NCBI GenBank assembly: GCA_021776525.1
Contig: JAJFFT010000006.1
Span: 62,001-126,000 of the forward strand
Direction: 5' to 3'
Origin: Robiginitomaculum sp.
GTDB taxonomy: Bacteria; Pseudomonadota; Alphaproteobacteria; Caulobacterales; Maricaulaceae
Length of the DNA stretch: 64,000 nt
In this document: one piece after another, positions 1 to 64,000 of the stretch
How positions within the stretch are numbered: the first letter of the stretch is position 1
Layout: the number at the start of each line of letters is the position of its first letter
The notes under the pieces: model-generated
The model's database searches: none
What the model was told of the DNA's origin: nothing
What the model saw: only the letters and a program-made list of their open reading frames with translations
Translations under genes and position numbers: made by a program

Positions 1-457
1 AGCCAAGCCCCCCCGCAATTTTGATATAACGATCTTCTTTAGTTTCCGCGTACAACACTGAATTGCCATGGGCAAAGCCGCGCACCGGGGCTTTGAGGTC
101 CGGATCGGCAAATATCGGTGTGCGCAGGGCGCATATCCGGCGATCCGGTGCATCGGTGAGTGCGCAAAAGTCATCAGCCCGGCAATAACCAACAAAACCA
201 TCACGCCGGGACTGGCCCCAGACCCAGCCGTTATTTTGCTCATACACATCAAAACGCTCGCCCAGCAATAATTCGGTCTGCAATGGCGAGGCGGCATCGG
301 CCACCGCGTATAGCGGCGTCAAAGGGGCGCAAACCTGCATCAGCTTTGGCGTGGCATAACGCGCCGCAGTGACCTTGGCGCGCAAATGTGCAGCGGCCAA
401 ATCGGCACGGGCCGGCGTTAAACGCGGATCAAAAGGTTGAGAATCAGGTTTTGGCAT
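1..457 (-). CDS. NlpC/P60 (C40) family peptidase, N-terminal part, cut by window edge
   Basis: Read on the minus strand from ATG at 457 (protein begins MPKPDSQPFDPRLTPARADL), this frame stays open to the left edge, giving about 152 residues of an incomplete protein. The visible part resembles the paired bacterial SH3-like domains that precede the NlpC/P60 catalytic domain in alphaproteobacterial cell-wall hydrolases (for example the stretches YAVADAASPLQTELLLGERF and NNGWVWGQSRRDGFVGYC). The catalytic Cys-His part would lie left of base 1. The start overlaps the end of the aminopeptidase gene by 14 bases, so the two are probably co-transcribed, an order common in this class. The identification rests on the SH3-like part and context only; the peptidase domain itself is not seen. 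Confidence 0.7.
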   Translation of the reverse strand, partial: MPKPDSQPFDPRLTPARADLAAAHLRAKVTAARYATPKLMQVCAPLTPLYAVADAASPLQTELLLGERFDVYEQNNGWVWGQSRRDGFVGYCRADDFCALTDAPDRRICALRTPIFADPDLKAPVRGFAHGNSVLYAETKEDRYIKIAGGLG

Positions 458-1817
458 AACGACCTTGCAGCATGGAAAAGACCGCACGCGGCCCCTGAGC
501 ATCGCCGCCCATCGGGTGTGATGGACGCGCCTTGGGCACCCAGGCGAAAATATCAAAATGCACCCACGAAATGTTGCCGACAAAGCGCCGCAAGAACAAG
601 GCCGCAGTGATCGAACCGCCCATGGGGCTGGAGGCCGTATGACAGATGTCGGCAATAGGGCTGTCCAGCAATGCGTCATAGCCATCCCACAATGGCATGC
701 GCCAGACCGGATCACCGCTGTTTTTGGCGGCCTGTTCCAGATCGACTGCCAAAGCCGCATCATCGGTATAATACGGGGCCATTTCCGGCCCCAGCGCCAC
801 CCGTGCTGCGCCGGTCAGTGTGGCAAAATCGATCAGTAATTCAGGCTCTTCCTCGGCGGCGCGGGTTAAAGCGTCGGCCAGCACCAGACGCCCTTCTGCA
901 TCGGTATTGTCGATCTCAACGCTCAATCCCTTGCGGCTTTGTAAAATATCGCTGGGCCGATAGGCATCACCCGATATGGCGTTATCAACGATTGGCAAAA
1001 CCATGTGCAGCCGCACCGGCAGATCAGCCGCCATAATCATATGCGCCAGCGCCATGGCATTGGCTGCGCCGCCCATATCCTTTTTCATCAACCGCATGTA
1101 TTGCGCCGCCTTGATGTCCAAGCCGCCTGTATCAAACACCACGCCCTTGCCCACCAGGCCAAGACGTGGCGCACCCTTTTTGCCCCAGTGCAATTCCACC
1201 AGACGGGGCTTATGGGTCGAGGCGCGGCCCACCGCATGCACCATGGGATAGTTCTCTTTTAACAAATCATCACCAATAACGGCGCTGACCTTGGCACCAA
1301 ATTCCGCTGCCAGATCGCGCACAGCGGCCTCAAGGTTTTCGGTATTCAGATCGCCCGCCGGCGTGTTGACCAGATCGCGGGCCAGATAAATGGCCTTGGC
1401 CGTGCGGCGCGCTTTGTCGGCATCGGCGGCATGAATATAAATCTGTGCCGGGGGGCGTTGGCGCGGCGTATAACGCGAAAAATGATAGGCCCCCATCAAC
1501 CAGGCCAGCGCCAGATCCTGACGGCAGAGCGCGCCCGGCGCATAGGTCAGTTGATACGCGCCTTCAGGGAGTGTGCTGGCCGCATCACCCAAAGCAAAGG
1601 CATCCTTTGCTTTGCCCGCACCCAATAATGCCAAAGGTGCCCCACGGCGACGCGGTACCAGAACACATTGCCCGCGCTTGGCCGCAAACCCCGCCGCCCT
1701 GACCAATTGCGCCACGCTTTTGGGGGCATTGCGCAGCCACGCATCGAACATATCTGTCGACAAGATGTGCAATGGCGAGAGGTCTGATTCTAGCTTGTCC
1801 AGCACTGCGTCGAGCAT
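444..1817 (-). CDS. Leucyl aminopeptidase family protein (M17)
   Basis: A 457-residue cytosolic metallo-aminopeptidase that removes N-terminal residues from peptides. The M17 metal-binding and catalytic motifs are present: GKGVVFDTGG (about 223-232) followed by a Lys and the MKKDMGGAA segment (244-252), and the family signature NTDAEGRL (304-311), which carries the metal-binding Asp/Glu and the catalytic Arg. The N-terminal 130 residues are the poorly conserved macro-like domain. Length is slightly below E. coli PepA (about 500), closer to the PepB-like forms found in alphaproteobacteria. It ends within the start of the NlpC/P60 gene (14-base overlap). The TPR lipoprotein gene is divergent, with about 110 bases of shared upstream region. 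Confidence 0.93.
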   Translation of the reverse strand: MLDAVLDKLESDLSPLHILSTDMFDAWLRNAPKSVAQLVRAAGFAAKRGQCVLVPRRRGAPLALLGAGKAKDAFALGDAASTLPEGAYQLTYAPGALCRQDLALAWLMGAYHFSRYTPRQRPPAQIYIHAADADKARRTAKAIYLARDLVNTPAGDLNTENLEAAVRDLAAEFGAKVSAVIGDDLLKENYPMVHAVGRASTHKPRLVELHWGKKGAPRLGLVGKGVVFDTGGLDIKAAQYMRLMKKDMGGAANAMALAHMIMAADLPVRLHMVLPIVDNAISGDAYRPSDILQSRKGLSVEIDNTDAEGRLVLADALTRAAEEEPELLIDFATLTGAARVALGPEMAPYYTDDAALAVDLEQAAKNSGDPVWRMPLWDGYDALLDSPIADICHTASSPMGGSITAALFLRRFVGNISWVHFDIFAWVPKARPSHPMGGDAQGPRAVFSMLQGRYAKT

Positions 1818-1926
1818 TTTATAATCCTTGCATGTTGGCCATTAGGGGGCCGTAAATTAACCGGTTGTTGACGAAATAGAGCGCATTTTAGGGCCTTATT
1901 AACTATAATTTATGCGAGCCAGACCC

Positions 1927-2724
1927 ATGCGTATAGCCCCTCTTATTCGTTATGCTGTAGTTGTTGGCGGGCTGGCTTTAAGTGGTTGCGCCACGGCACC
2001 AACGCAAGAAGAAGATGCGTTAAAATCGTCACTGGAACGCGATATAGCTCCGCAAACCAGCGAAGCACGCGAAACCATTGCCCGACAGGACGTTCTGACC
2101 CAGGCGGCATTTTGGGCCAAGGAATATGATAAAAACCCGGCAGATCGCCAAGCCGCGCTGGAACTGGCGCGCATTGTGCGCACTTTGGGTAATCCGGAAC
2201 GCGCCGCCGAAGTGGCCAGTCAGGCCCTGACGCTATACCCCAAGGACGCAGAATTACTGCTGGTCGCGGGCCAAGCACTGGTTGAAAATGCACAAGGCGG
2301 CAGCGCCATTGAGTTTCTCAAATCCGCCAGCGTGCTAAACCCCGCCAGTTGGCAGGCCCATATGGCGTTAGGCGTTGCCTATGACCAATTGGGTCAGGCG
2401 ACCAAGGCCCGCGCCGCCTTTAATCACGCTTTGGCATTAAAACCCAACCATCCGGGTATTTTGTCCAATATTGGCCTCAACTATATCAGCGACGGCAAGC
2501 CTGAAATGGCCGAGCGTTATTTGCGACAGGCCGTCGCCCAAGAGGATGCCCCGGTTCAGGCCCGGCAAAATCTGGCACTGGTGCTGGCCCTTCAAGGACG
2601 CTTTGACGAGGCCAATGCACTGGCCGCCGAAGACCTGTCGACCGAAATGGCCAGCAAAAACATAGATTATGTCCGCGCCATGGTGGTGCGACCAAGACGA
2701 TGGGAGTCTTTGCGTGATGAATAA
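1927..2724 (+). CDS. TPR-repeat lipoprotein, TadD-like
   Basis: A 265-residue predicted lipoprotein. The start at 1927 (MRIAPLIRY) gives a normal signal peptide ending in the lipobox LSGC; the ATG five codons upstream would also work. After about 70 residues come several tetratricopeptide repeats (roughly residues 75-230), for example the repeat containing PASWQAHMALGVAYDQLGQA, and a C-terminal NLALVLALQGRFDEA segment resembling TadD proteins of Flp-pilus systems. No other tad/flp gene is in the window, so a pilus role is not shown and it may be a stand-alone assembly factor. Its stop overlaps the next start by 8 bases (ATGAATAA), implying translational coupling with the DUF423 protein. Confidence 0.8.
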   Translation: MRIAPLIRYAVVVGGLALSGCATAPTQEEDALKSSLERDIAPQTSEARETIARQDVLTQAAFWAKEYDKNPADRQAALELARIVRTLGNPERAAEVASQALTLYPKDAELLLVAGQALVENAQGGSAIEFLKSASVLNPASWQAHMALGVAYDQLGQATKARAAFNHALALKPNHPGILSNIGLNYISDGKPEMAERYLRQAVAQEDAPVQARQNLALVLALQGRFDEANALAAEDLSTEMASKNIDYVRAMVVRPRRWESLRDE

Positions 2725-3094
2725 GTTGTCTGCGAGCGCTTTTGATCGCCTGACCGGTGCCGCCGGGGCCTTGCATGGCCTGTTGGCGGTGATGGCACTG
2801 GCCGCATCATCACATGTTGCCGCCAGCGCCGGAGGCAGTGAATTGTTGCAACGCGGTGGCCAGATCGAGCTGTTTCACGCTTTGGCGGTGTTTGCTGCTT
2901 TGTGTGTTGGGGCGCGTCTGCCGGCCCTGTTGTTTGCCGTTGGCGCAACCTTGTTTGCCTTGCCGCTTTATCTGCATGGCATGGCGGACATCACAACGCT
3001 GAGCTTTTTGGCCCCGATGGGTGGTTTAACATTGCTGGCCGGTTGGGGTGTGTTGTTGTTCACCCTTCTTTTGCCGCAACCGCGCACCGCCTGA
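2717..3094 (+). CDS. DUF423-family small membrane protein
   Basis: A 125-residue protein with four hydrophobic segments (about 10-30, 50-70, 72-92, 98-120) and the DUF423 pattern: a LTGAAGALHGLLAVMALAASSH N-terminus, FHALAVFAAL, and a GGLTLLAGW segment near the end. DUF423 proteins (E. coli YgdD) are inner-membrane proteins of unknown function. The ATG at 2717 lies inside the end of the preceding lipoprotein gene; an upstream in-frame start would overlap that gene more deeply and lacks a good context. The family call is firm; no function is claimed. Confidence 0.85.
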   Translation: MNKLSASAFDRLTGAAGALHGLLAVMALAASSHVAASAGGSELLQRGGQIELFHALAVFAALCVGARLPALLFAVGATLFALPLYLHGMADITTLSFLAPMGGLTLLAGWGVLLFTLLLPQPRTA

Positions 3095-3134
3095 TTTTTC
3101 CGACCTCGCAATCGGACTCCCGGCCTGCTGTGTT

Positions 3135-3147
3135 TACCGTTACGGTA
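3135..3147. repeat. Inverted repeat upstream of the amidase gene
   Basis: TACCGT-T-ACGGTA, a perfect 6-bp inverted repeat with a one-base centre, 25-38 bases before the amidase start. It could be a small operator or chance. No T-run follows, so it is not a terminator for the DUF423 gene. Confidence 0.3.
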
Positions 3148-3172
3148 CACCCTATCAGCGCGGGAGAGAGAA

Positions 3173-4918
3173 ATGAGCACACCATCAGATAAACATGTTT
3201 CCAGACGAGGCCTGTTGGCCGCGGGTGCCTTGGGGGCCGGGCTGGTTGGCACAAAGGCCATCGCCCAGCAAGCCACCACCCCAGACGTCGCGCCAGAGGC
3301 GCTTAGCCCGCGCCTGGTAGAATGCGCAGAAAAACTGATCCCCATAGACTATACAGAGGCCGAGCGCGCCCAATTGCTCAACGGGTTTGAAAACCAGCTG
3401 CAATCGGTAACCGCCTTGCGGGCGCAAAATTTTGATAATGCTTTGGCCCCGGCCTTGACCTTTGATCCGCGCCTGCCGGGGGTTCAGATCGCGCCACAGA
3501 ACAATGCGGTGCGTGGCGCATCACCCGAAGAGATACCCCTACCAGACAACGAGGCCGACATTGCCTATGCGTCATTGGCGCAACTGGGCTATTGGCTGCG
3601 CAATAGCGATCTGACCAGTCGCAAGCTGACAGGTATTTATCTGGATAGAATAGATCGCTTTGGCCCAAGTCTTGAGTGTTTTGTCACCCGCACGACCAAG
3701 CGCGCCGTTGATCAGGCCATTGATGCCGACATTGCCTTTCGGGACGGCAAAGACCTTGGCCCGTTGCATGGCATTCCCTATGGGGTCAAAGATTTGTTCG
3801 ACACCGCCCGTATTCCCACCACGTGGGGGGCCGCACCCTATCAACACAGACGTCCCAAAACCGATGCGACAATCGTCGAGAAACTGCGCGAGGCCGGGGC
3901 GGTCCTGCTGGGTAAAACCACGTGCGGGGCGCTGGCCTATGGCGATATCTGGTTTAACGGCACAACCCGCAATCCGTGGAATATCAAAGAAGGCTCATCC
4001 GGGTCCAGCGCCGGATCGGCCTCGGCCACGGCGGCGGGTCTGGTGGGATTTTCCATAGGCACGGAAACCCTGGGCTCGATCGTATCACCGGCGGACCGGT
4101 GCGGCGCAACCGGCCTGCGCCCGACCTATGGCCGGGTGTCGCGCCACGGGGCCATGGCGTTGTGCTGGTCACTGGATAAAGTCGGGGCCATTTGCCGCAA
4201 TGTCGACGATACCGCTTTGGTGTTGTCGGCCATTAATGGTTTTGATGTACAAGACGCCGGGTCCATCGACATGGGATTCGCCTATGATCCGGCGCTTGGT
4301 CAAAAGGGGCTGGTTGTTGGGTATGACCCGGCCTGGTTTACGGGCGATGCCGCCAAAGATGCCGACCGTGATGCCTTGAAAGCCCTTAAAAAACTGGGCG
4401 TGAAAACCAAAAAAATTACCCTTCCCGACCTGCCCTATGGGGTGTTGTTTCTATCCTTGCTGGCCGAATCGGCCGCCGCCTTTGAAGAGCTGACCCTGTC
4501 GGGCCGCGATGACCAACTGGTCTGGCAGGATGATGAAGCCTGGCCCAATACATTTCGCCAGATCCGGTTTTTATCATCTGTGGATTATGTCCAATTGGAC
4601 CGGTTGCGGCGCAAAACTATGTTGGCCATGGACGACGTGATGGCCAAAGTGGACGTGTTGATCACCCCTAATTATGCCGCTGATTTGCTGACCATCACCA
4701 ATTATACCGGCCATCCGTGCCTGACCTTGCGGGCCGGTTATCATGACAGTCCTATCCGTCAGACCAAGGGGGCTGATGAAAGCATCAGCTATCGGGTGCC
4801 GCGTAATATTTCCCTGATCGGGCGATTGTTCGAAGAGGGGCAATTGTGTGCCCTTGGCCATCGGCTGGAACGGGCCATCGGCCTTTATCAGGACCGGCCA
4901 CCACAGTTTAAGTCATGA
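3173..4918 (+). CDS. Tat-exported amidase (amidase-signature family)
   Basis: A 581-residue amidase-signature enzyme that should hydrolyse a carboxylic amide in the periplasm; the substrate is unknown. The N-terminus has a twin-arginine signal (SRRGLLAAGALGAG...) ending near AIAQQ. The Ser-cisSer-Lys triad is visible: Lys206 in GIPYGVKDL, the Gly/Ser-rich loop GSSGSSAGS (274-282), and Ser302 in TETLGSIVS. The usual GSDTGGSIR motif reads GTETLGSIV here, a variant I associate with this exported clade. About 110 residues between the signal and the catalytic domain form an extra helical N-terminal part. A good GAGAGAG-type Shine-Dalgarno precedes the ATG. The last 31 bases overlap the oppositely directed phosphatase gene. 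Confidence 0.9.
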   Translation: MSTPSDKHVSRRGLLAAGALGAGLVGTKAIAQQATTPDVAPEALSPRLVECAEKLIPIDYTEAERAQLLNGFENQLQSVTALRAQNFDNALAPALTFDPRLPGVQIAPQNNAVRGASPEEIPLPDNEADIAYASLAQLGYWLRNSDLTSRKLTGIYLDRIDRFGPSLECFVTRTTKRAVDQAIDADIAFRDGKDLGPLHGIPYGVKDLFDTARIPTTWGAAPYQHRRPKTDATIVEKLREAGAVLLGKTTCGALAYGDIWFNGTTRNPWNIKEGSSGSSAGSASATAAGLVGFSIGTETLGSIVSPADRCGATGLRPTYGRVSRHGAMALCWSLDKVGAICRNVDDTALVLSAINGFDVQDAGSIDMGFAYDPALGQKGLVVGYDPAWFTGDAAKDADRDALKALKKLGVKTKKITLPDLPYGVLFLSLLAESAAAFEELTLSGRDDQLVWQDDEAWPNTFRQIRFLSSVDYVQLDRLRRKTMLAMDDVMAKVDVLITPNYAADLLTITNYTGHPCLTLRAGYHDSPIRQTKGADESISYRVPRNISLIGRLFEEGQLCALGHRLERAIGLYQDRPPQFKS

Positions 4919-5382
4919 TCCTTGGCCAGATGGTACAGCAACCCGTCGACGGCGTTTTCAATCAGGTCCAACATGCGCTCAAAGCCTTGCGGTCCACCAT
5001 AATAGGGATCGGGGACGTCCTCGCGAGTACTTAACGATGCCGCCTGCAAAAACAAGGTCGGTGAAGTGCCACCTGGTGGACACATGGCGCGCAGGTCCTC
5101 CAGATTAGAGTGGTCCATGGCCAATATATGGGTAAAGCGCAAAAAGTCCGCTGCGCTGACTTGGCGAGCATGCAAGGAACGCATGTCCAGACCACGCGCC
5201 GCCGCCGCCGCAATGGCGCGCTCATCCGGGGTCTGACCCACATGCCAGTTCCCGGTTCCGGCAGAATCAACAAAAATATCAAGGCCTGCGGCGCTGGCGC
5301 GGGCCTTCAAAACGGCCTCGGCGCTCGGCGATCGACAGATATTGCCAAGACAGACAAACAGCACGCTGATCGCCGGTTTCAT
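4888..5382 (-). CDS. Low-molecular-weight protein tyrosine phosphatase
   Basis: A 164-residue cytosolic phosphatase of the LMW-PTP family. The P-loop CLGNICRSP (Cys11, Arg17) is at the N-terminus as expected, and the general-acid loop DPYYGG is at about 123-128. Both are needed for phosphotyrosine hydrolysis through a cysteinyl-phosphate intermediate. The start shares ATGA with the stop of the upstream YbjN-like gene (4-base overlap), so it is the last gene of the leftward ileS-lspA run. Its 3' end is convergent with, and overlaps, the amidase gene. The physiological substrate cannot be told from sequence. Confidence 0.95.
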   Translation of the reverse strand: MKPAISVLFVCLGNICRSPSAEAVLKARASAAGLDIFVDSAGTGNWHVGQTPDERAIAAAAARGLDMRSLHARQVSAADFLRFTHILAMDHSNLEDLRAMCPPGGTSPTLFLQAASLSTREDVPDPYYGGPQGFERMLDLIENAVDGLLYHLAKDHDLNCGGRS

Positions 5383-5921
5383 GGCCCCGGGGCCTCGATG
5401 GTTTTAGAGGCCTCTGCGGTTTTTGCCGTCATGGTCGAAGAAAAGCGCCGCACTGATTGCCGCCAGATGGTGATTTGCTCGCGAATGTTTTGCAAACTCT
5501 GGCCGCCGTTCAAATAGATATCCATTTCCAGCACCACCGAATCGCCAGCCAGATAAGCACGGGTAAAGCGGTTGGCCGCGTTCCAGCGGTTTAGCTCGAA
5601 GATCACCAGTGCGGATTGTGAGCCGGCATTAAAGGCCGAACGCATTTGCAGTTCTGTGCAACCGTTCTCTCCGTCACAGGAATACCCCAATACGGACCAT
5701 TCAACGCCATCAGAAACATCAAAACGCCGATCCGCCACCACGCCCTGGCCGTCTATGGGCACTTGGGCAAAGCGCAAGCCCTCCAGCAACAGGGTTTCGC
5801 CAAGATCATCCATAGTGATGCCGCGATAGAGTTTGGGCGTAGACAATGGCTCAGCCACAGCCTGCATACTGCACAATAAAACAAGCGTCGCGGTCAGTGT
5901 GGCCCCACGCAAGCCGGGCAT
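5379..5921 (-). CDS. Exported YbjN-domain protein
   Basis: About 180 residues from ATG at 5921, with a signal peptide (MPGLRGATLTATLVLLCSMQ, cleavage near AVAEP). The mature part matches my memory of secreted YbjN-domain proteins: a conserved core with YRGITMDDLGETLLLEG, a paired-Cys segment YSCDGENGCTELQ, and FELNRWNAANRFTRAYLAGD followed by a helix. The two Cys could form a disulfide in the periplasm. YbjN domains resemble type III secretion chaperones in fold, but exported members have no defined role. It starts two bases after the stop of the DUF3035 lipoprotein gene and overlaps the phosphatase start by four bases. Confidence 0.8.
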   Translation of the reverse strand: MPGLRGATLTATLVLLCSMQAVAEPLSTPKLYRGITMDDLGETLLLEGLRFAQVPIDGQGVVADRRFDVSDGVEWSVLGYSCDGENGCTELQMRSAFNAGSQSALVIFELNRWNAANRFTRAYLAGDSVVLEMDIYLNGGQSLQNIREQITIWRQSVRRFSSTMTAKTAEASKTIEAPGP

Positions 5922-5923
5922 GA

Positions 5924-6460
5924 TCAAAGACCAGGCAGGCGGATTTTACGACCCTTGCGAATATCAACTTTGGCGCCTGCCGTTGCTTTTTTGATCAATT
6001 TTTCACGGCGCAGGCGTTCGGCTTCGGCATCCGCATCCAGCATGGTTTCATCGGCAATATAAGTATCGCCATCACGCCAGAACAAAATCCGGTCGGCAAA
6101 GCTTTTGGATTTCAAGGTCAATTGCCCAACTTCAGCGTCCAGCTTCGAACGGATCGTCGGGTCGATTGCCCCGCGTGTGCTGTTGGCCACCAAAGCCCGT
6201 TCGCCAGCACTGGCCGGTACGGTGGATTCCCCCTGGCCCATAATGGCCCGGCGCGCCGCCTCGGCGGCTTTGAGATCTTCAGTGCCCAGCTCGCCCGGAC
6301 GCGGCGGCAATAAATTATACTCTGGTGGAACAACCAGAGGTGCCATGGTCAAAACCTTAAATTCATCAGGTGAATTTTTGCCGGAACCTATAGTGCCACA
6401 ACCGCCAAGTGTGATGGCCAGTGCGGCAGGCAAACAAAGGGCAATGCGCATTCGGTTCAT
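5924..6460 (-). CDS. DUF3035 lipoprotein, BamF-like
   Basis: A 178-residue lipoprotein. The start at 6460 (MNRMRIALCL) is chosen because AGGAG lies 7 bases upstream and because it gives a proper signal peptide ending in the lipobox LGGC; a longer frame runs upstream to 6520 without support. The conserved segment PDEFKVLTMAPLVVPPEYNL, directly after the lipidated Cys, is the DUF3035 hallmark. In Caulobacter and relatives, DUF3035 proteins (BamF) belong to the outer-membrane beta-barrel assembly complex. It sits directly downstream of lspA, whose product would process it, which is the usual order. Confidence 0.88.
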   Translation of the reverse strand: MNRMRIALCLPAALAITLGGCGTIGSGKNSPDEFKVLTMAPLVVPPEYNLLPPRPGELGTEDLKAAEAARRAIMGQGESTVPASAGERALVANSTRGAIDPTIRSKLDAEVGQLTLKSKSFADRILFWRDGDTYIADETMLDADAEAERLRREKLIKKATAGAKVDIRKGRKIRLPGL

Positions 6461-6516
6461 GTTCAATCTCCTACTGTGCAGGCTTTTACCTGCGCAGCCC
6501 CCGCCAGCCAAGCCAA

Positions 6517-7023
6517 TCATACACCTTTTTGCGTATCATCAACCCAAAAAGAGTCCACCAGCATCAACAATACACCGATTGTGATCGCTGAATCGGCCAC
6601 ATTGAACACCCAAATGAAGTGAATGTCCGAAAAATCAACGAAATCCGCAACGGCCCCGAAGCGTAACCGGTCAATCAAATTGCCAAAAGCGCCGCCAATG
6701 ATCAGCCCCAGCGCCGCAGCGATCATCCGCCGCTCGGCGCGCACAAGCCAGACCACCATGACCGCCATAACGCCCAGCGCAAAGGCGGAAAGCAGCAGCC
6801 TGCCAACGATGGAATCGGCCTGTAACAACCCAAAGCTGACACCCCTGTTCCACACAAAGGTCAAATCAAACACCCTGGATAACTCGATATGCCCCAGCGG
6901 CTGCTCGCGTAGTTTCAAAATGTTGAGTACCCAGTATTTGGTCAACTGGTCCAGCACCAGAATGATGGTGCTGATCGCCAGACCAAAACGCCAAAGCGGA
7001 CGCATTGCTTTTGGTTCAGCCAT
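6517..7023 (-). CDS. lspA: Lipoprotein signal peptidase (signal peptidase II)
   Basis: A 168-residue inner-membrane aspartyl peptidase that removes signal peptides from prolipoproteins after lipidation. Four transmembrane helices are visible, with the two catalytic Asp motifs: FGNLIDRLRFGAVADFVD and FNVADSAITIG. The start at 7023 (MAEPKAMRP) overlaps the ileS stop by 8 bases and gives the normal family length; a longer frame upstream lies entirely within ileS. Order ribF-ileS-lspA is widespread in proteobacteria. Natural clients in this window include the DUF3035 and TPR lipoproteins. Confidence 0.97.
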   Translation of the reverse strand: MAEPKAMRPLWRFGLAISTIILVLDQLTKYWVLNILKLREQPLGHIELSRVFDLTFVWNRGVSFGLLQADSIVGRLLLSAFALGVMAVMVVWLVRAERRMIAAALGLIIGGAFGNLIDRLRFGAVADFVDFSDIHFIWVFNVADSAITIGVLLMLVDSFWVDDTQKGV

Positions 7024-9985
7024 GGGCATCATCCCATGCAGCAACCGCCCGCGCATCACGCGGCGTAACATCCGGGTGTTTTGGATCCGCCGTTTTGGGG
7101 TCAAAATATTTCCACGAACGAGCGCATTTAATGCCGGCGGCCTTATCAATATGAACAGCAATGCCGGGGGCGTCCCCAAGGGTGTAGGCCGTATCCGGCC
7201 CGGCTTTGCCGATCAGGTCGGCCTGACTGGTGATAAACACATCCGCTAAAAATGCCCTGGCCTCTGTCCCTTCGGCCTGTGTGGTAATCGCCGCATTCAG
7301 GGCTTTATCGGCGATATAGACCTGCGGGTAGGCCTCCAAAGAAGAGCCAATGGTCTTGGCGGTGCGCGCCTCTTCCAATGCGCCCAAAACCACCCGGCGC
7401 AAGGTGGCAATCTGTGCCCAGTCTGCGGCCAGCACATCATCGCGCCATGTGGTTGGGGTATCGGGGAAGGTGTGCAAATGCACCGAGTCATTTGTCGATG
7501 CAAAACGGGTTTGCCAGACCTCTTCCATGGTGAAGGGCAAAAGCGGTGCAAACCAGATCACCAGGCGGTTGAAAATAAGATCCATCACAGTGCGTGCAGC
7601 AAGACGGCGCGGCTCGAAGGTCGGATCACAATAAAGCGCATCTTTGCGAATATCGAAATAAAACGCTGATAATTCCTCATTGCAAAACGTAAAGAGCAGC
7701 GAGAAAGCCCGCTTGTAATCCAGCGCCTCATAGGCGGCACGAACCTCGGTATCCATCACCGACAAACGATGCAACATCAGGCGTTCCAGCGATGGCATGG
7801 TGGCCGGATCGACGCGCTCGGCATCATCAAAGCCCTGCAAGGCCCCCAGCAGATAGCGCAGCGTGTTACGCACCTTGCGGTATGAATCCGCCGCAGTTTT
7901 GAGAATTTCCGGCCCCATGCGCATATCGTCCTGCACATCAGACGAGGCCACCCAAAGGCGCAGGATTTCCACACCATTGGTGCGCGCGATGTCGGCCGGG
8001 TCGATGACGTTGCCCAAGGATTTGGACATTTTGCGCCCGTCATCGGCCATCACAAACCCATGGGTAAAGACCGCATCATAAGGCGCGCGGCCCCGCGTGC
8101 CGCAACTTTCCAAAAGGCTGGATTGGAACCAGCCGCGATGCTGGTCAGTGCCTTCAAGATAAAGATCGGCAGGCCATTTCAGGCCCTCGCGGTTTTCAAG
8201 CGTGAACACATGGGTACAACCCGAATCAAACCAGACATCAAGAATATCTTCGACTTTCTCGTATGTTTCCCAATCCTTCACCAGACCTTTGAGGAAACGT
8301 TCCTGTGCATTATCGGCAAACCAGGCATCGGCACCTTCTGCGGAAAAGGCCTCCAAAATACGGGCATTAACGGCTTCATTTTTGAGATATTCACCGGTGC
8401 CTTTGCGCACAAATACAGTCAGCGGCACGCCCCAGGCGCGCTGGCGCGAGATCAACCAATCCGGGCGACCATCAACCATGGCGGAGAGGCGGTTTTTGCC
8501 GCGTTTTGGATAAAATGTCGTATCATCAATGGCTTTTAGGGCCTTGGCACGCAAAGACGATGGATCGCTTTCCTCGCCCAGTGCAATAAACCATTGCGGG
8601 GTGTTGCGAAAAATCACCGGCGCCTTGGAGCGCCACGAATGCGGATACGAGTGCTCGATCCGTCCCCGCGCAAGAAGCGCCCCGACCTCGACCAGCTTGT
8701 CCACCACGGCAGCATTGGCCGGGCCATCCTTGCCGGTTTTCTTGCCCGTTGTGCGGATCACCTGAAGACCCGCAAACAGTGGCACATGATCGTAATACGC
8801 CCCGTCGGCCCCGACGGTTTCAGGAATGTCCTTATAGCCATTGGCCAGCCAGACATCATAATCTTCTGCGCCGTGGCCGGGCGCGGTATGCACAAAGCCG
8901 GTACCGGCTTCTTCGGTCACATGATCGCCAGAAAGCAGTGGAATATCAAAATCATAACCGTGACCGGCAAAGGGGTGCGCGCACGTTAGTGTGGACGCGT
9001 CCACATCACCCAAACGGTTATAAGCAGAAATTTTTGCGGTTTTGGCAACCTCGTCCCAAAGGCTGTCGGCGACAATCAGTTTTTCGCCAACTTTTGACCA
9101 CGGCGTAAAATCACTATCGTCAATTTTAGTGATCTCATAAAGGCCATAGGAAATTTTAGGGCTGTAGGAGATTGCCCGATTGCCGGGGATTGTCCACGGC
9201 GTCGTGGTCCAGATTAGAACTGACGCATCAGCAATTTGATCAGCAAACTCCGTACCTTTCTTGTCTTCTTTCTCGCTAAGAAAACCAGTGCGCCCGGTCA
9301 CCGCAAAGCGCACCCAGATGGTGGTGCTGAGATGGTCGGCATATTCCACTTCGGCTTCTGCCAAAGCCGTTTGTTCAACCGGGGACCACATCACCGGCTT
9401 TGAGCCGCGATAAAGCTGGTCGGTCATGGCGAATTTCAAAAACTCACCGGCAATGGCGGCTTCGGAGGAATAATCCATAGTGGTGTAAGGATTGTCCCAT
9501 TCGCCCTGCACGCCCAGACGTTTGAACTCTTCGCGCTGTACGTTCAGCCAGCCCGCCGCATAATCGCGACATTCTTTGCGAAATTCGGCGCGCGGCACAT
9601 CATCTTTATTGCGGCCTTTTTTGCGATATTGCTCTTCGACTTTCCATTCAATCGGCAGACCATGGCAATCCCAACCGGGAATGTATGGTGCGTCATAACC
9701 CATCATCTGGTGGCTGCGCACCACAAAGTCTTTCAGGACTTTTTGCATGGCCGTACCAAGGTGCAAATGCCCATTGGCATAAGGCGGGCCATCATGCAGT
9801 ACATATTGAGTGCGCCCTTTGGAAGCTTCGCGCAGGCGCTCATAAATTTTCAGGCGTTCCCAGCGTTCCAGCCATTTTGGCTCTGCCTTGGGCAGACCGG
9901 CACGCATGGGAAAATCAGTTTTAGGCAAAAACAAGGTTTCGCGGTAATCGCGAGCTGTTTGCGAGTTTGAAGCATCATCCGTCAT
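7016..9985 (-). CDS. ileS: Isoleucyl-tRNA synthetase
   Basis: A 989-residue class I aminoacyl-tRNA synthetase charging tRNA-Ile. The HIGH-type motif is HLHLG (73-77) within PPYANGHLHLG and the KMSKS loop is DGRKMSKSLGN (around 660). Between them lies the large CP1 editing domain with TTTPWTIPGNRA. The C-terminal anticodon-binding domain ends with WKYFDPKTADPKHPDVTPRDA; the four-Cys zinc motif of E. coli IleS is not evident there (a single CARSW), as in many alphaproteobacterial forms. It overlaps lspA by 8 bases. About 146 bases separate it from ribF. Confidence 0.98.
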   Translation of the reverse strand: MTDDASNSQTARDYRETLFLPKTDFPMRAGLPKAEPKWLERWERLKIYERLREASKGRTQYVLHDGPPYANGHLHLGTAMQKVLKDFVVRSHQMMGYDAPYIPGWDCHGLPIEWKVEEQYRKKGRNKDDVPRAEFRKECRDYAAGWLNVQREEFKRLGVQGEWDNPYTTMDYSSEAAIAGEFLKFAMTDQLYRGSKPVMWSPVEQTALAEAEVEYADHLSTTIWVRFAVTGRTGFLSEKEDKKGTEFADQIADASVLIWTTTPWTIPGNRAISYSPKISYGLYEITKIDDSDFTPWSKVGEKLIVADSLWDEVAKTAKISAYNRLGDVDASTLTCAHPFAGHGYDFDIPLLSGDHVTEEAGTGFVHTAPGHGAEDYDVWLANGYKDIPETVGADGAYYDHVPLFAGLQVIRTTGKKTGKDGPANAAVVDKLVEVGALLARGRIEHSYPHSWRSKAPVIFRNTPQWFIALGEESDPSSLRAKALKAIDDTTFYPKRGKNRLSAMVDGRPDWLISRQRAWGVPLTVFVRKGTGEYLKNEAVNARILEAFSAEGADAWFADNAQERFLKGLVKDWETYEKVEDILDVWFDSGCTHVFTLENREGLKWPADLYLEGTDQHRGWFQSSLLESCGTRGRAPYDAVFTHGFVMADDGRKMSKSLGNVIDPADIARTNGVEILRLWVASSDVQDDMRMGPEILKTAADSYRKVRNTLRYLLGALQGFDDAERVDPATMPSLERLMLHRLSVMDTEVRAAYEALDYKRAFSLLFTFCNEELSAFYFDIRKDALYCDPTFEPRRLAARTVMDLIFNRLVIWFAPLLPFTMEEVWQTRFASTNDSVHLHTFPDTPTTWRDDVLAADWAQIATLRRVVLGALEEARTAKTIGSSLEAYPQVYIADKALNAAITTQAEGTEARAFLADVFITSQADLIGKAGPDTAYTLGDAPGIAVHIDKAAGIKCARSWKYFDPKTADPKHPDVTPRDARAVAAWDDAHG

Positions 9986-10131
9986 GGCGGACCTTTATCA
10001 TTGAATGTTGTTGTCGGGAAAACAGCGGATTTGGCAGGCCGACGCCACCGCCCTTATGGACGATGAGCCGGCACGATAATTCGTGATATTGCGTATGTCA
10101 TGGCGCTATTTTCAAACATCAATGCGATGTA

Positions 10132-11115
10132 TCAGAGCGAACCGGTGCGGTCCACCTCCCCATCCACTTTGCGGTCGGCAGCCAGCATGGCACGGGCCTG
10201 GTCAATATCTTTGGCGATCTGGCCTTTGAGGACCTCGAAATCAGAAAATTTCTGCTCGTCGCGGATAAAGTGATCCAGCGAAACATCCAATGTGCGACCA
10301 TAAAGATCGCCTGCAAAATCAAACAGATAAATTTCCAGACGTTCTTCGGCACCGCCCACGGTTGGCCGCGTACCAATATTGATCACACCGGGCAAAGCCG
10401 GGCCTTGGCCATCAATGCGCGCGCGCCCGGCATAAACACCAAAGCGCGGCCGCACATAATCACTTAAAGACAGATTGGCCGTCGGCACGCCGATGGTACG
10501 GCCACGTTGCTGGCCGCGCACCACCAGACCCTCGACCGTCCAAGGACGGCCCAGAATGTGTGCGGCCCTTTCCGGATCGCCGGCTTTCAATGCCGCGCGT
10601 ACGGCGCTGGAGGAAAATTTATCGCCTGATGCGCGCTGATCATCACCTTGTAGATCGATCACATCGACGCCAAAGCCATACTGTTTGCCAAACCCGCGCA
10701 AGGATTGCACATCACCCACACGATCGCGGCCATAGTGAAAATCTGCACCGACGCTGACATGGGACACGCCAAGACCATCGACCAGCACATCACGGACAAA
10801 GCTGTGATCATCCATCAGGCTTAATGAGCGATCAAAGGGAAGGGCAAACAGAAAATCCACGCCCAGCCCCCCCAGCACCTGTGCGCGGGCCGCATCGCTT
10901 TGCAGGCGTTCAGCGGCGCTGCCGGGTTGAAAGAACCGGCGCGGATGGGGGTTAAAAACCGCCACGCCCAAAGGCGCAGCCAATTTTTGCGCGGCGCGGG
11001 CGGCACTGTCGATCACCACACGATGACCCAAATGCACCCCGTCAAAATTGCCCATGGCAATGGCGGCACCGCGGGCGTCATCGGGAATGTTATTGAAATG
11101 ATCGAAGATCTGCAT
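10132..11115 (-). CDS. ribF: Bifunctional riboflavin kinase / FAD synthetase
   Basis: A 327-residue cytosolic enzyme converting riboflavin to FMN and then FAD. The N-terminal nucleotidyltransferase domain has GNFDGVHLGH (about 22-31) and the HPRRFF segment; the C-terminal flavokinase domain (about 190-310) has RTIGVPTANLSLSDY and GVINIGTRPTVGG. Length is as expected for the bifunctional form. It lies three bases downstream of the MaoC gene and upstream of ileS. FAD made here would serve the SQR flavoprotein further along the window. Confidence 0.96.
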   Translation of the reverse strand: MQIFDHFNNIPDDARGAAIAMGNFDGVHLGHRVVIDSAARAAQKLAAPLGVAVFNPHPRRFFQPGSAAERLQSDAARAQVLGGLGVDFLFALPFDRSLSLMDDHSFVRDVLVDGLGVSHVSVGADFHYGRDRVGDVQSLRGFGKQYGFGVDVIDLQGDDQRASGDKFSSSAVRAALKAGDPERAAHILGRPWTVEGLVVRGQQRGRTIGVPTANLSLSDYVRPRFGVYAGRARIDGQGPALPGVINIGTRPTVGGAEERLEIYLFDFAGDLYGRTLDVSLDHFIRDEQKFSDFEVLKGQIAKDIDQARAMLAADRKVDGEVDRTGSL

Positions 11116-11118
11116 GAA

Positions 11119-11568
11119 TTATCCTGCTGGTTTTTTCTCTACCATCACACCGGCCACACCTTTGACCACCACCTTGCCCTTAACAGAACAATTCACAGCC
11201 ATGGTCACCTTGCCGCGCCGCTGGTTAATATCGGAGACTTCGGCATGGGCGACAACCGTGTCACCAATACGCACCGGCGCCCGAAATTTCAGCTCCAGCG
11301 TCATAAAGATAGCGCCGGGCCCAGGCAGGTCATTGCCCAAAATCGCCGAAATATATGACGCCGTCAGCGCCCCGTGGGCGATGCGGCCGCCAAAAGGGGT
11401 TTGGGCGGCATATTCTTCATCCATATGAATGGGATTAAAATCGCCGCAAATGCGCGCAAAATCATCGACATTTTGTGCGGTGACAGTATGGGTGACTTCA
11501 TGGCTCATGCCCACGGCAAGATCTTCAAGATAAAAGCCGTGGCGGGGGTCTGGTTGTGTCGTTCTCAT
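11119..11568 (-). CDS. MaoC-family (hotdog) dehydratase
   Basis: A 149-residue single-domain hotdog protein of the MaoC/(R)-specific enoyl-CoA hydratase type. The hydratase signature is visible in ARICGDFNPIHMDEEYA (catalytic Asp and His of the D-x-N-P-x-H motif), followed by GRIAHGALTASYISAILG. It should act on (R)-3-hydroxyacyl-CoA/enoyl-CoA pairs, but the chain length and pathway are not readable. First gene of the leftward run with ribF, ileS and lspA, an order seen in many alphaproteobacteria. It is divergent from cheY across 237 bases. Confidence 0.88.
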   Translation of the reverse strand: MRTTQPDPRHGFYLEDLAVGMSHEVTHTVTAQNVDDFARICGDFNPIHMDEEYAAQTPFGGRIAHGALTASYISAILGNDLPGPGAIFMTLELKFRAPVRIGDTVVAHAEVSDINQRRGKVTMAVNCSVKGKVVVKGVAGVMVEKKPAG

Positions 11569-11805
11569 CGCGCCTGATATCCGTTAATCATGAATGCCGA
11601 ACGTCCAAACTAGCGACTGGTGGAGGTAAAGCCAACATCACAAAATGCGACAAACAGTGATGAACACATGCCGCATTGTTTGATCAGTTGAAAAAACTGC
11701 CGTGCTTTAACTCCGTCTTCACAATGCCTGTTTATCTTAACCCTACCGCAATGAAGACGGTAAACGGAATAAACGCCCCGAAGGGCAGTGGTGATGGAGT
11801 GAAGA

Positions 11806-12195
11806 ATGGCTGTCGATATGGCGATGCCAATCTTGGTGGTTGACGATTATAAGACGATGATACGGATCATCCGAAATCTTCTGAAACAACTGGGTTTTGA
11901 TAATGTGGACGAGGCCGCCGATGGCGAAGAAGCGTTCCAGAAAATGCAATCAAATGGTGGGTTTGGTCTGGTTATTTCCGATTGGAATATGGAACCGATG
12001 ACTGGTTATGAATTGCTGAAGCAAGTGCGAGGCGATGAAAAACTCAAAGGCACACCGTTTATTATGATTACTGCGGAATCGAAGACGGAAAACGTCATCG
12101 CCGCAAAACGGGCAGGCGTAAACAATTACATCGTTAAGCCGTTTAACGCCGCAACGCTAAAGCAAAAAATCTCCTCTGTTATTGGCGATTTTTGA
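11806..12195 (+). CDS. cheY: CheY-type single-domain response regulator
   Basis: A 129-residue receiver domain with nothing attached. The phosphorylation machinery is complete: acidic pair Asp13-Asp14, phospho-acceptor Asp59 in LVISDWNM, Thr89 and Lys111 in VKPF. ISDWNMEPMTGYELL is typical of chemotaxis CheY, which binds the flagellar switch when phosphorylated. GGAG lies 6 bases before the ATG. The downstream cheZ, 22 bases away, supports the chemotaxis role. No kinase or flagellar gene is nearby. A globin-coupled receptor encoded at 34705-36060 is a possible upstream input. Confidence 0.93.
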   Translation: MAVDMAMPILVVDDYKTMIRIIRNLLKQLGFDNVDEAADGEEAFQKMQSNGGFGLVISDWNMEPMTGYELLKQVRGDEKLKGTPFIMITAESKTENVIAAKRAGVNNYIVKPFNAATLKQKISSVIGDF

Positions 12196-12217
12196 GTTTG
12201 ATTACTGGAGCTGAATA

Positions 12218-12904
12218 ATGCCTGCAACCGACGTAGCTGCCAAGATCAGAGGAGCCCTGAACGATATCAGGGCCGCCGATCTGGACGATCCACGCCTGAT
12301 GGAAGTCCTCAGCCTGGCTGAAAACCTGGTTGATTCAATGAAGATGTTTTTTGGCTCATTGGATAACTCCATTCACGGAGAGTTTCTCCATATTGCACAA
12401 TATATTGCGCGGACCCGTGATGAAATTGCCGCTTTGCGGCCTAATGACATCCGCGAATCCCGCCTTCCGACGGCTGGTGCCGAACTGGAAGCGGTGGTTA
12501 ACGATACAGAAAATGCCACAGAAACCATTATGTCGCTCGCCGAGAGCATTATGGAATTGGAACCAACCAGTCTTGAAGATTACAAGGCCCAGGTTGATGC
12601 CAAAATGATGGGCATGATCGAAGCCTGCTCTTTTCAGGACATTACCGGGCAACGGGTGTCCAAAGTGGTCAGCACATTGACCCACATCGAAGAACGTGTC
12701 GCACGCTTTTCTTCGGTTATGGGTGTGCTGGACGCCGATGAAGAAACCGGTGATGAAAAAGAGCAATGGCGCAAAGATAACCTGCTTAATGGCCCACAAT
12801 TGGATGGTCCCGAGACTGGCCAAAATGCCATTGATGCGCTGTTTGACGGTGATATCACCGACGAACAACTGGGACAGGACGACATCGACAATATGTTCGA
12901 CTAA
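12218..12904 (+). CDS. cheZ: Protein phosphatase CheZ
   Basis: A 228-residue helical phosphatase that dephosphorylates CheY-P. The catalytic helix segment CSFQDITGQRVSKVVSTL (about residues 139-156) contains the conserved Asp/Gln pair (QD-TGQ) that orients the attacking water. The C-terminal end QDDIDNMFD is the acidic CheY-docking tail. A second similar motif, NAIDALFDGD, lies about 18 residues earlier, so the tail carries two docking-like copies. Immediately downstream of cheY; a strong hairpin terminator follows. Confidence 0.93.
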   Translation: MPATDVAAKIRGALNDIRAADLDDPRLMEVLSLAENLVDSMKMFFGSLDNSIHGEFLHIAQYIARTRDEIAALRPNDIRESRLPTAGAELEAVVNDTENATETIMSLAESIMELEPTSLEDYKAQVDAKMMGMIEACSFQDITGQRVSKVVSTLTHIEERVARFSSVMGVLDADEETGDEKEQWRKDNLLNGPQLDGPETGQNAIDALFDGDITDEQLGQDDIDNMFD

Positions 12905-12925
12905 AACCAGACATAATATGAATAC

Positions 12926-12965
12926 GAAAAAGCCCTGCGCTGGCATCCAGCACAGGGCTTTTTCA
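12926..12965. terminator. Intrinsic, bidirectional terminator between cheZ and ptsN
   Basis: An A-run, the stem AGCCCTG-CGCTGG, the loop CAT, then CCAG-CACAGGGCT and a T-run. The arms pair almost completely over 13 positions, with A-runs and T-runs on the two sides, so the hairpin can stop transcription from cheYZ (+) and from ptsN (-), which converge here. Confidence 0.9.
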
Positions 12966-12981
12966 TATCATAGAAGCGTGC

Positions 12982-13446
12982 TTAGGCAGCGTTGCTTTGT
13001 GGTTCGTCACACAGTAGCGCCAAAATGGCGGCCTCATCCGGGGCATTGCGAATTTTCTGGCGCACATCGGGACGACGCAAAACCCGTGACACCTGGGCCA
13101 GCGCCCGCAAATGCGTCGCGCCTTCTGCATCAGGCGCCAGAAGCAGAAAAATCAGATCCACCGGTGCATCATCAATAGCATCAAAATCAATGCCGTTTTC
13201 AAGCCGAAAGAAAAACCCGGTAATGGTATCAAGACCGGGACATAGTGCATGCGGAATAGCCACACCGCCACCAACCCCGGTTGAGCTTAAACGTTCGCGT
13301 TCCAACAGGGTTTTCAACACATCTTCAGCAGAGATGCCCTTGGCCTCGGCGGCCTTATTGGCAACCAAGTGCAGGGCCTGCTTTTTGCTGGTTGGGCGCA
13401 AACCAGAAACAACAACGCCGTCCTTCAACAGGTCATGCAAGGTCAT
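12982..13446 (-). CDS. ptsN: PTS IIA-like nitrogen-regulatory protein
   Basis: A 154-residue EIIA-Ntr protein. The phospho-acceptor is His66 in GVAIPHALCPG, preceded by the usual ERLSSTGVGGG. EIIA-Ntr receives phosphate from NPr/HPr and acts as a regulator (K+ transport, stress, nitrogen) rather than a sugar importer. It ends the rnd-lptCAB-rpoN-hpf-ptsN run, the classical position. HPr and a second EIIA are encoded at 25754-26456. The 5' gap of about 90 bases to hpf shows no strong promoter. Confidence 0.95.
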   Translation of the reverse strand: MTLHDLLKDGVVVSGLRPTSKKQALHLVANKAAEAKGISAEDVLKTLLERERLSSTGVGGGVAIPHALCPGLDTITGFFFRLENGIDFDAIDDAPVDLIFLLLAPDAEGATHLRALAQVSRVLRRPDVRQKIRNAPDEAAILALLCDEPQSNAA

Positions 13447-13539
13447 GATATTCTTTCAATCGGCGGGTAAGCCCGGCGGCTATAAATACCCATTATTGAT
13501 CAAGGACATAGCCGTTCTCGATTTGGTTTCCCTCAAACG

Positions 13540-14166
13540 TTACGCTTGACCTTGTCCGGGGTTTAACCAACCGATATGTCCATCGGGACGGCGGTATACA
13601 GCATTAAGCTCGCCATGCGCAAGGTTGCGAAACAGCAGCATTGGCGCATCCGTTGTATCCATTTCCAACACGGCCATAGAGACGCTCATGGTCCGCAGTT
13701 CAGCAGTTTTTTCGGCAATGATGACGGTTTCCGCAGGATCTTGATCACCATCGTCGTGGCTGGCGTCCTCTTCATCGTCATGATCGTCCAGCGCCTGCAT
13801 CGCATTGCGGCCAGCCTCGAGCACAAAAAGCGGTGCTTCTTCGGCGGGCAACTCGCCCTTATGGCCTTTATGGTGGTTGCGTAATTTTCGCTTATAACGG
13901 CGCAGGCGTTTTTCAAGTTTGACCACCGCCTCATCTGCGGCCGCATAAGCGTCACCGGCCGACGCACCGTGGGTGTGCAAAACCGCGCCGGAGGGTAAAT
14001 GCAGCGAACAATCAACACGAAACCCCTTGCCATCACGCGTGATCACAACAAAGGCTTCGGATGGGCGATTGAAATACTTTTCCACCCCTTCATTGAGGCG
14101 TTCGGTAATACGGGTACGCAGAACGTCGCTGACATCAATCCCTTTGCTGACAACTTGAATGGTCAT
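13540..14166 (-). CDS. hpf: Ribosome hibernation promoting factor, long form
   Basis: A 208-residue long-form HPF that binds stationary-phase ribosomes and promotes dimer (100S) formation. The N-terminal domain (MTIQVVSKGIDVSDVLRTRI..., 1-100) is the ribosome A/P-site binding part; after a charged linker rich in Asp/Glu/His comes the C-terminal dimerisation domain with VLEMDTTDAPMLLFRN and YRRPDGHIGWLNPG. The start at 14166 is fixed by AGGAG 8 bases upstream; the frame is open further upstream to 14214 without support. A perfect palindrome lies 44-60 bases before the start, probably controlling this gene. Confidence 0.93.
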   Translation of the reverse strand: MTIQVVSKGIDVSDVLRTRITERLNEGVEKYFNRPSEAFVVITRDGKGFRVDCSLHLPSGAVLHTHGASAGDAYAAADEAVVKLEKRLRRYKRKLRNHHKGHKGELPAEEAPLFVLEAGRNAMQALDDHDDEEDASHDDGDQDPAETVIIAEKTAELRTMSVSMAVLEMDTTDAPMLLFRNLAHGELNAVYRRPDGHIGWLNPGQGQA

Positions 14167-14209
14167 TGCATTACTCCTCATGATTGGCCGCACATAACGG
14201 TCTAAAATA

Positions 14210-14226
14210 TACACTGTGACAGTGTA
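14210..14226. promoter_or_regulatory. Perfect 17-bp palindrome upstream of hpf
   Basis: TACACTGT-G-ACAGTGTA, 8-bp arms around a single base, between the rpoN stop and the hpf start. On the hpf strand it is followed at once by an AT-rich TATATTTTAG segment that could serve as a -10 region, so the palindrome would overlap the promoter. Symmetry and place suggest a repressor or activator site; the protein is unknown. No T-run follows, so a terminator is unlikely. Confidence 0.6.
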
Positions 14227-14309
14227 CCAAAACCAGGCGTTGACACAATTCCCGTACGGACTGCACAGCAGTTATTTGTCCGAAAAATGGCGCAAAACGC
14301 CGTGGTAAT

Positions 14310-15827
14310 TCAAATACTTTGCTTCAACACCCGGCGGCGCTGAACCGATGATGGAATGCGCATGGCTTCGCGGTATTTAGCGACCGTGCGGCGCGCAATA
14401 TCAATGCCTGCCTCGCTGAGCAGCTCGACAATACGATCGTCAGAGAGCACTTCGGCGAGGGTTTCGTGTTCAATCATGCCTTTGATACGGTGGCGGACAG
14501 CTTCGGCAGAGTGCGCTTCACCGCCCCCCGTCGAGGCAATCGCCGCCGTGAAGAAATATTTGAGTTCAAACAGGCCGCGCGGCGTCTGGATGAATTTGTT
14601 CGAGGTCACCCGGCTGACGGTTGATTCGTGCATCTCGATAGCATCCGCCACCGTGCGCAAATTAAGCGGGCGCAAATGCTCGATCCCGTGGGCCAAAAAG
14701 CCGTCCTGCTGGCGGACCAGCTCACGCGATACCTTGAGGATTGTCCTGGCCCGCTGATCCAGACTTTTAACCAGCCAGCTGGCGGTCTGGTGGCATTCGG
14801 AAATAAAGGTCTTTTCCTGCTCGTTACGTAAATTGGCGTTAACCTCGGCATAATAGCGCGCATTGACCAGGACCTTGGGCAAAGTCTCACTGTTCAGTTC
14901 GATCGCCCAGCCGCCATCGGGTTGTTCGGTGACGATCACATCAGGCACCATGACCGCCGCGGTTTCGCCGCCAAACGCTTGGCCAGGCTTGGGAGTCAAA
15001 GCGCGAATCTCGCCGATCATCTCGGCCAGGTCTTCGGCGTCAATATCACAGCATTCTTTCAGGCCATCCATGTCGTGGCGCGCCAGCAAATCGAGGTTTT
15101 CAATCATAGCCGCCATGGCCGGGTCAAAACGATCCCGCTCGATCAATTGCAAGGACAGGCATTCGCGCAAGTCACGCGCCATTACGCCCGTTGGCTCAAA
15201 CGTTTGCAAGGTTGCCAGAATGCTTTCCAGCCGTTTCGTGGGCACCCCAAGGCGGGTTGCCTCGTCGGCAATATCAATCCGCAAATAACCGTCATCATCG
15301 ACCAGTGCGATCAGGCGTGCCGCCATCAGGCGATCTTTGGGATCAAAATTGGTCAGTGCCAGTTGTTCGGATAAATGTTCGGCCAGCGTTTTATCGCGGG
15401 TGGCGGTTTGTTCAATAATCGTGGAAATGCTCTCGCCGCCAGAAGCACCACCTGATCCACTGCCAAGGCTGCTGATCGGCTCGGCACGGGTGGACTGTTC
15501 GCCGGCATCTTCGCGGCTGGTGGCATAGGTGGATTCAAAGTCCGCATCGACCGCATCGGCCGCCGCCGTTGTTGATGCAGACGATTCGGCGTCTATAGAG
15601 ACTTCGCTGAGATTGTTATCGGGTGTTTCCAAGGCCTGATCCGAAGCTTCACCGTCCTGGCCATCGCGGTTGGCGCGTTCCAGAAGCGGGTTGCGCAGCA
15701 ATTCATCCTCGACATAGGCACTCAGTTCAAAGTTCGACATTTGCAGCAATTTGATCGCCTGCTGCAATTGCGGCGTCATAACAAGGGATTGCCCCTGTCT
15801 GACTTCCAGCCTTTGCGCAAACGACAT
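14310..15827 (-). CDS. rpoN: RNA polymerase sigma-54 factor
   Basis: A 505-residue sigma-54. The Gln/Leu-rich region I is at the N-terminus (LVMTPQLQQAIKLLQMSNFE), region II is the acidic stretch at about 55-125, and the RpoN box ARRTVAKYREAMRIPSS is at about 478-494, which reads the -24 element. It directs transcription of promoters that need an AAA+ activator. It lies 12 bases after lptB, in the standard alphaproteobacterial order before hpf and ptsN. Confidence 0.97.
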   Translation of the reverse strand: MSFAQRLEVRQGQSLVMTPQLQQAIKLLQMSNFELSAYVEDELLRNPLLERANRDGQDGEASDQALETPDNNLSEVSIDAESSASTTAAADAVDADFESTYATSREDAGEQSTRAEPISSLGSGSGGASGGESISTIIEQTATRDKTLAEHLSEQLALTNFDPKDRLMAARLIALVDDDGYLRIDIADEATRLGVPTKRLESILATLQTFEPTGVMARDLRECLSLQLIERDRFDPAMAAMIENLDLLARHDMDGLKECCDIDAEDLAEMIGEIRALTPKPGQAFGGETAAVMVPDVIVTEQPDGGWAIELNSETLPKVLVNARYYAEVNANLRNEQEKTFISECHQTASWLVKSLDQRARTILKVSRELVRQQDGFLAHGIEHLRPLNLRTVADAIEMHESTVSRVTSNKFIQTPRGLFELKYFFTAAIASTGGGEAHSAEAVRHRIKGMIEHETLAEVLSDDRIVELLSEAGIDIARRTVAKYREAMRIPSSVQRRRVLKQSI

Positions 15828-15839
15828 TTTCTGCTGCTC

Positions 15840-16580
15840 CTAAATAAAACTGTCGCCCAGATATACGCGCCGTACATCGGGGTTTGAAAGAATTTCGTCG
15901 GGGCGTCCCTCGAACAACACTTCACCATCATAGATAATGGAAGCCCGGGTGACGATTTCAAGCGTCTCGCGGACATTGTGATCGGTGATCAAAATGCCAA
16001 TGCCGCGACGGCTGAGAAATTTGATCAGTTCCCGAATGTCAGCAATGGCCAGCGGATCAATCCCGGCAAAGGGCTCGTCCAGCAAGATAAATGATGGCTT
16101 GGTCGCCAGGGCGCGGGCAATCTCGACCCGGCGGCGCTCGCCGCCCGAAAGCGCCAGAGCCGGCGATTTGCGTAAATGTTCAATATGCAGCTCGGCCAAC
16201 AAGGCCTCAACCATTTCGTCGCGCGCGTCTTTTTCACGCACCGCCAACTCGACCACACCGCGAATATTTTGTTCGACCGTAAGCCCGCGAAAAATAGATG
16301 TTTCCTGGGGTAAATACCCCAAACCCAGCCGCGCCCGCTGATACATCGGCAAAGCCGTTATGTCCTGGCCATCCAGCATGATGCGCCCGTAATCCACGCC
16401 AATCAGGCCAGTAATCATATAGAAACACGTGGTTTTACCAGCGCCATTGGGGCCCAACAGGCCAACAACCTCGCCGCGTCCCAAAGACAGCGACACGCCC
16501 TTGACGACCGGACGCTTACGAAATGATTTGCCTATGCCGTCGACATAAAGGCCATCATCGGGAATCAAATGATCTTGCAT
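15840..16580 (-). CDS. lptB: LPS export ABC transporter ATP-binding protein
   Basis: A 246-residue ATPase that, with LptF and LptG, extracts lipopolysaccharide from the inner membrane. Walker A GPNGAGKTT (about 40-48), signature LSGGERRR, Walker B FILLDEPFAGIDP, and the switch His in ILITDHNVRETL are all present. The FAGIDP and DHNVRETL patterns are characteristic of LptB. LptC and LptA are encoded upstream; lptFG are not in this window. About 109 bases separate it from lptA, including an AT-rich segment that could hold an internal promoter. Confidence 0.97.
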   Translation of the reverse strand: MQDHLIPDDGLYVDGIGKSFRKRPVVKGVSLSLGRGEVVGLLGPNGAGKTTCFYMITGLIGVDYGRIMLDGQDITALPMYQRARLGLGYLPQETSIFRGLTVEQNIRGVVELAVREKDARDEMVEALLAELHIEHLRKSPALALSGGERRRVEIARALATKPSFILLDEPFAGIDPLAIADIRELIKFLSRRGIGILITDHNVRETLEIVTRASIIYDGEVLFEGRPDEILSNPDVRRVYLGDSFI

Positions 16581-16689
16581 TTGAGCGTTTCCATACGTGT
16601 TTTGCGCAACGGTTTGCGCGGTTATAATCTATGCCGGACAGACTTAAGGATGCGTGAAGATTCAAAGCAATAACAGGGGGTTAATTCCA

Positions 16690-17277
16690 TCATTCTTCGG
16701 TTGAAGTCTCTTCATCCGTATTCTCATCAGCTTTGGGTTCAGCTTTTTTGGCCGGGAAAAATGCAGCCCGCACCCGGCCCGATGATGAACCATCGCCTTT
16801 GGTGGCATCAAACACCGCGCGGCCGGTGCTGATTTGCAGCACCAGTTTATCACCACGAATGACGTTTTTGCCCTGGGTGACAACCACATTGCCAGACATG
16901 GTCACCTGATCATTGACCACGTCATAAATGGCCTTTTTCGCTTTGGCGACCTGTTTGGGTGTGACGTAAAAGACGTTGCCGGTTGCAATGATGGTTTTCA
17001 CATCGCCCCAACTGGCCCCCAACTGGCCGCCGCCATCATCGCTGCCGGCGCTTTTCTCGAACATCACGTTCAACTTGTCAGCACGCAATCGTGCATCATC
17101 CTGCAAGGCATCCACGCGTCCAGAGAACACCGCCTCATTACGATCATCAAAAACTTCCAGCTTGTCCGAATCAATAGAAATGGCGCCGCGCTGGGCGCTC
17201 AATTGTGCAGAGGCCGGCATGGCAAGGCCAGTCGCCATAACGGCAAGGGCGATACAGGTAAGGAAGGCCTTATTCAT
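16690..17277 (-). CDS. lptA: LPS transport periplasmic protein LptA
   Basis: A 195-residue periplasmic protein bridging LptC and LptD during lipopolysaccharide transport. The signal peptide is MNKAFLTCIALAVMATGLAM (cleavage near ASAQL), followed by the OstA-like beta-jellyroll (about 35-170) with AISIDSDKLEVFDDRNEAVFSG and MSGNVVVTQGKNVIRGD. The ATG at 17277 is chosen because AGGAG stands 6-7 bases upstream; it overlaps the lptC stop by 8 bases. The last 15 residues are an acidic tail (KADENTDEETSTEE). Confidence 0.93.
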   Translation of the reverse strand: MNKAFLTCIALAVMATGLAMPASAQLSAQRGAISIDSDKLEVFDDRNEAVFSGRVDALQDDARLRADKLNVMFEKSAGSDDGGGQLGASWGDVKTIIATGNVFYVTPKQVAKAKKAIYDVVNDQVTMSGNVVVTQGKNVIRGDKLVLQISTGRAVFDATKGDGSSSGRVRAAFFPAKKAEPKADENTDEETSTEE

Positions 17278-17947
17278 GAGAGTCTCCTGATTGGTCATTT
17301 GCGCTTTCGATGTGGGTCACAACATTGCCGATAAAGGTTACCTTTTTACCGCCCTCGATAATATTATAACTGTCGGCACTAACACTGCCCATGGGGCCGG
17401 TGCCGCTGACCGGCTGATTGCCGGAAATAGAATCGCTATCAATAAAAAACCGGGCATGTTCTGTTTTGTATTCATAGCCGTTCGGGGTGGTGAACAGCAC
17501 ATTGTCATAAAGAGTGAGTATCTTTTTGTCGGCCTGATAAACGCCGCGCTTTGCCGTCACCTGAGAGCTGTCTGACCCCGGTGCCGTGTCCAGACGAGGA
17601 TTAACCAGATCGGTGGTTTCCGGCTCGTCCGTGCGCCTTGTAGCTGTGTCTGCAATAACCACATAAGGCCGCCCCGCACTGTCGCGCCCCGAAAAGCGCG
17701 GGTTGATCATCCGCACTTCGCCATCGGCCTCCACCAATGGCGGCGGCGCTGGCACATCTTTGCGCAGCGCATTGACCAGAATGTACAACAGAACCACAGC
17801 AATAATCACGGCGGAAAGCACCAGGAAAGTCAGCCGCAAGACACGGATAACCGCGCTGCGCTTGCGCGCCGATTCCAGTGTCATCTGGCGGCGTGGTTCC
17901 CAGCTTATTTCGCCTTTTGGCCGGGACACTCCCGATTCTGCGCTCAT
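17270..17947 (-). CDS. lptC: LPS export protein LptC
   Basis: A 225-residue bitopic inner-membrane protein handing LPS from LptB2FG to LptA. It has a basic cytoplasmic N-terminus of about 38 residues, one transmembrane helix (LTFLVLSAVIIAVVLLYILV) and a periplasmic LptC/YrbK domain with the repeats GVYQADKKILTLYDNVLF and KKVTFIGNVVTHIE. Position between rnd and lptA is the typical one. The protein is longer than E. coli LptC (191) mainly because of the N-terminal cytoplasmic stretch, as in other alphaproteobacteria. Confidence 0.92.
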   Translation of the reverse strand: MSAESGVSRPKGEISWEPRRQMTLESARKRSAVIRVLRLTFLVLSAVIIAVVLLYILVNALRKDVPAPPPLVEADGEVRMINPRFSGRDSAGRPYVVIADTATRRTDEPETTDLVNPRLDTAPGSDSSQVTAKRGVYQADKKILTLYDNVLFTTPNGYEYKTEHARFFIDSDSISGNQPVSGTGPMGSVSADSYNIIEGGKKVTFIGNVVTHIESANDQSGDSHE

Positions 17948-18111
17948 ATCCTTATCCGCTTTGGTGATGCTCTGTCCCGCCCGTCATTCCTGAACAGCGA
18001 ATCATAGCCGCCAAAATGCCAACCTCCAACGGTGCATCACAATGAACACGCACATTATATGACGATATAGGCAATTTTCGGTCAACATTTTGACCAAGAC
18101 ACTGCATGCAC

Positions 18112-18726
18112 TTACGAATGCGCAAAAATATCAGTGTCGGGCCAGCCCGCCAGATCCAGATCACACCGGGTCGGCAGAAAATCAAAACAGGCCTGCGCCA
18201 GTTCCATCCGCCCCTCACGTTCCAGCATCAGGTTCAACCGGTCACGCAATTGATGCAAGTAAAGCACATCGGATGCCGCATAGGCCTGTTGGGCCTGGCT
18301 CAGTTCGTCCGCACCCCAGTCTGAACTTTGCTGTTGTTTCGACATATCCTTGCCGATCAGCTCGCGCGTCAGGTCTTTCAGGCCATGCCGATCCGTATAG
18401 GTCCGCACCAGTTTGGACGCGATTTTGGTGCAATAGACCGGGGCCATGCAGACCCCAAGATATGTTTTGACCATGGCCACATCAAAGCGGGCGAAGTGGA
18501 ATATTTTTTGCACAGCCGGATCACCCAGCAGTGCCTTCAAATTCGGGCAGTCATAGGACGAGCGGTCCATCTGCACCAGATGCGCATTGCCGTCCCCGGC
18601 GCTCAGCTGGACCAGACATAATGGATCGCGGGTCAGGGATAAACCCAGCGTTTCGGTATCGACCGCTACGCTGTCGCCAAAATCCAGCCCGTCGGGCAAA
18701 TCATTTCTGTGTAATGTAACCGTCAT
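18112..18726 (-). CDS. Short ribonuclease D-type 3'-5' exonuclease
   Basis: A 204-residue DEDD-family exonuclease. Exo I VDTETLGL (Asp/Glu metal ligands, about 22-29), Exo II FHFARFDVAMV and Exo III YAASDVLYL are intact. It lacks the HRDC domains of E. coli RNase D, as is usual for the short alphaproteobacterial form found next to lptC. It should trim RNA 3' ends (tRNA precursors in characterised relatives). The start at 18726 (MTVTLHRND) is taken because upstream codons encode no conserved sequence. Confidence 0.92.
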   Translation of the reverse strand: MTVTLHRNDLPDGLDFGDSVAVDTETLGLSLTRDPLCLVQLSAGDGNAHLVQMDRSSYDCPNLKALLGDPAVQKIFHFARFDVAMVKTYLGVCMAPVYCTKIASKLVRTYTDRHGLKDLTRELIGKDMSKQQQSSDWGADELSQAQQAYAASDVLYLHQLRDRLNLMLEREGRMELAQACFDFLPTRCDLDLAGWPDTDIFAHS

Positions 18727-18863
18727 TGTGCGCTTCTTCTGCCTATTGTCATCTGGCCCCGTTTTACCGGGGCGAAACTGAACCCGCAACCGGGCAAGGG
18801 CAGACAGGGTTTACCAAAACGACACTGACAGAAAAATCAGGCAATACCATGAAAAACCACAAT

Positions 18864-19286
18864 TCAGAGCGGCAAAACCTTACCGATCACAAACGCGGGA
18901 CGCCGATAGCCGTATTCGCCTTCGCCAGGCCAATTTTCACCATCCGGGAAACGAACCTCTACGCCGTACAAATCCTGAGTTTCAAACAGCCGCATATTAA
19001 CGCCCACCCGTTCAGGTCCTCCATTTTGCTCTTTGAAGGATTGTGTGAGGGTCCAGTGAGTCGTGGTAAAGCAATGCGCACACGAATGAATTTCAACCGC
19101 TGGTTTTTCCATATCTTCGCGAGTCAGATGAACAGTTTTTCCAGTGATGGTCACAGCACTGGACAGGTAATACCCCCATGCTCCACCAGTCTTGCGGCAC
19201 AAGCTGCAATTACAGTCATTGATAAACTCCGGCTGGGTCTCAAGAGCCAGCCTAACCGCACCGCAAAGACAGTTTGCTTCGAGCAT
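18864..19286 (-). CDS. GFA (glutathione-dependent formaldehyde-activating) family zinc protein
   Basis: A 140-residue protein of the GFA/CENP-V fold. The zinc ligands show clearly: CLCGAV near the N-terminus, CNCSLCRKTGG (about 25-35) and CAHC (about 65-68). Although the family takes its name from a glutathione-formaldehyde reaction, most members have no proven activity. The start at 19286 has GGAGG 8 bases upstream; an in-frame ATG 24 bases earlier is less well placed. It stands alone between rnd and the LysE transporter. Confidence 0.9.
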   Translation of the reverse strand: MLEANCLCGAVRLALETQPEFINDCNCSLCRKTGGAWGYYLSSAVTITGKTVHLTREDMEKPAVEIHSCAHCFTTTHWTLTQSFKEQNGGPERVGVNMRLFETQDLYGVEVRFPDGENWPGEGEYGYRRPAFVIGKVLPL

Positions 19287-19350
19287 AGTTATACCTCCGT
19301 TCAAACACATTTATTTTCATAATATAGCGTGCAGAAGTTGGAATGATAAA

Positions 19351-19941
19351 TTAAAACAGCGTCGGCAAAAGCGAGGCAATCAACAGCGCCGCCATGGAAT
19401 AATTAAAAATGCGCAGGCGTTTCGGGCTGTCCAGCCAATGGCGCATTTGCTGACCTAATATTGTCCAGCCCGATATTGACGGCAGATTAACGATGCCAAA
19501 CACCAGCACCAGCATTAAAATTGCCGATAGCTCTTTTGATGCGGCAAACAGGGTGATCGCTCCCATCGACATGACCCAGGCCTTGGGATTGACCCATTGA
19601 AAGGCGGCGGCCTGTAAAAACGTGAAGGGTTTGCCTTGTTTTTCTGCGTCTTTGGGCGGTGTCGCAGTGGCAATTTTATAGGCCAGATAAGACAGATAAA
19701 CGACACTGAAAATTTTGAGGATTGTATAGCTGATCGGATAAAGGTCGAAGATTTTGATCAGCCCCATTCCGACCAGAAAGATCATCAGGATAAAGCCCAG
19801 ATTGACCCCCAGCATGTGGGGTAAGGTTCTTCTAAACCCAAAATTAGCCCCCGATGCCATCAGCATCAGATTATTGGGTCCCGGTGTGATCGACGAGACA
19901 AAAGCAAAAAGGCCCAAGGCGGCAATAGTTTCATAAGTCAT
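19351..19941 (-). CDS. LysE-family amino-acid exporter
   Basis: A 196-residue inner-membrane protein with about six hydrophobic helices and the LysE/RhtB N-terminal signature SITPGPNNLMLMASGANFGFRRTLPHMLG. Members export amino acids or related metabolites; the substrate is not readable. It is divergent from an Lrp/AsnC regulator across 72 bases, a common pair in which the regulator senses an amino acid and switches on the exporter. The stretch KAWVMSMGAITLFA (about residue 115) is also typical. Confidence 0.93.
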   Translation of the reverse strand: MTYETIAALGLFAFVSSITPGPNNLMLMASGANFGFRRTLPHMLGVNLGFILMIFLVGMGLIKIFDLYPISYTILKIFSVVYLSYLAYKIATATPPKDAEKQGKPFTFLQAAAFQWVNPKAWVMSMGAITLFAASKELSAILMLVLVFGIVNLPSISGWTILGQQMRHWLDSPKRLRIFNYSMAALLIASLLPTLF

Positions 19942-20013
19942 GCAGATACCCTATGTCACGTGCGCTGGAGAGTACTTGCTTTTTCATACATAAAACGTCT
20001 ATTTTCACAATAT

Positions 20014-20466
20014 ATGAGCGATTTTGATAATTATACCGACCATATATTGCGCATATTGCGCAATAATGGACGCATAACCAATTTGGAACTGGCCGAGCGC
20101 GTCGGCCTGTCACCTTCCGCCTGTTTGCGCCGCGTACAGGAATTGGAACGCACCGGCGTCATTGCCGGATACCGGGCGGTGCTGGACCCCGCCAAAATGG
20201 GCAACAGTTTTATCGCCTATATCGGCGTCGGGTTATCTGAACACACCAAAGCCGCACAGAAGGCCTTTGAACGCTCTGTCGCCCAAGTGCCAGAAGTGCG
20301 TGAATGCCACAATCTGACGGGGTCTATTGAATATCTGTTGCGGGTAGAAGTTGCCGACATTGCCGCCTACAAGGCCTTTCATACCGATGTGCTGGGCATT
20401 GTGCCCCAGGTCGGCTCGATCACCACATATGTGGTCATGGACAGCCCCAAGGATGAGCGGGCATAG
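20014..20466 (+). CDS. Lrp/AsnC-family transcriptional regulator
   Basis: A 150-residue regulator: N-terminal winged HTH (LRNNGRITNLELAERVGLSPSACLRRVQEL, about 13-42) and a C-terminal RAM ligand-binding domain (about 70-140) with VRECHNLTGSIEYLLRVEVAD. The start at 20014 (MSDFDNY) matches the usual family length; upstream codons are not conserved-looking. Divergent from the LysE exporter gene, which it likely regulates in response to the exported amino acid. Confidence 0.93.
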   Translation: MSDFDNYTDHILRILRNNGRITNLELAERVGLSPSACLRRVQELERTGVIAGYRAVLDPAKMGNSFIAYIGVGLSEHTKAAQKAFERSVAQVPEVRECHNLTGSIEYLLRVEVADIAAYKAFHTDVLGIVPQVGSITTYVVMDSPKDERA

Positions 20467-20502
20467 GTCTGGACCGATCTGGTTTTGCGCCTTAAACGCG
20501 CC

Positions 20503-20955
20503 TCACACGATACGTCGCGCCAGAAACACGCCGGCCGCCATCAAGACAAGTCCGATGATCCGACGCCCCTCAATGGGCACGGCCTGGGCCCCAAACAGCC
20601 CAAAATGGTCAATGATTGAGGCTGATATCAACTGTCCCAACAGGACAAAGAAAATCGCATTACCAACCCCAAAGCGCGGCGCAACCCAGGTAATCGACAA
20701 GACATAGAAAGCCATCAACAGACCGCCCAGAAAATACAGCCTTGGGGCCGCCAAAACCGTGGCGCTGGATGGCAGGTCGGTAAAGCCCAGCACCATCACC
20801 CCTGCAATAAGGCCAACCAAAAACAGCACCACACTGGCCGCGACCGGGTTGCCAAGACGCGCCCCAAGGTGCGCATTCATCGCCGCCATAATCGGTATTC
20901 CGATACCGGCGATAAGCGTTATTGCGGGATAGGATAACTGTGATGATCCGGTCAT
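20503..20955 (-). CDS. DMT-family (YdcZ/DUF606) membrane protein
   Basis: A 150-residue protein with five hydrophobic helices and the DUF606 pattern: NAHLGARLGNPVAASVVLFLVGL near the N-terminus, then FYVLSITWVAPRFGVGNAIFFVLLGQLISASIIDHFGLFG, and a C-terminal RRIIGLVLMAAGVFL. These are half-size members of the drug/metabolite transporter superfamily, thought to work as dimers; substrates are unknown. The ATG at 20955 matches family length, with AAGGAG 12 bases upstream, rather far; the frame is open upstream to 21072, so the N-terminus is uncertain. Confidence 0.85.
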   Translation of the reverse strand: MTGSSQLSYPAITLIAGIGIPIMAAMNAHLGARLGNPVAASVVLFLVGLIAGVMVLGFTDLPSSATVLAAPRLYFLGGLLMAFYVLSITWVAPRFGVGNAIFFVLLGQLISASIIDHFGLFGAQAVPIEGRRIIGLVLMAAGVFLARRIV

Positions 20956-21208
20956 GGGTGCGCTGATCTCCTTGAAACACTGGGCCCAGCAGTGCCAGAG
21001 CCCCGGCATACTTACAACCACCAGCGCGCAGAGCGGCAACGGGGCACAGGCCAGTAACAATGCCCGAAGCATAATGTGAAGACCAAAAAAATGATGCTAG
21101 GAGGAGTATTGATGCGACAGCAAGTTTTCCGGACTTGTCGCGTCAATGTCGTGTTTTTATCCCCGCACGCCTGCCACGTTCAGACGATCAGAAGCAAAGG
21201 CAAAACCT

Positions 21209-21691
21209 ATGAGCATACAAGAACGCCGATTAAAAAAGGGCTGGTCACAAGAAGAACTTGCCCTGCATAGCGGCCTCAGCACACGCACCATCCAAAGGAT
21301 TGAGCGTGGGCAAAAGGCCAGCCTTGAATCGCTCAAATGCCTGGCGTCTGTACTTGAAACATCCATCAGAACTTTAATGCAGGAGAACACAATGAACCAC
21401 ACCATAAAACCCGGACAGCCCACAGACCAGGATTTTGAACGCGAAGCCGTAGACTATGTTCAAAAAGTCAAAGCCGTGCGCATCCATTTGATCATTTTTG
21501 CTCTGGTTATGCCCGCTTTATATGTGCTGAACTTATATATAAGCCCTGAATATCTCTGGGTTGGATTGGTTGCCATCAGTTGGGGTTCTGCGCTTGTCTT
21601 TATCTTTGCGCTATTTGCACTTACCGGGCTTTTTGGCGCCAGCTGGGAACGAAAGCAGTTTCAAAAAAGGATGCGCAAATACCGCAGCTAG
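21209..21691 (+). CDS. XRE-type HTH protein with C-terminal 2TM domain
   Basis: A 160-residue protein. Residues 1-60 are a Cro/C1-type HTH (ERRLKKGWSQEELALHSG, then STRTIQRIERGQKASLESL). After a linker, residues 90-155 carry two hydrophobic helices (VRIHLIIFALVMPALYVLNL and WVGLVAISWGSALVFIFALF) and the FGASWERKQFQKRMRKY ending of the 2TM domain family. It should be a membrane-tethered DNA-binding protein; target and signal are unknown. The start at 21209 (MSIQERR) is chosen from HTH architecture. The gene stands alone before the tRNA region. Confidence 0.85.
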   Translation: MSIQERRLKKGWSQEELALHSGLSTRTIQRIERGQKASLESLKCLASVLETSIRTLMQENTMNHTIKPGQPTDQDFEREAVDYVQKVKAVRIHLIIFALVMPALYVLNLYISPEYLWVGLVAISWGSALVFIFALFALTGLFGASWERKQFQKRMRKYRS

Positions 21692-21814
21692 TCATCGCCC
21701 TTGGCCATATGGTGGCCAGAATTTGTAGATGTCCTGAACAACAACCGGCAAGTGCTGACGAGAAATGGCTTTTCTCGAACCAAACCCGCGCTCATCTAGC
21801 GCGCGGCAGCACCG

Positions 21815-21878
21815 CGATAGGACAAGAAAAAACGTCCTCAAATAGCGAGGCTTGCCATCACGATAGAACAAGAAAAAC
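21815..21878. repeat. Near-identical 18-base direct repeat next to tRNA-Leu
   Basis: Copies at 21815-21832 and 21861-21878 read CGATAGRACAAGAAAAAC with one mismatch (G or A). The second copy is the immediate 3' trailer of the tRNA-Leu gene (reading leftward, GTTTTTCTTGTTCTATCG). The first lies 46 bases further downstream. It could be a duplicated terminator-like trailer, or the trace of a recombination beside the tRNA. No integrase gene is near. Confidence 0.55.
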
Positions 21879-21965
<87 letters not shown>

Positions 21966-21978
21966 AGGTGGTTGCGTG

Positions 21979-22007
21979 GAGATAGTGCAAAGGCGGGGCG
22001 CGGTCAA
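21979..22007 (-). promoter_or_regulatory. Probable sigma-70 promoter of tRNA-Leu
   Basis: On the minus strand, TTGACC (22007-22002) and TATCTC (21984-21979) are separated by exactly 17 bases, and the -10 lies 14 bases before the mature tRNA 5' end. Between -10 and tRNA is GC-rich sequence, as in stringently controlled tRNA promoters. Confidence 0.5.
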
Positions 22008-22158
22008 TCACCGGATCACAGCTTTCACACATTGGGACGGCTAGCCCCTTCTTGATTGCGGCAAAATGTACATGGACAGCCCCATAGACAGAGGGGGGCA
22101 ATCACTTTAATTCTGGGCTTTAAGAGAACAATTGTCAGCACATGTGGCGAGGGATGAT

Positions 22159-23130
22159 ATGACAGACAAGCTGGTCACGGTTTTTGGAGGCTCGGGCTTT
22201 GCCGGAACCCATATTGTCCGCGCATTATGCAAAGCCGGGTGGCGCGTTCGTGTCGCCTGTCGCCGCCCCAATCGTGCCATGCATTTACAAGTTTGCGGAC
22301 AGGTCGGACAAGTACAGCTTGTCCAGGCCAACATTCGCATGCCGGCCTCAATAGACCGGGCGCTGGCCCACAGCGACGCAGTGATCAATCTGGTTGGCGT
22401 TCTGTATGAAGACGGCCGCCAGAAATTTTCCAGCCTGCACACACGCGGGGCCAAAATGGTGGCAAGCCGCGCCGCAGCCCATGGTATTTCCACCTTTGTG
22501 CAGATGTCATCGCTGGGTGCCGATGAGCACGCGGCATCGCACTATGCCGCCAGCAAAGGCGAGGGCGAACGTTTGGTCCGCGACGCCATACCGGATGCCA
22601 TCATCATCCGCCCATCGGTTATTTTTGGACCCGGCGACGGTCTTTTTGAACGTTTTGCCGCCATGGCCCGTCTCAGCCCGGCTTTGCCGCTGATCGGCGG
22701 CGGGCAGACAAAGTTTGCACCGGTCTATGTGGGCGACGTGGCCCGCGCTGTGGTCAGCGCGCTAACCAGTGTCGGTGCCAAAGGCAAAACCTTTGAGCTG
22801 GGCGGTCCGCAAGTGATGAGCCTGGAACAGATCATCCGTTCCGTCTTGCAGGTCACCCGGCGCAAGCGCCTTTTGGTGCCGGTGCCGTTTTTTGCGGCCA
22901 ACTTTCTTGGGTTTTTCGGGGAAGTTCTAGGCATGCTGCCTTTTGTTGCGCCGTTTTTAACCCGCGATCAGGTCTTGTTATTGCGCAGCGACAATGTTCC
23001 GGATGGCAATTGCCCCGGATTTGAAGAGCTGGGCATTACTGATCTGGAAACCACAGAGGCGGTTATTCCAGAATATCTGGAACGTTTTCGCCATCATGGG
23101 CAGTTTAATACCGGCGAAGCTTCGGCGTAA
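22159..23130 (+). CDS. NAD(P)-binding extended SDR protein, complex I NDUFA9-like
   Basis: A 323-residue Rossmann-fold protein. VTVFGGSGFAGTHIVRALCKAGW (about 5-27) is the dinucleotide-binding motif; VINLVGVLYEDGRQKF and the Y-x-x-x-K-like SHYAASKGEGERLVRDA follow, then VIFGPGDGLFERFAAMARL. This combination, with the downstream FAPVYVGDVARAV, is typical of the alphaproteobacterial homologue of mitochondrial complex I subunit NDUFA9 (39 kDa). The start at 22159 is fixed by AGGGA just upstream. No other complex I gene is here. Confidence 0.88.
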   Translation: MTDKLVTVFGGSGFAGTHIVRALCKAGWRVRVACRRPNRAMHLQVCGQVGQVQLVQANIRMPASIDRALAHSDAVINLVGVLYEDGRQKFSSLHTRGAKMVASRAAAHGISTFVQMSSLGADEHAASHYAASKGEGERLVRDAIPDAIIIRPSVIFGPGDGLFERFAAMARLSPALPLIGGGQTKFAPVYVGDVARAVVSALTSVGAKGKTFELGGPQVMSLEQIIRSVLQVTRRKRLLVPVPFFAANFLGFFGEVLGMLPFVAPFLTRDQVLLLRSDNVPDGNCPGFEELGITDLETTEAVIPEYLERFRHHGQFNTGEASA

Positions 23131-23139
23131 GCCAGCGCG

Positions 23140-23826
23140 TTATTGCGCCAGCCGATAACCACCTGATTCGGTCAATAACAGCCGGGCCTGGCTGGGATCA
23201 CCTTCGATTTTCTGGCGCAATCGATACACATGGGTTTCTAGCGTGTGGGTGGTGACCTTGGCGTTATAGCCCCAAACCTCGTGCAGCAATTCATCGCGCG
23301 ACACGGTCTTGGGACTGGCCCGATACAGGTATTTTAAAATATTAGTTTCTTTTTCGGTCAGACGGATTTTGCGATCGTCCTTGGTGACCAGAATTTTGTG
23401 CGCCGGACGAAACTCGTACGAGCCCAGCTCAAACACCGCATCTTCGCTTTGTTCGTGCGAGCGCAAGTGCGCCCGGATACGGGCCAGCAAAACTGCAAAT
23501 TTAAAAGGCTTGCAGACATAATCATTAGCGCCCGATTCAAGCCCCAAAATCTGATCAGCATCGGTCTTGGCCCCGGTGAGCATAATAATCGGTGCGGCAA
23601 CCCCGGCTTTGCGCATCAATCGACAGGTTTCGCGGCCATCCATGTCCGGCATATCCACATCCAGCAATATCGCATCGGCACGAACGCTTTTTGCGGTACT
23701 CAACCCTTCGGTAGCATTGGCGCATAAAATAGTTTTGAACTCTTCATACAGCTCAAACTGTTCGCCAAGGGTTTCGCGCAGATCATCGTCATCATCGACG
23801 ATCAGGATCGTTTTTTGTGCGGCCAT
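23140..23826 (-). CDS. cenR: OmpR-family response regulator, CenR-like
   Basis: A 228-residue regulator: receiver (1-120) with acidic cluster 11-15, phospho-acceptor Asp56 in ILLDVDMP, Thr and Lys106 in VCKPF; and an OmpR winged helix (about 130-227) with RLTEKETNILKYLYRA and VTTHTLETHVYRLRQKIE. The pattern ANDYVCKPFKFAVLLARIRAHLR and TESGGYRL matches what I recall of CenR, the cell-envelope regulator of Caulobacter. No histidine kinase is adjacent, which also fits CenR. The symbol is given on pattern memory, not on an alignment. Confidence 0.8.
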   Translation of the reverse strand: MAAQKTILIVDDDDDLRETLGEQFELYEEFKTILCANATEGLSTAKSVRADAILLDVDMPDMDGRETCRLMRKAGVAAPIIMLTGAKTDADQILGLESGANDYVCKPFKFAVLLARIRAHLRSHEQSEDAVFELGSYEFRPAHKILVTKDDRKIRLTEKETNILKYLYRASPKTVSRDELLHEVWGYNAKVTTHTLETHVYRLRQKIEGDPSQARLLLTESGGYRLAQ

Positions 23827-23950
23827 AGTGTAGTGTCCAGACTGGTTTATACGTCAGGATCACCATGATGATCCCTCTTGGGTTATCGCGCAAGGGCTGC
23901 GTCAGGACTGGAGCTAAGACTTAAATGTGCAGACGCAAGGAAAAATACCT

Positions 23951-24448
23951 GTGATCACAGTAAGTTCAAAGGGCGTGATCAATTGGAAAGGCCAAAGCGC
24001 CCGCTGTGCACTGGGTCTGGGCGGCATGGTGCCCGCAGATCAAAAGTCCGAAGGTGACGGGGCCACACCAAGAGGCATTTATACTCTGCGCCGCATCCTT
24101 TATCGTTCGGACCGCCTGCCGCCGCCGCAAACCAGTCTGCCACTGCGAGCCTTGCAAAACGATGATGGCTGGTGCGATGATCCGGCGGATACGGCCTATA
24201 ACCGCCCTGTTGCCCGCCCCTACCCCGCTTCGCACGAACACATGTGGCGGGACGATCATGTGTATGATATGATTGGTATTTTATCACATAATGACAGCCC
24301 GCCCGTGCCAGGGCTGGGCAGTGCCATATTCATGCACCTGGCCCGGCCTGACTATACGCCGACGAGGGGGTGTGTGGCTTTGGCAGAGCCTGATTTGCGG
24401 GCTATTTTTGCCTATGCCAATGCGCAAACACCGATCCAGATCGGTTAA
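23951..24448 (+). CDS. L,D-transpeptidase (YkuD) family protein
   Basis: About 165 residues. The catalytic signature is near the C-terminus: IFMHLARPDYTPTRGCVALAE, i.e. His, then T-x-GC-V with the nucleophilic Cys. No signal peptide is visible, unlike classical periplasmic L,D-transpeptidases, but this short class next to CenR/YggS lacks one generally. The GTG at 23951 is preferred because AAGGA lies upstream at proper distance; another GTG at 23927 is possible. Likely substrate is peptidoglycan stem peptide, by family only. It converges with yggS, nine bases away. Confidence 0.83.
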   Translation: MITVSSKGVINWKGQSARCALGLGGMVPADQKSEGDGATPRGIYTLRRILYRSDRLPPPQTSLPLRALQNDDGWCDDPADTAYNRPVARPYPASHEHMWRDDHVYDMIGILSHNDSPPVPGLGSAIFMHLARPDYTPTRGCVALAEPDLRAIFAYANAQTPIQIG

Positions 24449-24457
24449 AACCAGCGC

Positions 24458-25135
24458 CTATCCGCGCGGCCCGAACAGAGCCGTGCCAACGCGCACATGG
24501 CTGGCTCCAAAGGTAATCGCCGTTTCAAAATCGTGGCTCATACCCATGGACAACGCATCAAGGCCGTTACGGGTGGCCAGTTGGCGCAAAAAGGCAAAAT
24601 GCATGGCTGGCTCTTCGCCCATGGGGGGAATGCACATCAAACCCTTTGGCTCAAATTCATAGGTCTTGCGCAGATCAGCAATAAAGTCGTCCAGAGCATC
24701 CGGTAAAACCCCGGCCTTTTGCGGCTCTTCGCCAGTATTAACCTGAACAAACAGATCCGGCCGCCGGCCCGCTTTGTCCATGGCCGTGGCCAGCGAGGCC
24801 GCCAATTTGGGCCGGTCCAGGGTCTCGATCACATCAAACAATTTGACCGCGTCCAGCGCCTTATTGGTCTGCAAGGGGCCGATCAGATGCAGGCGCAAAC
24901 CCGGCACATGGCCAACATGGTCCTGCCAGTGCGTTTGTGCCTCCTGTACCCGGTTTTCACCATAAACCAATTGCCCGGTTTCCAGCATGGCATCGATACG
25001 TGCCTGTGGTTGCTGTTTGGAGACCGCGACAAGCGTGATAGCCTCGCCATCACGGCCTGCGGCTTTGGCGGCGGCGTTCAGACGGGCCAACACATCGGTG
25101 CGACGTTCGGCAATATTGGGTAATGATTGAGTCAT
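24458..25135 (-). CDS. YggS/PROSC-family PLP-binding protein
   Basis: A 225-residue pyridoxal-phosphate homeostasis protein. The PLP-Lys sits in ITLVAVSKQQP (about residue 40), and YGENRVQEAQTHW, HLIGPLQTNKA, VNTGEEPQKAGV and LSMGMSHDFETAI are all family blocks. YggS has no catalytic activity; it binds PLP and balances amino-acid and vitamin B6 pools. GGAGG stands 5 bases upstream of the ATG, inside the coding region of the divergent thiE-like gene; the two ATGs share two bases (CATG). Confidence 0.95.
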   Translation of the reverse strand: MTQSLPNIAERRTDVLARLNAAAKAAGRDGEAITLVAVSKQQPQARIDAMLETGQLVYGENRVQEAQTHWQDHVGHVPGLRLHLIGPLQTNKALDAVKLFDVIETLDRPKLAASLATAMDKAGRRPDLFVQVNTGEEPQKAGVLPDALDDFIADLRKTYEFEPKGLMCIPPMGEEPAMHFAFLRQLATRNGLDALSMGMSHDFETAITFGASHVRVGTALFGPRG

Positions 25136-25757
25136 GACAACCTCCCCCTATACCGGCTACGCGGCGCTCGCAAGAGAGGCACAGGCAATTGCCGAGGCGG
25201 CGCCGCATCAGACACAGGAACTGGACGCTTTGGTGGTCATGACCGACCCGGTGCGCTTGCCAGACCCGGTGCATCTGGCGCAACACTTGCCCCGACCATG
25301 CACACTGGTTTATCGGCATTTCGGCAACCCTGAGGCTGGCCAGATCACCGCGAAGGCCAGCGCCATTTGCGCGGCGCGCGGCCTTAAATTTTTAATCTCA
25401 TGCGACAGTGGCCTGCCGCCGGATCAAAAGACCGGCGTACATTTTCCCGAAAAATCACATAAGGCCATTGCCGGTTGGCGGGTCGCCATGCCAGGCCGGG
25501 TTTTTACTGCGGCGGCCCATACCCAACAGAGCGCGCAATACGCCCTGTCTGCGGGTGCCGATGCGGTTTTTTTATCGCCGGTCTTTGACACCCGGTGCGA
25601 TGGCGCATGCCCCGCACTGGGTGTTGATCGCTTTACCAGCCTTGCCCGTTCCATCGCCGGTCCGGTTTATGCCCTAGGGGGCATCAATGCCAAAAATGCA
25701 GCTTTATTAAGCGGCGTCGCCGCAGGTATAGCCGTGGTCAGTGCAATTTCAGCTTAG
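25134..25757 (+). CDS. ThiE/TenI-like protein, degenerate
   Basis: A 207-residue TIM-barrel protein of the thiamine-phosphate-synthase superfamily. LVVMTDPVRLPDPVHLAQHLPR, GADAVFLSPVFDTR and YALGGINAKNAALLSG correspond to ThiE blocks. Catalytic positions diverge: the ThiE pattern QIRLK reads VYRHFG, and the NDRADLA block reads SCDSGLP, so thiamine-phosphate synthesis is doubtful; a canonical ThiE is encoded at 43895. Start assignment: the ATG at 25134 overlaps the yggS ATG head-to-head and lacks a clear Shine-Dalgarno, but the N-terminal helix is usual for this alphaproteobacterial subfamily. It overlaps ptsH by four bases at the 3' ends. Confidence 0.8.
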   Translation: MTTSPYTGYAALAREAQAIAEAAPHQTQELDALVVMTDPVRLPDPVHLAQHLPRPCTLVYRHFGNPEAGQITAKASAICAARGLKFLISCDSGLPPDQKTGVHFPEKSHKAIAGWRVAMPGRVFTAAAHTQQSAQYALSAGADAVFLSPVFDTRCDGACPALGVDRFTSLARSIAGPVYALGGINAKNAALLSGVAAGIAVVSAISA

Positions 25758-26065
25758 GTTTCGCCAAACCCATCGGCCACCAGAGCGCACAGGGCCTGCA
25801 CTGCCGCGGCGGCATCCGGTCCTTGGGCGCTGATGGTGAGGTTGGTCCCCTTGGCCGCGGCCAGCATCAAAAGTTCCATAATGGAATCCGCAGATACGCT
25901 GCGCCCACCAGTGCCAACCTCGACCGCTGCGTCAAAATCACGAGCGCAGGTAACAAAGCGTGCCGAAGCACGGGCGTGCAGCCCCCTGGCATTGGGAATA
26001 ATAACATCTTGCGAGAGAGCAGCGGCCTTTTCATCGCGCGCCGGGGTTTGGTCATCATTGCCCAT
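25754..26065 (-). CDS. ptsH: HPr-family phosphocarrier protein
   Basis: A 103-residue HPr/NPr with about 18 extra N-terminal residues. Phosphorylatable His30 is in ARGLHARAS and the regulatory Ser61 is in SADSIMELLMLAA, corresponding to His15 and Ser46 of classical HPr. In alphaproteobacteria it belongs to the nitrogen PTS (EI-Ntr to HPr to EIIA). It overlaps the EIIA gene by 11 bases. The Ser-kinase gene hprK, usually next to it, is not found here. Confidence 0.95.
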   Translation of the reverse strand: MGNDDQTPARDEKAAALSQDVIIPNARGLHARASARFVTCARDFDAAVEVGTGGRSVSADSIMELLMLAAAKGTNLTISAQGPDAAAAVQALCALVADGFGET

Positions 26066-26456
26066 GAGTGATGGCCGATCCCAGAGCGATATAGCGTGAT
26101 CCGGCTTCCAGACCTTGTGCCGCCAGCTCAGCCAACGTGGCTGTGTCGCGCGCCTCGGCGATTTTGATCAACATCGGCAGGTTAACCCCGGCCAGCACCT
26201 CGACCTTGTCTTTATCCAGAAGAGACAGCGCCAAATTTGATGGCGTACCGCCAAACATATCCGTCAGAATCAACACCCCGTCGCCGGTATCTGTGGCTCG
26301 TATTGCTTCGGCAATATCAGTACGGCGACGGTCCATGTCCTCGTCGGCACCAATACAAATGCTTTGCGTGTTATCCTGTGCGCCCACCACATGTTCCATG
26401 GCCGCGATAAATTCGCGGGCCAATAACCCATGGGTTACAACAACCAGTCCGATCAT
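26055..26456 (-). CDS. PTS EIIA component, mannose/fructose family
   Basis: A 133-residue EIIA of the Man type. His9 in VVVTHGLLA is the phospho-acceptor; VLILTDMFGGTPSNLALSLL is the family core block. In alphaproteobacteria this soluble EIIA works without a sugar permease, in a regulatory chain with HPr and ptsN. The ATG at 26456 is used; an upstream GTG at 26468 would add four residues. Between this start and the chvG stop there are only about 80 bases, so no hprK or rapZ intervenes. Confidence 0.93.
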   Translation of the reverse strand: MIGLVVVTHGLLAREFIAAMEHVVGAQDNTQSICIGADEDMDRRRTDIAEAIRATDTGDGVLILTDMFGGTPSNLALSLLDKDKVEVLAGVNLPMLIKIAEARDTATLAELAAQGLEAGSRYIALGSAITHGQ

Positions 26457-26535
26457 GAGGCACCCCACTTCGCCTGCAAAAAACCGCTCTTTACAAGAAT
26501 CTATCTAACCGCATGATGCAAGCCATGCAAAGGGT

Positions 26536-28170
26536 TTATGTCCGCATATCTGTAGGAAGTTCGACCACAAAGCGCGCCCCGGTCGGCCCGGCCTGATCCG
26601 CGCCGTTTTGTGCGGACGGTGTCTGGCGGTTTTCGGCCCAGATGCGACCCTTGTGGGCGGTGCAGATTTGCCGGGCTATGGCCAGGCCCAGACCAGAATG
26701 TGCGCCAAAATTTTCTGACTTTGGGCGGTCCGTGTAGAATCGTTTGAAAATATTATCCAGACTTTCTTCGGGTACACCCGGCCCCTGATCCTCGACAATG
26801 ATGCGCACCGTGCCAAACTCGTCCGCATCATTATGTACGCCCGGCTCCAGACGCACATGGACCTTGCCGCCCTTGGGACTAAAGGTGCGGGCATTATCAA
26901 TCAGGTTTTGAAAAACCCGCGCCAGGGCATCTTCTGATCCGTAAATAATCTCTGGCGTTTGCGGGGCAATATCCAGCACAACCGGGGTGTTCACCCGTGT
27001 GCCATGACCATAACCGGAGACAATATTTCCCAGCAGTTTGCGGACGTCCACCGGTTCAGCCCGGCGACGGGCAAGGTCTGCATCAAGACGGGAATAGGCC
27101 GAAATATCGGTAATCATCCGATTGAGACGCTGCACATCATTTTGCAGAATTTTCAATAGCTTGGCCCGCTGGGCCGGGTCTTTGATGGCCGGCAGGGTTT
27201 CCACAACACTCTGGATGGATGTCAACGGATTTTTAATTTCGTGCGCCACGTCGGCGGCAAAGCTTTCAATCGCCCCAAGGCGGTCGTAAAGCGCCGCCGT
27301 CATGGCTTCGAATGCCAGTGATAAATCGCCAATTTCATCACGCCGACCAGACAAGTCCGGCATGGTGCGGTGTGGCCCGCCGCGGCGAATATGCTCTGCG
27401 GCACGCGCCAGTTTGCGAATCGGCCGGGCGATAAAAATCGTCAGCAGCGCCGATGATAAAAGCGTCACCAGCACAGCCACCAGAATAAATGGCACCAGAG
27501 CCCGGCGCTCTGCAGCGATAATGGCATCCACATCACCGGATTCAACCGTGACTACGCCCAGCACAGCGACCACCCGCTGTACCGGGACAGAAACCGATAC
27601 CAGCCGTTTGCCGTTACCGCCAATGCGTTCGCCCGCCACCGCTTCGCCCAACAGCGCCAGACTGACCTCTTCGGATATGGTGCGGGTGTAATCGCCAATA
27701 CTGCGTTTGAAGGGTGGCAGATCTCGTACTGTATCTACAAATTGTATCATGGCGGCTTGTGCCCGCTCGATCATGCCATGAGGTTTTGGCAAAGGTGCCA
27801 ACGGGTCAACGCGCACCCGGTCCAGCAAAATGGCGCTGTCGGCCACTATACCGCCCTGGGCATCAAACAGGCGGACCCGTGTTGCCTGATCAGCCAGATA
27901 CAGGCTGCTCATCACCGAGCTGGCACGGGGCACGTCCAGTGTCGGTGTAGGCTCGCCATAGGTGGCGGCCTCTTCCAGCACCCCGGCGATCAGTTCGGCC
28001 TGAGAGCGTAAATTGGCGATCCGTGCCTCGATCAACCCCTCGCGCATTTGATCAAGCACCAGAACACCGGCCAGCAGCACGAACAGCCCAGCCAGATTAG
28101 CCAGCAGAATTTGTGCAGAAAGACGCGACCAGGCCCGCGGGTGACGACGATGCGGGGCCTGGGTGGTCAT
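26536..28170 (-). CDS. chvG: Sensor histidine kinase ChvG (ExoS family)
   Basis: A 544-residue inner-membrane kinase. TM1 (about 22-42), a periplasmic stimulus-sensing domain with TRVRLFDAQGGIVADSAIL, TM2 (about 230-250), a HAMP linker, the H-box VAHEIKNPLTSIQ, then HATPase with N-box VFQNLIDNARTF, DQGPGVPEE and HSGLGLAIARQI. All catalytic motifs are intact. ChvG responds to acid/envelope signals in Agrobacterium and Sinorhizobium with ChvI. The start shares one base with the chvI stop (TAATG). Confidence 0.94.
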   Translation of the reverse strand: MTTQAPHRRHPRAWSRLSAQILLANLAGLFVLLAGVLVLDQMREGLIEARIANLRSQAELIAGVLEEAATYGEPTPTLDVPRASSVMSSLYLADQATRVRLFDAQGGIVADSAILLDRVRVDPLAPLPKPHGMIERAQAAMIQFVDTVRDLPPFKRSIGDYTRTISEEVSLALLGEAVAGERIGGNGKRLVSVSVPVQRVVAVLGVVTVESGDVDAIIAAERRALVPFILVAVLVTLLSSALLTIFIARPIRKLARAAEHIRRGGPHRTMPDLSGRRDEIGDLSLAFEAMTAALYDRLGAIESFAADVAHEIKNPLTSIQSVVETLPAIKDPAQRAKLLKILQNDVQRLNRMITDISAYSRLDADLARRRAEPVDVRKLLGNIVSGYGHGTRVNTPVVLDIAPQTPEIIYGSEDALARVFQNLIDNARTFSPKGGKVHVRLEPGVHNDADEFGTVRIIVEDQGPGVPEESLDNIFKRFYTDRPKSENFGAHSGLGLAIARQICTAHKGRIWAENRQTPSAQNGADQAGPTGARFVVELPTDMRT

Positions 28171-28868
28171 TAGGCGGTATAGCGGTAGCCGACGCCATAG
28201 AGTGTTTCGATGGAATCGAAACTGCTATCAACAACGCGGAATTTTTTACGCAGGCGCTTGATGTGCGAATCGATGGTGCGGTCATCGACATAAATCTGAT
28301 CATCATACGCCGCATCCATCAGCTGATCGCGGCTTTTGACATAACCTGGACGCTGGGCCAGTGCCTGTAAGATCAAAAACTCGGTCACCGTCAGACGTAC
28401 CGGCTTGCCATCCCACAAACAGGCATGGCGATTGGGGTCCAGCGTCAGTTGGCCACGAACCACCACTTTTTGATCCCCCTCTTCAGAGGTTTCATCGCCC
28501 ATATCGCCTTGCGAGCGGCGCAAAATGGCCTTGATCCGGCTGGCCAAAAGCCGTTGTGAAAATGGCTTGGTGACATAATCATCGGCCCCCAGATTAAGTC
28601 CCAGAGCCTCGTCAATTTCATCGTCTTTGGAGGTCAGAAAGATCACGGGCATGTTTGAGCTCTGGCGCAAACGGCGCAATAATTCCATGCCATCCATACG
28701 CGGCATTTTTACATCCAGTATGGCCAGCTCCGGCGGACGAGCCGTCAGCCCGCTGAGCGCCGTTGCCCCATCATGGTATGTCTGAACCTGATAGCCCTCG
28801 CCCTCCAGAAACATGGAGACCGAAGTCAGGATATTTTCGTCATCGTCAACAAGTGCAATTGTGGTCAT
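28170..28868 (-). CDS. chvI: Response regulator ChvI
   Basis: A 232-residue OmpR-family regulator. Receiver: acidic residues 8-10, phospho-acceptor Asp52 in AILDVKMP, Thr79, Lys101 in VTKPF. C-terminal winged helix: [29 protein letters not shown] and [15 protein letters not shown], typical of ChvI. The ATG at 28868 is the proper start; upstream codons are not conserved. It is divergent from a large uncharacterised gene across 143 bases; in many relatives pckA occupies that divergent position. Confidence 0.95.
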
Positions 28869-29011
28869 GGGGACTCCCTTGGTCTGAGCATAGCTATTTA
28901 GGTCCCCCTTTCCTAGACACAAAGCTGGACAGAAAGCGGGCCAAATTGCGGCCTTCACCAGACCTTAAAGGATTAAGGTTAATCTGGCCCCTTCAAATCG
29001 GGGACATTTGG

Positions 29012-30682
29012 ATGAGCACGGACATACATTTCGAGATTTTTGTCAAAAAAAACCGCAAAGCCGGGTGGTATCTTCATCAGGCCACACCATCGCGGCAAGA
29101 CGCCTTAGATATAGCCAAGCGCCAGCTTCCCACCATGCCCAAAGGTTCTGTACGGGTGACCAAAGAGTCCTTTGACGAGGCACAAAACTCTTTCCTGACG
29201 GTCACCATTTTTGAAGAAGGCGAAGAGCGCCACAAACGCCAGATCCGCGCCGACAACAAAATGGAACCGACCTGTAATTCCCCCGATGACCTATATTCAG
29301 TGCACACACGGCGTACATTGGGGCGGGCGCTGGCCCCTTGGCTTCGGCAAAACAATATCTGTGCATTGGAACTGTTGCACCGTTCAGACCTTGCGGAAAA
29401 ACTGGCCGCCGCCGGTCATGACCGCCAGCACGCCATCCAGAAAGTTGCCATTGCGCAAGCCGGGGCCATGGAATGTTCGGTTCAACATATCGTCCGCCGG
29501 TTGGGTGAACTGGCCGATACCGCCACAGACCATTTACGCCACGCCCAAAAACAAAATCGTACGATGGATTTTCATAAACGCGGTTATTCTGCAACGCTGG
29601 CCGCTTTGAAGGATTATAAAGAACCCGTTTTCGCCCTTAACTCCGCCTTGGCTTCACGCATGTCGGGTCTGAAAAACTGGCAGGAAAAAATATCATTTTT
29701 GGCCAGTTGTGTCAGTGACGCCCTGGTCGAAGGCGATAATGGCCCCATTGGACTCAGCGCACTTGATGCCTTTCTGGCCGAGATCACCGCATTGCCCCAT
29801 GCATTGGATGCCTGTGCCGGCGGCGAGGAGCTTGGCGATCGTCTGGACCGCATTACCAATATCTTGTGTGGTGACGCACCGGAGAACGCCAGCGACAGTG
29901 CCAGCATGTTGGCGATCGCCATCAGTTCGGGAAAACTTCCTGACACGCAAATTGCCCTGACGACGCGGGTGTTCAAGGATTTGCGGGGGCCGCGCCGGCT
30001 CTATCCTGACCGGTTTGAAGACGAGGTAAGACTGAACCTCTCTTTGGCTCACCGCCTTGTCAAACTGCCCAAGGCCTTGGTTTTGCCTGAACAGCTCAAC
30101 GAAGCCTTTGCAACACGGTCCTCGCGCCTTCTCGAAGCCAGCTCGATCGAGTTGTTGCTGATCTCTGCGGAAAATCCAGGTGCTGAAATTCTGACCTTGT
30201 TGGAGTTTGAGCAAAGCATTGTCGGTGAGCAGAACAAATCCAAGCTGGCCGCATTTTTGCGGGCCATTCTCGGCGCCCACAAGACAGAACGGTGGTTCTG
30301 TGGTGGTGGCAATGCGGTGTTCAAAAGACTGGCCATATGTACGGCAGCGCAAAAAAAGGTCCTGGGCAGCACGTTCAAGGAACACGACAAACATGAGATC
30401 AGCACGGCGCTGGACCGGTTGTGCCTTGAAGCGATCAACGAAAGTAAGGCGTTTGATCAAATTGAAAGCCGCACGGCATCACCCGTTCAAAAGGCCATTG
30501 TGCTCTTGAAACTGCCTGAACAGGGTTTGGTGACCATGGGTAAGTGTGCCGAAGAAGCCAGCCGACGGGCTATGCTTCATTTACGTACCCGCGGCGTCCG
30601 CGATGCCATCAAAAATGACACAACAGGCCAGTTTCAGGAATTAAACGGGCTTTTACAGCGCGCCAAAGCCAAGGCGGCTTAA
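29012..30682 (+). CDS. Uncharacterised 556-residue protein divergent from chvI
   Basis: I do not recognise this family. It starts at ATG 29012 (MSTDIHFEIFVKKNRKAGWY) and has no signal peptide or transmembrane helix, so it should be cytosolic. Residues 1-70 look like a small alpha/beta domain (FEIFVKKN...; ...SFLTVTIFEEG). The rest is predicted mostly helical, rich in Ala/Leu/Lys/Glu, ending with the basic QRAKAKAA. The sequence CGGGNAV near residue 430 is its only small glycine-rich patch. It is not low-complexity and the codon pattern is like its neighbours, so it is a real gene. It shares its upstream region with chvI and converges with nrdB (7 bases apart). Confidence 0.75.
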   Translation: MSTDIHFEIFVKKNRKAGWYLHQATPSRQDALDIAKRQLPTMPKGSVRVTKESFDEAQNSFLTVTIFEEGEERHKRQIRADNKMEPTCNSPDDLYSVHTRRTLGRALAPWLRQNNICALELLHRSDLAEKLAAAGHDRQHAIQKVAIAQAGAMECSVQHIVRRLGELADTATDHLRHAQKQNRTMDFHKRGYSATLAALKDYKEPVFALNSALASRMSGLKNWQEKISFLASCVSDALVEGDNGPIGLSALDAFLAEITALPHALDACAGGEELGDRLDRITNILCGDAPENASDSASMLAIAISSGKLPDTQIALTTRVFKDLRGPRRLYPDRFEDEVRLNLSLAHRLVKLPKALVLPEQLNEAFATRSSRLLEASSIELLLISAENPGAEILTLLEFEQSIVGEQNKSKLAAFLRAILGAHKTERWFCGGGNAVFKRLAICTAAQKKVLGSTFKEHDKHEISTALDRLCLEAINESKAFDQIESRTASPVQKAIVLLKLPEQGLVTMGKCAEEASRRAMLHLRTRGVRDAIKNDTTGQFQELNGLLQRAKAKAA

Positions 30683-30689
30683 GGTCAGC

Positions 30690-31724
30690 CTAAAGCCCGG
30701 ATTCGCCCGCATTCTGGCCCAAACTGCGTTGATCAAACATTGACCAGACACCGTCAGAGCCATGCCATTCGCCTTTAGTGGCCCCCTTGGAATATTCCGT
30801 TGCGCGGGCTTCAAAAAAGTTGGCGTGCTCTACCCCGTTAAGGATTTCGCTAAGCCATGGCAGTGGATGCTTGTTGATCCCGTAAACCGTAGGCAGACCC
30901 AGCTGTCCCAGACGCCAATCGGCGATATAGCGGATATAGCCTTTAATATCAGCGGCATTCATGCCCTCGACCTCGCCCATTTCAAATGCCAGGTCGATAA
31001 ACTTGTCTTCGAGCCCCACCACAGTTTTACAGCAATCGATAATATCGTCGGCCACAGATTTAGTCACACAGCCGGTTTCGCGCGAAAACTCATGATACAT
31101 TTTGATCATGCCCTCACAGTGCAGACTTTCGTCGCGCACTGACCAGGAGACAATCTGCCCCATGCCCTTCATTTTTGAAAAGCGTGGAAAATTCATCAAC
31201 ATGGCGAAAGAGGCAAACAATTGCAGCCCTTCGGTAAATCCGCCAAACATGGCCAGCGAACGGGCGATATCCTCATTGGTATCGGTGCCAAATTCCTGCA
31301 TATAATTGTGCTTGGCGGCCATGCTCTCATATTCCATGAAAGCTGAAAACTCACTGTCCGGCATGCCGATGGTTTCCAGCAAGAGCGCATAGGCGGCAAT
31401 GTGGACGGTCTCCATATTGGAAAACGCCGAGAGCATCATCTTCACCTCTGTAGGCTTAAAGATACAGGCGTAATGCTCCATGTAATTATTGTTCACTTCG
31501 ATATCACCCTGGGTGAAAAAGCGAAAAATCTGGGTCAGCAAATTGCGCTCGCCATCATTAAGGCGCGTCGCCCAGTCAGAGCAATCCTCGCCCAGAGGCA
31601 CCTCTTCGGGCATCCAGTGCACTTGCTGTTGCTTTTGCCAGAAATCATAAGCCCAGGGATAACGAAACGGCTTGTAAGCAAAGGACGGCGTCAACAGCCC
31701 TGGCAAAGAAGATGGTTTGTTCAT
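30690..31724 (-). CDS. nrdB: Class Ia ribonucleotide reductase, beta subunit
   Basis: A 344-residue R2 protein housing the di-iron/tyrosyl-radical cofactor. Ligands visible include Asp74 (TQGDIEVN), Glu105 and His108 in SNMETVHIAAY, with Tyr112 as the probable radical residue, and further Glu/His in FGGFTEGLQLF and SVRDESLHCEGM. The C-terminal tail SMFDQRSLGQNAGESGL should bind the alpha subunit. nrdA is not in the window. The upstream region has NrdR- and DnaA-like sites (see 31760-31819), consistent with cell-cycle or dNTP control. Confidence 0.95.
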   Translation of the reverse strand: MNKPSSLPGLLTPSFAYKPFRYPWAYDFWQKQQQVHWMPEEVPLGEDCSDWATRLNDGERNLLTQIFRFFTQGDIEVNNNYMEHYACIFKPTEVKMMLSAFSNMETVHIAAYALLLETIGMPDSEFSAFMEYESMAAKHNYMQEFGTDTNEDIARSLAMFGGFTEGLQLFASFAMLMNFPRFSKMKGMGQIVSWSVRDESLHCEGMIKMYHEFSRETGCVTKSVADDIIDCCKTVVGLEDKFIDLAFEMGEVEGMNAADIKGYIRYIADWRLGQLGLPTVYGINKHPLPWLSEILNGVEHANFFEARATEYSKGATKGEWHGSDGVWSMFDQRSLGQNAGESGL

Positions 31725-31759
31725 TACAATAAGCCCCTGCGATTCATATCATGCGTGCA

Positions 31760-31819
31760 CCCCAACATATTGGGCTTAAAGCGGCGTTAACCACAAGGGG
31801 CTGTGTGTTCTTATCCACA
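31760..31819. promoter_or_regulatory. Candidate NrdR boxes and DnaA-like boxes upstream of nrdB
   Basis: At 31760-31775, CCCCAACATATTGGGC fits the core of the NrdR box (CwAtATaTwG) with one mismatch. At 31791-31806, exactly 31 bases on, CCACAAGGGGCTGTGT has NrdR-like arms but a poor centre. NrdR boxes usually come in pairs about 31 bases apart. In the same segment TTATCCACA (31811-31819) is a perfect DnaA box and TTAACCACA (31787-31795) is one mismatch from it. Confidence 0.5.
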
Positions 31820-31869
31820 GATTAGCGTAGCCACGCATGAAAATTTTGCACGTCGCGGGCCGGCCAAAG

Positions 31870-32049
31870 CTATCTGTAGGCTCTCCAGATGCTAAAAATC
31901 ATCCCCAGCGCCACACCGGCACCAATGCCGGCACCCATAGAAACATCAGGGCCAGCACCGACCGCCGCACCTATCCCGACAAAAATAGGAAACCATGGAG
32001 AGAACGGCTTTTTGTCACAAAATGTTTTTACAGATTTGCGAAAATTCAT
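31870..32049 (-). CDS. Small glycine-rich membrane protein, unknown function
   Basis: A 59-residue frame from ATG 32049 with GAGGA well placed upstream. After a basic N-terminus (MNFRKSVKTFCDKK) comes one long hydrophobic, glycine-rich segment (FVGIGAAVGAGPDVSMGAG..., then GAGVALGMIFSIW), probably one or two short membrane helices with small-residue packing faces. I do not recognise a family. Its good start signal and consistent composition suggest a real gene. It lies upstream of nrdB on the same strand. Confidence 0.55.
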   Translation of the reverse strand: MNFRKSVKTFCDKKPFSPWFPIFVGIGAAVGAGPDVSMGAGIGAGVALGMIFSIWRAYR

Positions 32050-32132
32050 ATTCTTTTCCTCACCCGTTAAGAGATAAATCCAACGCACTGGCATGCCGGT
32101 ATTGTATTTGCTTAGCCGTTGCGGTGCCCGCG

Positions 32133-32552
32133 TTAAAACAGTTTGAGCAATTCGTTGACCACCAAAGTACCCAGTGCGACAGATGAGAGCATGAACAGTG
32201 CCCAGCGGTGCATGACCTTGTGATAGGTGCATTGCACCAAAGAGTGCAGCACACGAAGACCGACATAGGCCCAGGCCGCATAAACGGCCACGACGTCCAC
32301 ATGCCCCATGGCGGCGATAGCCAGTGCGGATGCATAAAACAAAGGTGGTTGTTCAAGAAGGTGATTATAATTATCAGCAATCTGGCGTACTTTAAGTGGA
32401 ATTTTAGTCGACAGATCGCCTTCCAATGCGTCTTGCGGATCGATCTTGGCTTTGCTCATTGCCGGTATCCGGGTCGCATAAAGCCAGACCAGGATAATCA
32501 TCGTCCACCCGGCCAGCACCATAACCGGCGTCAGTAATTCAACAGCACCCAT
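32133..32552 (-). CDS. MAPEG-family membrane protein
   Basis: A 139-residue protein with four hydrophobic helices and the MAPEG pattern: an N-terminal helix (VELLTPVMVLAGWTMIILVWLY), DNYNHLLEQPPLFYASALAIA, and ...YVGLRVLHSLVQCTYHKVMHRW. Eukaryotic MAPEG proteins conjugate glutathione or make eicosanoids; bacterial members are mostly uncharacterised. GAGGAG stands 8 bases before ATG 32552; the ATG two codons earlier would leave almost no spacing. Confidence 0.9.
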   Translation of the reverse strand: MGAVELLTPVMVLAGWTMIILVWLYATRIPAMSKAKIDPQDALEGDLSTKIPLKVRQIADNYNHLLEQPPLFYASALAIAAMGHVDVVAVYAAWAYVGLRVLHSLVQCTYHKVMHRWALFMLSSVALGTLVVNELLKLF

Positions 32553-32638
32553 AATCATTCTCCTCTTTTTCTAAGAAGGTATCATAAGGAGCAGGCCCGA
32601 TGCGACAAGCCACAAAGTTAAAATGTTGGGTTTTTCTA

Positions 32639-33082
32639 TCAGCGTTTAAAGGTCAGGGTCAGAGCCGCCAGGTTCTGCCTCTTCTGACGCGTATAATAAG
32701 GCGTCAAACTGTTCCGGTATGAGTTATGTCGCATATAGCCCAGCGTCACCCGGCCGGCACCAATATCACGCGCCACCCCTAATTGCGCATCACCAATTTT
32801 TGCACGCTTTTGAAGGCGCAAACCCTGAGGCTCTATTGGAGCGCCCGGCATAAGCGCCACAGCACCAGAGCCTGCACCCGCGACCGCATACCAGCGCTCG
32901 CGGCTTTCGCCGCGCACATAACGTTTCAGCTTAAGTGTCTGGTGATTAGAGGCGCCAGGCTTTGCTTGCACAGATTGGTCAGCAGCCAAGCTGAGCGCAG
33001 GCACAAACCAAAAGGTGGCGGTGATTAAGGCCGCCAAAACCTGCCGCTTTTTGCTGGAATATGCCTTTGTCGCCTTTTCCAT
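32639..33082 (-). CDS. Exported protein of unknown function, possible small beta-barrel/sheet protein
   Basis: A 147-residue protein. The first 34 residues form a signal peptide (basic n-region, then VLAALITATFWFVPALSLA, cleavage near AADQS). The mature part is basic and shows alternating strands such as IGDAQLGVARDIGAGRVTLGYMRHNSY, ending in AALTLTFKR; terminal Phe-Lys-Arg is nearly the aromatic end of an outer-membrane protein. I do not recognise the family. It precedes the MAPEG gene on the same strand by about 85 bases. Confidence 0.6.
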   Translation of the reverse strand: MEKATKAYSSKKRQVLAALITATFWFVPALSLAADQSVQAKPGASNHQTLKLKRYVRGESRERWYAVAGAGSGAVALMPGAPIEPQGLRLQKRAKIGDAQLGVARDIGAGRVTLGYMRHNSYRNSLTPYYTRQKRQNLAALTLTFKR

Positions 33083-33187
33083 ATTCCAAAGTGTACAGGC
33101 AAGGCCTCAATAAAGAGGTAGGGCAATACTGAAAATTGTACGTACCGGCTTCATATTTTGTTAGGGGCTTTATCTCTGGCCCGGGGC

Positions 33188-34009
33188 CTATTCGGTAATG
33201 ACCAGGTCTTGTGTCACAATATGGCGCAGAAAGGCACTGGCCTCTGTGGTACCCGCTGGCAAGTCTCTGGCATGAAGCATGGGGCCAAAGGTCATGGAAA
33301 ATGTTTGCCCGGCTTTGTTCAACAATTCATGGAATAAAGTGATATCGCGCAGTTCGGCGTTAAAGAGACAAAACAGATAGTACAATGCCGAATTTCTGGC
33401 GCTGATATGCAAAGGAGCAATCGGGGCTTTATACTTTCGCGCCAATGACACGGCACTGGATGCCCAGGGCTTGTCGACCAGCCCCCGCATCGTCAGACCG
33501 GCCAGTTTACCGGCCGGGAACATGACAATACAGCGTTCATCCTGCATCGCCTGCTTAACACCGTTCAATGTGGCCCGCGCCGTTTTGCGGCTGCGCTTTT
33601 CCAAAACCCATTCAACCGGAATAATCAGATCCTCACCGCGCGGCACAACGCGCAACGCATCGGCATTGGCCAAAAATGTAATATCCGGGCGATGCTTTTT
33701 TAGCGCGTCAAATACCGCCACCCCATCAGCCAGACCGGTCGGGTGATTGCTGATAACCACGAGCCGTCCGGTCTTTGGCAGTTGGCAAAGACCTTGCGTT
33801 TGCAAATACAGGCCGAGGATGTTGGAAACCTCTGCAAAGGCTCCAAAGCCCGTTGTGGTGGCTATTTTATCCGCCATATCGCGTGCTTTTTTGTAACCAA
33901 GCGCGCGGTGCAATACAGGCTTTATCAGGCTCCACAACAGCTTGTTTTTGCGCAAAGCTACACAACGCTCTTCGATTAACTCATCCACAATGTGCGGGTG
34001 ATCAGACAT
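33188..34009 (-). CDS. Lysophospholipid acyltransferase-family protein (PlsC-like)
   Basis: A 273-residue acyltransferase. The active-site region reads VVISNHPTGLADGVAVFDAL: the His and Asp are present but with five residues between them instead of the four in HX4D, a known variant pattern in one branch of this family. The acceptor-binding region includes CIVMFPAGKLAG (the FPEG-like motif) at about 158-169, and the stretch APIAPLHISARNSALYY follows. It should transfer acyl groups to a lysolipid at the membrane; the exact substrate is unknown. Divergent from the DUF1579-like gene. Confidence 0.83.
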   Translation of the reverse strand: MSDHPHIVDELIEERCVALRKNKLLWSLIKPVLHRALGYKKARDMADKIATTTGFGAFAEVSNILGLYLQTQGLCQLPKTGRLVVISNHPTGLADGVAVFDALKKHRPDITFLANADALRVVPRGEDLIIPVEWVLEKRSRKTARATLNGVKQAMQDERCIVMFPAGKLAGLTMRGLVDKPWASSAVSLARKYKAPIAPLHISARNSALYYLFCLFNAELRDITLFHELLNKAGQTFSMTFGPMLHARDLPAGTTEASAFLRHIVTQDLVITE

Positions 34010-34105
34010 AGATGAACCTTCGCGGGCCAGCGTTACCAGGGTTTAATTTGGGGATTGCGGACAAGGCTGTCAAAATGATTTCACAATTTTAAATGCGAGG
34101 CACCA

Positions 34106-34666
34106 ATGACACGTATAATGTTGGGCGTTCTGATCAGTATGCTGGCCAGCGCCACACACGCGCAAAACACAGCACCCGCTACCCCTCCACCATGCTCCGC
34201 AGAAGAGTATAGGCAATTGGATTTCTGGGTTGGAGATTGGACTCTGAGTTACGACCAAGGCCCCGGCAAGCCCAAAGGCACGGCCCACAATGTTATCACC
34301 AAAGGCGATTTTGGCACCTGCGTCATCACCGAACATTTTACCATGAAGGGCCTTAATGGGACCAGTGTCTCCACTTTTCATAAACCTGTCGGACAATGGC
34401 GCCAGACCTGGGTGGACGATCAGGGCGGCTATTTTGATCTTGTTGGCGGACCGGCCCCAAAAGGTGCCGATTATGATTTCGGGTTGGAACTGGTACATCC
34501 TGAGGGGCTAAAAGCCCCTTTTCTGCGGATGATCTGGCAGATTAAGGACAAGGACCATCTGGTCTGGCGCTGGCAGGGCCGCAAAACCACAGATGCAGAG
34601 TGGCAGGACCGTTGGGTGCTTGATTACACCCGTGTTGGCTCAACTAAGAACGAGACGCAGGAATAA
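34106..34666 (+). CDS. Exported DUF1579-like protein
   Basis: A 186-residue protein with a signal peptide (MTRIMLGVLISMLASATHAQ, cleaved near HAQ-NT). The mature protein has the family's opening pattern QLDFWVGDWTLSYD, then VITEHFTMKGLNGTSVSTFH, WRQTWVDDQGGYFDL and a final W-rich strand (DHLVWRWQGRKT). Such proteins resemble lipocalin-like beta-barrels and have no settled function. GAGG lies just before the ATG. Divergent from the PlsC-like gene and convergent with the chemoreceptor. Confidence 0.8.
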   Translation: MTRIMLGVLISMLASATHAQNTAPATPPPCSAEEYRQLDFWVGDWTLSYDQGPGKPKGTAHNVITKGDFGTCVITEHFTMKGLNGTSVSTFHKPVGQWRQTWVDDQGGYFDLVGGPAPKGADYDFGLELVHPEGLKAPFLRMIWQIKDKDHLVWRWQGRKTTDAEWQDRWVLDYTRVGSTKNETQE

Positions 34667-34704
34667 ACCTGCGCATCATCATTGACCGTCAAACCTGCCC
34701 GGCC

Positions 34705-36060
34705 CTATGCGGCGCGAATATTACGCAAGAAGTCTTCGACCTGACTGCGCAAGGTTTCAGCCTGTTTTCCCAATTCACCCGCTGCATCCACCACATTCCC
34801 CGATGCTGCGCCGGTTTCGTTGGCGCCTTCCAGAACCTGTACGATATTGCGCGACACATCCTGAGTGCCGGTGGCGGCTTCTTGAGTATTGCGGGCGATT
34901 TCCTGCGTGGCGGCGGCCTGTTCTTCGACCGCAGCGTTAATGGCCACTGAAACCTCGTTCATTTCATCAATGGTCGAGCGAATTTCACCAATGGCCTCAA
35001 CCGATTGACCGGTGATTTGCTGCATGCTCTGAATCTGACCGGCAATATCTTCGGTGGCTTTGGCGGTTTGCGTGGCCAAGGATTTCACCTCGGAGGCAAC
35101 AACTGCAAAACCGCGCCCTGCTTCGCCGGCTCGCGCCGATTCGATCGTTGCATTGAGCGCCAAAAGATTGGTTTGCTCGGCAATATCAGAAATCATATTG
35201 ACCACTTCACCGATTTTCTCAGCCGCACGCGCCAGAGACTCAATGGTGTCATTGGTGGTTTGCGCACGTTCAACGGCCTTGCTGGCAATTTCCGTGGAAT
35301 GGGAAACCTGTTGGGCAATTTCGCTGACCGACGAGCCCATTTCGTCCGCTGCGGTGGCCACAACAGACACATTGGCTGTGGCCTCTTCGGCGGCGGCAGA
35401 AACAGTGGTGGATTTTTCTGAGGTATGTTCCGCAGTACGCGCCATGGTTTGCGCCGTGGTTTCCAGTTCGGTAGCGGCCGCAGCAACTGATTCAACAATC
35501 CCAAGTACGTTTTGTTCAAACGTGCCGGCAATCCCCTCCATATCTTTATTTTTTTGAATTTCAATCTCTTCCAGATAGATCGAGATTGCAAAATCCATAT
35601 CCAGCATAGCGGCCTTGTTCAGCGCGGTCAGATAAAGAGCACGTTTTTCGGCCATTTTATCGCCGCCAAAGCCTTTGGAGACAAACGTTGTGGAAATTTT
35701 CTGGGCCAGCTCAGATATAATAAATGCGTAGCCAGCGATATACCAGCGTGGCTCAAGCCCCAGAACAGCGTGCACTTTACCGATCCGACGAACAGAGGCG
35801 ACATAGCTGTCGTCGAATTCACCACCGGTAATATTCATCCAGTGTTCGAATTGCTTTTCACCGGCATGGATCTTTTGTTGCTCGCTGCCGAAGAACTTAT
35901 TGACCTGTTGCCACTGTCCAATATGTTCATAAAATCTCTTCAGAATATCGGGCAACCATTCTCTGATATAGGGCTGCATTTCACGAAGCGCGCTACCGCA
36001 ACGGCCGCGCTGCAAATCCATAAATTTTAAACGCTCGTCAATTGCAATACTATCGCTCAT
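34705..36060 (-). CDS. Globin-coupled chemoreceptor (HemAT-like aerotaxis transducer)
   Basis: A 451-residue soluble methyl-accepting protein. Residues 1-165 are a protoglobin sensor domain: the proximal haem ligand is His97 in [22 protein letters not shown], a pattern diagnostic of globin-coupled sensors. The C-terminal part is an MCP coiled-coil signalling domain with the hairpin tip [20 protein letters not shown]. There is no transmembrane helix, as in HemAT. It should sense oxygen (or another haem ligand) and drive CheA-CheY. The ATG at 36060 is used; GTG at 36066 is two codons upstream. Confidence 0.93.
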
Positions 36061-36276
36061 GGTCACATCACCTGCTTTTCATTTACTGAAATGCCATTTG
36101 CAAACTTGCAATTACGCACTTCCCAATCCCCAAGTGGGATCACATAAGCGTGATTTGGTTACCAAAACCTTAGCATGATAAATGTGTTTATAGCCTACCA
36201 TAGGTTGTAAATAAAGATATCACCAAATTTTAAGTTTAGGATTAAAGGGCCTGCATCCCTGCGAAACGGGGAAACC

Positions 36277-36816
36277 TTATTGGGCTTTGGCCAGGCCTTG
36301 AACGTAATCAACAAGCGAATATACGGTCATGGCCGCAGCCAAGCCGATCAAAGCCAGACTGATGGTATCAGCCAGGCCATATATATGCGCCACAATGACC
36401 CCGATTTGGGCACCACCCTGTACAACCGCTTTAATTTTCCCGGAAAGGCGGGCGCCTATGCTAACCCCGCGAGACGCTGCCATAATGCGCGCATAAGAAA
36501 CAATGATATCACGAAACAGAAATGGGAAAACCAACCATAGCGGCATCCAGCCAGCCGCCGCAAAAGCCATAAAAATAGTCAGCCGATAGAGACTGTCGCA
36601 CAACGGATCGAGGGCCTGGCCAAGACCGCTGGCCATACCCATTTTGCGGGCCAGTGCACCATCCAGCACATCAGAAACTTCACTGATGATGGCCAGTACC
36701 AGCACCACCCATAATAGCGGTGAATGCACGGCCAGCAAATAATACATGCCAAACCCCAGAACCACGCGGGACATGGTCAGAATATTCGGCGGCGTGAAAA
36801 AACTGGACTGTGCCAT
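36277..36816 (-). CDS. CDP-alcohol phosphatidyltransferase family protein
   Basis: A 179-residue membrane enzyme with about five to six hydrophobic helices. The catalytic motif D-x2-DG-x2-AR-x8-G-x3-D-x3-D is complete from residue 45 or so (DVLDGALARKMG...GQALDPLCD). Members make phosphatidylglycerol-phosphate, cardiolipin or other lipids from CDP-diacylglycerol. In many alphaproteobacteria pgsA follows uvrC, which suggests PgsA, but the protein is divergent enough that the acceptor alcohol remains open. 18 bases downstream of the HAD gene. Confidence 0.85.
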   Translation of the reverse strand: MAQSSFFTPPNILTMSRVVLGFGMYYLLAVHSPLLWVVLVLAIISEVSDVLDGALARKMGMASGLGQALDPLCDSLYRLTIFMAFAAAGWMPLWLVFPFLFRDIIVSYARIMAASRGVSIGARLSGKIKAVVQGGAQIGVIVAHIYGLADTISLALIGLAAAMTVYSLVDYVQGLAKAQ

Positions 36817-36834
36817 AGGGTGAACCTCAAAGAG

Positions 36835-37623
36835 TTAGGAATGCGCCAATATGGCCTTTGCCACCTCGGCAAAGCCTTGGGCAGCATCTTCGCGGGTAAC
36901 ATAAGCGGGCAAGTCCGCAGATGCCAGATTATAATTTTCGATACCCTGTACACCGGTTGAAAATGGAAAGCGTTTGAACATCGGCACATCATTGGGCGAA
37001 TCGCCCGTATAGATACTGGCGCTCAAAATATTGTCTATGCGCTCGCCCCGTACATCGTGCAGCCAGCGCGTAAACATTGACAATTTATCATAGTCACCAA
37101 ACCAGGCATTGACGTGAATCGAGCTAACTTTGGCGGTGGCCCCTTTGGCCGCAAAGTGCGCCCGAATGGCTTCGGCGGTGACCAGGGAAAGCGGTGCAAC
37201 CTCTTCGGCAAAGTCCACGGCCACGTCGCTGGCCCGCCAGGGATTATCCTGGGCCAATTCGGTTCCTGGAAACAAGCCGACAACTTCATTGGCAATGTCA
37301 TGCAAACGGAGCAGATTGGCCTGGCGCTCAGCCGCCGGAGTATTCCAGATCTGGCGAACCCGGTCCCCGTCACGATAAAAGCACAAGGCACCGTTTTCAC
37401 CCACCACGGCGTCAACGGGGAAAAACCGGGCAATCATATCGCACCACCCGGCCGGCCGGCCGGTAATCAACACCACGGTTTTGCCCGCATCACGCAAGTT
37501 TTGCAGGGCAGTGTAACTGATATCCGGGAATACCCCATCCGCCGTCAGGGTGTCATCAATATCAGAGAGTAGATAGCGCACACCGGCCAGGGTTTCGCCC
37601 GGCATTTCATTAAATGGTTTCAC
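36835..37623 (-). CDS. HAD-IIB-type sugar-phosphate phosphatase-like protein
   Basis: About 262 residues. HAD motifs are all there: I, LLSDIDDTLTADG (nucleophile Asp); II, VVLITGRPAGW; III, a Lys in FGDYDKLSMF; IV, IYTGDSPNDVPMF. The cap arrangement and motif spacing resemble mannosyl-3-phosphoglycerate phosphatase and Cof-type HADs. The GTG at 37623 has AAGGG upstream; GTG 37638 overlapping the uvrC stop (GTGA) is an alternative. Inserted between uvrC and the phosphatidyltransferase gene. Substrate unknown; a sugar or lipid-headgroup phosphate is likely. Confidence 0.85.
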   Translation of the reverse strand: MKPFNEMPGETLAGVRYLLSDIDDTLTADGVFPDISYTALQNLRDAGKTVVLITGRPAGWCDMIARFFPVDAVVGENGALCFYRDGDRVRQIWNTPAAERQANLLRLHDIANEVVGLFPGTELAQDNPWRASDVAVDFAEEVAPLSLVTAEAIRAHFAAKGATAKVSSIHVNAWFGDYDKLSMFTRWLHDVRGERIDNILSASIYTGDSPNDVPMFKRFPFSTGVQGIENYNLASADLPAYVTREDAAQGFAEVAKAILAHS

Positions 37624-37634
37624 AAATTCACCCT

Positions 37635-39509
37635 TCACACATCGTCATGAAAATAGTCATAAATGGTTTTCGCCATTTGACTGGATACCCCTTCGGCGGC
37701 GACCAGATCACTGAGGCTGGCGCTACCGACCGCTTTGGCTGAACCAAAGCGTGCCAGCAAAGCTTTTTTACGTAAAGGCCCAACGCCGGGGATAGCGTCC
37801 AGCGGGTTGGCTTGTGCGCCCTTCGCCCGGCGGCGGCGGTGCGCACCAATGGCATAACGGTGCGCCTCATCGCGCAAACGTTGCAGATAATACAGCACCG
37901 GGTCACGGTGCTCTAACCGAAAGGGTTTTCTGCCGGGGATGAAAAACTGTTCGCGACCTGCGTCCCGCTCAACCCCTTTGGCGATCCCGGCCACCGCCAC
38001 CTCGTCTTGCGAAATACCCAGTTCGGCCATCACCTGCACCGCCTCTTTCAACTGTCCGGCACCACCATCAACCAGCACCAGATCCGGCACCTGCGCCGTG
38101 CCCTTTTGCTTTTCCTTGACCAGCCGCGAAAACCGCCGGGTCAGCACTTCGCGCATCATGCCAAAATCATCACCGGGGGTCAGCTCTTCGGATTTTATAT
38201 TGAAAATGCGGTATTGGTTTTTCTCCATCCCTTCCGGCCCGGCAACAATCATTGCGCCAACCGCATACGTGCCGGAAATGTGCGAGTTATCATACACCTC
38301 GATCCGTCTTGGCGGTTCGGCAAGATCAAAGACTTTGGCCACGCCAGCCAGTTGCGCGGTACGGCTGGAGCTTTCGGCCAGCCGGCGCCCCAACGCATCG
38401 CGGGCATTGTTCAAAGCCTGGCGCAACAGATCCAGTTTTTCGCCGCGCTGGGGCCTGATAATATGCACATGGCGCCCGGCACGAATGCTCAGCGCCTCGC
38501 CCAACAAATCCTGTTCGGGCAAGTCGTGGCTGATAATCAAACTGCCCGGTGGGCGCTTATTCTCATAAAATTGCGCCAGAAATGCCCCCAGCACTTCGCC
38601 CGCCGATACGGATTTATCATGACGAGGGAAAAACGCCCGTTCGCCCCAGTTTTGCCCGGCCCGATAAAAGAATACCCGCACACAACTGGCCCCGCCATCC
38701 ATGTGTAAGGCCGCCACATCGGCGTCCTGAGTGCTGCCGGGATTAACACCCTGGTGGGCAGTGACCGCCGCCAATGCCCGGATGCGATCGCGAACCTCGG
38801 CGGCCCGCTCAAAATCCTGTACCTGTGCTGCTCTTTGCATCTGGGTATTCAGATCATCGCTCAGCTCGTTGGATTTACCCGACAAGAACGCTTTGGCCTG
38901 AGCCACCAGCTCGGCATAGTCCTCCGGCAGGATTTCGCCAGTACAGGGAGCGGCGCAACGCTTGATCTGGTGCAGCATGCAAGGCCGGGTTCGCCCCTCA
39001 TAGACTGGGTCAGTGCAGGTACGCAGCAAGAACGCTTTTTGCAATGTATCCAGCGTCCGGTTGACCGCCTGCGCACTGGCAAAGGGGCCGTAATAATCAC
39101 CCTTGATTGACCGCGCGCCGCGATGTTTCAGCACCTGAGGGGCCTCATGGTCGCGGCGCATCACAATATAGGGAAAAGACTTGTCGTCCCGCAGCAAAAT
39201 ATTATAGCGCGGCTTAAGGCGCTTGATGAGGTTGGCTTCCAGCAACAAGGCTTCGGTTTCGGTGTCAGTGATGATGAATTCCATTGACCGGGTGGCAATA
39301 ATCATCCGGGCAATACGGTTGGGTTGGCGCTCGATGCGGGTATAGTTTGCAACCCGGTTTTTCAAGCTTTTGGCCTTGCCCACATAGAGCACGGCGCCGT
39401 GTTCATCCATCATCCGGTAGACACCGGGTTTGCCGGGCAGGCGGCTGACATGATCGGCGATCAGGGCCGCGCCAACGAGGGGGGGTGATGTATCGTTTGA
39501 GCCTGACAT
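37635..39509 (-). CDS. uvrC: Excinuclease ABC subunit C
   Basis: A 624-residue nucleotide-excision-repair nuclease. Domains in order: GIY-YIG nuclease (about 25-105; [21 protein letters not shown]), a CxxAPC cysteine region (about 170-180; [10 protein letters not shown]), UVR/UvrB-binding segment (about 210-245), RNase H-like endonuclease with the metal-binding Asp in [12 protein letters not shown] and [12 protein letters not shown], and tandem HhH at the C-terminus ([19 protein letters not shown]). It makes the two cuts flanking a lesion. Ten bases downstream of folB. Confidence 0.98.
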
Positions 39510-39518
39510 AGTGCGAGT

Positions 39519-39899
39519 TTAGCGGCTTTTCCTGGGCTCGCACACCCGGGTGATTTCGACACCGGCAGCATCCGCCGCCGCCAGCGCATTGGGCTTTTCA
39601 ATACGTACGGTGACCGCCGCTACACGGGCGTCCTGCAAACACCAGGCGGCCAGGCGCTCGGCCAGAGTTTCAACCAATTGCACATGGCCTTCTTTGGCCA
39701 GCGCCTTGGCTTGATTGGCAATCGCCTCGTAATCTATGGTTTCGCCCAAACGGTCATCAGCCGGCGGCGGCGTATCCCCCATATCCAGACGCACATCAAT
39801 AAAGATAGGCTGCGTTCCCTCATACTCGTGGGGGTGCACACCGATCGAGGCATCAACACGCAGACTGCGAACAAAAATAGTGCTTCTATGATTGCTCAT
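39519..39899 (-). CDS. folB: Dihydroneopterin aldolase family protein
   Basis: A 126-residue folate-pathway enzyme. The catalytic Glu is in ASIGVHPHEYEGTQP (about residue 25) and the Lys is in VRIEKPNALAAADAAGVEI (about 103). It converts dihydroneopterin to 6-hydroxymethyl-dihydropterin and glycolaldehyde, downstream of FolE (encoded at 49314). Its start shares ATGA with the stop of the SDR gene before it, suggesting one pterin-related operon. Confidence 0.92.
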   Translation of the reverse strand: MSNHRSTIFVRSLRVDASIGVHPHEYEGTQPIFIDVRLDMGDTPPPADDRLGETIDYEAIANQAKALAKEGHVQLVETLAERLAAWCLQDARVAAVTVRIEKPNALAAADAAGVEITRVCEPRKSR

Positions 39900-40654
39900 T
39901 CGCCAATCCCATCAACGTCCGCGGTGCGCCATAACAAGTGTTGGCCGCCATCAACAACCAGAGTTTGCCCGGTGACCGCCTTAGCATCCAGCAGATAACG
40001 CACAGCACGAATAATTTCATCCACCGGTGAGCCAGTTCCCAGCAAGGTTGCCGCAACCTGGGCATCAAAATCGGTCTCGCTTTGGCGAACATTGCGCAAT
40101 GTCGGGCCTGGGGCCACCGCATTCACACGAATGCACGGGGCCAGCGCCTGTGCCATAGTCAACGTTGCCGCATTCAGCGCCGCCTTGGAAAGATAATAAC
40201 TGAAAAACTCTGGATTGGGTTTGCGGACCCGTTGATCAATCAGATTGATAATGGCGCCATTTTCATCTTTGGGCAGGTGTGCGGCAAAAGCCTTGGCCAA
40301 AAATACCGGAGCGCGCAGATTGGCATCCATGTGGGTGTCCCACAACGCGTCACTCAGATCATCCAAACGGTCATCTTCAAAATGTGAGGCATTATTGATC
40401 AGCGCATGAAGCGGGCCAATGGCAGTTTGCGCCGCTGTGACCAATGCGTCCGGCGCATCACGATCAGCCAGATCAGCCTGCACAGCCGCCGCAATGCCGC
40501 CCTGTGCGTTGATCTGCTCTACGATGGCTCTGGCTGGGGATTCTGAGTGGCGGTAATGCACCGCAACCCGCCAACCGTCCTGGCTCAAGGCCCGCGCCAT
40601 TGCCTTGCCGACGCGTGCGCCGGCACCTGTGATTAAAACACCGCGCGCAGTCAC
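39896..40654 (-). CDS. SDR-family oxidoreductase, pteridine-reductase-like
   Basis: About 252 residues from GTG 40654, which overlaps the stop of the antiporter gene (GTGA) and has AAGG upstream; upstream codons lie inside the antiporter gene. The Rossmann motif GVLITGAGARVGKAMA has Arg in place of the usual pattern, as in FolM and pteridine reductases. NNAS, the catalytic YYLSKAAL (Tyr, Lys) and RVNAVAPGPTL follow. Coupled with folB, it may reduce dihydropterin or dihydrofolate (FolM role). Function inferred from motif and operon; not certain. Confidence 0.85.
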   Translation of the reverse strand: MTARGVLITGAGARVGKAMARALSQDGWRVAVHYRHSESPARAIVEQINAQGGIAAAVQADLADRDAPDALVTAAQTAIGPLHALINNASHFEDDRLDDLSDALWDTHMDANLRAPVFLAKAFAAHLPKDENGAIINLIDQRVRKPNPEFFSYYLSKAALNAATLTMAQALAPCIRVNAVAPGPTLRNVRQSETDFDAQVAATLLGTGSPVDEIIRAVRYLLDAKAVTGQTLVVDGGQHLLWRTADVDGIGE

Positions 40655-41628
40655 AACAGGCCTTCGCGGTACAACAGGCCAACAAGATAGGCGATATAGG
40701 CCATCAACAAGATCAGGCCGGCAAAGCGACCGATCTTCAAGCGCGCAAAAGCAAAGCCGCCCAGCACCACTCCGGCCGCCACCATGACCCACAGATCATA
40801 TTCCAGAAAACTGTGTGGAACGATAATGTCACCGGCCATTGCCGATGCACCGCCAACGGCAAAGACATTGAATATGTTCGAGCCAAAAGCATTGCCAACG
40901 GCAAGGTCGCCATGACGGCGCAAGGCAGCAATGACCGACGTAGACAGCTCAGGCAGCGAGGTTCCAATCGCCACAATGGTCAGGCCGATCACCGCATCCG
41001 AAACCCCCATCAGTTCAGCAATTTTAACACCATTACTGCCCACCAATTGCCCGCCCAGTGGCAAGCCAATCAGGCCAAGCACAATAAAGATAACGACTGT
41101 TCTGGTGCTTTTGGGCAGGCCCTGCATATGTTCCACATCAGCCATTTCACGAATGTCGGCGGCAACCTCCATACCGGCACGGGCCTGAGTGAACAGATAG
41201 ATCAGGTAAATTATGATCAGGGAGAACAACAAGACGCCCTGCCAGAACACTATCACTCCACCGAACGACAATAAGGTCAGAATTATGGATGCGCTGAGCG
41301 CGAACATTACATTACGCCGCGTCCCCGGCGCGGTGGTGGTAATTGGCAAAATCAGCGCAGGAACGCTGAGCACCAAGAGCATGTTTGCAATGTTAGAGCC
41401 AACGATATTGCCCAGTGCCAAACCGGATGCGCCGTTCAGCACCGCACCAACACTGACCACCAGTTCCGGGGCAGAGGTGCCAAGCGCAACCACCGTCAGA
41501 CCGATGATCAAGGGCGGAACGCCCCACCGGTTGGCCAGAGCCGCCGAGCCGCGCACCAGAACATCACCAGCAAAGAGAAGGAGGACAACGCCAGCGGTAA
41601 GCCAGAACAAATGTATGAAAATCAGCAT
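40651..41628 (-). CDS. Calcium/sodium antiporter (CaCA family, YrbG-type)
   Basis: A 325-residue inner-membrane exchanger with about ten helices in two inverted halves. Both alpha-repeats are clear: VALGTSAPELVVSVGAVLNG...GNIVGSNIANMLL, and VAIGTSLPELSTSVIAALRR...GNAFGSNIFNVF, holding the ion-coordinating Glu/Ser/Asn. The start ATG 41628 (MLIFIHLF) is preceded by GGAG. Probably exports Ca2+ using Na+ or H+. It leads the leftward run SDR-folB-uvrC-HAD-phosphatidyltransferase. Confidence 0.93.
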   Translation of the reverse strand: MLIFIHLFWLTAGVVLLLFAGDVLVRGSAALANRWGVPPLIIGLTVVALGTSAPELVVSVGAVLNGASGLALGNIVGSNIANMLLVLSVPALILPITTTAPGTRRNVMFALSASIILTLLSFGGVIVFWQGVLLFSLIIIYLIYLFTQARAGMEVAADIREMADVEHMQGLPKSTRTVVIFIVLGLIGLPLGGQLVGSNGVKIAELMGVSDAVIGLTIVAIGTSLPELSTSVIAALRRHGDLAVGNAFGSNIFNVFAVGGASAMAGDIIVPHSFLEYDLWVMVAAGVVLGGFAFARLKIGRFAGLILLMAYIAYLVGLLYREGLL

Positions 41629-41834
41629 TGGCACTCCGGTGTGTCCGCCAGCATACTGCCAGCACATCTTGTGCACACCTATAGCCGTTCAACACAAAGA
41701 ATGAAAAGGGCGTTTGTCAGAGTACGTATCGTCAGGGCTCTATAAAAAAATGTAATACAACTTATACGCGATTATTATTTATTTTACTCTTTATACGGTA
41801 CTTACACACAATGATATCAACCCGGAGAACGGTC

Positions 41835-42932
41835 ATGCCTGCCAAACCAGTACATCTTTTTGAAAATTCCACTCATCTTGAAACCATCAACAGAGAACTG
41901 CGCACGCCGCTCACTGATATATTGGGCATGGCACATTTGCTGGATGACACCACATTGGAACATGATCAAAGGGAATATGTGCAAGCCATAATGCGCGCCA
42001 GCCATGAATTGCTGGTCCGCGTTAATAACAGCCTGGATATGGTCCAGCTGGACAATGATGCCCTGGGTGTCGAAGAGGAATTTTTTGGCATAACCGAAGC
42101 CCTGTTGGTCATGGTTGAGCGCCTTCGCCCCACAGCAGCGGCCAAAGGACTTGAACTCAGCCTGGAATTTGCGCCCGATATCGGCACAAAAATCCATTGC
42201 GACAAGGCACGCCTTTCACAAGCCGTGTTTAATTTGACGGCGCACCTGATCGCAAACCATGCCGATGGAGTCATGCGTATGACGGCCAATTTGGTCAATG
42301 ACCAATGGGGCGACACGTTGAGCGTTACGGTCCTCTCGAACGCCAAATACACCCCACCCAAAAACGAGGCTGATGCCTCCACTGATGTGCTGGACATCAC
42401 CCGCCGTCTGGCGCGCCTCATGGGCGGCGAGGTCAATTTAAAAACCGAAGATGATCAAACCCATTGCGGCCAGTTGAGTATCCGTGTGGAGGTTCCCGAA
42501 GAAGAAGACAGCACCCCGGCACGTCCGGCACGCATTCTGGTGGCCGAAGACAGCCGCGCCAACCAGCGACTGATTGGCCTGATCCTGGGAAAATTAGGCC
42601 ATGAGTTTGAACTGGTCGCCAATGGCGTTGAGGCCGTAGAGGCAGCAAAAGTCAGTCATTTTGATATGATTTTGATGGACTTGCATATGCCGCTGATGGA
42701 CGGCATGCAGGCCTGTGAAAAAATCCGCGCGCTGGATGATGAAGCTGCGGCATTGGTCCCGATCATAGCCCTGACCGCTGATGTGCGCCCCGAAATGCCA
42801 GCCCGTGTGCTGGAAGCCGGGATGGATGCTTACCTCACCAAACCGCTGGATGTGCCCAAGCTGGCCGAGATTATTCAGGTCAGCATGAATGCACCGCGCA
42901 GTCGCAATGCCAAACTGGCCAAAAGCGCCTGA
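41835..42932 (+). CDS. Pseudo-histidine-kinase with C-terminal receiver domain
   Basis: A 365-residue soluble protein laid out like a hybrid kinase. Residues 10-75 match a HisKA domain, but the H-box reads NRELRTPLTDILGMAHLL: Arg20 stands where the phospho-acceptor His should be. Residues 100-220 match HATPase only weakly: the N-box reads NLTAHLIANH (Asn to His), the DxGxG and GLGL boxes are missing, and only the last part, RRLARLMGGEVNLKTE, is recognisable. The receiver (233-350) is intact: Glu238-Asp239, Asp282 in LMDLHMP, Thr314, Lys336 in LTKP. It thus cannot be a kinase but can accept phosphate. GGAG precedes ATG 41835; an ATG at 41811 is possible. Confidence 0.88.
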   Translation: MPAKPVHLFENSTHLETINRELRTPLTDILGMAHLLDDTTLEHDQREYVQAIMRASHELLVRVNNSLDMVQLDNDALGVEEEFFGITEALLVMVERLRPTAAAKGLELSLEFAPDIGTKIHCDKARLSQAVFNLTAHLIANHADGVMRMTANLVNDQWGDTLSVTVLSNAKYTPPKNEADASTDVLDITRRLARLMGGEVNLKTEDDQTHCGQLSIRVEVPEEEDSTPARPARILVAEDSRANQRLIGLILGKLGHEFELVANGVEAVEAAKVSHFDMILMDLHMPLMDGMQACEKIRALDDEAAALVPIIALTADVRPEMPARVLEAGMDAYLTKPLDVPKLAEIIQVSMNAPRSRNAKLAKSA

Positions 42933-42944
42933 TCGCCCGCATAC

Positions 42945-43805
42945 TTACCATTTCAGGTTTTTGATGGCGTAACGTGCGTGGGTGTTGTGGTCGCTCAGCA
43001 ATTGCCCAACCGCATGGGCATAATGATTACCGCTGATTTGATCGCCATGGATGCCACCGGTAATGAACAAACAATCCAGCCCTTGTGCCGCTGCACCGGC
43101 TATGTCGGTGGGCAAGCCATCACCTATGGTCAAGACGCGGGCCTTATCGACAGCCTGTCCCCGCAACACAGCCAATCTGGACAGGCTGAGTGCATAAATA
43201 GGATCATGGGGCTTGCCCCCAAAGACCACTTCGCCGCCAAGGTTGGCATAGACATCCGCCAACGCCCCGGCGCAATAAATCAACCGATCACCAAAATGCA
43301 CCACCTTATCGGGATTGGCGCAAATCATTGGCAATTTGCGTGTCGCCGCTTCGCGTAACAAATCCGCATAATCATCCGGGGTATCCTGATTATCATCAAA
43401 AAGCCCGGTGCAGGAGATCAGCTTGGCTTGCGCCAGTTCGGCAAATTCCATGCCGGTGTCCTGATACAAACGATCATCCTTGGGCGGGCCCAGTTTGAAA
43501 GCCGGTCCCGGCGCGCTTTGGCTCAACAGTGCCTTGGTTGCATCACCAGAAGTCACAATATCATCCCAGCAATTTTCTGGCACACCCAGCGTCGCAAACT
43601 GTACCGGTATTTCCGATGAAGGGCGCGGCGCATTGGTCAACATCACCACTGTGCCGCCGGCGTCGCGAAACCTTTGAAGCGCATCTGTTGCAGCATCAAA
43701 GGACACGCGGCCATTATGCAGCACTCCCCAGACATCACATAATACGGCGTCATAGTGCCCAGAGATTTCGCCAAGGCCGGATGGTGTTTGTGGATCATCA
43801 GTCAT
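42945..43805 (-). CDS. HAD-superfamily class IIA hydrolase (TIGR01459 type)
   Basis: A 286-residue NagD/PGP-like phosphatase. Motif I is AVLCDVWGVLHNGR (nucleophile Asp, then W-G instead of the second Asp-G), motif II VVMLTNAPRPS, and motif IV VLTIGDGLPTDIAGAAAQG. The CDVWGVLHNG pattern is a trademark of the TIGR01459 branch, which is common in alphaproteobacteria. Substrate unknown. It converges with the pseudokinase gene and is divergent from thiE. Confidence 0.9.
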   Translation of the reverse strand: MTDDPQTPSGLGEISGHYDAVLCDVWGVLHNGRVSFDAATDALQRFRDAGGTVVMLTNAPRPSSEIPVQFATLGVPENCWDDIVTSGDATKALLSQSAPGPAFKLGPPKDDRLYQDTGMEFAELAQAKLISCTGLFDDNQDTPDDYADLLREAATRKLPMICANPDKVVHFGDRLIYCAGALADVYANLGGEVVFGGKPHDPIYALSLSRLAVLRGQAVDKARVLTIGDGLPTDIAGAAAQGLDCLFITGGIHGDQISGNHYAHAVGQLLSDHNTHARYAIKNLKW

Positions 43806-43894
43806 AAGCGGCGATTAAGCTGCACCGCGGAGTGGGTCAAGCGTAAATGACCTTATGGCTTTTCCTTGCGGCGTCACCGCGCTATGAGGCGCAT

Positions 43895-44533
43895 ATGAGT
43901 AAAGAACCCTGCCGCCTTTATCTGATCACGCCGCCGCGCCTTGATGACCTTCCGGGCTTTGCCAGGCAATTGGAAGACGCCCTTGGTGCTGGCGATGTGG
44001 CCGCCCTGCAAATCCGCCTCAAGGACGTGACGGATGAGGATATTCGCGCCGCATTCAGCGCCCTGAACCCCATCGCCCATGCCGCCGGTGTGGCCGTGTT
44101 GATCAATGACCGGGCTGATCTGGCACAGCAATTGGGCGCCGATGGCGTACATCTGGGACAGGGCGACATGCCCTTGCGAGAAGCCCGCAAGGCGCTCGGC
44201 CCGCACATGATGCTGGGTGCCACCGCCCATGACTCGCGACATCTGGCCATGCTTGCCGGGGAAAGTGGGGCGGATTATGTGGCTTTTGGCGCTTTTTTTG
44301 AAAGTGCCACGAAAACGCCTAAAACACAGGCAACAACAGATCTTCTTTCATGGTGGTCGGAGCTATTTGAAATTCCATGCGTAGCAATCGGTGGCATAAC
44401 CGCAGACAATTGCGCCCCTCTGGTCGAGGCGGGCGCCGACTTTTTGGCCGTATGCGGCGGGGTCTGGAACGCCTCTGGCGGCCCGGCGCAGGCCGTACGC
44501 GACCTGAATGTGGCCATGACCTTGGCGCGCTGA
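43895..44533 (+). CDS. thiE: Thiamine-phosphate synthase
   Basis: A 212-residue TIM-barrel enzyme joining the thiazole and pyrimidine moieties of thiamine. Canonical blocks: [11 protein letters not shown] (with Lys), [35 protein letters not shown], and [22 protein letters not shown]. The active-site residues missing in the ThiE-like protein at 25134 are present here. The start at 43895 ([12 protein letters not shown]) has GAGG upstream. The next gene follows after eight bases. Confidence 0.93.
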
Positions 44534-44541
44534 TTATTGCC

Positions 44542-45633
44542 ATGGCGCTACTGCCCTTTGCGGCACTGGCCCAAGATAATAAACCCGACGACATTCCTAT
44601 GTTCAAGGAAGGCATTGTCTTGCAAGAGGGCAGCCTGCCGCCTCTGATCGATCTGCCGGAATTTCCTGAAACGGATTTTTCCAGTGATGAATTTGCTGCT
44701 GCTGATGCTTATGGACGCGGTGATTATGACCAGGCCCGCACGCTGGCCGCCGCGCAAAGCGCCGAAGGTGATGCCCGGGCCCAGTTTCTCTTTGCTGTTA
44801 TGTTACGCAAAGGCCAGGGCGGCGAAGTCAATCCGGCCTTGGCTGTGCGCTGGTTTCAAAAGGCCGCCAAAAGTGGTGAAGTGCACGCCTGGTTGTCTCT
44901 GGCTGAAATGGCCTTTGATAACCAAGGCGGCCTGTTTGCCGGCGATGGGCGCGGCTATTTGATCAAAGCCGCTAATAAAGGCTCAACCGAAGCCAAAATT
45001 GTTTTGGCGCAGGTGATGATGTCTGGCGTAGGCGGCCCGCCCGATACCGAAAAAGCCAAAACATGGTACCACAGCGCCATTTATGACGGCAGCGTTATGG
45101 CCAAACGATTGCTGGGCGATGTTTTATATTCCCAATCCAAGGACGAGGAAGCGCTGGCACTTTATATCGCCGCGGCCCGTGAAGGCGATGCACGTTCGGC
45201 CTATCAGGCCGGGATTATTCTGGCTGACCCGGAAAGCACGCTTCATGATGAAAGTGCGGCCCGGCCATTGATCGAACAAGCCGCACTGGATGCCCTACCC
45301 GAAGCCATGACCGCCTGGGCAATCTTTGCCATAACACAAGAGCCACCACGTCCGGCCAAAGCAGCACGCTGGTTACGCAAAGCCGCCAACGCGGATGATG
45401 GTGAGGGCCAGTATCTGTACGCCATAGCTCTGGCCAAGGGTGAGGGCGTACTGGAAAACCGTGAAGAAGCTTATGAATGGGCAGTGCGCGCCGTACGCCA
45501 TGACCCCGAAGACCAAGAGCGTCGCGCTCTGGCCGTCGCGCTGGGCAGCGCCCTGCCCGGCCCCGTGCGCGGGCGTATAGAAGAGATCGCCGAACAGCCT
45601 TTGCTGGTTTTTTCACACACCGCTTCGCCTTGA
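44542..45633 (+). CDS. Sel1-repeat protein, exported
   Basis: About 363 residues with a run of Sel1-like (TPR-type) repeats from about residue 60 on (for example FLFAVMLRKGQGGEVNPALAVRWFQKAAK, then YLYAIALAKGEGVLENREEA). The N-terminus MALLPFAALAQ looks like the end of a signal peptide but lacks a basic n-region, so the true start is uncertain. The frame is open far upstream inside thiE (for instance ATG 44452), and CTG/ATT codons just ahead are possible. Sel1 proteins scaffold protein-protein contacts. Position between thiE and efp is common in this class. Confidence 0.83.
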   Translation: MALLPFAALAQDNKPDDIPMFKEGIVLQEGSLPPLIDLPEFPETDFSSDEFAAADAYGRGDYDQARTLAAAQSAEGDARAQFLFAVMLRKGQGGEVNPALAVRWFQKAAKSGEVHAWLSLAEMAFDNQGGLFAGDGRGYLIKAANKGSTEAKIVLAQVMMSGVGGPPDTEKAKTWYHSAIYDGSVMAKRLLGDVLYSQSKDEEALALYIAAAREGDARSAYQAGIILADPESTLHDESAARPLIEQAALDALPEAMTAWAIFAITQEPPRPAKAARWLRKAANADDGEGQYLYAIALAKGEGVLENREEAYEWAVRAVRHDPEDQERRALAVALGSALPGPVRGRIEEIAEQPLLVFSHTASP

Positions 45634-45690
45634 CCCGCAAGCCGCCCGCAGATAGAGCACCTCACACGTATATATCTTGAGGGCAAGGCC

Positions 45691-46254
45691 ATGAAAATCA
45701 ACGGCAACGAGATCAAACCGGGCAATATTATCGAGCATCAGAACGGCTTGTGGGTTGCAGTGAAATGTAATGCGGTGAAACCTGGTAAAGGCGGTGCCTT
45801 TAATCAGGTGGAGCTGAAAAACCTGGAAGATGGCCGCAAGCTGAACGAGCGTTTTCGCTCGTCCGAAACTATCGAAAAAGTCCGCCTCGAACAAAAAGAC
45901 CATACATATCTTTATGATAATGGCGACACGCTGGCCTTTATGGATATCGAGAATTACGAGCAGGTCGAGCTGGCCAAGGACTTTGTCGGCGACATACAGG
46001 CCTATTTGCAAGACGGCATGACCGTGGTCATCAATTTTCATCAAGAACGCCCCATCGCCCTGACCATTCCTGATCAGGTGGTTCTGAGCGTTGCCGATAC
46101 CGAGCCAGTGGTCAAAGGACAAACGGCCGCAAATTCCTTTAAGCCGGCAACATTGGAAAATGGTGTACGCACTTCGGTGCCACCCTTTGTTGGCATTGAC
46201 GAAAAAATCGTCGTTTCGACTGCCGACGGCAGTTATGTAAAACGGGCGGACTGA
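45691..46254 (+). CDS. efp: Translation elongation factor P
   Basis: A 187-residue, three-domain OB-fold protein that rescues ribosomes stalled at polyproline. The N-terminal KOW-like domain holds the modifiable Lys33 in [11 protein letters not shown], i.e. the Lys-type tip usually modified by EpmA/EpmB beta-lysylation. [13 protein letters not shown] and the C-terminal [11 protein letters not shown] follow. epmA/epmB are not in the window. suhB follows three bases later. Confidence 0.97.
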
Positions 46255-46257
46255 ACC

Positions 46258-47064
46258 ATGGCACAGGCATCTGCCCTATTGAATGTTATGATCGGCGCGG
46301 CGCGGCGCGCAGCCGGTAAGTTGAATCGCGATTTTGGTGAAGTTGAAAATCTGCAAGTTTCCAAGAAAGGCCCGGCAGATTTTGTCTCGGCGGCGGATCG
46401 CAAGTCCGAAGAAGTTCTGGTTCAGCTCTTGTCTGAATCACGGCCCGGCTATGGTTTCTTGCTGGAAGAAGGCGGAGAGATCAAAGGTACTGACCCGTCG
46501 CACCGCTTTATCATTGATCCCCTGGACGGAACCACGAACTTTCTGCATGCCATTCCGCACTTTGCCATTTCCATCGCACTGGAACGCCATGGCGAAATTG
46601 TCGCGGCGGTTGTTTACGATCCGATCCGTGATGAAATGTTCCGTGCCGAACGCTTCAAAGGCGCTTTTTTGAACGAACGCCGCCTGGAAGTTTCCGCACG
46701 CAGTAAATTGCAGGATTGCGTCATGGCCACCGGCATTCCACATCTTGGAAAACCCGGTCATGCCCGTTTCCTGACCGAGCTGCACCGCATCGCCCCCAAA
46801 GTTGCCAGTGTGCGCCGCTTTGGCTCGGCCGCCCTTGATCTGGCCTGGTTGGCCGCTGGGCGTTATGACGGCTATTGGGAACATGATCTGGCACTTTGGG
46901 ATGTCGCCGCCGGGGTGCTGATCGCTCGCGAAGCCGGGGCCATAGTCGGTGACGATAGTGACAATGACAGCAAAGCGGCGATCAACCCTGACCTGATCAT
47001 TGCCGGCAACCCCAATATCCAACCATTTTTGAAGGCCCTGCTCGTCGAAACTGCCGCTTCGTGA
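46258..47064 (+). CDS. suhB: Inositol monophosphatase family protein (SuhB-like)
   Basis: A 268-residue Mg2+-dependent phosphatase. Metal-binding motifs: LLEEGG (Glu-Glu), IIDPLDGTTNFLH (D-P-L-D-G-T), and WEHDLALWDVAAGVLIAREAGA (W-D-V-A-A-G). It hydrolyses inositol-1-phosphate, and in E. coli SuhB also joins rRNA antitermination complexes. The efp-suhB pairing is usual in alphaproteobacteria. The stop overlaps the dapE start (GTGA). Confidence 0.95.
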   Translation: MAQASALLNVMIGAARRAAGKLNRDFGEVENLQVSKKGPADFVSAADRKSEEVLVQLLSESRPGYGFLLEEGGEIKGTDPSHRFIIDPLDGTTNFLHAIPHFAISIALERHGEIVAAVVYDPIRDEMFRAERFKGAFLNERRLEVSARSKLQDCVMATGIPHLGKPGHARFLTELHRIAPKVASVRRFGSAALDLAWLAAGRYDGYWEHDLALWDVAAGVLIAREAGAIVGDDSDNDSKAAINPDLIIAGNPNIQPFLKALLVETAAS

Positions 47065-48257
47065 GCGCACTGGCGGACAGCGATGCAATAGATCCGCTGG
47101 ATTTGGCCCAACGCCTGATCCGCTGCCGCTCGGTCACCCCCTTAGATGACGGGGCGATGGATATTCTTCAAGACGCCCTGCAACGCCTTGGCTTTGTCGT
47201 AACACGCCACCGCTTTGACGAGGTCGAGAACCTCTATGCGCGGCTTGGCACCATGGCCCCCAACTTTTGCTTTGCCGGACATACCGATGTGGTGCCTGCG
47301 GGCAAAGTTGAAGACTGGGCGGATGATCCGTTTGCCGCCACGTTGCGCGATGACATGCTGTGGGGTCGCGGTGCCGCCGACATGAAGGGGGCCATTGCCG
47401 CCTTTATCGCTGCCGTACAGCGTTATGTCACCAGACAAGGCGCGCTTTATGGCTCGATCAGCCTTTTGATCACCGGGGACGAAGAAGGGGCCGCCATTAA
47501 CGGCACCAGAAAGGTTTTACAGGCGCTTCACGATAAAGGCGAGTTCATCAGCCATTGCCTGGTCGGCGAGCCATCCAACCCAAAGGCCCTTGGCGATGAA
47601 ATTAAAAACGGCCGCCGCGGATCGCTGAACGGTATCATCACTGTCGAGGGGCAACAGGGCCATGTGGCCTATCCAGAGCGGGCGCAAAATCCCATTCCAC
47701 CACTGATGGATATTCTCAACCGGCTTTATGCTCGCCTTCTGGATGATGGCGCCTTGGGCTTTCAGCCCTCCAATCTGGAAGTCACCAGCATTGATGTAGA
47801 TAATCCGGCCCATAACATTATCCCCTCAGCCGCCAGTGCGCGCTTTAACATCCGCTTTAATGTCGCCCACACAGGTGCACAATTATGCGAATGGATTGAG
47901 CAGGAAGCACGTAAGGAAGAGCAGAGCCATAATTGCCATATTGATCTGAACCTCAATATTATGGGTGAGGCCTTTTTAACCAAACCCGGCACCTTTACCA
48001 CGGTGTTGCAAAACGCGGTTGAAGAGGTCACCGGCCGTCGGCCAGCGCTGACCACGGGAGGGGGTACATCGGACGCCCGCTTTATCAAGGACTACGCCCC
48101 AGTGGCAGAGTTTGGCCTCACCGGTGCCAGCATGCACAAGGTCAACGAACATGTGCCAATCAGCGACATCCACGACCTGTGCACGATATATGAGCGCATG
48201 TTGGAGTTGTACTTCAAAGAGTTTGAAATTGCCAAACGCCCGATTGTAAATGGCTAG
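47061..48257 (+). CDS. dapE: Succinyl-diaminopimelate desuccinylase
   Basis: A 398-residue di-zinc M20 enzyme of the lysine/DAP pathway. Metal ligands in CFAGHTDVVPAG (His), WGRGAADMKGA (Asp, with following catalytic Asp pair), ITGDEEGAA (Glu-Glu) and the distal VGEPSNP; the tail has TTGGGTSDARF and NEHVPISDI typical of DapE. Start GTG 47061 overlaps the suhB stop by four bases. It works with asd (51594-52622), which supplies an earlier step of the same pathway. Confidence 0.95.
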   Translation: MSALADSDAIDPLDLAQRLIRCRSVTPLDDGAMDILQDALQRLGFVVTRHRFDEVENLYARLGTMAPNFCFAGHTDVVPAGKVEDWADDPFAATLRDDMLWGRGAADMKGAIAAFIAAVQRYVTRQGALYGSISLLITGDEEGAAINGTRKVLQALHDKGEFISHCLVGEPSNPKALGDEIKNGRRGSLNGIITVEGQQGHVAYPERAQNPIPPLMDILNRLYARLLDDGALGFQPSNLEVTSIDVDNPAHNIIPSAASARFNIRFNVAHTGAQLCEWIEQEARKEEQSHNCHIDLNLNIMGEAFLTKPGTFTTVLQNAVEEVTGRRPALTTGGGTSDARFIKDYAPVAEFGLTGASMHKVNEHVPISDIHDLCTIYERMLELYFKEFEIAKRPIVNG

Positions 48258-48281
48258 TCAACAGGCCAAGACCCACGGATC

Positions 48282-48665
48282 TCAGGGCTGTGCACACTGT
48301 TTTGGGTCATCATTGGCTGCAACCAAAAACGCAATTAGATCTGCCCGATCCTGATTATTTTTTATGCCCGCATAGGGCATGCGATTGCCCGGCATAAAGG
48401 CGCGAGGGTTTTGTAAAAACACGTCCAGTGTTTGCACCGACCAGAGTATCGATGAATTTTTCATCGCGCTGGAATACACAAAGCCCGGCACAGCCCCGGC
48501 CTTTCGCCCTATCAGGCCGCAATGACGTGGGCCGGTGCGGTCATAATCCAAAGAATGACACCCGGTACAGCGACCATATAGTCGCGCCCCACGATCACTG
48601 TCAGCAGAACTGGCCATCAGAGGAGAGAGCCAAAATATTATAGCGATCAAAGAGGCGCGAAACAT
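48282..48665 (-). CDS. Exported c-type cytochrome, class I
   Basis: A 127-residue periplasmic cytochrome. Signal peptide 1-20 (MFRASLIAIIFWLSPLMASS). Haem attachment site CTGCH with RTGP shortly after, and the axial Met in MPGNRMPYAGI near residue 95, as in cytochrome c2/c550. It should be a soluble electron carrier. Eleven bases downstream of the ferritin-like gene on the same strand, so part of the folE-ferritin-like-cytochrome run. Confidence 0.9.
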   Translation of the reverse strand: MFRASLIAIIFWLSPLMASSADSDRGARLYGRCTGCHSLDYDRTGPRHCGLIGRKAGAVPGFVYSSAMKNSSILWSVQTLDVFLQNPRAFMPGNRMPYAGIKNNQDRADLIAFLVAANDDPKQCAQP

Positions 48666-48675
48666 GAAATACCCC

Positions 48676-49272
48676 CTAGCTCATAAAAGCTGACGGCACA
48701 GGGTTTTGACCCAATGCAGAGCGCAACACGGCCCAATGCATGGCTTCATCGCCCAAAATACTGGCTGCGGCTTGGGCCAGATCACGATTGGTAAAAAGTG
48801 GAACCGCACCCAGATAGGCACTGACCGCCCCTTTTTCGAGCGATGCAGCAAAACCAAGAACGTCGGCTTCTGTCTTTAATTTCTCTACCGGAAAATGGTA
48901 ATCCATTTTAGGCGCAACGGCTTTGCCCCCTAATTGCGTAACCGTTTTTGCCAGCAAAGTGGCGTGTTCCTTGTGGTGACCTTGAAATTGTACAGCCAGG
49001 TCCAGTGCACTTTTACCCAGCAGGCCGCTTTCAGCCCCGACCTGATAGGCCGCAATGGCTTCTTGTTCTGCACCAAGTGCTGCGTTCAAAAACTGTACGT
49101 CCTCATTCATTTCATCTGCCGAGGCCGGATTAACCAAGGCCAGTGTTTCGCTGCCCGAAAGCAAGGCGACGGCTCCGGCGCTTAATATGCCTTTGCCGCC
49201 AAGGCTGAGCATGCTGCGCCGGGACAGGTCGACAAATTTTGGAATAAAAGTAGATGCGTTTTTCTTAGTCAT
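48676..49272 (-). CDS. Exported ferritin-like four-helix protein
   Basis: A 198-residue protein with a Tat-like signal (LSRRSMLSLGGKGILSAGAVALL). The mature part is a four-helix bundle with ferritin-type metal ligands: Glu in GAEQEAIAAYQ, Glu-His in HHKEHATLL, Glu in LEKGAVSAYLG, Glu-His in GDEAMHWAVL. It matches the Ferritin_2-like family, whose members are periplasmic and of unclear role (iron or redox chemistry). Its neighbours, a cytochrome c and folE, suggest a redox setting. Confidence 0.83.
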   Translation of the reverse strand: MTKKNASTFIPKFVDLSRRSMLSLGGKGILSAGAVALLSGSETLALVNPASADEMNEDVQFLNAALGAEQEAIAAYQVGAESGLLGKSALDLAVQFQGHHKEHATLLAKTVTQLGGKAVAPKMDYHFPVEKLKTEADVLGFAASLEKGAVSAYLGAVPLFTNRDLAQAAASILGDEAMHWAVLRSALGQNPVPSAFMS

Positions 49273-49313
49273 GATAGATCTCCATGGTGCAAGTGTGCTT
49301 GTGACTGGATTAT

Positions 49314-49934
49314 TCAGGAATTCGCAGCGGGGCCAGCCAATCCCAGAAATCGCGTGCGAAGGTCAGGGTCTGCTTTAAAGTCGCCGGTAAATCTTGTGGT
49401 GATGGTCCCAACACCCGTTTGGCACACGCCTCGTGTCCCCATACAGCCGTGCTCTGCTGCGATCAGGATGGCAACGCCGCGCGGCGCCAGGGTTTTGGTG
49501 ATGGCATCGACAATTTGTGCCGTCAGTTTTTCCTGGGTCTGCAGACGTTTGGCATAGACCTCGACCACACGCGCCAGTTTAGACAGGCCAACCACTTCAC
49601 CATTGGGTATATAAGCAATGCTGGCCGTGCCAGTGAAAGGGGCCATGTGGTGCTCGCAATGGCTTTGAACCTGGATACCGCGCAGCAAGACCATGTCATC
49701 ATAACCGCCGGTCTCGCTAAAGGTTTTGCGCAAGTGCTCTTCGGGATCCTCTGCATAGCCGCCAAACCATTCCTCATACGCCCGCACCACCCGCGCCGGT
49801 GTTTGGGACAAGCCTTCGCGGCGTGGATCATCCCCGGCCCAGGCCAGCAAAGTACGCACGGCATCTTCGGCCTCGGCACGTGTTGGCCGACAGAGTGCTT
49901 TGGCTACGCAATCCGTTTTCAACATCAAATTCAT
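49314..49934 (-). CDS. folE: GTP cyclohydrolase I
   Basis: A 206-residue type IA enzyme making 7,8-dihydroneopterin triphosphate from GTP, the first step of folate/pterin synthesis. Zinc ligands: the Cys and His of SHCEHHMAPFTG and the distal Cys in EHGCMGTRGV, so it is the zinc-dependent form. The catalytic His is in the HCEHH segment. The start at 49934 is chosen; an in-frame GTG lies three codons earlier. It precedes the ferritin-like and cytochrome genes on the same strand and is divergent from a SufR-like regulator; an 18-bp palindrome sits on its promoter. Confidence 0.94.
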   Translation of the reverse strand: MNLMLKTDCVAKALCRPTRAEAEDAVRTLLAWAGDDPRREGLSQTPARVVRAYEEWFGGYAEDPEEHLRKTFSETGGYDDMVLLRGIQVQSHCEHHMAPFTGTASIAYIPNGEVVGLSKLARVVEVYAKRLQTQEKLTAQIVDAITKTLAPRGVAILIAAEHGCMGTRGVCQTGVGTITTRFTGDFKADPDLRTRFLGLAGPAANS

Positions 49935-49960
49935 CAGGTCCACCCTTTGTGTGAAGGGTA

Positions 49961-49988
49961 AAAATATCCAGATATTTTATTTTGTCAA
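49961..49988 (-). promoter_or_regulatory. folE promoter with overlapping 18-bp palindrome
   Basis: On the minus strand TTGACA (49988-49983), a 16-base spacer and TATTTT (49966-49961) form a sigma-70 promoter 27 bases before the folE ATG. Within it AAAATATC-CA-GATATTTT (49961-49978) is a perfect 8-2-8 inverted repeat covering the -10. A protein bound there would block folE transcription. Confidence 0.65.
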
Positions 49989-50024
49989 TAAAAAATAGTT
50001 TTTTTTGTTTTTATTTATTTTAAT

Positions 50025-50053
50025 ATGACAAACAAGAACGCACCGCCTATAAT
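50025..50053 (+). promoter_or_regulatory. sigma-70 promoter of the SufR-like regulator
   Basis: ATGACA (50025-50030), exactly 17 bases, then TATAAT (50048-50053), 22 bases before the regulator's ATG. It is preceded by a long A/T run (about 49978-50024) that may act as an UP element. It argues that the regulator's frame starts at 50076 rather than at the in-frame ATG inside the -35. Confidence 0.7.
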
Positions 50054-50075
50054 CAAATACCTTTTGGAGGGGAAC

Positions 50076-50720
50076 ATGCCCAACACTCTGGCCTTTGCCG
50101 GCCCCACGCAAAACCGACTGTTGCACATTCTGATGCGTCACCGGGAACCCGCCAGTATCGATTTTCTGGCCGGTGAACTGGGCGTTACCAAAACAGCCGT
50201 ACGCCAACACATCACCAATCTTGAACGCGACGGATATATAGAACGCCAGACCTTATCGGGGGCTAAAGGCAAAACGGCACAGCGGGGCCGCCCGCAATAC
50301 GCCTATGCCCTCAGTGAGAGCGGTGGTGAGCTGTTCACCCGCCATTATGCGTTATTTTCAGAGCGGCTTATTATGCAAATGAAAGCCGCCTTGGGCGATG
50401 AAGCATTTGCCGCCCAAATGCATATGCTTGGGGAAAATCTTGCCAGCGAGTTTGCCGGAAAAATGCCCGCCAACGGAGACTTGCCCACACAGATCAAAGC
50501 CTTGTCCGCACTGATGCGCGAATTGGGATATGATTCAGATGTAGATGAGCGCGGCGATATTGTTGCGCACAATTGCGTCTATCATGACCTGGCCAACGCC
50601 CACCCACAGGTGTGCGAAGTGGACCTTGCCTTAATGCACAAATTGACAGGCGTTAAACCAGAGCACAAAGCCTGCATGGTGCGCGGCGACAACGTCTGCC
50701 GCTTTGCCTTTAAGGGCTGA
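50076..50720 (+). CDS. SufR-like winged-helix regulator with C-terminal cysteine cluster
   Basis: A 214-residue regulator. Residues 10-75 form a DeoR/ArsR-type winged HTH (FLAGELGVTKTAVRQHITNLERDGYIERQ) followed by RGRPQYAYALSESG. The C-terminal domain has four Cys arranged C-x12-C-x19-C-x7-C; the first, second and fourth have the spacing C-x12-C-x27-C that I recall for the [4Fe-4S] ligands of SufR. So it probably senses Fe-S status, redox or iron. GGAGG precedes the ATG. It is divergent from folE and converges with rarD (11-base overlap). Its natural target may be its own promoter and folE, or a suf operon elsewhere. Confidence 0.85.
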   Translation: MPNTLAFAGPTQNRLLHILMRHREPASIDFLAGELGVTKTAVRQHITNLERDGYIERQTLSGAKGKTAQRGRPQYAYALSESGGELFTRHYALFSERLIMQMKAALGDEAFAAQMHMLGENLASEFAGKMPANGDLPTQIKALSALMRELGYDSDVDERGDIVAHNCVYHDLANAHPQVCEVDLALMHKLTGVKPEHKACMVRGDNVCRFAFKG

Positions 50721-51594
50721 CCCCGCGCTTGCGCCATAAATCAAACGAATAAAGCGCCAACCCCATCCAGATCAGCACAAAAGTCATCAGCCCCCCAAAG
50801 GTCAGTTTTTCACCAACCACGATGGCCATGGTAAAGGTCGAGGTGGGAGCTATATATTGGATCAGACCCAGGGTGGAGAGCGGAATTCGCCGCGCTGCGA
50901 AATTAAACATCGTCAGCGGTATGGTGATGGTCAGACCGGCCGCCAGCAATAAAAAGATAGTCAACGGCGTGCCAGAGAAAAGATGTCCATTGCCCTGCAT
51001 TTCCAGCCAGACAATGGCGCCCAGCATAAGGGGGGCCACAATCAGGGTTTCGACAAAGAGGCCTTCCTTGGCCTCGGCGGCCACCATTTTGCGCAGCAAG
51101 CCATAGCCGCCAAAAGAAAAGGCCAATGTGAGGGCGATCCAGGGCGGCTTGCCCACCACAATGATCTGGTTCAAAACACCCAGCGCCGCCAGCCCTACGG
51201 CCAGCCAGCGCCACATATTGAGCCGTTCACGCAGTAACACCACGCCAAAGGCCACATTGATCAACGGGTTGATGAAATAGCCCAGCGAGGCCTCGGCCAG
51301 ATGGCCGTTCATCGCCGCCCAGGCATAGACCAGCCAGTTGATAGAGATCAGCGCCGTACTGGCCACCAGCATACCAATGACTTTGGGCTGGCGAAACAAA
51401 GACAGGGACTTGGTCAAAGAGCCATCAAAAGCCAAAACAATCAGCAATAAGACAAAAGTCCAGAAAATCCGGTGCAGGGTAATCTCAAATGCCCCGACCG
51501 TTGCAGGAAACGCCCAGAAATAGAGCGGCATCGCGCCCCAGAACAAGAAAGCTCCGAAGGCCGCGAACGTACCGCGACGCTCGTCAGGCGCCAT
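50710..51594 (-). CDS. rarD: RarD-family EamA transporter
   Basis: A 294-residue inner-membrane protein with ten helices in two EamA repeats. The N-terminus GTFAAFGAFLFWGAMPLYFWAF, STALISINWLVYAWAAMNGH and EASLGYFINPLINVAFGVVLLRERL are RarD hallmarks, as is the C-terminal LIQYIAPTSTFTMAIVVGE. Substrate unknown (the name comes from a chloramphenicol-sensitivity phenotype). Its ATG shares bases with the asd stop (ATGA). Confidence 0.93.
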   Translation of the reverse strand: MAPDERRGTFAAFGAFLFWGAMPLYFWAFPATVGAFEITLHRIFWTFVLLLIVLAFDGSLTKSLSLFRQPKVIGMLVASTALISINWLVYAWAAMNGHLAEASLGYFINPLINVAFGVVLLRERLNMWRWLAVGLAALGVLNQIIVVGKPPWIALTLAFSFGGYGLLRKMVAAEAKEGLFVETLIVAPLMLGAIVWLEMQGNGHLFSGTPLTIFLLLAAGLTITIPLTMFNFAARRIPLSTLGLIQYIAPTSTFTMAIVVGEKLTFGGLMTFVLIWMGLALYSFDLWRKRGVSP

Positions 51595-52622
51595 CAGGAA
51601 CTGGCCTTGGACAATAGTCCGCGATTAAGCGCCAGTTCGGCAATTTGCACAGCATTCAACGCCCCGCCTTTGCGCAGATTATCCGCAGCAACCCACAGGC
51701 TTAACCCATGGTCCACAGATTTATCTTCGCGAATACGCGATACATAAACGGCAAATTCGCTGGCGATTTCCACCGGCGTGACATAGCCGCCATCTTCGTG
51801 CTTATCGACCACCATCAAGCCGGGGCTGGTCCTCAAAAGTGATTTTGTCGCCGCCGCACTTATGGGACGCTCCAGCTCGACATTAACCGCTTCACCATGA
51901 CCAACAAACACCGGCACCCGCACACATGTGGCGCTGACCCGGATATCCTCACCCAGCATTTTATGGGTTTCGTTGATCATTTTGTGCTCTTCGCGGGTGC
52001 CACCATCGCCCATAAACACATCCACCTGTGGGATGACATTAAACGCGATCTGTTTGGGGAACACCTCGGATGTGGGACTGTCGGTGACATAAATGCCTTT
52101 GGTCTGATCCCACAATTCATCCATCGCCGCCTTGCCGGCGCCTGATACAGATTGATAGGTGGCCACAACAATACGCTTGATCTTTGCCGCATCGTGGATG
52201 GGCTTAAGCGCCACCAGCATCTGAATGGTCGAACAATTAGGGTTGGCGATAATGTTTTTGACGCGCGCGCCTTTGATGGCATCCGGGTTCACCTCGGGCA
52301 CAATCAGCGGCACATCCTTGTCCATGCGATAGGCGGACGAGTTATCAATAATCAACGCGCCGGCGGCGGCAATCTTTGGTGCCCATTTTTTGGCCACATC
52401 ACCGCCAGCGGCCATAAATACCAGATCCACTGTGGAAAAATCGAACTGTTCCATGTCTTCGCAAGTTAGCGTGCGATCCCCAAAAGACACTTCACGACCC
52501 ATCGAGGCCCGTGACGCCAGAACGTGCATATTGTCTATGGCGAACAGGCGCTCGTCCAATATGGCCAGAATTTCGCGCCCGATATTACCCGTTGCGCCAA
52601 TCAGTGCGGCATTGATACTCAT
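51594..52622 (-). CDS. asd: Aspartate-semialdehyde dehydrogenase
   Basis: A 342-residue NADP-dependent enzyme reducing aspartyl phosphate to aspartate semialdehyde, at the branch to lysine/DAP, threonine and methionine. N-terminal ALIGATGNIGREIL binds the cofactor, Cys130 in IIANPNCSTIQM is the nucleophile, and VPVFVGHGEAVNVE holds the acid/base His. Length and motifs fit the shorter Gram-positive-like class found in alphaproteobacteria. rarD follows directly. Confidence 0.96.
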   Translation of the reverse strand: MSINAALIGATGNIGREILAILDERLFAIDNMHVLASRASMGREVSFGDRTLTCEDMEQFDFSTVDLVFMAAGGDVAKKWAPKIAAAGALIIDNSSAYRMDKDVPLIVPEVNPDAIKGARVKNIIANPNCSTIQMLVALKPIHDAAKIKRIVVATYQSVSGAGKAAMDELWDQTKGIYVTDSPTSEVFPKQIAFNVIPQVDVFMGDGGTREEHKMINETHKMLGEDIRVSATCVRVPVFVGHGEAVNVELERPISAAATKSLLRTSPGLMVVDKHEDGGYVTPVEIASEFAVYVSRIREDKSVDHGLSLWVAADNLRKGGALNAVQIAELALNRGLLSKASS

Positions 52623-52728
52623 TATTCTTGTTCCTTATTCAGTATATGCCCCATAACGCAGCGATGCGGCGGCGAAAACCCCGGCAGGTGATTATTTCTG
52701 AATGTGTGTCAAATAAAGCGAAAAACGC

Positions 52729-53679
52729 CTAGTTGAGGCAATGTGTATCGCCTGTTTGCGCCACATTAAACCCTGCTGTCTTTATGGCTTTATACGCTTT
52801 GCTGTGATGATTGTGGGCCGGGTTGGAATGGTTGAGGTGAATAAAGTGGACTTTATTTTTCTGCGCGGCCGACAAGTGTTCCAGACGAGCCATGGTTGTG
52901 GTGATCGTCGGATGGGGAATTTTGCTCATGTCACGGCCGGGCAATTCATTACCGCTATAAAATGTGGCGTCCAGAAACAACAGATCGTGGGCGGCAATCA
53001 TCGCCTCTAAGGTTGTGCCCATAGCACCCCAGTCGTCCCAGCGATCAATATCGGGCAGATAGAAGGCGCTTTTATGTTTTGTGGCGATCGAAAAACCAAC
53101 CGTTTCCGTATATTCGGCCCGGTGCGGTGCCAGAAGCGGCGTGACCACAATCCCACCATCAAGGTCAACCGCCTGTTGATCCACCAAAGGTATCAACACG
53201 ATGTTTTTAAGCCGAACCAAAAGATTCCATGGACCATTTTCCCTCAGAAAGGTGCGCATTTTGGGCATGGCATAAACGGGTATGGCATTGGCCCCCATGG
53301 CCTCGCGGCCCAATTGCGCCAATCCCAGATAATGACCAATATGGGCGTGGGTCAGGAAAATACCATCCAGCGCAAATCCAGTTTTTCCGGTGTGCTGATC
53401 CAGTGCGTAAAGCTGTGCCTTGATGTCTGGCGTTGCATCAAACAAATAGGTTCTGGCTTTGCCTTTATCATAAAGCGCCAAAGCGGTGGCGGGCTGAGCG
53501 CGGGATGGATCCTGCCATGCCGGATCCTGATGCTGGCCGATTTGCGGCTTGCCGGCATCCTGGGCATTGCCAAGCACGTACAGGCTGATCCGACATGTCT
53601 GGTTATCATTTTGTGCAATGACTGGAAGTGCTAACCCTGACACCATAATATAAAGCACGACCGAGATTGTTTTTTTCAT
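52729..53679 (-). CDS. Exported PqqB-like metallo-beta-lactamase-fold hydrolase
   Basis: A 316-residue protein with a signal peptide (MKKTISVVLYIMVSGLALPV, cleaved near IAQND). The fold is MBL: ISLYVLGNAQDAG and the PTIGQHQDPAW-type segment are typical of PqqB, and the metal motif is THAHIGHYLGL. Later ligands include DATFYSGNEL (Asp) and HLNHSNPAHN near the end. Cytosolic PqqB acts in PQQ synthesis, but this one is exported and no pqq gene is near, so another hydrolase role is more likely. Divergent from the CmtR-like regulator. Confidence 0.85.
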   Translation of the reverse strand: MKKTISVVLYIMVSGLALPVIAQNDNQTCRISLYVLGNAQDAGKPQIGQHQDPAWQDPSRAQPATALALYDKGKARTYLFDATPDIKAQLYALDQHTGKTGFALDGIFLTHAHIGHYLGLAQLGREAMGANAIPVYAMPKMRTFLRENGPWNLLVRLKNIVLIPLVDQQAVDLDGGIVVTPLLAPHRAEYTETVGFSIATKHKSAFYLPDIDRWDDWGAMGTTLEAMIAAHDLLFLDATFYSGNELPGRDMSKIPHPTITTTMARLEHLSAAQKNKVHFIHLNHSNPAHNHHSKAYKAIKTAGFNVAQTGDTHCLN

Positions 53680-53831
53680 ATTTTAGGTTTCGAATCCTGC
53701 TCTGATCGTTTCTTAAACGCTATATCCATTGCACAAGTATCGAAATGCCGCAAAATTATTTGGCTCCATTGCGCGAATTCTTTTGCTGTCATTTGGGTCA
53801 AAACCGTGGACTTATTTCATTTAGTAATGAT

Positions 53832-53841
53832 ATATCGATAT
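53832..53841. repeat. 10-bp palindrome upstream of the ArsR-type regulator
   Basis: ATATCGATAT, perfect, 27 bases before the regulator start at 53868, in an AT-rich part of the 188-base divergent region. A possible half of an ArsR-family operator, but it may be chance. Confidence 0.3.
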
Positions 53842-53867
53842 CTTCTAAAGATGTGGGGTTGCTAGAT

Positions 53868-54317
53868 ATGATGATTTCTAAACCGTCAGAGGCGTTTGGC
53901 CTTCAAGCTAAGCTGTTTCGTGGATTATCTGATCATTCACGTCTGGCCATTCTTGAAATGTTGCGCCATGGCCCTGCGGCGGTCGGACATATTGCAGAGC
54001 ATACCGGCCTTGCGCAATCCAATGCCTCAAATCATTTGCGATGTCTTAGTGAGTGTGGACTGGTCATATCAGAGCAGGAAGGGCGCTTTGTCTATTATCG
54101 CCTGAGTGATCACCGGATTGATACGCTCTTGCTTTTGGCAGATGATCTGTTGGCGAGCAAAGCCCGCAATCTTTACGCATGTACGAATTATCAAAAACCA
54201 CAACCCATAAGACAAACCCAAATTGGCCAGCGGCAGGCAAGGCCTGAAAAAAGCAAGGCGCGGGCGAAGCTCTCTACCGGAACCCATAAAAAGCAACGCA
54301 ATGCACCCTTAAAATAA
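53868..54317 (+). CDS. ArsR/SmtB-family metal sensor, CmtR-like
   Basis: About 149 residues. Winged HTH at 10-85 (LFRGLSDHSRLAILEMLRHGP, HIAEHTGLAQSNASNHLRCLSECGLV). The recognition helix contains CLSEC, and a third Cys is in LYACTNY near residue 103. This C-x3-C plus distal Cys layout is that of the mycobacterial Cd(II)/Pb(II) sensor CmtR, and QSNASNHLxCLxxCGLV matches my memory of CmtR. A basic, Lys/Gln-rich tail of about 45 residues is extra. Two ATGs lie in tandem at 53868/53871. It probably represses the multicopper oxidase cluster downstream until metal binds. Confidence 0.85.
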   Translation: MMISKPSEAFGLQAKLFRGLSDHSRLAILEMLRHGPAAVGHIAEHTGLAQSNASNHLRCLSECGLVISEQEGRFVYYRLSDHRIDTLLLLADDLLASKARNLYACTNYQKPQPIRQTQIGQRQARPEKSKARAKLSTGTHKKQRNAPLK

Positions 54318-54405
54318 TTGAGAACGGGTGCCACAGCTGTTCTCAGGCAAGACTTGCGATAGGCTTACTCAATAGCGACAAAACCGCGCACGCGCCAACC
54401 ATATC

Positions 54406-54454
54406 TTGAAACAATCCCTTACAACGACATATCATTATATATAAATATAATGAT
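54406..54454 (+). promoter_or_regulatory. Promoter and 9-6-9 inverted-repeat operator of the multicopper oxidase cluster
   Basis: TTGAAA (54406-54411), 18 bases, TATCAT (54430-54435) form a promoter 69 bases before the oxidase ATG. ATCATTATA-TATAAA-TATAATGAT (54431-54454) is a perfect 9-bp inverted repeat with a 6-base centre, overlapping the -10. Size and AT-richness fit ArsR/SmtB-family operators. Confidence 0.65.
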
Positions 54455-54504
54455 TATGTGCATGACCCCATTCGTACACAGAGACAAGAGGACGAGGCAA
54501 GAAC

Positions 54505-55992
54505 ATGGACCGTCGCAATTTTTTACTGGCTAGTACCGCAGGGGCAGCAGCATTAGGGGTTACCGGTTTATCGTTGGCAAAGGGTAAGGCGCAAACTGCG
54601 TCAGGCTTTGATAGAACAAATGATGTTACCGCACGCTCACCACGCATGACCAGCGGTCCAACACGAGAGTTTCGTCTGGTGGCCGCGCCCGGTGAAGCCG
54701 AAGTCGGCCCAGGCGAGGTCTATCGGAACTGGATGTATAATGGTGAATACCCGGGGCCTGAGATTCGCGTCAAAGAAGGCGAACGCCTGCGCATTGTCGT
54801 TGAGAATAAGACGCCAGAAGGCACGACCGTACATTGGCATGGCGTGCCTGTGCCCAATGCGGTCGATGGCGTCCCGGGTCTGACGCAAGCACCGATCACA
54901 CCGGGGGAAAGCTTTACTTATGAATTTGAGGCAGACCCGGCGGGTAGTTATATTTACCACTCTCACTTCGGTTTGCAGATCGACCGGGGACTTATTGGAC
55001 CGCTGGTGATCGAAGAAAAAACCCCGCATGTCACCTATGATCGCGACTATGTTTTGGTTCTGGATGACTATCTGGCTGGCGATCCACAATCGCTTAGCAG
55101 CACAAGCGCCCGGCGAGGAATGATGGGTGACGGCCAGGAAGGTGGCCGGCGCCGATGGTGGGGTGGTGGTCGCCAAGGCGGCGGCATGATGGGTGGCATG
55201 ATGGACATGGAGCGCCAAATGCCATCCTATCAGGGTTTGCTTATTGGCGGTAAACTACCGACTGACCCTCGCGTTTTTGAAACCAGAAGTGGCGAACGCA
55301 TACGGCTGCGCTTTATCAACCCATCGGGTGCCAGCACATTGCGCGCCGCCATTGGCGGTCACCGGATGACCGTCACCCATTGCGATGGTCGCCCTGTCGA
55401 GCCGGTCACGGTGGATAGTCTCATTCTGGGCGCAGCTGAGCGTTATGATGTCATAGTCGAGGCAAGCAATCCCGGCGTCTGGCCAATTATGATTGCCACG
55501 ACCCAGAACAATGTGCCCCCAGGCCGCGCCGTCTTGCGCTATACGGATGCCGCAGCTTCGACCTTGCGTGATGGCATGCCCGAAGGTTTTAGAGGCGGAC
55601 GTCAGTTATATTATCAGGACTTACAATCGCTGGAAACGTTACCACAGGGCAAACCTGATCGGGTTTTTGATCTCATGTTGCGCGGCGGTATGATGGGGTC
55701 GGCCTGGACCATAAATGGTCAGGTCTATCCTGATGCCGACCCGCTGATCATTCATCAGGGTGAACACATCCGCTTTCGCATGCGTAACCGCTCGATGATG
55801 GTGCACCCCATGCATTTACACGGGCACTTCTTCCGCCTTGGCAATGCCTTAAAAGACACCGTACTGGTTCAGGGGCATATGGGCCGCGCCGAATTTGATT
55901 TCGTGGCAGATAATCCAGGCCGCTGGTTTTTCCATTGCCACAACATCTATCATATGGAAGCGGGCATGGCTCGAGAGGTCAGATACGTCTGA
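54505..55992 (+). CDS. Multicopper oxidase, Tat-exported
   Basis: A 495-residue periplasmic copper oxidase. Twin-arginine signal MDRRNFLLASTAGAAALG at the N-terminus. Copper sites: HWHG (110-113), HSH (152-154), HPMHLHGH (434-441) and HCHNIYHMEAGM (477-488), covering the type 1 and the trinuclear centre; the type 1 axial ligand is Met. A Met/Gly/Arg-rich insert (about 200-235, GGRRRWWGGGRQGGGMMGGMM) may recruit copper, comparable to the Met-rich insert of CueO. It probably oxidises Cu(I) or organic substrates. Preceded by a metal-regulated promoter and followed by His-rich/PepSY genes. Confidence 0.94.
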   Translation: MDRRNFLLASTAGAAALGVTGLSLAKGKAQTASGFDRTNDVTARSPRMTSGPTREFRLVAAPGEAEVGPGEVYRNWMYNGEYPGPEIRVKEGERLRIVVENKTPEGTTVHWHGVPVPNAVDGVPGLTQAPITPGESFTYEFEADPAGSYIYHSHFGLQIDRGLIGPLVIEEKTPHVTYDRDYVLVLDDYLAGDPQSLSSTSARRGMMGDGQEGGRRRWWGGGRQGGGMMGGMMDMERQMPSYQGLLIGGKLPTDPRVFETRSGERIRLRFINPSGASTLRAAIGGHRMTVTHCDGRPVEPVTVDSLILGAAERYDVIVEASNPGVWPIMIATTQNNVPPGRAVLRYTDAAASTLRDGMPEGFRGGRQLYYQDLQSLETLPQGKPDRVFDLMLRGGMMGSAWTINGQVYPDADPLIIHQGEHIRFRMRNRSMMVHPMHLHGHFFRLGNALKDTVLVQGHMGRAEFDFVADNPGRWFFHCHNIYHMEAGMAREVRYV

Positions 55993-56032
55993 GGCTCTGA
56001 TTATACAATTTCAAACATCAAGGAGGATTCAC

Positions 56033-56461
56033 ATGTCACACCATCAACATTTTCATGATCACCAGTATGACCGTCATGGCGACGAAAATGGGCAGTCTTG
56101 TGGTTGTCGTGCAAAGCGGAAAAATGAAGTAATGCTGGATGAAGGCGCAGATACAGCCAAGGCTGGTAAAATCTCCCTTACTCTCGCGCAAATCATCACC
56201 AAAGTAGAAGAGCTTGGCTATACGGACCATGCAACCATTACGCACGAGGATGGCCGTTATAAGATTGTAACTGGCAATGCCAATGGCGATATCGCTGAAC
56301 TCTATGTTTATACGCACAATGGAAAAACCGGCAAGCACGAGGATGAAACCATTCTTGCAGAAGAAGAACCTGCCCGGCCACACAAGAAACAACCTTCGGC
56401 CAGTCGTTCTGGAACCAAGAGCAAAAAACCCAGAATGACCAAAGATGATCGGTCTGTCTGA
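56033..56461 (+). CDS. His-rich PepSY-like protein
   Basis: A 142-residue protein with no signal peptide. The first 35 residues are a likely metal-binding tail (SHHQHFHDHQYDRHGDEN, then SCGC). Residues 50-105 resemble a PepSY domain (KISLTLAQIITKVEELGYTD, then DIAELYVYTHNGKTG), and the C-terminus is basic. AAGGAGG precedes ATG 56033. It starts 41 bases after the oxidase and should be in its operon. It may be a cytosolic copper or cadmium buffer; this is inference from composition. Confidence 0.8.
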   Translation: MSHHQHFHDHQYDRHGDENGQSCGCRAKRKNEVMLDEGADTAKAGKISLTLAQIITKVEELGYTDHATITHEDGRYKIVTGNANGDIAELYVYTHNGKTGKHEDETILAEEEPARPHKKQPSASRSGTKSKKPRMTKDDRSV

Positions 56462-56546
56462 ACAATCTGATCTGCGCGAATGAATAGACGCACTTCACTA
56501 CAAAACACCCCCAATTCACGACAACGCAACACAATGGAGAAAGACT

Positions 56547-56894
56547 ATGACCATCGCATTTGCCCATTCAGGTGTCGCCGCCGCACTCATCATTGCTGGC
56601 ATGGCCAGTGCAGCCACTATCGCCCATGCACAAGCAACGGATCAGGCCAATCAACCAGTAGCCGAGCAAACAGATCAGACCGAGGCGGCCAAACCCTCTA
56701 GCGAAAAACAGGTGCTCTCAAAAGATGAAATCATCGCCAGGCTCAAAGAGCAAGGTTACCCTGAGGTTTCCAAGGTCAAGCGCGAGAAAGATCAGTATTG
56801 GGTCAAGGCAAAAAATACCGAAGGGAAAAAATTCGAACTTCACGTCAATGCAAAGACGGGAACAATCTCGCGCAAGGAAAATGAGGATGAGTAG
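56547..56894 (+). CDS. Exported PepSY-domain protein
   Basis: A 115-residue protein with a signal peptide (cleavage near AHAQA) and a Gln/Glu-rich linker, followed by a single PepSY domain (LSKDEIIARLKEQGYPEVSKVKREKDQYWV...LHVNAKTGTI). The domain is similar to that of the preceding gene (both have an ...EELGY/KEQGY helix and a T.NGKTG/NAKTGTI turn), so the two may have arisen by duplication. GGAGA stands before the ATG. Periplasmic role unknown. Confidence 0.85.
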   Translation: MTIAFAHSGVAAALIIAGMASAATIAHAQATDQANQPVAEQTDQTEAAKPSSEKQVLSKDEIIARLKEQGYPEVSKVKREKDQYWVKAKNTEGKKFELHVNAKTGTISRKENEDE

Positions 56895-56941
56895 AATTTA
56901 AACACAGACCACCCTAATTCTGGAAAAAAGGAGAAACCGGA

Positions 56942-57289
56942 ATGAAAAAAACGACAATATTTGGCACCACGTCTCTGGCAGCTTTCGGCTATGGCACGCT
57001 TGCCTGGGCGCAACAGACCAGCCCCTATTATGGCGGCCGTCACATGATGTGGGGTGATGTCTGGTATGGGTGGTTTTTAGGCCCTGTAATGATGATATTG
57101 TTTTTTGCTTTGGCCGTTGCCATCGTCGTTCTTATTGTCCGGTGGCTTGGTGGCTTCGGGCATAACGGCAATTCTATGCCATCGGCACCAATGCGAAAAC
57201 ATGCCATGGACATTCTCAAGGAGCGTTTTGCGCGCGGCGAGATTGATAAGGATGAATTCGAGGAAAAACGCAGAATCCTTGAGGACTAA
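56942..57289 (+). CDS. SHOCT-domain membrane protein
   Basis: A 115-residue protein. An N-terminal hydrophobic stretch (signal-like, cleavage near AWAQQ), a Tyr/Met-rich turn (SPYYGGRHMMWGDVWYG), a transmembrane helix (PVMMILFFALAVAIVVLIV), and the short C-terminal SHOCT domain AMDILKERFARGEIDKDEFEEKRRIL. Such proteins are common in copper and heavy-metal clusters next to multicopper oxidases; the His-Met-Met motif may touch metal. Preceded by GGAGAAACC. Last gene before the terminator at 57316. Confidence 0.88.
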   Translation: MKKTTIFGTTSLAAFGYGTLAWAQQTSPYYGGRHMMWGDVWYGWFLGPVMMILFFALAVAIVVLIVRWLGGFGHNGNSMPSAPMRKHAMDILKERFARGEIDKDEFEEKRRILED

Positions 57290-57315
57290 TCACGTTTTGT
57301 GCGCATGGAGTGAGA

Positions 57316-57356
57316 ACGGTGCTTGCCCTTGTAAACAGTGGCAAGCACCGTCTTTT
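57316..57356 (+). terminator. Intrinsic terminator of the metal cluster
   Basis: 12-bp perfect arms ACGGTGCTTGCC / GGCAAGCACCGT around a 12-base loop, followed by CTTTT. It lies 27 bases after the SHOCT gene, and eight bases before the end of the convergent LysR gene. Confidence 0.88.
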
Positions 57357-57363
57357 ACCCGGT

Positions 57364-58257
57364 TTAAATTTCTTTGCTTTTCCACAAGCGGGTTTGCCGG
57401 GTCAGAAAATCTGAAAAGGCTTTCACCCGTTTCGAGCGGCGCAATTCCTCTGGATAGACAAAATAAATATCAAATTCCGGGCCACGGACATCGGGCAGAA
57501 TGCGCACCAGTTCAGGATTGCCGCTGGCCACATAATTGGGCAGACCCGCAATGCCGACGCCAAATTGCACCGCCTTCATCACACCGTAGATGTTATCCAT
57601 AATCAATGTGGGTTTACGCGGCTTACCCGGCGGCCGTCCATGGGTGGCCAACCAGTCCACACCGCGCAGCGGCCCGGTCGCCCCATAAAGCACAATCGGG
57701 TGATCATCCAATTCTTCAACGCTGCTGGGGCTGCCATGCTCGCTTAAGTAGGACCGCGAGGCATAGAGGCTTTGCCCCACGGTAAACAGCTTGCGCTGGA
57801 TAAGGTCTGCCTGTGTCGGCCGCAAAAGACGTATGGCGCAATCCGCCTCCAGCTTGCCAAGGTCCAGATTGCTGTCTGTGAGCATCATTTCCAGAACGAT
57901 ATCGGGATAATCGCTGGTAAATTCAACCAAACGCGGGGTTAGCCAGATTGACCCCATAGACACGGTAGTGGTTACCCGCAGCGGCCCAAAGGGCTTTTCC
58001 CGGCTGTCGCGCAGACGAGATTGCGCCAACGCGACGCGCTCGTTCATCCCTTCGGTAGTATCTTGTAAAATCTGCCCCTGTTCGGTGAGCAAAAGCCCCC
58101 GTGCATGGCGATGAAACAGCGGCATGCCCAGATCGTCTTCCAAAGAGGCAATTTGGCGCGATACAGCCGATTGCGACAGTGCCAGACGCTCTGCCGCAGC
58201 CGTCAAAGAGCCGGTCTCTGCGGCCGCCTGAAAAGTTTTGAGTTTATCCCAATCCAT
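57364..58257 (-). CDS. LysR-family transcriptional regulator
   Basis: A 297-residue LTTR. N-terminal HTH at 1-60 (FQAAAETGSLTAAAERLALSQSAVSRQIASLEDDLG), then two-lobe effector-binding domain (about 90-290; VTTTVSMGSIWLTPRLVEFTSDYPDI). It resembles the cluster of LysR regulators with the PLFHRHARGLLLT linker. Its target is unknown; the neighbouring thiolase gene runs in the same direction downstream-to-upstream order, so the pair gives no clear clue. Confidence 0.92.
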   Translation of the reverse strand: MDWDKLKTFQAAAETGSLTAAAERLALSQSAVSRQIASLEDDLGMPLFHRHARGLLLTEQGQILQDTTEGMNERVALAQSRLRDSREKPFGPLRVTTTVSMGSIWLTPRLVEFTSDYPDIVLEMMLTDSNLDLGKLEADCAIRLLRPTQADLIQRKLFTVGQSLYASRSYLSEHGSPSSVEELDDHPIVLYGATGPLRGVDWLATHGRPPGKPRKPTLIMDNIYGVMKAVQFGVGIAGLPNYVASGNPELVRILPDVRGPEFDIYFVYPEELRRSKRVKAFSDFLTRQTRLWKSKEI

Positions 58258-58303
58258 GACGAGACAGTCGCCCCCAACGTCTCAAAGGTCAAGATATGAT
58301 GGC

Positions 58304-59491
58304 TTATAGCATTTCCAGTGCGATGGCCGTGGCTTCGCCGCCGCCAATGCACAAGGACGCCACGCCTTTGCTTTTGCCATTCTTCTCCAGCGCCGCCATT
58401 AAAGTGGCCATGATGCGCGCACCGGATGCACCGATCGGATGACCCAAGGCACAGGCCCCGCCATGCACATTGATCACATCATGGGAAAGCCCCAGGTCTT
58501 TCATGGCGATCATCGGCACCACGGCAAAGGCTTCGTTGATTTCCCACAGGTCAACATCGGCAATATCCCAACCAGCCTTGGCCAGAACTTTTTTCATGGC
58601 CGGAACCGGGGCTGTGGTGAACCATTCTGGCTCGTGAGCATGGGCCGCCGTGGCGGCAATTCTGGCGATCGGTTTCAAACTACGTTTTTCGGCCTCAGAG
58701 GCGCGCATCAGCACCATGGCCGCCGCACCATCAGAAATGCCAGATGCATTGGCGGCCGTCACTGTGCCATCTTTATTGAAGGCCGGGCGCAAATGCGGAA
58801 TTTTCTCCGGGCGAGCCTTGCGTGGTAATTCGTCCGTTTCAACAACCATTTCACCTTTGCGGCTCTTGATACTGACCGGCGTGATTTCGCGGTCAAATGA
58901 GCCATCCGACGACGCCAGTTGGGCGCGTTTCAGAGTTTCCAGCGCATAGGCGTCCTGTGCCTCGCGGGTGAATTGGTATTCTTGCGCGGCCATATCGGCA
59001 AACTTGCCCATAGGCTCGTGGGTATAGGCGTCTTCCAGACCATCCATGGCCATATGGTCAATGATCCTGTCATGACCATATTTGAACCCGGCGCGGTGGC
59101 TGGGCATCATATGTGGGGCATTGGTCATGCTTTCCATGCCGCCGGCAATGATCACATCAGCCTGTCCGGCACACAGCGCATCGTGGGCCATAATCGCCGC
59201 CTGCATGCCCGATCCACACATTTTATTGATGGTGGTGGCCTCGACCGACAAAGGCAGGTCGGCCTTTAGGGCCGCCTGGCGGGCCGGAGCCTGTCCCTGA
59301 CCGGCGGGCAGCACACAGCCCATAAACGCCTGCTCTACGGCGTCACCACCCAGACCAGCATCTTTTAACGCCGCCTTGATGGCCACAGCGCCCATCTCGT
59401 TGGCGCTGAGCGGGGTCATTTCGCCGAGCAATCCGCCGATCGGCGTGCGGGCATACCCGACAATAACAACAGGATCAGAAGCGTGAGACAT
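58304..59491 (-). CDS. Acetyl-CoA acetyltransferase (thiolase)
   Basis: A 395-residue thiolase II condensing or cleaving acyl-CoAs. Catalytic Cys in NKMCGSGMQAAIMAHDALCAG (about residue 90), His in GGACALGHPIGASGARI (about 350) and second Cys in SLCIGGGEATAIALE. The start ATG 59491 is chosen because GGAG lies six bases upstream; another ATG at 59503 has no such signal. Could serve PHB, ketone or fatty-acid routes; no partner gene is adjacent. Confidence 0.94.
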   Translation of the reverse strand: MSHASDPVVIVGYARTPIGGLLGEMTPLSANEMGAVAIKAALKDAGLGGDAVEQAFMGCVLPAGQGQAPARQAALKADLPLSVEATTINKMCGSGMQAAIMAHDALCAGQADVIIAGGMESMTNAPHMMPSHRAGFKYGHDRIIDHMAMDGLEDAYTHEPMGKFADMAAQEYQFTREAQDAYALETLKRAQLASSDGSFDREITPVSIKSRKGEMVVETDELPRKARPEKIPHLRPAFNKDGTVTAANASGISDGAAAMVLMRASEAEKRSLKPIARIAATAAHAHEPEWFTTAPVPAMKKVLAKAGWDIADVDLWEINEAFAVVPMIAMKDLGLSHDVINVHGGACALGHPIGASGARIMATLMAALEKNGKSKGVASLCIGGGEATAIALEML

Positions 59492-59604
59492 GACGGACTC
59501 CATAAGGTCGTTTGATGCGCTGCAACATGAGCACAGGTCATCAATCCGTCAAGACACAGGAACACCGCAGGCCAGACCGGCGCGGCGGGAACTCTTAAAA
59601 GGCT

Positions 59605-59805
59605 TTATTTGACCTCAAAGGTGATCTGCATATTCACACGGTATTTGTCCACTTTGCCATCTTCAACAGTCACCGACATATGGTTGACGCTGGCCGAACG
59701 CACATGTTTCACAGTCTTGGAAAAACGCTCGACACCGTTTGAAACGGCATCTTCGAATGACTGGTTCGAATCAGACATGATTTGCGTTGATTTAAGTATC
59801 GTCAT
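59605..59805 (-). CDS. Dodecin-family protein (DUF1458 type)
   Basis: A 66-residue beta-alpha-beta-beta protein from ATG 59805 with GGAG well placed. Family blocks: SFEDAVSNGVERFSKTVKHVRSASV and DGKVDKYRVNMQITFEV. The position held by the flavin-stacking Trp of archaeal dodecin (DWFEV type) is Ser here (RSASV), placing it in the second, DUF1458-like subgroup. Members form dodecamers; flavin binding in this subgroup is doubtful. Downstream of SQR-mnmA? It is transcribed in the same direction, about 110 bases before the SQR stop. Confidence 0.85.
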   Translation of the reverse strand: MTILKSTQIMSDSNQSFEDAVSNGVERFSKTVKHVRSASVNHMSVTVEDGKVDKYRVNMQITFEVK

Positions 59806-59917
59806 GATGGACTCCCCTTGGTAAGCGCGACCCGTGCAGTAAAACAGAAAGACTGTGAAAACGCCAGACAAAAGCGATCCGGCGCAGCAGGCCCAAGGCC
59901 TCACAAGCCCGCAATAA

Positions 59918-61189
59918 TTACTTTTTCGACTTGGTAATACCCATAATATCCAGAGCCATCTTTTCGTAAAATGGCTCAGCAACGCCGCGCTTGACCTTGC
60001 CTATGAAGAATTTTTCAAAGGCTATTTTGCCCCAATGCACCCATTTACCGCCCGAAGCCCAATTAACATTGCGCGGCGGGATTTGGGGCATGGCCACAAA
60101 AGCAAAACCGCCATCACCAAAATCAGCAAGACAAACCGCATTCCATGTGCCTTCGTGTGTTGGTTTTCCGCCGTCCATAATCTCGCGGATATTATGGGCC
60201 GCAGCGCGGACCATGCTTTCGATCATGAAGCCTGTTTTAGGCACGCCCACCGGCACCGCCGTTGGCCCCACTGGCGGAATGGCAATGCAAACGCCCACAG
60301 AGAAAATATTGGGATAGGTTTTGTTTTGCTGGTGCTCGTCCACAGTGACAAAACCGCGTGGATTGACCAGACCTTCCAGGCCCATCAGCGGTTTGATGCC
60401 TCGAAATGCCGGCAACATCATCGAATGTTTGAACGGCAATTCATGGGTGGCAGCAACGGAGCCATCTTCGCCCATTTCCTCAACAATCATCAGGCCATCC
60501 TGGACCTTTTTGATCCGCGCATTGGTGATCCAGTTGATATGCCGGTTGCGCATTTCGCTTTCCAACATACCTTTGGTATCGCCCACTCCGTCAAGGCCCA
60601 AATGACCAACATAGGGTTCGGCGGTGACATAGGTCATCGGCACTTTATCGCGGATTTTGCGCTTGCGCAGATCGGTATCCATGATCATGGCAAATTCATA
60701 CGCCGGGCCATAACAGGATGCACCCTGCGCCGCGCCGACAATGATCGGGCCAGGGTCTTCAACAAATTCCAGCCATTTCTTGCGGGCATTATCGGCGTGA
60801 TCAGTAGTACAAATCGACACCGTATAGCCGTCCGGCCCCAGCCCTTCGATCTCATCAAAGGCCAGCTCCGGCCCCGTGGCAATGATCAGATAATCATAGT
60901 CCACGTTTTGGCCATCGGTTAAGGACATGGTGTTGTTCTTGGGGTCCAGAGTTTTCAGACCGGCATGAATAAAGTCTATCTTCTTGCGCGTGAACATCGG
61001 CTCAAGCTCAACCTTGATTTGATCAGCCTGTCGCCAGTCCACAGCAACCCAGGGGTTGGAGGGCGTAAAATTAAAAGTTGGTTGATCACAAACAACAGTA
61101 ATTTTATCTTCATTGCGCGCCCGATTACGCATTTCCAGCGCCATAGGAACGCCGCCCAAACCTGCACCAATTACGACTATATGCGCCAT
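59918..61189 (-). CDS. sqr: Sulfide:quinone oxidoreductase (SQR)
   Basis: A 423-residue FAD enzyme passing electrons from sulfide to the quinone pool. FAD motif VVIGAGLGGVPMALEMRN at the N-terminus. Three cysteines are in place: Cys127 in SICTTD, Cys159 in GASCYGPAYEF and Cys301 in SVGVCIAIPPVG; the last two match the redox pair. KHSMMLPAFRGIKPLMG and EHQQNKTYPN fit SQR. The C-terminal helix ends the protein at the membrane surface. The start at 61189 is chosen; upstream codons are not conserved. Likely used for sulfide detoxification or energy, and for persulfide formation. Confidence 0.93.
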   Translation of the reverse strand: MAHIVVIGAGLGGVPMALEMRNRARNEDKITVVCDQPTFNFTPSNPWVAVDWRQADQIKVELEPMFTRKKIDFIHAGLKTLDPKNNTMSLTDGQNVDYDYLIIATGPELAFDEIEGLGPDGYTVSICTTDHADNARKKWLEFVEDPGPIIVGAAQGASCYGPAYEFAMIMDTDLRKRKIRDKVPMTYVTAEPYVGHLGLDGVGDTKGMLESEMRNRHINWITNARIKKVQDGLMIVEEMGEDGSVAATHELPFKHSMMLPAFRGIKPLMGLEGLVNPRGFVTVDEHQQNKTYPNIFSVGVCIAIPPVGPTAVPVGVPKTGFMIESMVRAAAHNIREIMDGGKPTHEGTWNAVCLADFGDGGFAFVAMPQIPPRNVNWASGGKWVHWGKIAFEKFFIGKVKRGVAEPFYEKMALDIMGITKSKK

Positions 61190-61290
61190 ATACTTTCCCT
61201 CGCCCAATGTATATTTGACTGACCCAATAAACGCCTTTGAGGCGAATCTGGCAAGAGACAAATCGCGTTTTAAGCCATGGGCAACTGATT

Positions 61291-62484
61291 TTAAGGCACA
61301 GCCATAGCTTGGGTCGCGGCAATCCAACCGCCGCCCAGCACACGGTTATGCCCCGCATCGGGTGCATAGAACACACAGGCCTGCCCCGGTGCCACACCTT
61401 CGTCCCCATGCTCCAGATACACACCCAGCGTGCCATCGTTCTGTTGCACAAAACGCCCGATCATGGGGGGACGGGTCGAGCGCACCTTGACCGCCACGGC
61501 GGTGCCCGCCAATGCGCTTTGATCCTCTTCGCCCAGCCAATTGACCTCGCGCAGGCTCATCCCAGCTGTCAACAACGCCTCGCGCGGGCCGACAAAAACC
61601 TGCGCGGTTTTGGCATCCAGACGCACCACATAAAGCGGATCACCCAGCGCCACACCAAGGCCCCGGCGTTGCCCCACGGTAAAATGAATAACGCCTTTGT
61701 GCCGTCCCAGAACCCGACCATCAATATGGACAATATCGCCGGGACGCACTGCCCCCGGACGCAAGCGTTCAACCACGGCGGCATAATTACCATCCGGCAC
61801 AAAACAGATGTCCTGGCTGTCGGGCTTATCAGCCGCCGCCAACCCTAAATCGGCGGCAAGTGCGCGCACTTCGTCCTTTTGCAAACCACCCAGCGGAAAG
61901 CGCAGATAATCGAGTTGTTCCTGAGTCGTCGCAAACAGAAAATAGGACTGGTCCTTGCCTGCATCTACGGCACGGTGCAATTGCACCCCGGACGGGGTTT
62001 TGACGCGTTGGACATAGTGCCCGGTGACCAGCGCCGCAGCACCAAGTTCGCGGGCGGTGCGTAAAAGATCAGCAAACTTGACGGTTTGATTGCACCGCAC
62101 ACAGGGGATCGGAGTTTGCCCGGCCAGATATGTATCGGCGAAGTTTTCCATAACGCTTTGCGAAAAGCGCCCTTCATAATCGAGCACATAATGTGGGAAG
62201 CCAAGGCGTTCGGCGGCCTGGCGCGCATCACGAATATCATCACCGGCACAACAGGCGCCCTTGCGCTTGATCGCCTCGCCGTGATCATAAAGTTGTAAGG
62301 TTATGCCCACCACATCATAACCGGCCTCGTGCAAAAGCGCCGCCGTAACCGTGCTGTCCACACCACCAGACATGGCCACAACCACGCGGATTTTGGATGG
62401 GTCGTTCCCCCATTGACTGGCTGGCAGGTCCAGAACCATAGGGTCAAGTGCACGCGCCCGGGCGCGGCTAAGAAGATCTGTCAT
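61291..62484 (-). CDS. mnmA: tRNA 2-thiouridylase MnmA
   Basis: A 397-residue ATP-pyrophosphatase that thiolates U34 of tRNA-Lys/Glu/Gln. PP-loop [18 protein letters not shown]; the two catalytic Cys are in [14 protein letters not shown] and, distally, [17 protein letters not shown] and [12 protein letters not shown] are typical. GGAGG precedes ATG 62484. It takes sulfur from IscS/TusE-type donors, and the SQR gene lies 101 bases downstream, a possible sulfur-metabolism neighbour without proof. Confidence 0.95.
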
Positions 62485-62647
62485 TATCTCGCCTCCAGCG
62501 GGATCAAAGGCCCGCAGCAAACAGTCAGACACGCCCTATAAAGCCTCTGCCCGGCCTCGAAAAGGGCGGGACACAGTGCCGCAGGGCCTTGTGGACCGAC
62601 GCTTATCCCCCACATCAGACACAGGTAAAACAATGATGGAGGCCGCC

Positions 62648-63010
62648 ATGATTTCCTATACCACCAGCGAAGACAGCCCTGTTCTTGGGTTTCGCGTCTC
62701 AGGCAAGCTCAGCGCCAGAGATTACGAAGAGGTTCTGACACCGACCATCGAAGCACGAATTAAAAAAGACGGCAAAGTGCGGGTCTTGCTGGAATGGGGC
62801 GATGACTTTGCCGGGTGGGAGCCAAAGGCCATGCTGGACGACGCCAAATTGGGCATGGCGCATTGGAATGATTTTGAAAAAATCGCCCTTGTCGGCACAC
62901 CGAACTGGATCAATTTTTTCGTGAAAATTTTTGATGCCGTTTCAAAAGGCAGCATCAAAATCTTTGATGAAGGCGAATATGATCAGGCCCTCAGTTGGGC
63001 AGAGGCCTAG
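62648..63010 (+). CDS. SpoIIAA-like (STAS-related) protein
   Basis: A 120-residue protein of the SpoIIAA-like (DUF3478-type) family: FRVSGKLSARDYEEVLTPTIEARIKKDGKVRVLLEWGDDFAGWEPKAM..., then KIALVGTPNWINFFVKIFDAVSKGSIKIFDEGEYDQALSW. The start ATG 62648 has GGAGG five bases upstream, better than the ATG at 62633. Members may bind small hydrophobic ligands; role unknown. Convergent with the DoxX gene. Confidence 0.88.
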   Translation: MISYTTSEDSPVLGFRVSGKLSARDYEEVLTPTIEARIKKDGKVRVLLEWGDDFAGWEPKAMLDDAKLGMAHWNDFEKIALVGTPNWINFFVKIFDAVSKGSIKIFDEGEYDQALSWAEA

Positions 63011-63022
63011 GATCAAGACCGA

Positions 63023-63054
63023 GCCGCCGACCCGGCACCAGCCGGGACGGCGGC
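63023..63054. terminator. GC-rich hairpin between convergent genes
   Basis: GCCGCCGACCCGGC / GCCGGGACGGCGGC with one mismatch and a 4-base loop, in the 52 bases between the SpoIIAA-like and DoxX stops. No T-run follows directly (TTTTTT occurs 12 bases further on the plus strand, inside the DoxX end), so it may stop transcription only weakly. Confidence 0.6.
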
Positions 63055-63062
63055 GCGAAGCC

Positions 63063-63545
63063 TCAATCTTTTTTGGCCAACAATGTGTCCAGTGACAAAT
63101 TGCCCGGCCCGTACGCCATCAGAGCGAACAAAATGACCGTCCACCAGACATGGTCATTCCACCAGTATTTGATACCCAGGCCGTCCCAAAATGGAAACAC
63201 CAGAGTTGAAATAACAATGGTCATGATCAACAGGCCCGCACTGGCGAAACGGGTCATAAAACCCACCAGCAACATCACCGGCAACACGGTTTCACCGAAT
63301 GTTGCCATGGCACCCGCGACCACCGCCAAAACGTGGGGTATGCCTTCAAAATATTCATACTCAAACAGATCGACTGTGCCGCCAAAGTCCTGAAGCTTGG
63401 ACATGCCGGATTTCAAAAACATGCGGGCCATCACCAGCCGTGCCGCCAGCGCCGCCAGCCCCTGAAGGCTGTTGCACATGCTGGCAAAATTGCCATAAAG
63501 TGACCGAAAGCCCGCAAGGGCACCGGGTTTGCTTGCATCAGTCAT
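63063..63545 (-). CDS. DoxX-family membrane protein (BufD/GigD-like)
   Basis: A 160-residue protein with four hydrophobic helices: LAALAARLVMARMFLKSGMSKL, HVLAVVAGAMATFGETVLPVMLL, ...ASAGLLIMTIVIST, and HVWWTVILFALMAYGPGNLSLD. The first helix and ARxxxxxxGxxK-type turn are DoxX features. It overlaps the end of the BufC gene by 8 bases, so it is the last gene of a bufferin (gig-type) operon as in other proteobacteria, where DoxX is the fourth gene. The likely role is as a membrane partner in metal (copper) stress; unproven. Confidence 0.88.
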   Translation of the reverse strand: MTDASKPGALAGFRSLYGNFASMCNSLQGLAALAARLVMARMFLKSGMSKLQDFGGTVDLFEYEYFEGIPHVLAVVAGAMATFGETVLPVMLLVGFMTRFASAGLLIMTIVISTLVFPFWDGLGIKYWWNDHVWWTVILFALMAYGPGNLSLDTLLAKKD

Positions 63546-64000
63546 GTTGCTCTCCTTGAAACACCCCGGCGTTCAGCCAATGGGCAAATTCCTTGCTTAA
63601 ATCAAACTGTGGATCATTTATCCGCGCATCGGTCCAGCTCTGCGCCAAAGAGCGCCCACCGCCAATAGCGTCCAGGAATACATATTGTGCGCGGTTAAGG
63701 GCTGTGTGGCGGATCTGCATATCCTGACGCCAGACCAGCGCCCATTCGCGGCCTTTTTCCAGGGCGATTTGTTGCACATCATCGTCTTCGATATTGGTCC
63801 GCCAAATCGAATAGGCCGGAACAGAAAAGCGCAACAATGTGCATGATCCATGCAAGCCGGGGGCCCGCGCCGGTAACAGCTCTGGTGCCACGCCTTGAAG
63901 ATCGCTGGCACCAAGCGCCACCGTGTTCGCTGCGCCATACGCACAGAACCAGGCCCAGTCCAGACGCGCCACCGGCGACAGCCAGGGCAGGTCTTTTTGC
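63538..64000 (-). CDS. BufC/HvfC (DUF2063) family protein, C-terminal part, cut by window edge
   Basis: Read leftward, the frame is open from the right edge (the residues QKDLPWLSPVARLDWAW span the edge of the visible part) to the stop at 63538, giving about 153 residues. The segment DLPWLSPVARLDWAWFCAYGAA corresponds to the second domain of BufC/HvfC (yLPDVARLEWA pattern), and RFSVPAYSIWRTN ... WALVWRQDMQIRHTALN is its central block. A GTG at 63972 occurs in frame but is internal. The N-terminal DUF2063 domain, the MNIO enzyme (BufB/DUF692) and the precursor (BufA/DUF2282) should lie beyond the right edge. BufC is the partner that delivers the precursor to the MNIO enzyme. Confidence 0.85.
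   Translation of the reverse strand, partial: QKDLPWLSPVARLDWAWFCAYGAANTVALGASDLQGVAPELLPARAPGLHGSCTLLRFSVPAYSIWRTNIEDDDVQQIALEKGREWALVWRQDMQIRHTALNRAQYVFLDAIGGGRSLAQSWTDARINDPQFDLSKEFAHWLNAGVFQGEQHD

What the first reader, a model, noticed from the sequence alone, without database searches (positions are those of the whole stretch)
41835..42932. Hybrid-kinase-shaped protein whose kinase half is dead but whose receiver is intact
The H-box reads NRELRTPLTDILG where the usual form is SHELRTPL: Arg replaces the phospho-acceptor His. The N-box Asn is replaced by His (NLTAHLIANH), and the DxGxG and GLGL nucleotide boxes are missing, while the end of the HATPase fold (RRLARLMGGEVNLKTE) and a fully equipped receiver (Asp282, Thr314, Lys336) remain. 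There is no sensor or membrane part. The protein could be a scaffold or a phosphate sink for a partner kinase, like the pseudokinase DivL in principle, but with a receiver as the only active part. Loss of all catalytic boxes in a frame without interruption, in an otherwise normal gene, argues for selected function rather than decay.
Basis: partly seen in the sequence, partly recalled or inferred. Interest (0 to 1): 0.68.

Follow-up and report, generated by a model that had tools for sequence, protein, structure and literature searches.

The report
Conserved dead histidine kinase with live receiver
Eleven related, apparently uncultured bacteria have kept a small signalling protein that evolved from a working histidine kinase but lost its ATP-binding machinery and usually its phosphate-accepting histidine, while its receiver domain stays intact, so it probably tunes another kinase's signal instead of making its own.

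Summary
Window 41835-42932 encodes a 365-aa soluble protein: a histidine-kinase DHp domain with Arg at the phospho-acceptor site, an ATPase (CA) remnant without N-, G1-, F- and G2-boxes, and a complete receiver. It is not a local accident. Ten other species of the genus have the same protein at the same locus with the same ATP-lid deletion and an intact receiver, under strong purifying selection in all three parts (Ka/Ks about 0.02-0.29). In the sister branch of the genus the orthologue at the same locus is a complete HisKA-HATPase-REC soluble hybrid kinase, so the ancestor was probably active. The acceptor is Arg in 8 of the 11 (five different Arg codons) and His in 3; two of those are best explained as Arg-to-His reversions. 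The ATP pocket is gone in all 11. No such protein was found outside the genus in 398 sampled genomes of the order. The closest studied precedent is RetS (degenerate HATPase, active receiver), not DivL. Most likely it works like RetS: its DHp docks on a partner kinase or its receiver, and its own receiver takes phosphate, damping a phosphorelay. The partner is unknown and the mechanism is inferred. It is a new variant of a known kind.

The parts
41835..42932 (+). coding sequence of the 365-aa pseudo-hybrid kinase
   Evidence: open frame; start Met invariant in 11 orthologues
41824..41827 (+). GGAG ribosome-binding site, 7 nt before the ATG
   Evidence: GGAG or similar before the ATG in most orthologues
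41770..41793 (+). conserved upstream block GATTATTATTTATTTTACTCTTTA, probable promoter or operator (function not shown)
   Evidence: near-identical in 9-10 of the 11 dead-type species, not seen by eye upstream of the intact-type genes
41874..42056 (+). HisKA / DHp dimerisation domain
   Evidence: PF00512, 42.7 bits, over cut-off
41892..41894 (+). AGA, Arg at the phospho-acceptor position (residue 20 from 41835)
   Evidence: Arg in 8 and His in 3 of 11 orthologues; His in all intact sister-branch orthologues
42075..42518 (+). remnant of the catalytic ATP-binding (CA) domain without nucleotide boxes
   Evidence: HATPase_c not detected at E 0.01 in 10 of 11
42243..42245 (+). His where the Mg-binding N-box Asn should be
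   Evidence: H, S or Y in all 11 dead-type orthologues; N in all intact ones
42344..42345 (+). junction where 17 residues holding the G1 box, F-box and ATP-lid region are missing relative to the sister-branch kinase
42534..42875 (+). receiver (REC) domain, complete
   Evidence: PF00072, 85.9 bits; active-site residues conserved in all 11
42678..42680 (+). Asp phospho-acceptor of the receiver (residue 282 from 41835)
   Evidence: invariant in 17 of 17 orthologues
40651..41676 (-). divergent neighbour: calcium/sodium antiporter, the synteny anchor of the locus

Best explanation
This is a selectively maintained histidine pseudokinase that descends from a soluble, sensor-less hybrid kinase. Shown here by sequence: one branch of the genus lost the ATP-binding pocket, kept the DHp domain, part of the CA fold and the receiver, and replaced the acceptor His mostly by Arg. 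Inferred: it cannot phosphorylate itself. It works like RetS, as a trans-acting modulator. Its DHp dimer docks on a partner hybrid kinase or on a phosphorylated receiver, and its own receiver Asp282 accepts a phosphoryl group from a partner His (a kinase, ChpT or the small HPt protein), so it drains or resets a phosphorelay. The Thr of the H-x-x-x-T motif, the residue needed for receiver dephosphorylation in HisKA proteins, is kept (Ser in one species), while His and the adjacent Glu needed for kinase activity are relaxed. That fits a phosphatase or sink and not a kinase.
For: Eleven species share the dead CA domain and a complete receiver. The sister branch has an intact orthologue at the same locus. 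Ka/Ks is 0.02-0.12 per domain for the closest pairs with unsaturated Ks, including the CA remnant at 0.07-0.10. Arg is kept through five codons, CGT, CGC, CGG, AGA and AGG. H+1 Glu is lost in 6 of 11 while H+4 Thr/Ser is kept in 11 of 11, matching the split kinase and phosphatase roles in PMC3510030. Precedent: RetS lacks G-boxes, uses REC2 as a phosphate sink and its HisKA domain as a receiver phosphatase (PMC5992135); RetS is also the best PDB sequence match of the kinase half. Possible donors exist in the genome: 24 HisKA matches, one separate small HPt protein and ChpT.
Against: No partner gene sits next to it and no partner was identified. No structure could be modelled (single-sequence AlphaFold pLDDT 37.6). 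Two species carry a restored canonical SHELRTPL, which a pure sink or scaffold would not need. Thr conservation may be merely structural. Phosphorylation of the receiver is assumed from its residues, not measured.
Confidence: 0.5

Rival explanations
1. It is simply a response regulator: the receiver is the functional part and is phosphorylated by a separate kinase or HPt, and the kinase-like half is now an output or dimerisation arm that binds a target when the receiver is phosphorylated.
For: Receiver active site complete in 11 of 11. The N-terminal part of the CA remnant is more conserved in the dead branch than in the intact one (72% versus 61% mean identity, receiver equal at 75%; column-shift test about 0.05), as expected of a new binding surface. 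The cell has ChpT and a small HPt.
Against: DHp surface residues are conserved too, so docking to a receiver or kinase has not obviously been given up. No target is known.
Confidence: 0.25
2. It is a DivL-like sensor of a phosphorylated response regulator: DHp binds a partner receiver~P without turning it over and passes the information to a partner kinase.
For: Acceptor His replaced, no nucleotide boxes, maintained by selection. DivL is among the seven PDB matches of the kinase half (4q20, E 6.7e-11). The genome has ChpT, hence the CckA/CtrA type of circuit.
Against: DivL has Tyr, no receiver, and PAS domains that give phospho-specificity (PMC4211667); this protein has none of these and adds its own receiver.
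Confidence: 0.12
3. It still acts as a phosphotransferase in trans: a partner kinase's CA domain or a receiver~P phosphorylates the DHp in the His-bearing species, and Arg-bearing species have lost that step.
For: Three dead-type orthologues have His, two of them a full SHELRTPL that arose by reversion. DHp proteins without kinase activity that transfer phosphate are known (ChpT, Spo0B; own knowledge).
Against: Eight of 11 species, including this window, have Arg, which cannot accept phosphate in this chemistry.
Confidence: 0.06
4. The gene is decaying and has no function.
For: Loss of all catalytic boxes; higher divergence of the C-terminal CA half (45% versus 55% identity).
Against: Intact frame, start and stop in 11 species, Ka/Ks of 0.02-0.29 wherever Ks could be estimated in all three parts, conserved upstream block.
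Confidence: 0.02

Closest known systems
RetS of Pseudomonas aeruginosa (degenerate hybrid sensor kinase that inhibits GacS)
   Same: HisKA domain plus HATPase domain without G-boxes, working receiver; best PDB sequence match of the kinase half (6dk8, E 3.7e-16); RetS receiver takes phosphate from a partner kinase
   Different: RetS has a periplasmic sensor, membrane part, two receivers and keeps His. This protein is soluble, sensor-less, has one receiver and mostly Arg. No GacS-like partner was identified.
Soluble hybrid kinase orthologues of the sister branch of the genus (L049-L054)
   Same: Same locus, same order of domains, 37-41% identity over the full length
   Different: They keep His, N-box, DxGxG, F-box and GLGL
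ShkA of Caulobacter crescentus
   Same: Hybrid kinase whose solved structure is the best full-profile PDB match (6qrj, E 2.9e-40; identity of 6qrj as ShkA from own knowledge)
   Different: ShkA is catalytically active, c-di-GMP controlled, and has a pseudo-receiver before its true receiver (PMC7010744)
DivL pseudokinase (Alphaproteobacteria)
   Same: HK fold without kinase activity, acceptor His replaced
   Different: Tyr in place of His, PAS domains, no receiver, CA domain retained (PMC4211667)
Osp and FixT, receiver-like inhibitors of kinases
   Same: Soluble receiver proteins that damp a hybrid or simple kinase in Alphaproteobacteria
   Different: Single receiver domain lacking acidic residues and not phosphorylated (PMC9430884); here the acidic pair is invariant and a DHp/CA remnant is attached
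Plant subfamily-2 ethylene receptors (ETR2, EIN4) and enterobacterial RcsD
   Same: Degenerate histidine-kinase module joined to a still usable phosphorelay domain (own knowledge)
   Different: Membrane receptors; RcsD carries an HPt and not a receiver; unrelated lineages; not tested here

Membership tests
Active hybrid histidine kinase (HisKA-HATPase_c-REC) | phospho-acceptor His in the H-box | tested here: not met
   Arg in the window and in 7 orthologues, His in 3
Active hybrid histidine kinase (HisKA-HATPase_c-REC) | N, G1, F and G2 nucleotide boxes | tested here: not met
   absent in all 11; HATPase_c not found at E 0.01 in 10 of 11
Active hybrid histidine kinase (HisKA-HATPase_c-REC) | receiver with acidic pair, Asp, Thr/Ser, Lys | tested here: met
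   all kept in 11 of 11
RetS-type degenerate hybrid kinase | HisKA plus HATPase-like domain lacking G-boxes | tested here: met
   RetS description
RetS-type degenerate hybrid kinase | functional receiver that takes phosphate from a partner kinase | not testable with these tools
   residues present; transfer needs biochemistry
RetS-type degenerate hybrid kinase | HExxT phosphatase motif | tested here: inconclusive
   Thr kept (Ser in one), His and Glu often replaced; PMC3510030 says Thr/Asn is the residue needed, but the activity was not measured
RetS-type degenerate hybrid kinase | membrane/periplasmic sensor region and two receivers (orthology to RetS) | tested here: not met
   no segment before the DHp domain, one receiver; works like RetS, not a RetS orthologue
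DivL | Tyr at the acceptor site, PAS domains, no receiver | tested here: not met
   Arg, no PAS in Pfam scan, receiver present
ChpT / Spo0B phosphotransferase | acceptor His for phosphotransfer | tested here: not met
   Arg in the window protein; the genome's ChpT is a separate gene
Osp / FixT receiver-like kinase inhibitor | stand-alone receiver without the acidic residues | tested here: not met
   Glu238/Asp239 invariant and a DHp/CA remnant attached

The most novel reading that the evidence does not exclude
Arg at the old acceptor site has been recruited: it could reach into the acidic phospho-pocket of a receiver (its own or a partner's) and hold it, making the protein a dedicated, sensor-less receiver trap or phosphatase. 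His/Arg interchange, including reversion, would tune that function. The protein would then be a soluble adaptor built only from a dead DHp/CA core and a live receiver, created by loss of the ATP lid from a working kinase at one fixed locus.
Probability: 0.12. Interest if true: 0.65.

Novelty: new variant of a known kind. Interest (0 to 1): 0.45.

Why it matters
Histidine pseudokinases with known function are few (DivL, RetS and some others) and how they arise is mostly unseen. Here the same locus holds a complete soluble hybrid kinase in one branch of a genus and a dead one in the other. That gives a before-and-after pair in which the steps (loss of the ATP pocket, His to Arg, and a likely return to His) can be read and tested biochemically with two small soluble proteins. 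It also warns annotation pipelines that list such genes as hybrid histidine kinases.

Tried and rejected
The genome-contig scan returned only one distant locus with no bearing on the question. 16S rRNA for naming the organism: none in this assembly. CtrA-type TTAA-N7-TTAA sites upstream: none. Sigma-70 and terminator scan: no more than chance. Decay of the gene: rejected by Ka/Ks and conservation. Apparent absence of the gene in G013: rejected, it is an intact-type gene with a frame break in a long A-run, most likely an assembly error.

Full report
Check of the observation. The frame at 41811-42932 is open. Met-9 of that frame, at 41835, is the true start: it is invariant among orthologues and has GGAG 7 nt upstream. 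Numbering below is from 41835. The H-box reads NRELRTPLTDILG with Arg20 (codon AGA). The N-box Asn is His137. The DxGxG, F and GLGL boxes are missing. The last CA helix (RRLARLMGG) and a complete receiver (Glu238, Asp239, Asp282, Thr314, Lys336) remain. Pfam reports HisKA and Response_reg over their cut-offs and HATPase_c below its own.

Orthologues. Searching 61 relatives and then all 18 held species of the genus gave two groups. Group one has 11 species, the window's included; the other ten are 52-74% identical to the window protein over the full length. Group two, six species, is 37-41% identical. A seventh group-two species, G013, carries the gene broken in a long A-run between kinase and receiver, probably an assembly error. 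In group one every member lacks the N-box Asn (H, S or Y instead) and has the same 17-column deletion that removes the ATP lid; HATPase_c is not detected at E 0.01 in 10 of 11. In group two every member has SHEIRTPL, an N-box Asn, DSGPG-type and GLGL boxes, and HATPase_c, with the best member at 5e-27.

Same locus. Group-one genes share the window's gene order on both sides in all members checked except downstream in G010. Five of the group-two genes (G015, G011, G014, G006, G016) lie next to the same divergent calcium/sodium antiporter, and the first four also next to the SDR and folB genes. In G009 and G013 the gene lies elsewhere. This makes the two groups orthologous and the intact form the likely ancestor. 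No comparable dead form was found outside the genus among 398 genomes drawn from the order. Other genera have only longer hybrid kinases at up to about 42% identity to the intact form.

Selection. Ka/Ks by domain for close pairs (Ks near or below 1) is 0.03-0.12 in DHp, 0.07-0.10 in the CA remnant and 0.02-0.06 in the receiver, similar to the intact pairs. More distant pairs give up to 0.29, with saturated Ks, so those are rough. Mean identity within the dead group versus within the intact group is 66 versus 73% for DHp, 72 versus 61% for the N-terminal half of CA, 45 versus 55% for its C-terminal half and 75 versus 75% for the receiver. So the part of CA next to DHp seems to have gained constraint while the former ATP lobe drifted. 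A column-shift test gives about 0.05 for the gain, so this is suggestive only. An AT-rich block about 40-65 nt before the start codon is nearly identical in 9-10 of the 11 species and was not seen upstream of the intact genes.

The acceptor site. Arg occurs in 8 and His in 3 of the 11. The Arg codons are AGA, CGT, CGG, AGG and CGC, so the residue has been kept while its codon changed. On a UvrC plus antiporter species tree, G002 and G012 (His) lie inside the Arg group as sisters of G007 (Arg, CGT), with 97-100% support around them, and two changes suffice. G010 (His) is near the base but its place is unsure. The best reading is His to Arg once, then Arg to His (CGT to CAT, one base) in the ancestor of G002 and G012. 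No member has a nucleotide pocket, so the returned His cannot restore autokinase activity by itself. Residue H+1, the Glu needed for kinase activity, is Gln or Thr in 6 of 11; residue H+4, the Thr/Asn needed for phosphatase activity, is Thr in 10 and Ser in 1. The separate roles of these two residues are from PMC3510030, where an H-to-A mutant kept most phosphatase activity.

Mechanism. Shown by sequence: loss of the kinase boxes, retention of the DHp core and a complete receiver, purifying selection, descent from an intact kinase. Inferred: the rest. The best precedent is RetS. Its HATPase domain lacks the G-boxes and it cannot autophosphorylate, yet it takes phosphate from GacS on a receiver Asp, dephosphorylates the GacS receiver through HExxT, and blocks GacS autophosphorylation (PMC5992135). 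RetS is also the best PDB match of the kinase half, ahead of ShkA and DivL. I therefore propose a soluble RetS-like modulator that drains or resets a phosphorelay. Candidate donors in this genome are 24 HisKA matches, ChpT and one 145-aa HPt. No partner is shown.

Family membership. It is not an active hybrid kinase, not DivL (Tyr, PAS, no receiver; PMC4211667), not ChpT or Spo0B (no His in this species), and not Osp or FixT (their receivers lack acidic residues; PMC9430884). It works like RetS in anatomy but is not its orthologue: no sensor, one receiver, mostly Arg.

Novelty and score. Degenerate hybrid kinases are known. A sensor-less soluble one, with its intact counterpart at the same locus in sister species and a likely Arg-to-His reversion, appears to be new in the papers found here, but this was a limited open-access search. 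The organism could not be named: its ChvG best fits NCBIfam's ChvG model NF058527 below cut-off and it has ChpT, so an alphaproteobacterium is very likely (own knowledge of these families). All relatives in the genus are unnamed, mostly fragmented assemblies. Interest 0.45.

Noticed in passing
41770-41793: AT-rich block GATTATTATTTATTTTACTCTTTA nearly identical upstream of the dead-type gene in 9-10 of 11 species; probable promoter or operator, no CtrA-type site in it.
   Followed up: partly
L087 around 9395 (G013:C15): The G013 orthologue is an intact-type kinase whose frame breaks in a long run of A between kinase and receiver, either an assembly error or a natural split into kinase and regulator.
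   Followed up: partly
25754-28958: Likely ChvG/ChvI two-component pair beside an HPr-like and a PTS-like gene, a typical alphaproteobacterial cluster.
   Followed up: no
44377-45633: Sel1-repeat-like protein with a weak, far-below-cut-off match to ExoR, the ChvG regulator of rhizobia (54 versus 450 bits); the called start overlaps thiE and is probably too early.
   Followed up: no
residues 54-58 from 41835 (window about 41994-42008): An invariant R-x-S-H-E in the second DHp helix of all 11 dead-type proteins (intact ones have a different sequence here); whether His57 has any role is unknown.
   Followed up: no
L086 / L121 (G009) and L087 / L123 (G013): In these two sister species the intact kinase gene lies away from the antiporter locus.
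   Followed up: partly
L074 12761-14636 (G012 uvrC): uvrC of G012 is broken into two frames, possibly a draft-assembly error.
   Followed up: no
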